DNA from: Planctomycetaceae bacterium
Lineage (GTDB): Bacteria > Planctomycetota > Planctomycetia > Planctomycetales > Planctomycetaceae
Direction of reading: 5' to 3'
Assembly (NCBI GenBank): GCA_014762625.1
Contig: JABURQ010000085.1
Location: forward strand, 1 to 36,227
DNA: 36,227 bases
Part shown: positions 1-36,227 of the stretch, piece by piece
How the letters are laid out: every line of letters starts with the position of its first letter
Position numbering within the stretch: the first letter of the stretch is position 1
Position numbers and translations under genes: made by a program
Notes under the pieces: generated by a model
The model's database searches: none
Seen by the model: the letters and a program-made list of their open reading frames with translations, nothing else
What the model was told of the DNA's origin: nothing

Positions 1-120
1 TGATGTGGTCTCACAATTGACTGTAAACGCAGCACAACGGGCCATTCCCAAACAGGCGCGAATTCAGATTTCTCGGCGGACGGTCCCAAAACTGCAAACA
101 ACCATCGGGTTTCGTTCGAA
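1..120. repeat. Left copy of a dispersed 120-bp direct repeat
   Basis: Bases 1-120 align without gaps to 36069-36188 in the same orientation. By hand count 103 of 120 positions match (86%), with the first 50 bases nearly identical (2 differences). Similarity stops after base 120. The left limit is unknown because the window begins here. I see no inverted termini and no open frame in it. It lies upstream of the promoter of the decarboxylase gene. It may be a member of a dispersed intergenic repeat family; the copies are too diverged to be a recent duplication. Confidence 0.85.
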
Positions 121-295
121 GTTTTGAACTTTTGAAGTTGAGGCCTTTCAAAAAGCTCACCTTTGAAAACCTCGCGGTTTATCCATCAGACAATGAAATT
201 TCTTCCAAACGCGAAAGACAATCACTGTCCAATGCGGAGAGCAAACGCATCTCACGAACGACAAATGACTTACATCAATATTTCAAAAGGCCTGT

Positions 296-325
296 TTGTC
301 TCACTGAACCGACTGCCGGTATAAT
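296..325 (+). promoter_or_regulatory. Sigma70-type promoter of the keto-acid decarboxylase gene
   Basis: A perfect TATAAT at 320-325 follows TTGTCT at 296-301 with an 18-base spacer. Transcription would start near 332, which leaves a leader of about 43 bases before the ATG at 375. An upstream in-frame start at 132 exists, but the promoter lies inside that extension, which argues for the ATG at 375. Confidence 0.6.
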
Positions 326-374
326 ACGTGAGGACGTGAGAAGTTCGACATTCAGCCACGAGAGGAGGCAGGCA

Positions 375-2078
375 ATGGCGACGCAAGACACCACAGAGAC
401 CAGAAAGACCGCCGTCAGGAAGCGAACTCCCGATTCGGCGTTGAACACCAACACCATCGGCGGCTATCTCATCAAGCGTCTGATGGATTATGGCCTCGAA
501 GATATTTTCGGGATTCCGGGAGACTTCGTCCTAGGATTCTACGGCATGTTGGAAGAGAGTCCGATTCGGGTCATCGGCACGACGCGCGAAGACTCCGCCG
601 GTTACGCGGCCGATGCATATGCCCGGGTGAATGGAATTGGTGCGGTCTGCGTGACGTATTGCGTCGGCGGACTTTCCACTTGTAACTCCATCGCGGGAGC
701 GTTCGCGGAAAAATCGCCGGTGATTGTGATCAGTGGATCTCCCGGCATGAGCGAACGGGAATCGGATCCTCTGCTGCATCATAGAGTCCGGGACTTTCAG
801 ACGCAGCGGGAAGTGTTCGAGAAAATCACGATCGCCTCCGCCGCGCTGGACGATCCCCTGACGGCGTTTCGGGAAATCGATCGTTGTCTCGAAGCGGCGG
901 TGCGGTTCAAGCGTCCGGTTTATTTGGAAATTCCCCGAGACATGGTCAACGCCGAAGCCACCTATCCGCATACGCCGGTCGAGACGAAAATCAAAAGTCA
1001 CCAGGACGCCCTCAAGGAGTCGTTGGAGGAAGCGGCGGAGATGATTCAGGCCGCGAAGAAGCCGGTCATCCTGGCGGGCGTGGAGATTCACCGTTTCGGC
1101 CTGCGGGAGCAAGTGCTCAAATTCGCCGAGAAGCACGACCTGCCGATCGCGGCGACGTTATTGGGAAAATCGGTGATCAGCGAGAAGCATCCGCTCTACA
1201 TCGGTGTGTATGAAGGAGCGATGGGAAAAGAAGGGGTTCGCAAGTACGTCGAGGAAAGCGACTGCGTGATCCTGCTGGGGACATTTATGACGGATATCAA
1301 TCTCGGGATTTACACCGCGAAACTGGATCCGGGACGCTGCGTCTACGTCACCAGTGAGAAACTGCGAATCAGTCATCACCACTTCCACGATGTGTTGTTG
1401 GAGGATTTCATCAAAGGACTGGTCAAAACATCGATGAAAGTCGCCAAACGGAAAATTGACGCGGAGCTCCAACCCGAGTTGGAAAAATTTGTGGTGGATC
1501 CGGAGAAGCCGGTTCGATCGAAACGTCTCTTCCAGCGCGTGAACGAATTGCTGGATGAAGAAATGGTGGTCGTGGCCGACGTCGGCGATTGCCTGTTCGG
1601 AGCAAGCGATTTGAGGATCTCCCAGCACACGGAGTTCCTCAGTCCCGCTTATTACACCTCGATGGGATTCGCGATCCCCGCCTCGCTCGGAGTTCAGGTC
1701 GCCCGGAAGGATCTCCGCCCCCTTGTGCTCGTGGGAGACGGAGCCTTCCAGATGACCTGTCTCGAACTCTCGACTTCATTACGTCACGGTTTCAACCCGA
1801 TTGTCATCGTTCTGAACAACAAGGGTTATACGACGGAACGTTTTATTCAGGAGGGACCCTTCAACGATATTCCTAACTGGAAATACCATCGAATGCCGGA
1901 CCTGTTGGGAGGCGGCTGGGGTTTCGAAGTGTTCACCGAAGGAGATCTGGATCAGGCACTGAATGCATCGCTGGCACACCAGGACGCTTTCAGTTTGCTG
2001 AATGTCCACCTGGAGCCACACGACATCAGCCCGGCACTCGGGCGGTTGGCCAAACGGCTCGCCAAGCAGGTTCAGTGA
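375..2078 (+). CDS. Thiamine-diphosphate-dependent 2-keto-acid decarboxylase (pyruvate/indolepyruvate decarboxylase type)
   Basis: A 567-residue protein, the normal length for this family, predicted to be cytoplasmic. It should decarboxylate a 2-keto acid such as pyruvate, indolepyruvate or phenylpyruvate to the aldehyde. The order is N-terminal PYR domain, central domain, C-terminal PP domain. Catalytic residues known from Zymomonas pyruvate decarboxylase can be matched: Asp50 (GDF), Glu72 (TRED), the His135-His136 pair (LLHH), and the late Glu in GYTTERF near residue 487. The ThDP/Mg motif starts with GDGAF near 454 and ends in NN near 481. The ATG at 375 has an AGGAGG-type ribosome site 7-12 bases upstream and lies just after a promoter; an in-frame start at 132 gives a basic, non-conserved-looking extension and is rejected. 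The substrate cannot be told from sequence. The gene stands alone and converges on the next one with no gap. Confidence 0.88.
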
Positions 2079-2342
2079 TTACTGGCCTTCTTGTTCCAGT
2101 TTGTACTGACGCAGAGCGCGTTTCTGGTTGGTCAACTGTTCTTCAGGACCAGCCGGATAGTACTGAACGTCATCACGAAGGTAATAAGCGGAAGGAAGAG
2201 TTTGGCCGCCCATATTGGTCTGCATACCACCGACGAGGGCTGTGTAACCAAAGGGGATCGCACCGTAAGGAGCCGATCCGCACCCGGTCAGTAGACTGGT
2301 ACCAAACAGACAAACGCACAAGGCCAATGATTTGAGTTTCAT
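2079..2342 (-). CDS. Small lipoprotein of unknown function
   Basis: An 87-residue protein with a classical lipoprotein signal: Lys-rich start, hydrophobic stretch, and lipobox LLTGC, with the lipidated Cys at about residue 21. The mature part has many Gly, Tyr and Gln residues and a charged C-terminus; no domain was recognised. An AAGGA ribosome site precedes the ATG. Its TAA (2079-2081) directly abuts the TGA of the decarboxylase gene (2076-2078), so the two genes converge with zero bases between them. Probably membrane-anchored in the periplasm. Confidence 0.72.
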   Translation of the reverse strand: MKLKSLALCVCLFGTSLLTGCGSAPYGAIPFGYTALVGGMQTNMGGQTLPSAYYLRDDVQYYPAGPEEQLTNQKRALRQYKLEQEGQ

Positions 2343-2643
2343 GTCGTCATCCTTGACTGAGTTCGAGTAAACTAACCTAGGGTATGGACCGATTCACGAG
2401 CCAGCCGGAACCATGCCCTCTGACACAGATCCTATCGACCATTCCTGGCTCTCACTTTCGGAAAAATCGACAGAATTCGCCATTTTCTTCGCGCGTGAAG
2501 GAAGTGGTCTTTATTGCTGTAATCGCATAGCATGTTTATGTTTAGGTGCTATAACGTCAGATCCCGTGGAGAACTCTCGCTCAAAAATCCGATGATCCTC
2601 GGTAGATCCACGCCTGTTGATGCGAAATTTCTGGAGTAAAAGA
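2343..2643. other. Divergent intergenic region (301 bp)
   Basis: This stretch must hold the promoters of the lipoprotein (minus) and the MtfA-like gene (plus). There is a TATAAC near 2551-2556 but no convincing -35 at the right distance, so I call no promoter. No small gene, repeat or terminator was seen. Confidence 0.5.
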
Positions 2644-3438
2644 ATGTGGCACTGGTGGAAAACAAGACGGCGACGCAAGCAGCGATCGCTCCCGTTTCCA
2701 GCAGAATGGGAAGACTGTCTGACCATTGATTTCGCCGACTGGCATCGAATCGAAGAGACAGAACGCCAATTTATCCGTGAATATCTGCAGGTTTTCATAA
2801 GAGAGAAAAACTGGGAAGGCTGCGGGGGATTGGAGATTACGGAGCGCGTCAAAGTGCTTATTTCCGCCCAGGTCGGACTCATGGTTCTCGGTCTGACCGA
2901 CTGTTACTTCGATCACGTGTTGTCAATTTTGGTGTATCCCGACGCCTATCGGGCTCCGAATTCGATCAAAAACCAAATGGGAATTATCGACGACCGGGGT
3001 TCCGCTCGTATGGGAGAAGCCTGGTGGCAGGGCCCCGTCATTCTGTCCTGGCGACATTCGCTGGATGGGGCTCGAAACCTGGATTCGGAAAACCTGGTTT
3101 GTCACGAATTCGCCCATCAGATCGATATGCTGAACGGTCGCTTCGTGGACGGCACTCCTCCTTTGGAGTCCGAGGAGGATTATCGCCAATGGTCGCAAAC
3201 CATGACCGAGGGGTACGAGGAGCTGAAACGCCGTTTCCGAACTGGCCAACCATCCGTTCTGAGACGCTACGCGCTCACCAATCCAGCGGAATTTTTCGCG
3301 GTCAGTACCGAAGTCTTCTTCGCGTCTCCTGAGAAACTGTTGGAAGATTATCCTGACGTCTATCGAACTCTACAGAAGTTCTACGGTCAGGATCCCTGTT
3401 CTCGCCGATCCCCCCGTTCGGATCGAATTCGAGCCTGA
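2644..3438 (+). CDS. mtfA: MtfA-family zinc metallopeptidase
   Basis: A 264-residue soluble protein of the MtfA (DgsA anti-repressor, formerly DUF980) family. In E. coli MtfA binds the Mlc repressor and has aminopeptidase activity. The zinc site HEFAH is at residues 154-158, and the downstream NPAEFFA segment supplies the expected third acidic ligand. The conserved VYPDAY and ILSW segments are also present. I chose the ATG at 2644 because GGAG sits seven bases upstream; TTG/ATG at 2617/2620 would add nine residues. The first 20 residues are very basic and Trp-rich. No Mlc homologue is visible here, so the regulatory partner is unknown; only the peptidase fold is well supported. Confidence 0.85.
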   Translation: MWHWWKTRRRRKQRSLPFPAEWEDCLTIDFADWHRIEETERQFIREYLQVFIREKNWEGCGGLEITERVKVLISAQVGLMVLGLTDCYFDHVLSILVYPDAYRAPNSIKNQMGIIDDRGSARMGEAWWQGPVILSWRHSLDGARNLDSENLVCHEFAHQIDMLNGRFVDGTPPLESEEDYRQWSQTMTEGYEELKRRFRTGQPSVLRRYALTNPAEFFAVSTEVFFASPEKLLEDYPDVYRTLQKFYGQDPCSRRSPRSDRIRA

Positions 3439-3827
3439 TTTTTCCAAGTCAAAATATGAACCATTTGATCGTTTCTTGGGAAAAAGGAAGTTGTTACACT
3501 GTTTGCACTTGAAGGCCTCTAGCAGCGTGTTAAGAAACGGATTTGTCCGCGAGAATGAGAATTATGAGATGAGCACAAGGAAGAAATTCGCAGGTGAATC
3601 TTTCCGGTTCCGCCGATCAATATCATGTCAGCTTCAAAGTGTTCGCCGACATTAGTGGTGCGGTCTCGAATCAACAAGCCAGCCATGCTGGGATTCATCG
3701 AGAATTTGTGACGATGTGAATCAGCTCAAAAATCCATTCGCAGCAAAATCGAGTTTTTCAACGGGCTGCAAGTCTTCGAGCCCTGCCTTAGTCTGACAGA
3801 CAACACACCTTACCTTCGGACGTTCAC
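3439..3827. other. Intergenic region (389 bp) carrying a mobile-element remnant
   Basis: The central part (3519-3772) is the MITE-like element described separately. The left flank (3439-3518) is AT-rich with no clear terminator. The right flank (3773-3827) leads into the DUF3311 gene; I see no strong promoter in it. No coding gene of credible length is present. Confidence 0.6.
3519..3772. mobile_element. MITE-like element or IS remnant, copy 1 (about 254 bp)
   Basis: The ends form imperfect inverted repeats: CTAGCAGCGTGTTAAGAAAC at the left and the stretch 3751-3772, which contains TTTTTCAACGGGCTGCAAG, at the right. About 15 of 21 positions pair. The left 80 bases recur at 22970-23050; the block 3541-3600 matches 22991-23050 at 52 of 60 positions. 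A short motif at 3692-3706 is also shared with the second copy (23054-23068). A 28-codon frame starting MSTRKKFAGES begins inside at about 3569 and may be a transposase start fragment; that is inference. No target-site duplication was identified. Confidence 0.6.
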
Positions 3828-4094
3828 ATGTCGAATCTTACTTTGAAGCAAGGCCGGCTCATCATCGCCGGTTTGGTGATCCTGCTGATCATTTTGCACC
3901 AGGACAACTGGAATTGGGAAAACTCCAATCTGGTCTTTGGATTCATCCCGGTCACCTTGTTCTATCAGATGTGTATTTCCATCGGGGCTTCAGCAGTCTG
4001 GTTCCTCGCGACCAAGATTGCTTGGCCGGACGAACTGGAGGAAAAAGTGCTGGCTGAAATATCGGATGCTCCCGAGAAAGGGGGTGACGCGTGA
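3828..4094 (+). CDS. DUF3311-family small membrane protein, partner of the symporter
   Basis: An 88-residue protein with two hydrophobic helices (about residues 10-25 and 38-62) and an acidic, Glu-rich cytoplasmic tail. Size and pattern fit DUF3311 proteins, which are typically encoded just before sodium:solute symporters and are thought to be accessory subunits. The gene overlaps the next by four bases (GTGA), which indicates translational coupling. The family assignment rests on topology and context rather than on a catalytic motif. Confidence 0.75.
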   Translation: MSNLTLKQGRLIIAGLVILLIILHQDNWNWENSNLVFGFIPVTLFYQMCISIGASAVWFLATKIAWPDELEEKVLAEISDAPEKGGDA

Positions 4095-5647
4095 TTGTTC
4101 TGGGTATCATTGCCGCCTATATCTGCCTGTTACTGTTTCTGGGACTGTTTTCGAGTCTCTTGTTCAAGGGAACCAGTCAGGATTACATGCTGGCCAGTCA
4201 CTCGATCGGTCCGTTCATGCTGCTGATGTCGCTCTTCGGTACGACGATGACCGCCTTCGCCCTCGTCGGTTCGACCGGTGAAGCGTACGTCGAAGGGGCG
4301 GGAGTGTATGGATTGCTAGCTTCTTCGTCGGGGATTATTCATTCGCTCTGCTTTTTCATCCTCGGTGTCAAGCTGTGGTCCCTGGGGAAAAAGTACGGCT
4401 ATACGACTCAGATTCAATATTTCCGCGATCGGCTAAATAGCGACAAAATTGGCGTTATTCTGTTTCCGATTCTGGTCGGTATGGTCATCCCCTATTTGCT
4501 GATCGGGGTGATGGCTTCCGGAACGTTTATCAATGCCGTCACGCGAGGGACTTTTGAAGCCGGGACGTTTCCGGGATTTCTGGAAGAAGGAATGAACGGC
4601 GGTGTCCCTAAATCGGTGGCATCGTTCGCGATTTGTGTGGTCGTTCTGATTTACGTCTTCTTTGGTGGGATGCGTGGTACCGCCTGGGCCAACACGTTCC
4701 AGACTTGTGTGTTTATGGTTCTGGGAATTGTCACCTTCTATGTGATCGCGATGAAACTGGGCGATCAAGGTTCTTTGATGGCCAGTCTCAAGCATGCCAG
4801 TAACGCCATCGATGCCGAGAAGTTAACACGTTCGCATATGTCCAAGACACAATTTGCGACTTATTTCTTCGTGCCGCTGTCCGTCGGGATGTTTCCGCAC
4901 CTGTTCCAGCACTGGCTGACGGCCAAGAGTGCCAGCTCTTTCAAATTACCGGTCGTCGCTCATCCGTTCTTTATTATGCTGGTCTGGTCTCCCTGTATTC
5001 TGATCGGACTCTGGGCAACGACCGACTTGATCAAACTGCCTCCGCCTGTGGCGGGTAACCCGAATGCGATTCTGCCCTTTATGGTCAACAAGCTGAACGG
5101 TGATGTGATGACGGGGCTATTGTCCGCGGGAGTTCTGGCGGCGATTATGTCTTCGCTGGATAGCCAGTTTCTCTGTCTCGGAACGATGTTTACGGAAGAT
5201 ATCGTCGTGCATTACGGCGGCAAAGGTCGCTACAGCGAGAAGCAAGTCATTCTGATCGCACGTTCGTTTATCATCGCGATCGTACTGGTTGTGTACGTCT
5301 TCAGCCTGTTCGAGCCACGTCGCGTCTTCACCTTGGGAATCTGGTGCTTCAGTGGCTTCGCCAGCCTCTTCCCGCTGGTGTTTGCATCGTTGTACTGGAA
5401 AAAACTGACCAAGCCTGGCGCTTACGCAGCCGTGATTACTTGTGCGGCAAGCTGGATCTACTTCTTCAGAGAATCCAAGTTTGGTCTCGATGACAAATTC
5501 ATGGTCACCTACGGAGGGTACGAGACCATGCCGGTGATGACGATGTTCTTCCTCACAGCGATCGCCATGATCCTGGTCTCGCTCGTGACTAAACCCCCGA
5601 GCGAAGAGACATTACAGAAGTTCTTCCCCGACAAACCGACTGCCTAG
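4091..5647 (+). CDS. Sodium:solute symporter (SSS family)
   Basis: A 518-residue inner-membrane protein with about 13 hydrophobic helices, the usual size for SSS transporters such as PutP, PanF or SGLT relatives. Recognisable parts include the YMLASHSIGP segment near residue 32, the GGMRG loop after helix 5, and the ILAAIMSS-like stretch (VLAAIMSSLDSQFL) near residue 350 that forms part of the sodium site. It starts at GTG 4091, inside the stop of the DUF3311 gene. The substrate is not predictable; a small organic acid or amino acid is likely from family knowledge. Confidence 0.87.
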   Translation: MIVLGIIAAYICLLLFLGLFSSLLFKGTSQDYMLASHSIGPFMLLMSLFGTTMTAFALVGSTGEAYVEGAGVYGLLASSSGIIHSLCFFILGVKLWSLGKKYGYTTQIQYFRDRLNSDKIGVILFPILVGMVIPYLLIGVMASGTFINAVTRGTFEAGTFPGFLEEGMNGGVPKSVASFAICVVVLIYVFFGGMRGTAWANTFQTCVFMVLGIVTFYVIAMKLGDQGSLMASLKHASNAIDAEKLTRSHMSKTQFATYFFVPLSVGMFPHLFQHWLTAKSASSFKLPVVAHPFFIMLVWSPCILIGLWATTDLIKLPPPVAGNPNAILPFMVNKLNGDVMTGLLSAGVLAAIMSSLDSQFLCLGTMFTEDIVVHYGGKGRYSEKQVILIARSFIIAIVLVVYVFSLFEPRRVFTLGIWCFSGFASLFPLVFASLYWKKLTKPGAYAAVITCAASWIYFFRESKFGLDDKFMVTYGGYETMPVMTMFFLTAIAMILVSLVTKPPSEETLQKFFPDKPTA

Positions 5648-5676
5648 CAGCCGAGAAAATAGAGACCAGGGCGATC

Positions 5677-6129
5677 GTGAAAGAACCATTTCCGGAGACT
5701 CCCCAGTTTGTCCATCACCGACGCGTTCAGTTCGCGGAGACGGATATGGCGGGGATCGTGCATTTTTCTCAGTTCTACAAATACATGGAAGAAACGGAAC
5801 ACGAATTCTTCCGCTCACTGGGGCTGACGATCATGCACCACGAGGAGGACGGTTCCATCATCGGATGGCCGCGTGTCTCTGCCTCCTGCAATTTTGAAGC
5901 TCCCGCCTGTTTCGAAGATTTGCTGGAAATTCGACTCGCCGTTTATCGCAAGGGCGTGAAATCGATCACTTACAATTTCGAGTTCTGGCGCGACGATACG
6001 CGACTGGTTCGTGGTACAATGAAAACAGTCTGCTGCTATTTTCAGCGGGGCGAGAAAATGAAGTCCATCGAGATTCCCGATCTTTACGCGACCAGGATAC
6101 GAGAAGATTACTCCCACGAGACCGAGTGA
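5677..6129 (+). CDS. Hotdog-fold acyl-CoA thioesterase (YbgC/4HBT family)
   Basis: A 150-residue cytoplasmic protein predicted to hydrolyse an acyl-CoA thioester. The N-terminal family signature is clear: FAETDMAGIVHFSQFYKYME places the catalytic Asp at residue 23, followed by the Gly26 turn and the long hotdog helix. It starts with GTG 29 bases after the symporter stop, and the ABC ATPase gene begins 11 bases after its stop, so co-transcription on the plus strand is likely. The actual acyl substrate is unknown. YbgC relatives act on short-chain acyl-CoAs or acyl carrier protein. Confidence 0.85.
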   Translation: MKEPFPETPQFVHHRRVQFAETDMAGIVHFSQFYKYMEETEHEFFRSLGLTIMHHEEDGSIIGWPRVSASCNFEAPACFEDLLEIRLAVYRKGVKSITYNFEFWRDDTRLVRGTMKTVCCYFQRGEKMKSIEIPDLYATRIREDYSHETE

Positions 6130-6140
6130 GGTGAACCGTC

Positions 6141-6824
6141 GTGAACACGCTTTCCGTTCAAAAGCTGACGAAAACCTTTTCCACGGCCACCGGAGATTTG
6201 GAAATCCTCAAGGGAATCGATCTGGAGATGACCAGCGGCGATTCCGTCTCGGTGACCGGACCGAGCGGCTGCGGTAAAAGCACCCTGCTCTACATCCTGG
6301 GTTTACTCGATACCCCCACCTCGGGGACCTACACTTTGTTGGAGGAATCAGTCTCCGGGCTCTCCCAGGATAAACAGGCCGACATCCGCAACAAAGAGAT
6401 TGGTTTCATCTTCCAGGAACACCACCTCCTGCCGCAGTGTACCGTGCTCGAGAATGTCCTGATCCCCACGATTCCCGCCTCGCTCGATCCGGCCGAGAAA
6501 AAAGGACGAGCGGAATCACTGTTGGAAAAAGTGGGGATGAGCGAAAGGCTCAATCATCGGCCCGGGCAGCTTTCCGGCGGCGAACGTCAGCGGGTTGCAG
6601 TCTGCCGCGCATTAATTAACGAACCTGCGTTACTCCTGGCGGATGAGCCGACAGGAAGTCTCGATCCCGAAACGGCGGATGGCGTCGGGGATTTACTGCT
6701 CGAATTGGCCGGAGAGCAGCAAACGATGCTGTTATGTGTCACACATTCGATCGATCTGGCGAACCGGTTCAGCAAGCGTCTTGATTTACAAGACGGGAAA
6801 CTGGTTGATGTGAGTTCCTCATGA
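6141..6824 (+). CDS. ABC transporter ATP-binding protein (LolD/MacB type)
   Basis: A 227-residue ATPase with every motif intact: Walker A GPSGCGKST at residues 40-48, a Q-loop (FIFQEHHLLP), the signature LSGGERQRVAV near 144, Walker B LLLADEP near 165 with the catalytic Glu, and the switch His in VTHS. Its length and sequence fit the LolD/FtsE/MacB class, which drives permeases of the FtsX fold rather than classical importers. It overlaps the permease gene by four bases (ATGA at 6821-6824), so the two form one transporter. Confidence 0.92.
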   Translation: MNTLSVQKLTKTFSTATGDLEILKGIDLEMTSGDSVSVTGPSGCGKSTLLYILGLLDTPTSGTYTLLEESVSGLSQDKQADIRNKEIGFIFQEHHLLPQCTVLENVLIPTIPASLDPAEKKGRAESLLEKVGMSERLNHRPGQLSGGERQRVAVCRALINEPALLLADEPTGSLDPETADGVGDLLLELAGEQQTMLLCVTHSIDLANRFSKRLDLQDGKLVDVSSS

Positions 6825-9800
6825 GTGCATTTCGACTAATCCTGAAAAGCCTCCTGTATTACTGGAAAACCAATTTCGCCGTCCTGCTGGGAGTGGTGGC
6901 GGGAGCCGCCGTGATCGGCGGTGCTTTGGTTGTCGGTGATTCCGTCCGCGAAAGCCTGAGACAACTCACCCTCAAACGTTTGGGAGACGTTGATTATGCT
7001 CTCGAAAGTCCCCGTTTTTTCCGGGAAGAACTCGCCGATGAAATAGAAACCGGCTCTCAGTCGGAGCTCATAATTGCTCCCGCTCTGTCGCTCTCTTCCG
7101 CGCTGCAATACGAGGAAGAGTCTACAAAGCAGACCCATCGCGCCAATCAGGTAGGACTGTGGGGAGTCGAACAGGAATTCTGGTCGATGATCGCACCGGA
7201 AGAGATCCCTGCACCCGTCGATCGTGAAATCATCCTCTCCCGACAAACCGCGGACACCCTCCAGGCGAAACTCGGAGATGAAATTTCTCTGTTCGTCGAA
7301 CTGCCGGCCACCATCCCCCGTGGTTCACTGCTCGGAGAACGGGATGAGGTATCGCAGGAACTGGTTTTCAGTGTTTCGCAGATCCTCGACGGCAGGACCA
7401 CCGCCGACCGGTTTCAACTCAATCCCTCGCAAAAACTAACCTTCAACGCCTACGTTTCTCTCGAAGAACTACAGGTCGCACTCGATCTCGCCGCCAGCCG
7501 CCCTTCACCGGATTACCCACAGGGCAGACCGGCTCGCGTCAATTCGCTGCTGGTCAAATCCGACACTCGTAATGACGGCGATCTTCAAAAGTCCGAAAGC
7601 GACTCGAGTTCACTCAATCAACACCTGAAAGACTCGCTTAATTTTGACGATCTACAACTTAAGTTGCGAATGATTGAGGACAAATCGTATGTGACGCTCG
7701 AAAGTCGGCAGATGATCCTCGATCAGTCCGCAGAGTCGGCCGCGAAACAAGCCGCCAAAGAGCTCGATTGCACGACTTCACCGGTCCTGGTCTATCTGGC
7801 CAATGAATTCCTCAATCAAAACAAACCTGAGAATTATTCACTCTACTCCGTTATTGCGGGGCTCGATCGCTCCTCTCTCGACTCACCACCGTTTGGCCCT
7901 CCGCCTCTGAAATCGGGCGCGTGGCCGGCGGAAATGGGAGACCATCAGATCGTTCTGAACAGTTGGCTCGCCAACGATCTCCAAATCTCGCCGGGCGAGA
8001 TGATTGACGTCCGCTGGCATGTGGTGGGATCCCACGGCGAACTTCCGGAAGTCGAGCACGAGTTTGAGGTCATGGGCATCGTCGATCTCTCCGGCCCGAT
8101 GGATGACCTGGGACTCACCCCTCAGCTCAAAGGAATCACGGATGTTGACACCTACGACGAATGGGACCAACCCTTCGACATGGATCTCAATCGACTCACC
8201 CAAAGAGATGAAGATTATTGGGAAGGGACCAACGAGACGAAAGCCTACCGAGCCACTCCGAAAGCTTTTGTGTCGCTGAAAACGGCACAGAAACTGTGGA
8301 ACAGCCGCTATGGCGACCTGACTTCCTATCGCTTCGCTCCTCAAACAGACGAACTCTCTTTGGAGGAATTCGGTCAACGGGTCACGGCGGAAGTCCTGAA
8401 AGCGTACGAGCCTCAGAACGCCGGCCTGGCATTTCGACCGGTCAAGGCATCAGGGCTTCAAGCCGCGCAGGGGACCACCGATTTCAGTGCTCTTTTCATT
8501 TCTTTCAGCTTCTTTCTAATCCTGTCGGCAATGATTCTGATTGGCCTGTTATTTCGTCTGGGAATTGAGCAACGACTGTTTGAGCTAGGCATTCTGCATT
8601 CGGTCGGATGGACAGATTCGATGGTCAAACGACACATCGTTGTCGAATCGCTGATCGTTATTCTGCTGGGGACAGGAGTTGGGGCTTATGCGGCGGTTCT
8701 CTATGCAGACGCGATGATCTACGCCCTGACGACACGGTGGGTGGGAGCGATCGGGACGAGCGAACTGGCGTTGTCATTACGTCCGTTGAGCTTGATCATT
8801 GGTTCCGCCATTTCAATTATTGTGGCTCTCGGAGCGGTCATCTGGTCTCTTCGTCAATTCAAGGGACTCTCCTATCGTGCGATGTTGAGTGGTACTCAAA
8901 CAGAAGTTGCGCGCAATGCCTCTTCCTCTTCTTCGAAATATTGGGCGATCGGTACGGGCTTCCTCGCGTCGCTCTTACTCGTCTTAACCGTGCTGGGGGT
9001 TGTTCCTGACGTCGAGGCATTCGCCGGACTGTCTGTCAAGGCCGTGATGTTTTTTGTGGTCGGTATGCTCGGCTTGTCCTGTTCACTGCTATCGATGTCC
9101 GCCTGGATCTCACGGGACGAAGAATTGTCCGTTCAGGGGACCGGAGAAACCGCGTTGGCCCGTCTCTCGATCCGGAACGCCTCGCGTAATCGATCCCGCA
9201 CCGTTCTGACGACGGGATTGATTAGTTCCGCGACTTTTGTCATCGCTGCCGTTGCAGCCGGCCAGAAAGACCCGGCAGCGGAGGGGCCCGACTTATATTC
9301 CGGTAACGGCGGATTTCGACTGGTGGCGGAGTCCTCTCAACCGATTTTGCCCAACCTCAATACCGAGGCGGGACGCAAAGAAGCCTTAGAATTTCTTAAT
9401 CAGCCGGAACTCGAAGACTCTGAGGAAATGAAACAACTTCTGGATCGCACGGAAATCGTGCCGTTCCGTCGCAAACCGGGTGAAGATGCCAGTTGCCTGA
9501 ATCCCTATCAAACAACCTTGCCGACAGTGCTCGGGGCCACGTCTCTCATGCGGGAACGGGGAGGATTTACGTTTTCCGGGGTGAGTGCTGAGAAACCGTG
9601 GTTGTTACTCGATCAGGAAATCCCCAATGACGACGAAGGCTTACCCGTCTATCCGGTTTTCGGGGATTTGAATACGTTGCAGTACTCTCTTCACAAGGCA
9701 ATCGGTGACCGGATTCCTGTTCCCAATCAGGAAAACCCACGCGCGTGGCTGGAAATCGTCGGGACGTATACCGGCTCCATCTTTCAAGGAGTCCTCGTTG

Positions 9801-10387
9801 CCTCAGAAGAAAACTTTCTGGCCCTTTATCCGGATGAAGAAGGGTATTCGTGGTTTTTGATTGGCGGCCCCAAAGAATCCATCGATGAGTTTACCAGCAG
9901 TGATGCCGAGAAGGTCGAGGATTATCTCGAAACCGGACTGAATCAGTACGGGTTTGATGTGAATCGTGTTCAAAATCGACTGGATGCGTTTCTGACGGTT
10001 CAGAATACCTATCTGAAGACTTTCCAGACTCTGGGAGGTTTGGGGCTGTTGTTGGGAACCGTCGGCCTGGGGACCGTCATGCTCAGAAATGTCATGGAAC
10101 GGGGGGGAGAACTCTCCTTGCTGCGAGCGGTTGGATTCAGAAACCGACAGGTGGGAAGATTGGTGTTGCTGGAAAATGCATTTCTCCTCACATGGGGCTT
10201 ATTAAGTGGTGCAACTGCGGCGTTGCTCTCCATGCTGCCGCATTTGTTATCTGTCGGCGCCGATGTCCCTTGGCAGTCCCTGTTCACCCTGCTGCTTGGT
10301 GTGTTTCTGGTGGGGATGGTTTCTTCATTGGTGGCCGTTATTCAGGCCATCAGGACACCGGTACTGTCGAACCTGCGCGGTGACTAA
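6821..10387 (+). CDS. Large FtsX-domain ABC permease
   Basis: A 1188-residue inner-membrane protein and the partner of the preceding ATPase. One helix lies near residues 18-40, followed by a periplasmic domain of about 500 residues. Then comes a first FtsX block of helices (about 553-690), a two- or three-helix linker (about 700-770), a helix near 790-815, a second periplasmic domain, and a final FtsX block (about 1065-1185). Two FtsX units in one chain resemble LolC/LolE or YbbP-like permeases, which act by mechanotransmission on lipoproteins or other envelope substrates. The very large soluble part is the distinctive feature. The substrate is not known. Confidence 0.88.
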   Translation: MSAFRLILKSLLYYWKTNFAVLLGVVAGAAVIGGALVVGDSVRESLRQLTLKRLGDVDYALESPRFFREELADEIETGSQSELIIAPALSLSSALQYEEESTKQTHRANQVGLWGVEQEFWSMIAPEEIPAPVDREIILSRQTADTLQAKLGDEISLFVELPATIPRGSLLGERDEVSQELVFSVSQILDGRTTADRFQLNPSQKLTFNAYVSLEELQVALDLAASRPSPDYPQGRPARVNSLLVKSDTRNDGDLQKSESDSSSLNQHLKDSLNFDDLQLKLRMIEDKSYVTLESRQMILDQSAESAAKQAAKELDCTTSPVLVYLANEFLNQNKPENYSLYSVIAGLDRSSLDSPPFGPPPLKSGAWPAEMGDHQIVLNSWLANDLQISPGEMIDVRWHVVGSHGELPEVEHEFEVMGIVDLSGPMDDLGLTPQLKGITDVDTYDEWDQPFDMDLNRLTQRDEDYWEGTNETKAYRATPKAFVSLKTAQKLWNSRYGDLTSYRFAPQTDELSLEEFGQRVTAEVLKAYEPQNAGLAFRPVKASGLQAAQGTTDFSALFISFSFFLILSAMILIGLLFRLGIEQRLFELGILHSVGWTDSMVKRHIVVESLIVILLGTGVGAYAAVLYADAMIYALTTRWVGAIGTSELALSLRPLSLIIGSAISIIVALGAVIWSLRQFKGLSYRAMLSGTQTEVARNASSSSSKYWAIGTGFLASLLLVLTVLGVVPDVEAFAGLSVKAVMFFVVGMLGLSCSLLSMSAWISRDEELSVQGTGETALARLSIRNASRNRSRTVLTTGLISSATFVIAAVAAGQKDPAAEGPDLYSGNGGFRLVAESSQPILPNLNTEAGRKEALEFLNQPELEDSEEMKQLLDRTEIVPFRRKPGEDASCLNPYQTTLPTVLGATSLMRERGGFTFSGVSAEKPWLLLDQEIPNDDEGLPVYPVFGDLNTLQYSLHKAIGDRIPVPNQENPRAWLEIVGTYTGSIFQGVLVASEENFLALYPDEEGYSWFLIGGPKESIDEFTSSDAEKVEDYLETGLNQYGFDVNRVQNRLDAFLTVQNTYLKTFQTLGGLGLLLGTVGLGTVMLRNVMERGGELSLLRAVGFRNRQVGRLVLLENAFLLTWGLLSGATAALLSMLPHLLSVGADVPWQSLFTLLLGVFLVGMVSSLVAVIQAIRTPVLSNLRGD

Positions 10388-10507
10388 ACTGTAATTCTCA
10401 GGGGCTCCATAGATTGCGGTTCTCAAAAGATAACAATTCTTTAAGATACGATTTATCGTGATCGAGATGTGCCATTCTTCCTTTCTCGTGCTCCCGGATC
10501 TGGTCGT

Positions 10508-12493
10508 ATGAATTCACCTCAAGAAAGAGTCCAGCCAGAAAGTATCCTCTCCAGGATAAAGCATGATTTTCCAGCTTCTGTTGTGGTATTCCTGGTGGCG
10601 TTGCCGTTGTGTATGGGGATCGCGATCGCGTCGGGAGTACCGGTCTCGGCTGGATTGCTAACGGGGATCGTCGGCGGTCTGATTGTGGGTTTTCTTGCGG
10701 GGGCACCGCTTCAAGTCTCCGGCCCTGCCGCCGGTTTAACGGTGATTGTGTACTCAGTCGTCCAGGACCATGGTCTGGAGATGCTGGGAACTGTCGTGCT
10801 GATTGGAGGACTCTTTCAGCTGATTGCCGGAATCTTCAAGCTCGGCCAATGGTTTCGTGCGGTTTCACCCGCGGTCATTAAGGGGATGCTTTCTGGAATT
10901 GGCGTGCTCATCTTTGCCAGTCAGTTTCATGTCATGGTGGACGACAAGCCGAAAGAAGGAGGTCTGAATAATCTCCTCAGTATCCCCGAGGCGATTGAAA
11001 AAGGACTTCCGATGCCGCAATGGACGGACGAGGAAGAGCGGCAAATCCGCAAGGAACACCTGATTGCGTTCGGAGACCTCCACGAACGTCAGGTTCAACT
11101 TTACGAGCGAGTCGCCGAGCAGGCGGTCGAACATCCCGATGAAACAGATATCGAACGCGAACTGGCAGAATTCGAGTCTATCGCCGAGCAACAGGCCGCG
11201 ATTACTCAAGAACTCGAAAAACTAGAGCAGGAAGTTACCAATTATGAACTGACGCATTCCAGCAAACAGAAACAGGTTGAACTCGATAAGAGAATGGAAT
11301 CAGCGCTCCAGGCGAGTCAAACAGCCCGCGATGATTTAACGGACGAGTCGAAACTCGAAGACGTCAGAGAGGACCAGGAACGTGCCGCCGAGACACTCGC
11401 CGCACTGATGGCGAGTCTGAAAAATCATCGCTGGGCCGCTAAGGTGGGGCTCTTCACCATTGGATTGATCCTGATCTGGGGGAGCATGACTCCCAAAAAG
11501 TTTCGCATCATCCCACCACCTTTGGTTGCCGTCGCGGGAGCAACCGTTCTTGCCACACTCCTCAGCCTGCCTGTCTTTTACGTCGAAGTCCCCGATAGTT
11601 TGTTTTCCGAGATCCACTTTCCTTCCTGGATTGTGCTCAAAAACACCCCGCTCGTGGAATGGAAAACACTCATTCAAAGCGGTTTGCTGATTGCGGTCGT
11701 CGCCAGTGCGGAAACGCTCCTCTGTGCGGTGGCGGTCGATCAGATGCATTCCGGTCCACGCACGAAATATGACCGCGAACTCGCCGCTCAGGGTGTCGGA
11801 AATATGGTCTGCGGATTCATCGGCGCCTTACCAATGACGGGAGTGATTGTTCGCTCGGCTGCCAACGTCCAAGCGGGAGGAAAATCAAGATGGTCCGCCG
11901 TGATGCACGGTCTCTGGTTGTTATTGTTTGTGGCTCTCCTGGGATGGCTGCTGCGGTCGATTCCCACGGCCTGTCTCGCTGCGATGCTGGTTTATACCGG
12001 CGTCAAACTGATGAACTTTCCTAAAAATCTTCGCGACCTGTGGAAATACGGTTCTGGTGAAGTCGTAATTTACGTCGTCACCGTCTCAACGATTGTATCC
12101 GTCGATTTACTCTCGGGAGTTCTCGCCGGCGTGGGCTTATCGGCTCTCAAATTACTCTACACATTCAGCCATCTGAAAACCGACCTGAGCGTAGACACCG
12201 AACAGAAACTGGCATTTCTTAAACTGAACGGAGCCGCCACATTTTTACGGCTTCCAATTCTGGCTGAAGAACTCGAAAGGGTTCCCAAAGGGTTTGAACT
12301 CCGAGTCGACTTTCAGAATCTCGATTACATCGATCATGCCTGCCTCGATCTGTTGCGAAACTGGGGGAAGCAACACGAATCTCTCGGCGGTGGTGTAGTG
12401 ATCGACTGGGACTCCTTGAATGCCCGTTTCGACCGAGAGCAAAGCGTGAAATCTCGCTCGGAAAATGAATCGAAAAAAACAAAAACCAGCTGA
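10508..12493 (+). CDS. SulP-family anion transporter with coiled-coil insert and STAS domain
   Basis: A 661-residue inner-membrane protein. The conserved SulP start is present (FPASVVVFLVALPLCMGIAIA), as are the anion-site segment VSGPAAGLTV and a C-terminal STAS domain (about residues 555-640). Likely cargo is bicarbonate, sulfate or another small anion. Odd feature: a hydrophilic, Glu/Gln/Lys-rich stretch of about 130 residues (about 171-304), predicted coiled coil, splits the membrane domain after the fifth or sixth helix. I prefer the ATG at 10508; a GTG at 10469 would add 13 residues in front of the normal family start. The gene begins 120 bases after the permease and may have its own promoter. 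Confidence 0.88.
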   Translation: MNSPQERVQPESILSRIKHDFPASVVVFLVALPLCMGIAIASGVPVSAGLLTGIVGGLIVGFLAGAPLQVSGPAAGLTVIVYSVVQDHGLEMLGTVVLIGGLFQLIAGIFKLGQWFRAVSPAVIKGMLSGIGVLIFASQFHVMVDDKPKEGGLNNLLSIPEAIEKGLPMPQWTDEEERQIRKEHLIAFGDLHERQVQLYERVAEQAVEHPDETDIERELAEFESIAEQQAAITQELEKLEQEVTNYELTHSSKQKQVELDKRMESALQASQTARDDLTDESKLEDVREDQERAAETLAALMASLKNHRWAAKVGLFTIGLILIWGSMTPKKFRIIPPPLVAVAGATVLATLLSLPVFYVEVPDSLFSEIHFPSWIVLKNTPLVEWKTLIQSGLLIAVVASAETLLCAVAVDQMHSGPRTKYDRELAAQGVGNMVCGFIGALPMTGVIVRSAANVQAGGKSRWSAVMHGLWLLLFVALLGWLLRSIPTACLAAMLVYTGVKLMNFPKNLRDLWKYGSGEVVIYVVTVSTIVSVDLLSGVLAGVGLSALKLLYTFSHLKTDLSVDTEQKLAFLKLNGAATFLRLPILAEELERVPKGFELRVDFQNLDYIDHACLDLLRNWGKQHESLGGGVVIDWDSLNARFDREQSVKSRSENESKKTKTS

Positions 12494-12517
12494 GCGGGAA
12501 CTCATACATTCTCGCTC
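12492..12517 (+). terminator. Hairpin at the end of the SulP gene
   Basis: GAGCGGGAA (12492-12500) pairs with TTCTCGCTC (12509-12517): nine pairs including one G-T, with an eight-base loop. It overlaps the stop codon. No proper T-run follows (CCTGTTT), so it may be an attenuator or mRNA-stabilising stem rather than a full terminator before purU. Confidence 0.35.
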
Positions 12518-12556
12518 CCTGTTTCACACAATATTTCTTGCTGGAAAGTTAACGAC

Positions 12557-13417
12557 GTGCAAGTAACCATCACGGCTGTCGGCCCGGATAATCGTGGGCT
12601 CGCCGATCCGATCGTCCATTTCGTTACCAGCCTGGGAGCGAATATCTATGAGATCCAGATGTACGACCACGATCAGGAGCGACTGTTCGCGATGCTGGTG
12701 CGGATCGAACTGGAGACATCCGCGGAAGACTTGAAGGAGTTGCGTCTCCGTTTTGCGGAGATCGAACAACAGACCGGTCTCTCGATTCGAGTCTGGTCTC
12801 GCGATGAGTCCCCAGTCAAACCACGGATCGCAATCTGTACGACGTACCGCTTGGAGCCCGCACAGGCGATTCTCGATGCCATCAATCGAGGCGAACTTGA
12901 TTGCGAGGTCGCGGTGGTTCTCGGGAACCGCCCCGCGGGAAAAGCATTGGCCGACGAGGCGGGAGTTGATTGGCATCTGATTGGTGACCCGCAGGGAAAC
13001 CCTGACAACGAGAAAATGGTGGCTCTTTTCGACCAGTACCAGGTCGATTACATCATTCTGGCTCGCTACATGCGCGTGTTACCGGCGGGGACATGTTGGC
13101 GATTTGCGGGGGGCCGCATCATTAACCTCCACCACGGATTACTTCCCTCATTTCCCGGTTTTCGGCCTTACGAAGACGCCTTCAGCCATCGCATGTTAAC
13201 CTACGGAGCGACCGTCCACTTCATTATCCCGGAACTCGATGCAGGCAACCAAATTCTCCACCAGGGAACCTTCACTGTTTCACCGGGGACATCTCTCGAA
13301 GAGATTAAAAGAACAGGGGAAGCCGAGAACGAACCACGATGCCTGGTGAAAGGACTCAAGCGTGTCGTTGACCGCGAGGTGGAGCTTCATTTCCATCGCG
13401 TCGTGAAACGTGAATAG
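12557..13417 (+). CDS. purU: Formyltetrahydrofolate deformylase
   Basis: A 286-residue cytoplasmic enzyme that hydrolyses 10-formyltetrahydrofolate to formate and tetrahydrofolate, balancing one-carbon pools and feeding formate to purine synthesis. An N-terminal ACT domain (about residues 1-85) begins with AVGPDNRGLADPIV. The formyltransferase catalytic domain follows, with the Asn-x-His signature in INLHHGLLPSF and the conserved Asp in ELDAG. Length matches the family. The start is GTG 12557, with GGAAAG upstream. The middle region (residues 90-150) is more divergent than in E. coli PurU, so it may form a separate subfamily. Confidence 0.85.
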   Translation: MQVTITAVGPDNRGLADPIVHFVTSLGANIYEIQMYDHDQERLFAMLVRIELETSAEDLKELRLRFAEIEQQTGLSIRVWSRDESPVKPRIAICTTYRLEPAQAILDAINRGELDCEVAVVLGNRPAGKALADEAGVDWHLIGDPQGNPDNEKMVALFDQYQVDYIILARYMRVLPAGTCWRFAGGRIINLHHGLLPSFPGFRPYEDAFSHRMLTYGATVHFIIPELDAGNQILHQGTFTVSPGTSLEEIKRTGEAENEPRCLVKGLKRVVDREVELHFHRVVKRE

Positions 13418-13503
13418 TGCTGCTTTTATCGATGAAAACCGGCCTGTTCGCGAAATTCTTTTCCTTCTAGAATTCCTCCGACCCTTTTTTGGATGACGGG
13501 CTG

Positions 13504-14640
13504 ATGAATTCTTACGCTCACTGGGCAACACGAACTCCCTGGTTGCTGATCGCCTCCGCGATCGGATTGATGATGATCGGTCTGACGGGAATCGAACGGA
13601 GCGACTTGCTCATCGGCAGCGACCATCATTCCCGTCAAATGTTCTGGATCATGCTGGCTGTACCGACGATGTATGTCGCAACGCGGTATCCTTATCGCGA
13701 GTTGCGACACATCAGCATTCCTCTGTTTGTGGTGAGTTTGGGACTTCTGGTGTTCGTGTTCTTGATGCCGGCCAGAAACGGTTCGCATCGCTGGATCCCG
13801 CTGGGGTTTCTTAACGTCCAACCGTCAGAATTCGCCAAGCTGACCTATATCATGGCGTTGTCGCATTACTTGATGTATCGCAGCAATTACCGGCGGTTGA
13901 CCGGATTGATCGCCCCCTTTGTGCTGACGATGATTCCGGTCGGATTGATTCTGAAAGAACCCGATCTGGGAACGTCCCTGGTCTTCCTGCCGATTCTCTT
14001 TGCAATGCTGTTTGCCGCGGGAGCGCGGGTGCGGCATTTGATTCTGATCGTCTTCCTCGGAGTCTGCACCCTCCCCGCACTCTGGGTCGGAATGAGCGCC
14101 GAACAGAAATCGCGCGTCGTGACATTATTCCTTCAACAGGATGGCGGCGAGATGCCGACCGGCGACGGCTACCACCTCTACCAGTCCAAGCAGGTGATCG
14201 CTCTGGGCGGATTGGCGGGAAGCGAAATGGGAGGGATGCCGGTCGACGATCCGATCGCATACCATCTACCGGCGGGTAGGACCGATTTTATCTTCTCATT
14301 GATTTCCGAACGTTGGGGGTTGGCCGGATGTTTGCTGACCCTCCTGTTTTATTTCCTGCTGTTCTGGCAAGGACTGAAAATCTCGGCGTCAACTCGGGAA
14401 CCGTACGGGCGGCTCTTATGCGTCGGCGTGGTGTCGATGCTCGCCGCGCAAACCCTCATCAATACGGGGATGACCGTCGGCCTGATGCCGATCACAGGTC
14501 TTACATTGCCACTGGTCAGCTACGGAGGTTCGAGCCTGTTATCGACCTCGTTCGCCATCGGCTTGTTGGTGAATGTCTCCCTGCATCCGGGTTACGAAAT
14601 TGGATCGGATCCTTTCCGTTTCGCCGCGGAACCGGCGTGA
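13504..14640 (+). CDS. FtsW/RodA/SpoVE-family peptidoglycan polymerase
   Basis: A 378-residue membrane protein of about ten helices, a SEDS glycosyltransferase that polymerises lipid II. Family landmarks are present: [22 protein letters not shown] with the catalytic-region Asp, [12 protein letters not shown], and the C-terminal motif [15 protein letters not shown]. The first ATG with a reasonable family N-terminus is 13504; a TTG at 13489 would add five residues. RodA is more likely than FtsW because Planctomycetales lack FtsZ (established knowledge), but sequence alone cannot separate them. The next gene follows at once after its TGA. Confidence 0.87.
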
Positions 14641-14646
14641 GTGACT

Positions 14647-15720
14647 ATGGACATTCCCTCTACGAGTCAACGGAAAGAAGCAATCCTTGGCTGTTTGCTT
14701 GGAACGGCTATCGGAGATGCTTTAGGTCTCCCTTACGAAGGGCTCTCGCCTGTTCGTGCTCAAAAGATCCTTGGTCCACCTGATCGATATCGTTTTTTCC
14801 TGAGAAGGGGAATGGTCTCTGACGATACCGAACATTCCTGTCTTGTTGCCTATGCCTTGCTCAAGTCTCAAGGCGATCCCTCACGCTTCCAGGCGATTCT
14901 GGCTCGACAGTTACGACTGTGGATACTGGCTCTGCCTGCCGGAGTAGGTCGAGCAACCGCAGTATCACTGGTTAAATTGCTCGTCGGATATCCGCCATCT
15001 CAAAGCGGTGTTTATTCGGCCGGCAATGGTCCGTCGATGCGATCTGCTGTCATCGGTCTTATTTCTGAAGATCTTGAGCAGATGAAAATACTCGTTTCAT
15101 TATCATCTCGTATCACCCATACCGATCCTAAAGCGGAATATGGAGCCTTAGCAGTCGCTCTGGCAACACGTCTGGCATCTTTTGAAACACCTACTTCTCC
15201 TGATATTTTTATTCGAGAGTTGGGCCATTTGCTCGGTGAAGGCTCCGAGGAGTTTCTTTCGTTGATGACCTCGGTTTCTGAAAGTGTTCAAGCCGATGAA
15301 AAGACTGAGGAATTTGCTCGGAAACTCGGCCTTTCGAGGGGAGTGACCGGATACACGTATCACACGGTTCCGGTTGCTCTGCATGCGTGGCTCTCTCATG
15401 ACGACTTTCAGGCAGCGATAGAGAGCGTCATTCGATGTGGAGGAGATACTGATACCGTCGCAGCCATCACTGGAGGAATTTTCGGTTCACAAGTTGAGAG
15501 AAGCGGCCTTCCAGAACATCATTTAAACAGTTTGAAGGACTGGCCGATCTCTGTTTCATGGATAGAGAAATTGGGTTCAGCGCTTGCTGAACCACAGGAC
15601 GGGCAGAAAGTTCAAGTGCCGTTTTGGTTGTTTCGACTGATCCGTAATCTCTTATTTCTCGTTGTAGTACTGATACATGGATTGAGGCGGGTACTACCTC
15701 CTTATGGATCAGAGATATGA
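14647..15720 (+). CDS. ADP-ribosylglycohydrolase-family protein with C-terminal hydrophobic tail
   Basis: A 357-residue protein of the DraG/ARH fold, which removes ADP-ribose from proteins or small molecules using two metal ions. Three metal-binding segments are visible: the N-terminal GTAIGDALGLPYEG, SDDTE at residues 58-62, and GGDTDTVA near 265-272. Near the C-terminus lies a strongly hydrophobic segment (about 325-345) flanked by Arg, which looks like a tail membrane anchor and is not part of the usual fold. Base use differs sharply from its neighbour: 15061-15120 is 35% GC by hand count, against 62% for 14221-14280 in the gene before. This suggests transfer. ATG 14647 is preferred over GTG 14641. 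Confidence 0.83.
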   Translation: MDIPSTSQRKEAILGCLLGTAIGDALGLPYEGLSPVRAQKILGPPDRYRFFLRRGMVSDDTEHSCLVAYALLKSQGDPSRFQAILARQLRLWILALPAGVGRATAVSLVKLLVGYPPSQSGVYSAGNGPSMRSAVIGLISEDLEQMKILVSLSSRITHTDPKAEYGALAVALATRLASFETPTSPDIFIRELGHLLGEGSEEFLSLMTSVSESVQADEKTEEFARKLGLSRGVTGYTYHTVPVALHAWLSHDDFQAAIESVIRCGGDTDTVAAITGGIFGSQVERSGLPEHHLNSLKDWPISVSWIEKLGSALAEPQDGQKVQVPFWLFRLIRNLLFLVVVLIHGLRRVLPPYGSEI

Positions 15721-15727
15721 GCCTTGT

Positions 15728-18289
15728 TCACGGAATGTTACCGATTGCCTCTCCACCGGCGATCGTGGACATCGCTTCAAACACGCTGGGATCGATGTTT
15801 TCCGAGACAAATCGGACTGAGCCATCCCCCATCAGGACATTCAGACCGCCTGTGTAAGGACCGCCAATGCCGTCAGGCCCGTTGATGTACGGTTTCTGCG
15901 TCAATGACCGGAGCGTGGATGGTCCTCCCTGAGCCCACGGTCCGAAGGGAGCGCTCGCTTCCGTCATCATCATCGTGTTGGACAATCCATCACGAACATC
16001 GCGAAATCGTGTTTCTCGCTCGTATCCAAACATACCGGCTCGTTTGTGTGGTAACTTCAGCATCGGAGCATCTTTCCCGATGCCGGCGATACCGACATAG
16101 TGAGTCACCCCAAACTCCCCACGCGGCTTTGGCCAACCGGGGTTCAGGAGAGTTTCAATGTCGGGAGACGTCCATTGAACGTTGGCTTTTGCTTTCCAAC
16201 CCTGACTATGGTCGAGATTATTATAAATATTAGCTTGATCGTAATAAGGAAGCAGTTGAGCGAAGAAACTGAGTCTCTCTTCCGGCTTGAGTTTTAACTG
16301 TGCCTCCTGACTTTGTGGGTTGGAAGCTCCCGTGCCGGTCGGCAGTTTCTGGTAAGTGTCGTGATAATTGTGAATGGCCAAACCTAGTTGTTTCAGATTA
16401 TTCTTGGATTGTGATCTACGAGCCGCAGTTCGTGCCTGTTGGACGGCCGGCAGCAATAATGCGACCAAAACCGGTGCCGCTGCCAGAGAACCTGCATTGG
16501 AAGCAGAAACGCCGGGAGCGGAAGATCGAGAGGTCCACTTCATCCCCTTTTCGCTGACGGTCGCGACACCGATTGACGGGAAGAGTTTCTGGGTCACCAG
16601 TGCCGCTGGCGGAAAGTCAGCCACCGAAACGTTCATCGGCACTTCCGGTCCCCCGCCGAATTGAGAGGCCTGTTTGAGCATCCCCTGCCCGAAACCGAGT
16701 AATGCCGGCAGGACTGAGGCTATCGCCTGATACCCCTGCCTGACATCCAAAGTGCTGATACTGACAAACTCGGAAGGGAGCTTCTCGAACGAGGCCAGCC
16801 ATTCTTCTGTCGGCTTCCAAGTCGGTAATTTCCCGTCAATTCGTAACAAAGTCGCTTCGACGATTTGCGGCGACAATCCCACTACCAGCCAATCCTGATC
16901 CTGAGCAATGGATATCGAAAACATCCCGTTAGCAATATTCAATATCCCGAATGGGCGTCCCTGTTTTTCGGTAATCTGCACCGTTACCGCGTTGGGAGGG
17001 GCGAGTTCGCGAATTTTATCGACGCAGAGTGCCATTGTTGTCAGCAGATTTTGCGAATCTTGCACCTCAAAAATCATCCCCAGGCTCGGCAACATGAATG
17101 ATGCTTGCGAATTATCGATAAAGACCGCATATCGTTTTCCGAGCGTCGCGAGTAAATCGGCTTGGATGTCGAAGCCCAGAAGATTGCCGAGTAGTTCTTT
17201 TCCCGACTCCGCCGGAGGAACCGACCCGGGAGGAGCCAGTTTGCTGACCGACTCATAGAGATCGAGAGCACTTTGCCAGGCTCCCGACCAATCGGACTGT
17301 CCAACATAGAAATACCCACTCGATTCCGGCATCGGGGGGATGTCGTCCAGCGTCATCGGTGTGCCCGTCAAACCTGACAGTAATCCAGTTCGCTCTCCCG
17401 GAGCCACTATTTCGGACTCCGACCAGAGAGCCTCGCCTTGCAGGCCAGACTTTGAACTGATGGTCTTCAGATTCGCCAGACCCACTTGTTCCAGCACATT
17501 GGCGACCGTCAGAGGATTCCCGTCCGCGGTGGGAATCGGTAACGGCATCGGGCCATAGGTGTCTGCGAGCATGGAAAAATCGAACCAGACGGTACTGCAT
17601 ACTTGGAAATCCTCTGCGGAAGACATCGCTGTCCACTGGCTGGATTGTGAGAGATGCTTTGAGTCAGGAGACGAAACTGTCGCAATGTTCTTCTCAACAT
17701 CGAGCCCGATCGTCATCAGGAGATGTCCGCCTTGTTTCCACAATCCCAGAGAAACTCCTGGGGAATCGGGAATCAATACCCTCTGATAGGAGACGCCATT
17801 AACCTCCCCTTGTTGAACTTGATCGCGGTAACCTTCCACCATCAGCTCCGAGATGAGAGGCAAATATTCATCCCCCTCTCTCAGGCCCAGATAGAGAGCG
17901 GGAAGCGGAGGCATCCCTTCTGTCGGCTGCAATACAACGCAAGTCGAAAAGCCTCGCTGTAACCCTTGATTCAAAACCATATCCACCGCCTCTTGCGCCC
18001 GCGGACCGCCGAGCACCGAGAGTGACTGGATCACTTTCAGAAGCGCCGGAGTGAGACCCGATTCGACGAGAGACTCGTACGCCACAGTCTCTTTCCATTC
18101 GTCGGCGTGAAGTTTGAATCCATCCCAGTTGAGATAGAGGAACGGATCGGCCGGCAAAATTTCTTCCAACGACTGAGAGACGATAGGCTGGTAGGAGGTT
18201 TTTTGAGTTTCAGGAGGTCGATTGAAGGCAATCACCGTCCCCAAACCGAGAGAAGAGGCGACAAGACACAGGAGGAAGAGTCGTTTCAT
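15728..18289 (-). CDS. Exported protein fusing an N-terminal DUF3352-like region to a DUF1559 domain
   Basis: An 853-residue protein with a signal peptide (first 21 residues, cut near VIA). Residues 30-590 form an extracytoplasmic region resembling the DUF3352-type proteins of planctomycetes; that label is tentative. From about 600 a DUF1559 domain follows, with the hallmark LLLPAVQQARTAARRSQ, NNLKQLGLAIHNYHD, a SNTMMMTE segment and the C-terminal GGLNVLMGDGSVRF motif. Free-standing DUF1559 proteins start with a pilin-type helix (FTLIELLVVIA); here that helix is internal and eroded, so it cannot be a prepilin signal. The function is unknown. It converges on the ADP-ribosylglycohydrolase gene with seven bases between them. 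Confidence 0.8.
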   Translation of the reverse strand: MKRLFLLCLVASSLGLGTVIAFNRPPETQKTSYQPIVSQSLEEILPADPFLYLNWDGFKLHADEWKETVAYESLVESGLTPALLKVIQSLSVLGGPRAQEAVDMVLNQGLQRGFSTCVVLQPTEGMPPLPALYLGLREGDEYLPLISELMVEGYRDQVQQGEVNGVSYQRVLIPDSPGVSLGLWKQGGHLLMTIGLDVEKNIATVSSPDSKHLSQSSQWTAMSSAEDFQVCSTVWFDFSMLADTYGPMPLPIPTADGNPLTVANVLEQVGLANLKTISSKSGLQGEALWSESEIVAPGERTGLLSGLTGTPMTLDDIPPMPESSGYFYVGQSDWSGAWQSALDLYESVSKLAPPGSVPPAESGKELLGNLLGFDIQADLLATLGKRYAVFIDNSQASFMLPSLGMIFEVQDSQNLLTTMALCVDKIRELAPPNAVTVQITEKQGRPFGILNIANGMFSISIAQDQDWLVVGLSPQIVEATLLRIDGKLPTWKPTEEWLASFEKLPSEFVSISTLDVRQGYQAIASVLPALLGFGQGMLKQASQFGGGPEVPMNVSVADFPPAALVTQKLFPSIGVATVSEKGMKWTSRSSAPGVSASNAGSLAAAPVLVALLLPAVQQARTAARRSQSKNNLKQLGLAIHNYHDTYQKLPTGTGASNPQSQEAQLKLKPEERLSFFAQLLPYYDQANIYNNLDHSQGWKAKANVQWTSPDIETLLNPGWPKPRGEFGVTHYVGIAGIGKDAPMLKLPHKRAGMFGYERETRFRDVRDGLSNTMMMTEASAPFGPWAQGGPSTLRSLTQKPYINGPDGIGGPYTGGLNVLMGDGSVRFVSENIDPSVFEAMSTIAGGEAIGNIP

Positions 18290-18378
18290 GGCGAATGCCC
18301 TTATAGAAAGGATTCAGAAGAGTCCGGTCTGATTATCTAGTGAGAAGCGGAAAAGATCAAAACGATTTTGACAAGATT

Positions 18379-19728
18379 TCAGACAGACGACCTGCTCGGA
18401 CGAAGCTTCAACTCCAGAATCTGGGCATAAAAGAAGATCGCCGCCGCGACGACACTGAATCCCACGCAGATCGTAAAAATCCAGGCCCCCTGCCCCAGTC
18501 CGTCGAATCCGAAACCGGTTGGTCCGTCGATGTAAATCATACGTCCTATAATGGGGACCATCACCCCGCGGATGCCCGTTAAAAACACGTGAATTCCGCT
18601 GTAGAGAGCAGAACGCTCCGGCCCCGCAAAATAGAAACTTCCGGTCAGCCAGTTGATCGATCCCCCGGCAACGCTACAGGCATGAATGAGAGTGCCGAGA
18701 TAGAACGGCCACAGCGATTGAGTCACGCCTCCGTAAGCGTAGAGCGAAAACGTGAAGGTCTGCATCACGCTAAACACACCACGCGCCAGCATCGGTGTCT
18801 GATTCGCCAGAAACCGCCCCCACAGTGGTGCTGTGAGAATGATCGTCACGCTGGGGATGACGACCGCGATCAGGTTGATATGCGTACGACTGACTCCCAT
18901 TTGTTCGTTCAGGACATTCGGAACCAGATACATCGCCATCTGATTTCCGATGCCGACGATGAAGAACGCAAGCTCGTAGCGCAGGAATCGTTTGTCGCCC
19001 CAGAATTCTTTCATTCCGCGAAAAAATGCAGGGAATGGCGATCGTGATCTCGTGCCGGAATAGAAGTTTTTCCGATGGGTGGGAATTCGGGTATAAGCCC
19101 AACCGCCAAACAACATCCCCACCCCCGCAAACCACAGCAGCCCCCAATAATACTCGGGAGCCCATTCCAGCCAGGCCCAGGCGGCCAGCGTCAAAATGAG
19201 TCCCGACATCGCCGCCATCGATCTCGTCCATCCAACCGCCGTGGAGACGTGCTCGTCCGGGTAAAGCAGCCGGAACATATTCATTTCCCCGACGCGCGCA
19301 GAGACACGCAGTCCGAGCACCAGACTCACCAGAATTGTCAGAAACAGGGGGGACTGCGGATTGATGATGATCGCGAACAAAGCCGCCGCCATCAGGAAGA
19401 GCGGCCCGATCACCAACCATCGCACGCGCAGATGTCCGGACAGCCAGGTAAAAAATGGACTGGTCAGATTCGCTCCATAGAAAACCGAAGCGATGATCAT
19501 CTGGTAAACAAGATCCGCATCGAGGATCGTTTCCAAAATCACCAGCGTCACGGGAAACAGCCGAACGATGCCCCCCGAACCGAGATTGGCGAGCGTCTCA
19601 TAGTACAGACCGGGACGTCGCTTCGCCGGTAACGATTTGAGGACGCGATCGAAAGGAGCAAAACGACTCAATCGTCTCGACGCAGAATCTCCCCGCGGAT
19701 GATCCCCTCTCTCGTTTGGCTCCTCCAT
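18379..19728 (-). CDS. Major facilitator superfamily transporter
   Basis: A 449-residue inner-membrane protein with about twelve hydrophobic helices in two halves, separated by a basic loop of about 35 residues. The first 40 residues are soluble and charged. The ATG at 19728 has AAGGA seven bases upstream; an in-frame start at 19803 would run back into the RraA-like gene and is rejected. It starts 29 bases after that gene, so the pair is probably co-transcribed and the transporter may move the substrate or product of the RraA-like enzyme (inference). The substrate is not readable from the sequence. Confidence 0.82.
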   Translation of the reverse strand: MEEPNERGDHPRGDSASRRLSRFAPFDRVLKSLPAKRRPGLYYETLANLGSGGIVRLFPVTLVILETILDADLVYQMIIASVFYGANLTSPFFTWLSGHLRVRWLVIGPLFLMAAALFAIIINPQSPLFLTILVSLVLGLRVSARVGEMNMFRLLYPDEHVSTAVGWTRSMAAMSGLILTLAAWAWLEWAPEYYWGLLWFAGVGMLFGGWAYTRIPTHRKNFYSGTRSRSPFPAFFRGMKEFWGDKRFLRYELAFFIVGIGNQMAMYLVPNVLNEQMGVSRTHINLIAVVIPSVTIILTAPLWGRFLANQTPMLARGVFSVMQTFTFSLYAYGGVTQSLWPFYLGTLIHACSVAGGSINWLTGSFYFAGPERSALYSGIHVFLTGIRGVMVPIIGRMIYIDGPTGFGFDGLGQGAWIFTICVGFSVVAAAIFFYAQILELKLRPSRSSV

Positions 19729-19757
19729 ACCGCATCCTTGGCGGAAGACTCTGACGC

Positions 19758-20486
19758 TCAAGCACGCAGTTCTTCGCTCAACTTCTTCATGAGGGCGGCA
19801 CACTCGGCGCGAGCATCATTGAGGCCCTCCGGGGTAATGTTCTCACCGCGTACGTAATTCAGAACGACTTCCTCAGCATCCATCAATCCTCGGCAGGCAT
19901 CTGCCACCTGACCGGCGATTTCATGTGGGATCGTCGTCACCCCGTTCAGATCACCGTGCAACAGATCCCCCTGATAGACCGTAATCCCTCCGACGCTCAC
20001 CGGGACCCCGACTGACAGAATATGGCAGTAGCCGTGGGCGCAGATCGCGCCGTTCGTAAACGCGGGAAACCCGATCGCTTCCACCTGATCGAGATCGCGT
20101 CCCGCTCCCGAAGTAATCAACCCTTTGGCACCGAACGCTTGATACGTGGTACACATCACCTCGCCGAATGTGGCGGATTTCACCGGTTCGTCCAGATCCT
20201 GGAACGTAATGACGGGAGGACCGGGCAGTGAGTCATAGGCTTCCACCTGCTTCGACATACTGGCGTAAACATCGCCGTCGCGGGGAGGAGACATGCTTCG
20301 GAAAGTTGAAGTCAACGCATATCCCACCATCGGCGGCATCTTGGGAAAGCATGCCTTGATCGTCTCATTCATGAAGCCGACGTTCCGGGGACGCACATCA
20401 AACAACTCAATCGCATTACAAACCGTCGGCGTATCAAATGAAGCTAAATCGGCGAGTTGCTTTTCCGTCAATCCGTGTAGCGCCAT
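19758..20486 (-). CDS. RraA-family protein (4-hydroxy-4-methyl-2-oxoglutarate aldolase-like)
   Basis: A 242-residue cytoplasmic protein. The RraA/HMG-aldolase fold is shown by the DTPTVCNAIE segment near the start, GEVMCTTYQAFGAKGLITSG, the core RDLDQVEAIGFPAF (Arg-Asp of the metal and pyruvate site), and GDLLHGDLNGV later. Such proteins cleave or decarboxylate small 2-keto acids (oxaloacetate, HMG), or in E. coli bind RNase E; the intact acidic site favours an enzyme. AGGA precedes the ATG. It leads a minus-strand set with the MFS transporter and possibly the DUF1559 fusion protein. Confidence 0.85.
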   Translation of the reverse strand: MALHGLTEKQLADLASFDTPTVCNAIELFDVRPRNVGFMNETIKACFPKMPPMVGYALTSTFRSMSPPRDGDVYASMSKQVEAYDSLPGPPVITFQDLDEPVKSATFGEVMCTTYQAFGAKGLITSGAGRDLDQVEAIGFPAFTNGAICAHGYCHILSVGVPVSVGGITVYQGDLLHGDLNGVTTIPHEIAGQVADACRGLMDAEEVVLNYVRGENITPEGLNDARAECAALMKKLSEELRA

Positions 20487-20639
20487 GGGAATGGTCCTGC
20501 TAAATTATGAGAGTCGTTTTTTATGGGTGAAATCATCATACCGGATCGTGGGGACTCGAAAAAGAGACCCGCGAGAGGACTTGCAAACTTCACAGATTCC
20601 CCAAAAAATAGAGAACCCTGCCTAGCATCGAGGTCCCGA

Positions 20640-21143
20640 ATGAAGACAAACGACCGGCCTGAAAATTCCGATCCCACGGCAACAGTCGATGGAGAACGGC
20701 GTCCGGTGAGCTATCAATCGCTCTCCGCCGTCCTTGAAGATGCTCAGTTCTTCGCTTCGCATCCGCATCAGACGGTGGGGCAATGGAGTTACGGCAAAAT
20801 TCTGCAACATCTAGCCAATTCCTATAACAGTTCTTTCGATGGGTTTGACTTCAAGGCACCGTTCGTGATCCGATGGATAGTTCGTACGTTTTTCAAACAG
20901 AAATTTCTTCGAGAGAAAATGTCATCCGGCTATAAACTGCCGAAGAAAGCGGAAGCGAAGCTCCCGTCACAAGAGACACCCGTCGACGATGCCCTGGCCA
21001 ATCTGAAACAGGCCATCTCCCGCTTCGAACGCGAAGAGCCGCACGCCGAACACCCGGTCTTTGGAAAACTCACCCCCGAAGAATGGCTACAATTACATCT
21101 GAGACATTCTGAACTCCACATGAGCTTTGTGAAACCTGCTTGA
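20640..21143 (+). CDS. DUF1569-family protein (DinB-like fold)
   Basis: A 167-residue soluble protein. Family features are QWSYGKILQHLANSYNSSFDG near the middle and LTPEEWLQLHLRHSELH at the end; the His residues sit where DinB/YfiT-like proteins bind a metal. The family has no firm function. The ATG at 20640 has GAGG upstream and gives the normal length; an upstream start at 20523 is rejected as too long and out of family. The SufE gene begins one base after its stop, so the two are co-transcribed. Confidence 0.8.
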   Translation: MKTNDRPENSDPTATVDGERRPVSYQSLSAVLEDAQFFASHPHQTVGQWSYGKILQHLANSYNSSFDGFDFKAPFVIRWIVRTFFKQKFLREKMSSGYKLPKKAEAKLPSQETPVDDALANLKQAISRFEREEPHAEHPVFGKLTPEEWLQLHLRHSELHMSFVKPA

Positions 21144-21144
21144 T

Positions 21145-21567
21145 ATGACTTTGAAACTGTACGATCTCGTCGAAGAATTCGAAGGCCTGGACGATCAAGA
21201 ACGTCTTCAGGTGTTGGTTGAATTTGCGGAAACGCTGCCGGAGGAATCCGGGAAACACGCCCCTCTCTTTGGGAACGAAGCCTGCCGTGTTCAGGAATGC
21301 CAGACGCCTGTCTTCATGCATGTCGGAATCGAAGATGGAAAAACCTTCATCGAAGCCGATGTGCCGCGAAAATCCCCGACCGTTCGCGGACTCGTTTCGC
21401 TAATCGTGGAGGGAATCGATCAATCAGACCCGCAGGAAGTTCTGGAACTTCCGGATGACCTGTTACCTGTATTCGGTCTCGAAAACGCACTTGGGATGAC
21501 CCGTCAACAAGGTGTCCGAGGGATGATGGCGAAAATTAAACATGATTTAAGATCAGCGTTAGACTGA
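21145..21567 (+). CDS. sufE: SufE-family sulfur acceptor protein
   Basis: A 140-residue cytoplasmic protein. SufE takes persulfide sulfur from the cysteine desulfurase SufS and passes it to the Fe-S cluster assembly scaffold. The active Cys is residue 52, in RVQECQTPV, matching the family pattern (RVxGCxSxV) with Glu in place of Gly. Cys47 lies five residues before it. The C-terminal half has the expected GLVSLIVEGI and GLENALGMTRQQGVRGM helices. No other suf gene is in the window, so its SufS partner must lie elsewhere. Confidence 0.85.
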   Translation: MTLKLYDLVEEFEGLDDQERLQVLVEFAETLPEESGKHAPLFGNEACRVQECQTPVFMHVGIEDGKTFIEADVPRKSPTVRGLVSLIVEGIDQSDPQEVLELPDDLLPVFGLENALGMTRQQGVRGMMAKIKHDLRSALD

Positions 21568-21769
21568 AAGACTGCATAATCAGGCTGTTTTCACGAAAAA
21601 GCTCGGTTTTTTCTTCCGATTGCATCTGTGAAAATATTTTCTTTTGACTATCCTAGTAGCTCAGGATCATTACGACCGAAATGCAGATTTCTTGCCGCCA
21701 CAGTGACCGTCTGTGCATATTTTGCGTAATGAGGATTGTTTACGGTCATTCTGTTTGAATTGCGAAGAG

Positions 21770-22327
21770 ATGGTAGATATAGAAAAAGTGCCTCGTTTGT
21801 TGCCGTCAGCAGCCCTGCCTGACTACGCCCACATTCTCCACACCACGACTCCTCATCCGTTTCGCGACCCGAAAGGTCACAGTCACGGTCGGAAATTCAA
21901 GAACATGAAGCCGCTCGTGGCCGATGAATGGGCGGAAAACCGCAGTTATCTGGCGGCGATCGACTTGTTTAATCACGGATATTACTGGGAATCTCACGAA
22001 GAGTGGGACCGGTTGCAGCGAGTGAGCGTGCCCGATTCTCCTGTGGGACGCTTCCTCAAAGGCTTGGTCAAACTTTCCGCCGCCGGCATGAAAGTTCGTG
22101 AGTACAGCATTCACGGAGTTCGTCGTCACGCCGCTTCCGCGGGTGAGGTGTTTGCCGATGTGGCTGCGGAAACCGAGCAGGATGTCTTCTGCGGGTTACG
22201 ATTTACCGAATTGCAGTTTGCAGCGGATCGTGCTGCCCAGTTGACTTACAAGGAAGACTATCCGATCGGCGAGCCGATCAAGGTCTTCCCCTTCACGCTG
22301 GTTCCCGAACCGATGCCGTTGGGATAA
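21770..22327 (+). CDS. DUF309-family protein
   Basis: A 185-residue soluble protein. The DUF309 signature is clear: [20 protein letters not shown], with a HxxW-type helix and acidic residues, and the later [12 protein letters not shown] helix. The N-terminal part ([10 protein letters not shown]... [12 protein letters not shown]) is typical of planctomycete members. The role is unknown. The start is uncertain: ATG 21770 fits the family best, and a start at 21713 would add 19 residues. The 202 bases before it hold no clear promoter, although TTGACT lies at 21644-21649. It ends at a strong terminator. Confidence 0.78.
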
Positions 22328-22350
22328 GCGACGAGAATAACAGTTCTTAC

Positions 22351-22383
22351 AAGCCTCGGTTCAGTTTAGTTCCGAGGCTTTTT
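22351..22383 (+). terminator. Rho-independent terminator of the DUF309 gene
   Basis: AAGCCTCGG (22351-22359) pairs perfectly with CCGAGGCTT (22372-22380) around a 12-base loop and is followed by a T-rich run (five T in a row from 22379). The minus-strand lipoprotein gene ends inside the stem-loop (stop at 22361-22363), but that strand has no T-run after the stem. Confidence 0.85.
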
Positions 22384-22891
22384 CTTTGTGTATTCCCAAA
22401 GTCAGCATCTTCTTCCAGTCGATCTTCTGGAAGAACGTCTTGTCCTGCTTTCTCGATAATTCGACAGGGGCTTCCGTCGGTGCTTTCTCGAGTTCGTAAA
22501 CATCAACCGACTCGGGTTTCATCACCACAGGATGCCCCGTACGACTTTTCAGCAGATCCTGCAATTCTTCCTGAGTATCGACCTCTGCGGGAAGTTTGAC
22601 CGATTCCCACTCAGACTCGGCCACAAGATCGGGTGACTGTCCGCGATAGGTATTCGTGGGCAGATAAATCGTTCCGTTATAAAAATCGACTGCGAAGGCA
22701 ATCGCTCCCGGAACAACGAATAGAAGCAGTCCGACGGTATCCAAAGCGACCACCGCGGGATCGAGCGGGCCACGAGTTTGTCCGATTCGCTCGGGATATA
22801 ACAGCGTTCCACACGACACGGACTGCACGAGTAGCACGGTTGCCAGCAGTCCGCACAGCAATCGTCGGGGGATCTTTCTGAGATGTCGCAT
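22361..22891 (-). CDS. Lipoprotein with a conserved CGTLLYPER-type core
   Basis: A 176-residue protein. It has a basic start, a hydrophobic stretch and a lipobox ending in Cys27 (SVSCGTLLYPERIGQ). The core, with GPLDPAVVALDTVGLLLFVVP and then DFYNGTIYLP, resembles short lipoproteins found in proteobacteria that are sometimes misnamed polyribonucleotide nucleotidyltransferase (from memory, not searched). The tail from residue 100 is polar and less conserved-looking. Probably anchored in the cell envelope, function unknown. It ends inside the terminator of the convergent DUF309 gene. Confidence 0.7.
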   Translation of the reverse strand: MRHLRKIPRRLLCGLLATVLLVQSVSCGTLLYPERIGQTRGPLDPAVVALDTVGLLLFVVPGAIAFAVDFYNGTIYLPTNTYRGQSPDLVAESEWESVKLPAEVDTQEELQDLLKSRTGHPVVMKPESVDVYELEKAPTEAPVELSRKQDKTFFQKIDWKKMLTLGIHKEKASELN

Positions 22892-22969
22892 ACCGATCTT
22901 CCTTGATCGAACTGGTCAAATTATCGACGCGAATCATAGATCCTGAGCGATCGAGCGACAAGGTCACTC

Positions 22970-23068
22970 TCAGCAGCGAGATGAAAACGGATTTGTCCGC
23001 GAGATTCAGGGATTTGAGATGAGCACAAGAAAGAAATTCGCCGGTGAATCCCATGATTCATCGAGAAT
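22970..23068. mobile_element. Decayed copy 2 of the MITE-like element
   Basis: The left end, with CAGCAGCGAG followed by ATGAAAACGG, resembles the inverted terminus of copy 1. The block 22991-23050 matches 3541-3600 at 52 of 60 positions without gaps. A 15-base stretch at 23054-23068 matches 3692-3706, so about 86 internal bases are missing here compared with copy 1. The right end is absent; the stop codon of the DUF1501 gene (23071-23073) follows at once. Confidence 0.6.
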
Positions 23069-23070
23069 TG

Positions 23071-24525
23071 TTAGGCCAGCAGATCCTGCTGAATAATGGG
23101 ATCGTTACTGGGGCCGATCAGTCGCTGGTCGAGTCCCTGATAGGGGAATTTCAATTGATAAGGGTCAATCCCCATTTGATTCAGCATGGTGGCTTGCAGA
23201 TCGTGAACGGTCACCTTGCCGTCAGTGACGAAATAACCCAGGTCGTCAGTCTGGCCGTGTGTGTAACCTGCTTTGACGCCTCCTCCTGCCATCCAGATCG
23301 TGAAGCAATGTGGATGATGGTCGCGTCCGAGAAACTTGGATTTATTCCGCTCTTCGTTGAGAGGCGTCCTCCCGAATTCTCCCGACCAGATCACCAGCGT
23401 CTCGTCGAGCATGCCCCGTTCCTTGAGATCGTTCAGAAGTGCCGAGATCGGTCGATCGATCTCTTTGCATTTCCCAGGGAGTCCCTGGGCGATATCGTTG
23501 GAGGCATTCGTGCCGTGCATATCCCAGCCGTAATGAAAGAGTTGCACATAACGCACGCCCGACTCAACCATCCGACGTGCGAGCAGACAATTGTTGGCAA
23601 ATGACTCTTGACCGGGTTCAGTCCCGTAAGCTTCGTGAACGTGTTTCGGCTCCTGGGCCATATCCATCACTTCCGGAACCGCCATCTGCATGCGAAAGGC
23701 CAGTTCGTACTGACTGATCCGGGCTTCCGTTTCGGGATCTCCGAGTCGTTCGAGTTCTTCCTGATTCAATTTGCGAATGGCGTCGAGACTTCGCCGGCGT
23801 ACATCCCTCGGCATCCCTTTCGGATCGGAAACATACAAAATCGGTTCACCGACCGTTCGGCATTGAACACCCTGATAGACTGAGGGCAAGAATCCGCTCC
23901 CCCACAAACTCTTACCTCCCGAAGGATCGGTTCCGCCGCTGATCAACACCACGAAACCGGGCAGGTTTTCATTTTCAGAACCGAGCCCGTACGTGATCCA
24001 CGAACCCATCGACGCGCCGCCGAAGCGCGGTGATCCGGTGTAAAGAAACAGTTGAGCGGGAGCGTGATTGAATTGATCGGTCCACATCGACTTGACGATG
24101 CACAGGTCGTCGGCATGTTTGGCCAGATTGGGAAGGAGTTCGGAGAATTCCTGTCCGCTTTCGCCATGTTTGGCAAACTTGTGCGGCGTTCCTAACAGCT
24201 TCGGACGCCCCTGCTTCAAGTTGATAAACGCCAGACGTTCCTTTTTGAGGACTTCCAGCAATTCATCGGGACACGGCTGCATATTGTGTTCGACCAGTTT
24301 TGGCTTGTAATCGAACATATCATGCTGCGGCGGAGAACCCGCCATATGCAGATAGATCACCCGTTTCACTTTGGCGGGACGATTTGGCAAACCGGGCGAA
24401 GGCCCTTTCGCACTCGTCGTTTGACCCATGAGAGACGCCAGTGCGACCCCACCCAGTCCGTATCCCCCCTGTCCGAGAAAATGACGGCGGGTGGTCGATT
24501 GCAGATATTGTTGTTGAATATTCAT
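23071..24525 (-). CDS. DUF1501-family exported protein (sulfatase-like fold)
   Basis: A 484-residue protein with a Tat-type signal: the twin Arg at residues 13-14 (TTRRHFLGQGG) is followed by a glycine-rich hydrophobic stretch. The typical DUF1501 blocks are present: RVIYLHMAGSPPQHDMFDYKP, GSWITYGLGSENENLPGFVV, GWDMHGTN, the catalytic-looking WSGEFGRTP, and GRDHHPHCFTIWMAGGG. The family belongs to the alkaline phosphatase/sulfatase superfamily and is greatly expanded in planctomycetes next to DUF1553 genes; its substrates are not established. It follows the DUF1553 gene after 15 bases on the same strand, so they form one operon. Confidence 0.88.
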   Translation of the reverse strand: MNIQQQYLQSTTRRHFLGQGGYGLGGVALASLMGQTTSAKGPSPGLPNRPAKVKRVIYLHMAGSPPQHDMFDYKPKLVEHNMQPCPDELLEVLKKERLAFINLKQGRPKLLGTPHKFAKHGESGQEFSELLPNLAKHADDLCIVKSMWTDQFNHAPAQLFLYTGSPRFGGASMGSWITYGLGSENENLPGFVVLISGGTDPSGGKSLWGSGFLPSVYQGVQCRTVGEPILYVSDPKGMPRDVRRRSLDAIRKLNQEELERLGDPETEARISQYELAFRMQMAVPEVMDMAQEPKHVHEAYGTEPGQESFANNCLLARRMVESGVRYVQLFHYGWDMHGTNASNDIAQGLPGKCKEIDRPISALLNDLKERGMLDETLVIWSGEFGRTPLNEERNKSKFLGRDHHPHCFTIWMAGGGVKAGYTHGQTDDLGYFVTDGKVTVHDLQATMLNQMGIDPYQLKFPYQGLDQRLIGPSNDPIIQQDLLA

Positions 24526-24540
24526 CGTCAGACTTTTCGG

Positions 24541-27477
24541 TTATTTACTGAGAACTGCATCAAGGTTGAGAAGCACATTGGCAACCACGGTCCAGGCCGC
24601 CGCATCAGCAGGTTCCATCTCTTCGGGTAACGGCCCCAACGGATCGGTCGCCAGAAGTTTGGCTTCCTCGATGTGTTGCTGATAGTAAGTCCGCTCCGAC
24701 TGATACAGACCTTTGATGGTTTGCAATTCTTTGGAAGTCGGAGGCTTTACCAGCACCAGCTTCAAGACCCAGCGAGCACGATCTTCGAGAGAGCCCCCGC
24801 CTTCCCGGATGATCCTTCGAGCGAGCGCCTGAGCCGCCTCCACATACACAGGATCATTGAGAGTCACGAACACCTGCAAAGGAGTATTAGTGCGAATACG
24901 TCGAACGTTGCAGATTTCCCGACTCGGGGCGTCGAACGTCGCCATCGACGGATAGGGAACCGAACGTCTCCAGAAGGTATAAAGACCGCGTCGATACTTG
25001 TCGTCCCCTTTGCTCTCGGGCCAGGTCCGTTGTCCGTTGAACGCCGCCCGCCAGAGTCCCGGCGGTTGCGGAGGATAAACGGACGGTCCGCCAATCTTGC
25101 GACTCAAAAGACCGCTTAAGGCCAATGCCTGATCCCGGACCATTTCCGCTTCCAGACGGAATCGAGGACCGCGTGAGAGCCAGGTGTTATCGGGATCGAT
25201 TTCAAGTTGCTGCGAGGAGGCTTCCGCCGACTGTCGATAGGTGGCCGAGGTGACCATCAATTTCAGCAAACGCTTGATATCCCAATCCTGCTGAAATTCC
25301 ACCGCCAGCCAGTCCAACAGTTTCGGATGACTGGGCATTTCTCCCTGCGAACCGAAATCCTCCTCGGTCACCACCAGTCCGCGCCCGAAGATCTTCGCCC
25401 AGATCCGATTCACGGCCACACGTGAAGTGAGCGGATTATCGGGATGGACGAGCCACTTCGCCGCATCGAGACGAGATTTGGCCTCACCGTCCAACTGGTG
25501 GAACTCGTGCGGCAAACCCGGATTCACTTTCTCCCCCGGACTCAGAAAATTACCGCGAATTTGGACGAAAGTTTCACGTTGTTCCTCGGGAGGCAATTCC
25601 TGCATCACGGGAACCGTCGGGACTGCCGGTTTCGATTTCTGCAGCGAAGCAATTCGTTGTTTCAATTTCTGCAACTCGGGATCGAGCGTTCGATAATAGG
25701 TGGCGATTCTCTGTGTTTCTTTGTCGCCCCAGGCTTCCCGTTCCTTCTTCAGGATGGCGAGCACATCCTCGGGAACTGTCAATCGGCTGTCCACAGCGTA
25801 TTCCGCCGACACTTTGGGAGCTTCTTTGACTTCCTGGGTCCAGACGGTTTCGCGAACCGCTTTGCCCTCTTTCTGTTGTTCGTTGATCAGCAGAATGCGA
25901 AAATTGTTCAGACGGCTGTAAACCGAACCATCGGTCCGGTTCCAGACGACAACCTTGTCGATCTCACGCTCCGATCCCAAATCAACTTCCCACCAGGGAT
26001 CGTTACTCGATTTCGTATGTGTTGTGGACTTGGCGTCGAAATAGTGTCCGTCGGTGTTGCCGTCGATAGCGAGTTTGGCCGGTCCGTCGTAATCCGTACT
26101 CGACTGACTTGCCGTCCCTTTTAAGGCGATGTTTTCTTCTCCAGAGAAAACCTGCACCTCAGCGAGCGACAGCATTTTTCCCTGACCGGGCAGTTCGATC
26201 CGCACAAACCGAGCCCTAACCGGTTCCGCCTCCGATTGAATCGCCTCACGCGTCTTCTGGATCCATTGATCGCGACGTGTCTGTAATTCCGGCGTGTTGG
26301 TTTGTAGCTGCTCTTTAAGCTCATCAATTTGTGAATCGATCGCCGCGACCTGATGTTTCCACTCCTCGGTCGGGGCCTCAATCGTGGGGGCCTCATTGGG
26401 CAAATCGCGATCGGCTGTCTGATTGAAGAGACTGTAAAAGCGGTAATACTCTTCCTGTGAGATCGGATCGTATTTGTGAGAATGGCATTTCGCACATCCC
26501 ATCGTCAGCCCCATCCAAACCTGAATCGTCGTATCGACTCGATCCTTCACGGCAGCGACGCGAAACTCTTCGTCGTCGGTCCCGCCTTCGGTGTTCGTCA
26601 TCGTATTGCGATGGAAGGCGGTCGCCACTTTTTGATCGAGCGTGGCTTCCGGCAACAGATCCCCCGCCAGTTGCTCGATCGTAAATTCGTCGTACGGCAG
26701 ATTACGGTTAAACGCCCCAATCACCCAGTCCCGATATCGCCAGATATTTGGACGCAACGGATCGGAACCATACCCGCGAGAATCGGCATAGCGGGCGAGA
26801 TCGAGCCAGACTCGCGCCCATCGTTCTCCATAAGCCGTATCGGCCAGAAAACGATCGACCAGATTCTCGTACGCTTCCTCGGAATCGTCAGACACGAACT
26901 GTTCGACTTCTTCAGGTGTCGGAGGCAATCCTCGTAGATCGAAGCTGAGCCGTCGAATGAGTGTAAAGCGATCCGCCTGGTCGTTGGGAGACAATCCCTT
27001 CTCGTGCATTTTGGAAAGCACGAATGTGTCAATCGGATTCTCTCGCCACCCCGCCCGGTCGACTTCCGGAACGGGTGGGCGTTCCGGTTTCACGAAAGAC
27101 CAGTGACGCGAATAGTTGGCCCCTTCCGCCACCCATTGTTTCAGTGTCTCGATTTCGTCCTGGGTCAATTCGTGTCCGGAATCGGCAGGCGGCATCAGGG
27201 AGAACTCATCATCGGTCGTAATTCGCGCAACCATTTCGCTCTCACCCGGTTTTCCGGGAACGATCGCGGTCATACCGCTGTCGAGTTCCGATTTCGCAGA
27301 CTTCTCATCCGTGAGATGCAATCCCCCTTCACGATGTTCGGGATCGGGACCGTGACAGGCGAGACAGTTCTTCGACAGGATCGGACGCACATCGCGATTG
27401 AAGTCGATCTCGTCGGCATAAACGCCATTCGCACTCAGTACGAAAATGGGCATCAACAAGAGGAGGAAATATCGCAT
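24541..27477 (-). CDS. PSCyt1/DUF1549/DUF1553 planctomycete cytochrome-type protein with an F5/8C-like domain
   Basis: A 978-residue exported protein. The signal peptide covers residues 1-21. The PSCyt1 module has a haem c site, CLACH, at 38-42 (NRDVRPILSKNCLACHG). DUF1549 follows (RWARVWLDLARYADS; a second site, CAKCHSHKYDPISQEEYYRF, near 325). A discoidin/F5-8C-like domain fills about 434-545 (LAEVQVFSGEE... WWEVDLGSEREIDKVVVW), and DUF1553 forms the C-terminal third (NRIWAKIFGRGLV, RRSVPYPSM). The domain order suggests carbohydrate binding combined with electron transfer at the cell envelope. An in-frame start at 27633 is rejected because the signal peptide begins at 27477. It leads the DUF1501 gene. 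Confidence 0.88.
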   Translation of the reverse strand: MRYFLLLLMPIFVLSANGVYADEIDFNRDVRPILSKNCLACHGPDPEHREGGLHLTDEKSAKSELDSGMTAIVPGKPGESEMVARITTDDEFSLMPPADSGHELTQDEIETLKQWVAEGANYSRHWSFVKPERPPVPEVDRAGWRENPIDTFVLSKMHEKGLSPNDQADRFTLIRRLSFDLRGLPPTPEEVEQFVSDDSEEAYENLVDRFLADTAYGERWARVWLDLARYADSRGYGSDPLRPNIWRYRDWVIGAFNRNLPYDEFTIEQLAGDLLPEATLDQKVATAFHRNTMTNTEGGTDDEEFRVAAVKDRVDTTIQVWMGLTMGCAKCHSHKYDPISQEEYYRFYSLFNQTADRDLPNEAPTIEAPTEEWKHQVAAIDSQIDELKEQLQTNTPELQTRRDQWIQKTREAIQSEAEPVRARFVRIELPGQGKMLSLAEVQVFSGEENIALKGTASQSSTDYDGPAKLAIDGNTDGHYFDAKSTTHTKSSNDPWWEVDLGSEREIDKVVVWNRTDGSVYSRLNNFRILLINEQQKEGKAVRETVWTQEVKEAPKVSAEYAVDSRLTVPEDVLAILKKEREAWGDKETQRIATYYRTLDPELQKLKQRIASLQKSKPAVPTVPVMQELPPEEQRETFVQIRGNFLSPGEKVNPGLPHEFHQLDGEAKSRLDAAKWLVHPDNPLTSRVAVNRIWAKIFGRGLVVTEEDFGSQGEMPSHPKLLDWLAVEFQQDWDIKRLLKLMVTSATYRQSAEASSQQLEIDPDNTWLSRGPRFRLEAEMVRDQALALSGLLSRKIGGPSVYPPQPPGLWRAAFNGQRTWPESKGDDKYRRGLYTFWRRSVPYPSMATFDAPSREICNVRRIRTNTPLQVFVTLNDPVYVEAAQALARRIIREGGGSLEDRARWVLKLVLVKPPTSKELQTIKGLYQSERTYYQQHIEEAKLLATDPLGPLPEEMEPADAAAWTVVANVLLNLDAVLSK

Positions 27478-27523
27478 GGTGTGCTTCAATAGTGTGTGGG
27501 AGGATTCTTCAGGCAGGAATTCA

Positions 27524-27529
27524 ATTATA
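27524..27529 (-). promoter_or_regulatory. Possible -10 box for the DUF1553-DUF1501 operon
   Basis: On the minus strand a TATAAT lies at 27529-27524, about 47 bases before the chosen ATG. The -35 region is poor (no TTGACA-like hexamer at 16-18 bases), so this is only suggestive. It supports the start at 27477 over the upstream start. Confidence 0.3.
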
Positions 27530-27652
27530 ACAGTCTTTTGATACGAAGGGAGAGGGCTTTTTCGGATCGGAAACTGAAATCCTTGCTTCCCCCCGGCGAC
27601 TCTGCTCTGATAGTCGCTTTCACACCCTCCCACGCTTCATTTTGAGACAGTT

Positions 27653-28468
27653 ATGGTCAATTTTATCTACTCTCTGAACTCCAGCACCATCAAGCCGACT
27701 CCGATTCTGGACAAAATCCGTATCGCCGCCAAAGTCGGCTACAAAGCGATCGAACTCTGGCACGACGACATCGATAAGTACATCGCGGAGGGAGGCCAGA
27801 TCCAAGACATCCGGAAAGCCGTCGATGACGCGGGCCTCCTGGTTCCCACGACGATCTTCCTCAAAGGCTGGTGGGATACCGAGGGGGACGCATACATCGA
27901 GAAGATGGATGAAATCAAACGACGACTCGCCCAGGCCGAAATTGTCGGCGCTACGCACGCCATCGCCGGACCGCCCCAGGGAGAAGTCGATTTCTCACAC
28001 GGCGCGAAACAATACGCCAAACTGCTGGAGGTTGGCAAAGAGTTCGGCGTGAAGCCGGTCTTCGAGTATCTCGGCTTCGCTCAGCAGGTCAACACGATCG
28101 AAATCGCCAAACAGATCATCGAAGAAAGCGGCCATCCCGATGCGTCGATGGTCGTCGATCCCTTCCACTGTTTTCGAGGCGGAGGCGGCATCGACGGCAT
28201 CAAAGACCTCAAGCCGGAGCAGATCGCCATCTCGCACTTCAACGATGCTCCCGACGATCCGCCACGGGAGACACAACACGATCCCGACCGGGTCATGCCG
28301 GGGGACGGCGTCATCGAGCTCAAGAATTACTGCCGTTACCTGAAGCAGATCGGCTACGACCGCTGCCTGTCACTGGAACTGTTCCGCCCCGACTTGTGGG
28401 AACAGAATCCGGAAGAAGTCGCCTCGACTGGTCTGGAGAAAATGATGGCGATTGCCGAGAGTGTGTGA
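27653..28468 (+). CDS. Sugar phosphate isomerase/epimerase-like TIM-barrel protein (AP endonuclease 2 superfamily)
   Basis: A 271-residue cytoplasmic protein with the xylose-isomerase-like barrel. The expected metal ligands can be matched: Glu138 (FEYL), Asp169 (VVDPFHCFRGG), His195 (SHFND) and Glu242 (SLELF). A loop rich in Asp/Pro/Arg (PDDPPRETQHDPDRVMPGDG) lies between the last two. Relatives include hydroxypyruvate isomerase, myo-inosose dehydratase and 3-keto-sugar epimerases; sequence alone does not decide. It is transcribed away from the DUF1553 operon and converges on the FAD oxidoreductase with nine bases between. The neighbourhood (FAD oxidoreductase, DUF1080) suggests handling of a sugar or cyclitol. 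Confidence 0.83.
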   Translation: MVNFIYSLNSSTIKPTPILDKIRIAAKVGYKAIELWHDDIDKYIAEGGQIQDIRKAVDDAGLLVPTTIFLKGWWDTEGDAYIEKMDEIKRRLAQAEIVGATHAIAGPPQGEVDFSHGAKQYAKLLEVGKEFGVKPVFEYLGFAQQVNTIEIAKQIIEESGHPDASMVVDPFHCFRGGGGIDGIKDLKPEQIAISHFNDAPDDPPRETQHDPDRVMPGDGVIELKNYCRYLKQIGYDRCLSLELFRPDLWEQNPEEVASTGLEKMMAIAESV

Positions 28469-28477
28469 AGTGAATGA

Positions 28478-30577
28478 CTACTTCTTCACCCACTGCACCG
28501 CATCCGCGATCACATAGCCATCCGCACCTTCGTTGGAGATCGTCACGACCGCAGGCTGCCCTTTGTCGAACTTGAAGGTCCCCACCGAGACGAAAAGTCC
28601 GTCAATCGGCGGTTTCTTCCGTTGATTCACGCGGACTTCTTTTCTGCCGTCTGCCGATTCCACAATCACCAGAGCGTTGCTGGCGCGGTTGTTGTTCGCC
28701 GGATACGAGATACGAACCTCGTACTCGCCGCTCTCGGGAAGTTTGGCTTCGTAGCGGACCGACAGTTCACCCTGATTGTTGTTGCCGTCGTGCAGATAGG
28801 AGCGATCCACCCACAACGCGTTGGAATGACTCGGCGTCCAATGGCCGTCAACCTTCGCCTGCACGTCGTCCACAACAATCCCGGCTAACGACTTACTGGA
28901 GACACTTTTCTCAGCCGCTCCCGGCGGCAGGAAATTTCCTTCCAGAATTTGACCGTCTTCAAGAAGCTGCTCCTTGATGGTGTCGTACGGGACATCCTGA
29001 ACGGCGGAGTCTGACTCAATCGCCATCACGCCCACCGTGGCGGCGGACTGTCCCAGAATCATAAAGACCGGCTCCATACGAATACTGCCGAACGCTATAT
29101 GCGAACTGGAAACGCAGACCGGCACCACAAGATTGGTGCATTCCTCTTTTTTCGGCAGGACGCTTCCCAAAGCAATCGAATACGGCCCCCGCGTCGAGAC
29201 GCCGATGTCTCCCTCGTTCTGAACGTAACCTTCCGGCGTGATGTAGCGCTGGACGTTGTGGGAATCCATTGTGTACGAGCCCATCCCGATTGGCTCGGGT
29301 GTAGGCCGACGCTTGAGAAGCTCGTTTTCGGTCATCACGTAATCGCCGATCATCCGACGCGCTTCGCGGACATAAATCTGATGCGGCCAGTTGCCGTTAT
29401 CGGTGAATTCATCCTTCGCCAGACCCCAGTGACTGAACTTCTCGCGAACATCGGCGGGCACACGAGGATCGTTGGCCAGAAAGTACATCAATCCTTTCTG
29501 ATACACTTCATGCTCTTTGATGATCTCGCGTCGTCGTTCGTAACTCGCTTCCGGATAATCGTAATTGTAGCCGATATTGTCGGTGCTGAACGGACCGTGA
29601 TTGTTAGTGTCGGTTTTGTGATTGGGGATCGGATCGAATTTGCGAAACCCTTCCCGCCAACCGGCATTCAGAACGCGTAACAACAGTTCGTACTGCGAGG
29701 GATCGTAGCCGTCCGGATTGGGAAACGGGACCCGATTGGCGTCATCATCGGTCAGACACATCCGGAAGCAGTACGCCTGCACCTTGTTGTCCCCCGATCC
29801 GTATTCGCCGGGATCTTCCGTGCTGATCCGCGGCAACACTCCGCTATTCGGATCGCCGGGAATCTTGTACGGCGAGATCGGTTCATCGAGAACGCCGAAA
29901 TGGTGTCCGTGATGCAGAACTCCCGTCTGCACGCCGTTCCATTCCTCGCCGTAAACGTCTTTCGCCTCACGCCCCACATGATAGGAAACACCGGCAGCCG
30001 CCATGAGATCTCCCTCGTAGGTGGCGTCGATAAAGACCTGACCGGCAAACGTTTTCCCACTGAGGGTGGTAATGGAAGTGATCCTCCCCTCTTTCATTTG
30101 CACGCCGTTTTCTCGATCCAGCCATTCATCACGGAAAACGGGAATCTCGTAGTCCTCAACAAATTGATCGAACACCGCTTCCGCGACGTGCGGCTCGAAA
30201 ATCCACATCGTCCGCTGATCGCCGTCGATCGCAGCCGTCCCCTGCCCTTTGTTGCCGTACGACTCGCGACTCTGCTGCTTCCAGGCCTCCGGTTTCTGAT
30301 ATTCTTTCCAGACCCGATGATAAAATTCCCGCGACAACCCGCCGATCACCTGTTTGTTCCCGGTATCGGTCCAGCCGAGTCCCCCGCTCGACAGCCCGCC
30401 GAGATGAGCGTCCGGCGAGACGATCACCACGGAGTGCCCCATCTTCTTCGCCTGCACCGCAGCCGTCACCGCAGCCGAGGTCCCGCCGTACACGACGACG
30501 TCATATTCCTCCGAGTGAGCGGCATTTGAAGAGACAAACAATGAGATCTGCAGAGCGAAAACGAGCGAGCAGCGCAT
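28478..30577 (-). CDS. Exported FAD-dependent oxidoreductase with a C-terminal golvesin/xanthan-lyase-like domain
   Basis: A 699-residue protein with a cleavable signal peptide (about 20 residues). The FAD-binding Rossmann start is VVVYGGTSAAVTAA (glycines at 31-32), followed by HLGGLSSGGLGWTDTGN, the hallmark of the FAD_oxidored family (PF12831-type), and FIDATYEGDLMAAAGV. From about 565 a beta-rich domain follows, with SGEYEVRISYPA and GYVIADAVQWV, typical of golvesin/xanthan-lyase tails that may bind sugar polymers. It probably oxidises a carbohydrate in the periplasm. The ATG at 30577 has GGGAG upstream; a TTG at 30580 adds one residue. It lies downstream of the DUF1080 gene but is separated from it by a terminator. 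Confidence 0.85.
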   Translation of the reverse strand: MRCSLVFALQISLFVSSNAAHSEEYDVVVYGGTSAAVTAAVQAKKMGHSVVIVSPDAHLGGLSSGGLGWTDTGNKQVIGGLSREFYHRVWKEYQKPEAWKQQSRESYGNKGQGTAAIDGDQRTMWIFEPHVAEAVFDQFVEDYEIPVFRDEWLDRENGVQMKEGRITSITTLSGKTFAGQVFIDATYEGDLMAAAGVSYHVGREAKDVYGEEWNGVQTGVLHHGHHFGVLDEPISPYKIPGDPNSGVLPRISTEDPGEYGSGDNKVQAYCFRMCLTDDDANRVPFPNPDGYDPSQYELLLRVLNAGWREGFRKFDPIPNHKTDTNNHGPFSTDNIGYNYDYPEASYERRREIIKEHEVYQKGLMYFLANDPRVPADVREKFSHWGLAKDEFTDNGNWPHQIYVREARRMIGDYVMTENELLKRRPTPEPIGMGSYTMDSHNVQRYITPEGYVQNEGDIGVSTRGPYSIALGSVLPKKEECTNLVVPVCVSSSHIAFGSIRMEPVFMILGQSAATVGVMAIESDSAVQDVPYDTIKEQLLEDGQILEGNFLPPGAAEKSVSSKSLAGIVVDDVQAKVDGHWTPSHSNALWVDRSYLHDGNNNQGELSVRYEAKLPESGEYEVRISYPANNNRASNALVIVESADGRKEVRVNQRKKPPIDGLFVSVGTFKFDKGQPAVVTISNEGADGYVIADAVQWVKK

Positions 30578-30598
30578 CAATGGACTCCCTGTAACGAG

Positions 30599-30640
30599 AA
30601 AAAAACGGGACAGACATCACGGCGATGCCTCTCCCGTTTG
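30599..30640 (-). terminator. Rho-independent terminator between the DUF1080 and FAD oxidoreductase genes
   Basis: Read on the minus strand, AAACGGGA pairs with TCCCGTTT (30632-30639 with 30603-30610); the 21-base loop holds a second small stem (GCATC/GATGT). A run of seven T follows. The next gene starts 22 bases further on, so the oxidoreductase is either made from read-through or from its own promoter. Confidence 0.82.
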
Positions 30641-30662
30641 TAAACAATAGTAATGAGTCGGA

Positions 30663-31976
30663 TCAGAGTTCCTTGATCCAGAGGTTCCGGAACTTGACCG
30701 GATCATTGTGACCGGCAAATCCGAAGTACCCTTTCTCCAGCATCTTGCCGGGGTGCGGCGAATTGGCCATGTATTCCGTGATCTTACTGAGATCGGTATC
30801 CAGAATCGTCGTGCCGTTCAGTTCGACCTTGATCGTCGATCCTTTCACGGTCACCTGCTGATAGTTCCATTCGCCCGTCGGACGCAAATATCCTCGCTGG
30901 GCGGCCGCCATCCCGTACGCCGAACCGTGATACTGACGCGGATCCAGTTTGGCGTATTTCGGATGTTCGCTGTCCAGCACCTGCAATTCGGTCATCCCTG
31001 CATAAGCCGGATTCCCGCTTCCCGGATAGCGAATCGCCAACCCGTTGTTTCCGCCGGGAGGCAGTTGAAATTCGAGACGGACAACGAAATCAGCGTATTC
31101 TTTCGCCGTATGAATGTGTCCCCCTTGTCCCTTCTTGCACATGATCGCGCCATCGACAATCTGATAGTTGTCTGTCGGGCCTTCCCAGCCGGTGAAATCT
31201 TTGCCGTTGAAGATGCTGGTGAACTGTTTCTGATCGTAGTTCGAGTGCGCCTGCAAAATCTCATTCGCTTCCTCGTGGGGTATTTCACGAACGAAGATAT
31301 TGCGCCAGCGAATCTCTCCGCCGTGCGTCTGCAACTGAATCGGCCCCTTCGCGAACAGCGGCCGCGAGCGATCCCAGTAATTTTCCATCACCGCATGATC
31401 GACGACCAGCACATCGTTGAAGTAGACGGTCGTTTTGTCGCCGACCTGAATGATGCGGAAACTGTTCCATTCTCCGAACGGTTTGTCGGCGTTTTTCGAC
31501 GGCAATTGGCCGGAAGCCCCTTTGGAGTTATTGAACAGACCGCCCGACCCCTTGTCGGCGTTGCGATCCCATTTGCCCCCTTCTTCCGTCGTGTCCCAGA
31601 TCTGAACCTGTGGCGTTCCGCGGAGATAGATCCCGCTATCCGCCTTGGCAACCGTTTTATATTCGATCAGCAGTTCGATATCGCCGTATTCTTTGTCGGT
31701 CGTCAGATACGGACCTTTGCCGTCGTTGACCAGTTCGCCGTCATCGACGCTCCAGTGCTCTTTCGCTTCCGCGGTCCATTCCGCGATTTTGGCCTGACGT
31801 TCGGTTTCCGTCATCGCGTCCAGTTTCCGCGGATCAAAGTGCGGCATGCCGTGCCAGCCGGTCAAATCCTTGCCGTTAAATAACGCGGTAAATCCCTTGG
31901 GAGGCGTGTTTTCCGCGGCGAAACTCGAAACCGCCACACACAGAACCAGGGACAATGAAAACAGACTTCTCAGCAT
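30663..31976 (-). CDS. Tandem DUF1080 (3-keto-disaccharide hydrolase-type) protein
   Basis: A 437-residue exported protein with a signal peptide (about 20 residues). Two DUF1080 domains follow, about 27-250 and 262-437, each opening with the family hallmark FNGKDLTGW or FNGKDFTGW and each with the concanavalin-like beta-sandwich pattern (GIYLRGTPQVQIWDT in the first, GLAIRYPG and ELQVLD in the second). Characterised relatives hydrolyse 3-keto-glycosides. The copies are diverged, and only one may be active. GGAG lies eight bases before the ATG. It ends at a terminator before the FAD oxidoreductase. Confidence 0.86.
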   Translation of the reverse strand: MLRSLFSLSLVLCVAVSSFAAENTPPKGFTALFNGKDLTGWHGMPHFDPRKLDAMTETERQAKIAEWTAEAKEHWSVDDGELVNDGKGPYLTTDKEYGDIELLIEYKTVAKADSGIYLRGTPQVQIWDTTEEGGKWDRNADKGSGGLFNNSKGASGQLPSKNADKPFGEWNSFRIIQVGDKTTVYFNDVLVVDHAVMENYWDRSRPLFAKGPIQLQTHGGEIRWRNIFVREIPHEEANEILQAHSNYDQKQFTSIFNGKDFTGWEGPTDNYQIVDGAIMCKKGQGGHIHTAKEYADFVVRLEFQLPPGGNNGLAIRYPGSGNPAYAGMTELQVLDSEHPKYAKLDPRQYHGSAYGMAAAQRGYLRPTGEWNYQQVTVKGSTIKVELNGTTILDTDLSKITEYMANSPHPGKMLEKGYFGFAGHNDPVKFRNLWIKEL

Positions 31977-32083
31977 CAGATCACTCCTGCATCAGGTAGG
32001 TGGATAAGGTGGGAACATCCGTTGTACCAAAACCGCCGCCCGATTTCTCGCCTATTTAGGGAAATGAGGGAGGAGAATTTCAT

Positions 32084-34216
32084 GTGACGAAGGAGACCGT
32101 CACTGAATACACCGGCGGATTTTCCAACAGCGGCAGTAGCAGTGTCAGCGTCGATTTCGACGTCACTGGCGGTTGGAACGGAACCACCTACACGCTGACC
32201 GGCCACACTAACTCCCATCAATCGCATAGCCAATCCGCCAGCGATACCATGACGCTGCGGACCATCCAGTATCAGAAAAGCAGCAGTAACGCCACCGATA
32301 TCGATATGAGCATCTCGCTCTCCGGCGGCGAAACCTTCTCCGTCAGCACCCACACCAGCAATTCCTCGATCCTCGGCGCCCCGATGGGCGGCCCTGTCGA
32401 GTTCTACCAGTCGATCGATTTCCAGGGGCAGCCGAGCGGCAGCGTCAGTCTCGGCGGCACCTACAAAATCACCGACGTCAGCAACTACGAAACCGAAAAC
32501 ACCAGCTCCTGGGAAGATTCGCACTTCAAGGATCGCACCACCACCGAAACCCTCGTCTCCGGCAGTAACACCACCGTCACCTCCACCTACGAAGTCCTGA
32601 TCGACAAGTACCAGGGGGTCTACAACGATCCCTCCTCCTTCACGTCGAGCTACGACTACCCCACCGACCCGCAGCAGTTGAACGGCGTGCCGTATTCCTT
32701 CACCAGCATGCCGGGCCTGTTCGATCCGTTCAATTCGCTCCGCCTGGCGCTGATGGGGCAAATCGCGTCCGAAATGGGGAGCACCGCCGCCGATGACGAC
32801 ATGGCCCTCGCCGGTCAGGGCTCCGGCAACGCCGCGGGAGCCGAAAGTTCGTCGTCGGGCGTCTATTACGACACCGGCCCTCTCGATGACGGCGGCTATT
32901 GGGAAAGCTACGACGACGGCTCGTACTGGTGGTATGCCGAATACGATGCGGCGGGGAACGAGATCTACTACGAAGACAGCGACCACATGACGTTCGACAT
33001 GGGGAGTGCGCTGGCGATGGGCGAAAGCATCGGCCAGGAAGGCAACGACACCGGCGCCCCCAATCCGGATGCGCAACAAACTGGAACCTTCATGGCAAGC
33101 ATCAGTGACGATGAAGCCACGGCGAAAGCAAATGCACTCAAGTCCCAAGACTTCAACCCCAACGACCCACCTCAGGAGTTAGCTGATAGCGATGACAAGA
33201 TTGTCTATTGGGTGCGTGAAGACGGAACAACTCTTGTATATTACAACAATGGTTGGTCTGGACTTGAGTATGTCGGGAAGTTAGTTCGAGGAACAGGCGG
33301 GCAATGGATGGTCGAACGCTATGTCCCCGGCAAAGGCAACCGCTATATGAAATTGTCACAGATTGAAAAGGAGGCAAACTATTTGGGCTTGATACCTTTT
33401 GTATCAACGACGCCAAACACCACAGAAGAATACGAAGAACAGTTTTCTAAATTCGGCTGGACAACTCCAACTCCTAGACACATCGGAGCTTTAGGAAAAA
33501 GAGCAGCAGAATTAGGTCAGCAAAAGCTTTCCCCTGCGTCAAGCCTCGTACCCGGCTTGGTGTTCATTGCCGAAGCGACCGATGGAATCGCGATGGTTCT
33601 GGTCGAAGAAGGGATGATGTCAGTCATTCCATGGGGTTCAGGCGCCAAGGTTTTTGCAAAAGGTGGTAAGCTGTTCACAAAATTCGTGACCAGCAGTGGT
33701 AAGACCGTTCTGGTTGAGTTGAGTGAAAAGCAGTTGAAGCAAGTTGGTACTGCACTCAATATGGTTGATGGCAGTGCAGATGACATCGCTGAACAAATCG
33801 CGAAACTTCAGGACGAAGCTGCCGAAGGAAGTGCGGAAGCTTTAGCAAAGCTAAAAAGCATCTCTACCAATGGAGTAGAGACTGTTCTGGAGCCTACTGG
33901 ACGCAGTTGGCGACAACATGGCTCTAGGCTCTATGGAGATTTGAAGAACAAGTTTGGGCTTGAGATACCATTCAAAGCCAAAAGTGAAAACGTTAAATCT
34001 TTGGTAGCGAAGGAATATCAAAAGCTCATAAAAAATGGGACACTGAACTATCTAGGCTATGCAGACGATGTACATGGTTCGTATCATTTCTACGAGTTTG
34101 GAGGTAATTTGTACCTTTTTACGAAGGATGGTAAATTAGTTTCCCGCTGGTCACCTGGCTCTCAAGGGCGTGCTATTGAGCGAGTCCTGGAACTACTAAA
34201 TAATGGGACGAATTGA
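32084..34216 (+). CDS. Mosaic protein with the architecture of a polymorphic toxin (tip function unknown)
   Basis: A 710-residue protein with no recognised enzyme motif. Residues 1-330 are Ser/Thr/Gly/Tyr-rich and beta-prone, like a surface or Rhs-type stalk, though no YD repeats are seen and there is no signal peptide. Residues 485-535 form a hydrophobic Gly-rich patch (SVIPWGSGAKVFAKGGKLF) resembling pre-toxin segments of Rhs proteins. The last 110 residues, from EPTGRSWRQHGSRLYGDLK to the end, form a compact basic alpha/beta domain with GYADDVHGSYHFYEF. GC falls along the gene: hand counts of 60-base samples give 65% (32401), 47% (33661) and 40% (34021). GTG 32084 has AGGAG upstream and an in-frame stop at 32057. 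It overlaps the next gene by one base. The toxin role is inferred from architecture and context. Confidence 0.7.
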   Translation: MTKETVTEYTGGFSNSGSSSVSVDFDVTGGWNGTTYTLTGHTNSHQSHSQSASDTMTLRTIQYQKSSSNATDIDMSISLSGGETFSVSTHTSNSSILGAPMGGPVEFYQSIDFQGQPSGSVSLGGTYKITDVSNYETENTSSWEDSHFKDRTTTETLVSGSNTTVTSTYEVLIDKYQGVYNDPSSFTSSYDYPTDPQQLNGVPYSFTSMPGLFDPFNSLRLALMGQIASEMGSTAADDDMALAGQGSGNAAGAESSSSGVYYDTGPLDDGGYWESYDDGSYWWYAEYDAAGNEIYYEDSDHMTFDMGSALAMGESIGQEGNDTGAPNPDAQQTGTFMASISDDEATAKANALKSQDFNPNDPPQELADSDDKIVYWVREDGTTLVYYNNGWSGLEYVGKLVRGTGGQWMVERYVPGKGNRYMKLSQIEKEANYLGLIPFVSTTPNTTEEYEEQFSKFGWTTPTPRHIGALGKRAAELGQQKLSPASSLVPGLVFIAEATDGIAMVLVEEGMMSVIPWGSGAKVFAKGGKLFTKFVTSSGKTVLVELSEKQLKQVGTALNMVDGSADDIAEQIAKLQDEAAEGSAEALAKLKSISTNGVETVLEPTGRSWRQHGSRLYGDLKNKFGLEIPFKAKSENVKSLVAKEYQKLIKNGTLNYLGYADDVHGSYHFYEFGGNLYLFTKDGKLVSRWSPGSQGRAIERVLELLNNGTN

Positions 34217-34848
34217 TGGGCATCAATGCGAATATAAATGCTGAGACTCTATTAAAACTTTTTCAATCGCCTATCGAGAGGATAAGTCAGGTGGCTATCT
34301 GTTCCGATGAAGAAGATAATGCTTCAACTATCTCGCGTTCATGGGGTGGGGTTAATCCGGTTTTTGTACTTGAGTTTGAGAATAAAATAAATAGATATCT
34401 GCTAATTTCGTCTTCCGATGAATCGCTTCAATTACGCATTACTCAATCACTTGATCGCTCGGAAATCGTTCGGTTTCAAAATTATACTTTGGATGATGAG
34501 ATCAATTTATCGAACGATGTAGGATTATTTGACCTAGACTCAATCATCTGTCCGGTACCTGATTGGCAACACCTTGATGTGACCAACTTAACAATTATTA
34601 CGGCAGCAGATGGGAATGGCATACTTGGACTTTGTTTTCAAGTTAATCTAGGGATACGAATTGGGGTATTTGTTTCACCGTACCCCGGAGCCACACTGTC
34701 CTTCAATGATTCTTGTGATGAAATCTTACAACAAGCTATGCGTGCTGAAACTGATGGTCATGTACATCTCCTCTCTCTTGAATACCCCGGAAAAGAGACA
34801 CCTGAGCATGTAAGCAGTATTGATTGGTATGATTGGTTACGCACGTAA
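34216..34848 (+). CDS. Putative immunity protein for the preceding toxin-like protein
   Basis: A 210-residue acidic soluble protein that I do not recognise. It has no signal peptide and no helix long enough to cross a membrane, and has several beta-strand-like segments (FVLEFENKINRYLLISS, LTIITAADGNGILGLCFQV). Its ATG overlaps the stop of the upstream gene in TGATG, which indicates coupled translation. A small, AT-rich acidic gene directly behind a mosaic toxin-like gene is the normal position for an immunity gene; 34381-34440 is 30% GC by hand count. The function is inferred from position only. Confidence 0.62.
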   Translation: MGINANINAETLLKLFQSPIERISQVAICSDEEDNASTISRSWGGVNPVFVLEFENKINRYLLISSSDESLQLRITQSLDRSEIVRFQNYTLDDEINLSNDVGLFDLDSIICPVPDWQHLDVTNLTIITAADGNGILGLCFQVNLGIRIGVFVSPYPGATLSFNDSCDEILQQAMRAETDGHVHLLSLEYPGKETPEHVSSIDWYDWLRT

Positions 34849-34977
34849 TATGGGTGACCCGTTGTGTCAAATAAGTCAGCAGGGTGGCCCGCAACGCCGT
34901 GAACGAATTTTCCTATTGTCGTAATCTCATCTCTCGCAGTTGGTTTCGTTCCTGGCTGTTCATCACGCGCAGGGTGG

Positions 34978-35003
34978 CCCGACCGATCGTTAGATCGGTT
35001 GGG
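34978..35003. repeat. Eleven-pair stem-loop
   Basis: CCCGACCGATC (34978-34988) pairs with GATCGGTTGGG (34993-35003) around the loop GTTA, with one G-T pair. It begins in the second GCAGGGTGGCCCG repeat. No T-run follows, so it is not a standard terminator; it could stabilise or end the transcript of the toxin/immunity-like pair. Confidence 0.6.
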
Positions 35004-35167
35004 TGGCGGAGAGCAACGGAGGTCGCCGAGCAATAGCGAGGATTCAAGACCGAAGGCGGTAGTTTCTATTTCCCCATCATGCGGGTGCGATCTGTGACCA
35101 GACTTCCCAATACAGTTTCTTTGCGTCACCGCAGCTCTGCGCGAGGAAGGTGTGAATCAAGTTTTGT

Positions 35168-35248
35168 CCCCCTTACCAAGGGGGACCACAGGGGGTTACT
35201 AATGCTATTAAATTACCCCCTCTTGATCTCCCCCTTGGAAAGGGGGAG
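35168..35248. repeat. Array of three C/G-rich hairpins
   Basis: CCCCCTT/AAGGGGG (35168-35184, three-base loop), AGGGGGT/ACCCCCT (35190-35196 with 35215-35221) and CTCCCCCTT/AAGGGGGAG (35228-35248, nine pairs, three-base loop) lie within 81 bases. The first and third share the same core and have very short loops. Confidence 0.7.
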
Positions 35249-36068
35249 AAATCCCCAAATCTTCCGTGGGTCTCCGTTGGTTTCCGTTTCATCCGTGTTC
35301 TTACTGCTTCCCTTCGCGTGATCTCCACAGTCTGCTCGTCGCTGAATGGTGGTCGGTGATACTTCAATTTCTGTCCGAGAAATCCGCGTCATCGGCGGTT
35401 CCTCAATTTGGGGTTTTTGATTTCTGATTTTGGAACGGTGCCTGGCCTCTTGTGCTGACGCACACCCGTCGGCACTCATGGTGTGTTTCATAAGTGCCCG
35501 TGAGAAACATTCAACATCGCTCATGCCGACTTGCGTAACCGCAGGCCGCCGAGCGAGGAGCTCGGAGTAAGGCCCAGGGCGCGAGAAGAAGCGTTTCCTT
35601 CACGTCGGCCTACTTTCCGTCGAATGTTGATCGTTTTCTCTGTGCCGCAGCGCCGCTGCGCGAGTTTTCTTTTCTTTTTCTCTGCGTTCTCTCCGTCCTC
35701 CGCGGTTTCAATTCGAAACACTGGCAAAGCCAGCACGTCTTGCTCCCCCTCCCCGGTCACTCGCTGCGCTCGTTCCCGACCCTCCCCCATTCTGGTGGAG
35801 GGTGAAGTCTTATCAACTATCAGTGAAATCCGCGTTATCCGCGGTCAGACTATTCTCGCACTGTCTGCTCAGCTGTCTGACAACAAACTGCCGTTAGGTA
35901 GAGAGAGTTCGATCTTTGGTAATATGATTTTTTGTGAGTCGTCAGTGGTTCGTGGTCAGTTGCCAAGCAGAAACTAGAAACTGGCAATTAGCAACTAGAG
36001 AAAGACAAGGAGGTCACATCACTGATATCTATCTCCTGAATCCTGATTCCTAACATCCCCCAATCTTC

Positions 36069-36188
36069 TGATGTGGTCTCAAAATTGACTGTAAATGCAG
36101 CACAACGGGCCATTCCCAGACAGACGCAATTTCAGATTTCGCGTCGCACGGTCCCAAAACCGAGCAAATCTCTCGGGTTTCGTTCGAA
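36069..36188. repeat. Right copy of the dispersed 120-bp direct repeat
   Basis: Ungapped match to 1-120 in the same orientation (17 differences). The sequence after it (36188-36227) contains GATGACAACT twice in close succession and does not resemble bases 121-160. It may mark the edge of a scaffold or a dispersed repeat family; no integrase or tRNA lies beside it. Confidence 0.85.
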
Positions 36189-36227
36189 GATGACAACTTG
36201 ACAAGATGACAACTCGCAAAATTGTCA

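Follow-up and report, generated by a model that had tools for sequence, protein, structure and literature searches.

Our analysis of a planctomycete stretch of DNA of 36,227 nucleotides (the window) suggests, with a probability that we put at about 0.4, that the working unit of the locus is a set of four minus-strand genes, encoding a double DUF1080 protein, an FAD flavoprotein with a golvesin tail, a PSCyt/PSD1 protein and a DUF1501 protein, and that this set serves oxidative glycan cleavage. This differs from the preliminary description, which had proposed a variant 3-keto-sugar pathway made up of the flavoprotein, the double DUF1080 protein and a TIM-barrel isomerase. A set of these four families, best exemplified in the Opitutae, is plausible, and there is a real chance that the genes of the window are merely neighbors.

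An ORF check and a Pfam scan found the three open reading frames of the trio intact, with the family assignments confirmed, and the three families do lie together. The isomerase gene (27653-28468, plus strand) encodes an IolI-like AP_endonuc_2 TIM-barrel protein of 271 residues (Pfam, E=1.6e-27). On the minus strand lie the gene for the 700-residue flavoprotein (28478-30580; start codon TTG at 30580 or ATG at 30577), that for the 437-residue double DUF1080 protein (30663-31976), that for a PSCyt1/PSCyt2/PSD1 protein with an F5/8-type domain and two CxxCH motifs by Pfam and motif reading (24541-27633, with ATG at 27477 as the likelier start) and that for a DUF1501 protein (23071-24525, Pfam), which is paired with the PSCyt gene. 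The double DUF1080 and flavoprotein genes share their direction across a gap of 82-85 bp. The isomerase gene, encoded on the plus strand, converges with the flavoprotein gene, their stop codons 9 bp apart, and diverges from the PSCyt/PSD1 gene, after which the DUF1501 gene follows. Strands and positions thus give a minus-strand order of double DUF1080, flavoprotein, PSCyt/PSD1 and DUF1501, interrupted between the second and third genes by the oppositely oriented isomerase gene; the diheme PSCyt and DUF1501 genes are downstream of the flavoprotein gene on its own strand. Judged by eye, the flavoprotein and the double DUF1080 protein begin with signal-peptide-like stretches, in agreement with the export first proposed for both, and the isomerase, which looks cytosolic, does not. 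Elsewhere in the window, 32084-34848 is occupied by a 710-residue ORF, for which neither Pfam nor NCBIfam gave a match, followed by an overlapping 211-residue ORF; by eye these resemble a large protein of repeat type, variable at its C-terminal end, with a small partner. Genes for a DUF1559 (SBP_bac_10) protein, an MFS transporter and an RraA-like protein stand in a row at 15728-20486 on the minus strand.

The flavoprotein belongs, as had been anticipated, to a family other than those of the described pathways: Pfam assigns it to FAD_oxidored (PF12831, E=9.7e-112, 374.7 bits against a curated cut-off of 27) and not to the Gfo/Idh/MocA or LacA types. No Gfo/Idh match was found in the contig of the window (C112), and no LacA-type dehydrogenase among the nine window proteins scanned with Pfam. 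Its carbohydrate-binding-like tail is a golvesin C-terminal domain (residues 569-697, positions 28490-28876 on the minus strand; Golvesin_C, PF25275, E=1.5e-24, 87 bits against a cut-off of 31.6). In a structure model with a mean pLDDT of 86 this tail has the fold of the last domain of the Paenibacillus xanthan lyase 6f2p, with 33% identity, a Z score of 21.2 and an rmsd of 1.4 over 132 residues. According to the excerpted text of a review (PMC10881899), the xanthan lyase carries a terminal module, unclassified, that binds xanthan, and we infer that the golvesin-type domain is this module. The flavin part has a two-dinucleotide-type flavoprotein fold, with many flavoprotein matches at Z scores of about 15-17 in a search with the model; the matches include flavocytochrome c3, fumarate and urocanate reductases and 3-ketosteroid dehydrogenase, in a list that is not exhaustive of families and a closer comparison that spans mainly residues 18-542. 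With flavocytochrome c3 and fumarate reductase the likeness is one of flavin-domain fold (Z about 15 with ~220 residues aligned), at about 12-14% identity, and the heme is not fused in the window protein. As modeled, the fold does not separate a dehydrogenase from a reductase.

The double DUF1080 protein contains two 3keto-disac_hyd (PF06439) stretches, at about 31287-31895 and 30672-31223, both above the curated cut-off (E=3.9e-85). The best PDB match of the isomerase is IolI, with which its residues E138, D169, H195 and E242 align, all four being invariant in nine relatives; Glu, Asp, His and Glu are presumably the metal-binding residues of IolI. The isomerase could act on a released sugar, yet because it is encoded on the opposite strand and has no linkage to the other genes outside the genus it is probably not part of the core gene set. 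Around its relatives nothing recurred, with no family in more than two of the 60 neighboring genes scanned (of 69 listed, nine having been dropped by hand).

In order to see whether the trio recurs across planctomycetes, the test set by the preliminary description, we searched 59 genomes ranging from the window's own genus (three genomes) to its class, many of the assemblies being fragmented. Presence was read by hand at E<=1e-60 for the flavoprotein, as hits over both halves for the double DUF1080 protein and at E<=2.6e-72 for the isomerase, and best hits within 15 kb were counted as together. The flavoprotein was present in 46, the double DUF1080 protein in 36 and the isomerase in 24 of the 59 genomes, and the window's genus, where the gene arrangement is kept in three genomes, was the only one with best-hit orthologues 15 kb or less apart. 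The flavoprotein and the double DUF1080 protein were together in 3/26 genomes holding both, all of the genus (0/23 outside it), the double DUF1080 protein and the isomerase in 3/21, again in the genus only, and the flavoprotein and the isomerase in 3/17, also confined to the genus, two of these being read from tables (distances were computed in 15 of the 17, and G013 and G033 have the two genes on different contigs). Outside the genus 12 of 56 genomes hold all three orthologues, and in none of the 12 are the best hits together. Presence of the flavoprotein was not associated with that of the double DUF1080 protein (both, first only, second only, neither: 26/20/10/3) or of the isomerase (17/29/7/6). 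The double DUF1080 protein and the isomerase do co-occur (both 21, DUF1080 only 15, isomerase only 3, neither 20; two-sided p=0.0009, kinship not corrected), which may reflect kinship. Two looser cases were seen: second copies on contig C344 of G027, where a flavoprotein (48% identical) and a double DUF1080 protein (62%) are encoded about 7 kb apart on one strand, and a single-half DUF1080 match about 13 kb from the isomerase on contig C233 of G012.

A scan of species genomes returned 583 flavoprotein relatives, of which the best 80 were kept, so that all tallies lean to close relatives; these 80 come from Planctomycetota, Verrucomicrobiota, Bacteroidota, Acidobacteriota and a few others. Their neighboring genes were called with a codon-biased caller, which may miss genes or shift starts. 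Five related loci from Opitutae (Verrucomicrobiota; L131, L133, L135, L158 and L172) hold a one-strand gene row with intergenic gaps of about -1 to 135 bp, in the order PSCyt/PSD1, DUF1501, esterase, flavoprotein, PSCyt/PSD1, DUF1501, DUF1080, double DUF1080 and PSCyt, Pfam having been run on selected genes from L131, L135 and L158. All four families of the window (double DUF1080, flavoprotein, PSCyt/PSD1 and DUF1501) are therefore found in this single row, and the Opitutae double DUF1080 protein is 57-59% identical to that of the window at full length, over both halves. L158 and L172 carry two extra genes, of beta-lactamase and glucosamine-isomerase type in L158. When read further in G059, the row ends with a third PSCyt-DUF1501 pair, past which come a sulfatase gene on the other strand and then a gene for a GSDH/cytochrome c protein. 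In these five loci and in L193 there are two to three PSCyt-DUF1501 pairs per row, in genomes of 1.9-2.5 Mb. Partial rows also occur, as flavoprotein-PSCyt-DUF1501 (L116), as PSCyt-DUF1501-flavoprotein (L117, L138 and L121) and as a single DUF1080 gene directly before the flavoprotein gene (L066). At least two PF12831 genes stand side by side in L142, L146, L150, L160, L161, L163, L183 and L186, in Bacteroidota and other genomes, some of these runs having sulfatase or DUF1080 genes among them.

The isomerase fares differently in these relatives. Among 22 genomes searched, the double DUF1080 protein was found in 20 at E<=1e-60, with both halves matched in 16, and the isomerase in 11 at E<=1e-25, with none in the five genomes of the Opitutae row, which are small MAGs that may be incomplete. 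An AP_endonuc_2 gene near the flavoprotein gene in L119 is no orthologue, being absent from the blastp matches of the window isomerase. With linkage confined to the genus and no isomerase match in the Opitutae-row genomes we rejected the trio as a conserved unit; what stands of the proposed variant-pathway locus is the pairing of flavoprotein and double DUF1080 protein, which recurs in the five Opitutae loci, and the isomerase probably does not belong to it.

In a tree made by a quick method with no bootstrap, the window flavoprotein groups with those of its own genus and one planctomycete, and the Opitutae flavoproteins are placed elsewhere, in two separate places. Mapped on this tree, the character "DUF1080 within 5 genes", which 18 of 87 rows show, requires nine changes, at least six of them across starred branches. 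The flavoprotein tree thus does not support shared descent of the window arrangement and the Opitutae row. That the Opitutae row has had its flavoprotein gene replaced is at most hinted at, since identities between the groups are 60-65% for the flavoprotein (three pairs compared) and resemble the 58-65% of PSCyt. Nor does DUF1501 serve as a marker of the locus, a use that we rejected because, among the matches listed, the closest relatives of the window DUF1501 protein in other genera are not beside a flavoprotein gene; those nearest to a double DUF1080 gene are about 12 kb (G046) and about 43 kb (G050) from it.

The reading that best survives beside the four-gene unit is that the five genes, the isomerase gene included, are genus-specific neighbors that share no joint function in a genome rich in genes for DUF1080, PSCyt/PSD1, TIM-barrel and oxidoreductase proteins, which we consider a serious possibility although not the favored one. 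The genome of 6.2 Mb has, after merging, 33 places with DUF1080, 27 with the TIM barrel, 37 with Gfo/Idh, 66 with PSD1 and six with a strong PF12831 match. These come from 40 DUF1080 rows (two dropped, the rest merged by frame) and from the others less 2/29 TIM-barrel, 1/38 Gfo/Idh and 5/71 PSD1 rows dropped before the pair counts, the 71 matched stretches making PSCyt/PSD1 genes very common here; of 24 PF12831 matches six were retained, the others being weak dinucleotide-site matches. Under uniform gene placement and a distance of 3 kb, the abundance of DUF1080 and TIM-barrel genes is enough to account for their proximity (one pair against 1.06 expected), and DUF1080-PSD1 pairs are also near expectation (three against 2.59), both of which favor the absence of joint function. 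Flavoprotein-PSD1 pairs number none against 0.47 within 3 kb and one against 0.85 within 6 kb. Against that reading, flavoprotein and DUF1080 genes form two pairs where 0.24 are expected, although the locus was picked beforehand, so that its own pairs overstate the case for closeness; the second pair, on contig C189, encloses an alpha/beta-hydrolase gene, and its two members are oppositely oriented. The single flavoprotein-TIM pair (0.19 expected) is the window locus itself. Gfo/Idh genes lie within 3 kb of DUF1080 genes four times (1.45 expected) and of TIM-barrel genes five times (1.19 expected). On contig C126 a DUF1080 domain is fused to a glucose/sorbosone dehydrogenase (GSDH) domain (L191:2663-4558) beside a divergent Gfo/Idh gene, and farther along are a TIM-barrel gene, two sulfatase genes, a second DUF1080 gene and a second Gfo/Idh gene; this cluster is a candidate for 3-keto chemistry of a more classical look than the window, and the fusion indicates that several dehydrogenase types may serve DUF1080.

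The neighborhoods of the flavoprotein lend the same alternative some weight, and the general association of the flavoprotein with DUF1080 and PSCyt is weak. We used 79 wide loci, the best 80 relatives less L156, which has an odd match span. Within three genes of the flavoprotein, near-copies being counted, DUF1080 was found in 11 loci, PSCyt and DUF1501 in 10 each, and a protein of the isomerase type in one. By gene, near against far, DUF1080 (11/415 vs 8/275, p=0.67) and PSCyt (13/415 vs 10/275, p=0.72) gave negative tests, whereas DUF1501 (15/415 vs 3/275, p=0.03) and further PF12831 copies (16/415 vs 3/275, p=0.02) were more frequent near the flavoprotein; the test is blunted by the Opitutae loci, where genes counted as far are still members of the row. 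Within the class, 18 flavoprotein loci have DUF1080 near in one and PSCyt in one, 20 double-DUF1080 loci have the flavoprotein near in none, DUF1501 in five and PSCyt in three, and 20 isomerase loci have PSCyt near in five (p=0.11) and neither the flavoprotein nor DUF1080 in any. The lack of conserved linkage among best hits outside the genus likewise agrees with mere proximity, whereas the occurrence of the same four families in one Opitutae row and the preservation of the arrangement across three species of the genus argue against it.

Pfam tallies were made on 76 loci, with L133, L158 and L172 left out as near-copies, and omit genes of fewer than 120 or more than 800 residues, so that PSCyt is undercounted; at the adjacent positions 103 of 117 listed genes were scanned, 14 having been dropped by hand. 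DUF1080 occurs in 3/103 genes at +-1 and 3/89 at +-4 and is not among the 25 families listed at +-2, AP_endonuc_2 in 3/117 at +-2 and 2/89 at +-4 and is not among the 25 listed at +-1, being no more frequent close to the flavoprotein than farther off, and DUF1501 in three genes at +-1, five at +-2 and one at +-4. That the flavoprotein instead works with sulfatases to degrade glycans bearing sulfate or uronic acids, acting perhaps as a C-C desaturase or a reductase and not feeding DUF1080, is improbable: the sulfatase is its commonest immediate neighbor (10/103 at +-1, 6/117 at +-2 and 2/89 at +-4, with fucosidase in 2/103 at +-1), the reductases and the 3-ketosteroid dehydrogenase are among its fold matches and the DUF1080 enzyme of Thermogutta reportedly cuts xanthan and beta-glucans with oxidation unmentioned in the excerpt of PMC10881899, yet there is no sulfatase among the nine window proteins scanned with Pfam, and in the Opitutae the DUF1080 genes share strand and row with the flavoprotein while the sulfatase of G059 is on the other strand.

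For the four-gene unit we propose that the golvesin tail would hold the flavoprotein to carbohydrate, so that the flavin part could dehydrogenate a sugar hydroxyl of the bound glycan outside the cytoplasm. Electrons would then pass from the flavoprotein to the hemes of PSCyt, and the DUF1080 protein, to judge from its family, would cleave the oxidized glycoside. The isomerase would be an unrelated neighbor or would handle the released sugar in the cytosol. Whether the scheme extends to the families themselves, with PF12831/golvesin flavoproteins as extracytoplasmic glycan dehydrogenases, PSCyt/PSD1 hemes as their acceptors and DUF1080 proteins cutting the products, is more doubtful.

In the lactose pathway of Caulobacter crescentus, LacA is a GMC flavoprotein and a cytochrome subunit of LacABC takes the electrons of the dehydrogenase. 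The excerpted text of PMC9007349 describes LacABC as a dehydrogenase paired with DUF1080, with epimerase genes close to those of both. The window resembles this system in that a putative dehydrogenase is near an exported DUF1080 protein with an epimerase-type protein close by, and differs from it in that the oxidoreductase is a golvesin-tailed PF12831 protein and PSCyt/PSD1 stands where the Lac system has its cytochrome. The diheme PSCyt protein is a candidate for the cytochrome partner, being encoded on the flavoprotein strand and present in the Opitutae row; PSCyt genes are very common in this genome and, across the 79 wide loci, are not enriched near the flavoprotein. The dehydrogenases of the 3-keto locus BT2156-BT2160 of Bacteroides are Gfo/Idh/MocA proteins, of which the window locus has none, although the DUF1080 hydrolase is common to both. 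BT2157 is named a 3-ketotrehalose hydrolase (excerpt of PMC9007349), and deletions of BT2157 and BT2158 gave no growth defect on raffinose-family sugars (excerpt of PMC11501099). In the oxidation-elimination-hydration-reduction operon of Agrobacterium, TIM-barrel isomerase/epimerase-type proteins including AtOGE act on 3-keto-glycosides, and DUF1080, which the window locus has, is not mentioned in the excerpt of that paper (PMC10628242); the window isomerase is set beside AtOGE by description only, its best structural match being IolI. The endo-xanthanase of Thermogutta terrifontis is, like the protein of the window, a planctomycete DUF1080 protein, with a single domain and 23.7 kDa (excerpts of PMC5673643 and PMC10881899), and the xanthan lyase match of the golvesin tail gives a further link to xanthan; the excerpts mention no flavoprotein with this enzyme, whereas the double DUF1080 gene of the window adjoins one.

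No link between this flavoprotein, PSCyt and DUF1080 was found in the open-licence PMC literature. A role of PSCyt genes in carbohydrate metabolism has been suggested, and the excerpt of the same 2017 paper states that nothing was known of the functions of PSCyt/DUF1501 proteins (PMC5615132). If our reading is right, it would offer an assay for these proteins, of which this genome has dozens, and the Opitutae row, in genomes of 1.9-2.5 Mb, would be a better testing ground than the window. If true, it would extend the dehydrogenase types of oxidative glycoside cleavage by a flavoprotein family, and the PSCyt/DUF1501 gene pairs, abundant in Planctomycetota and Verrucomicrobiota and so far unexplained, would gain a first function.
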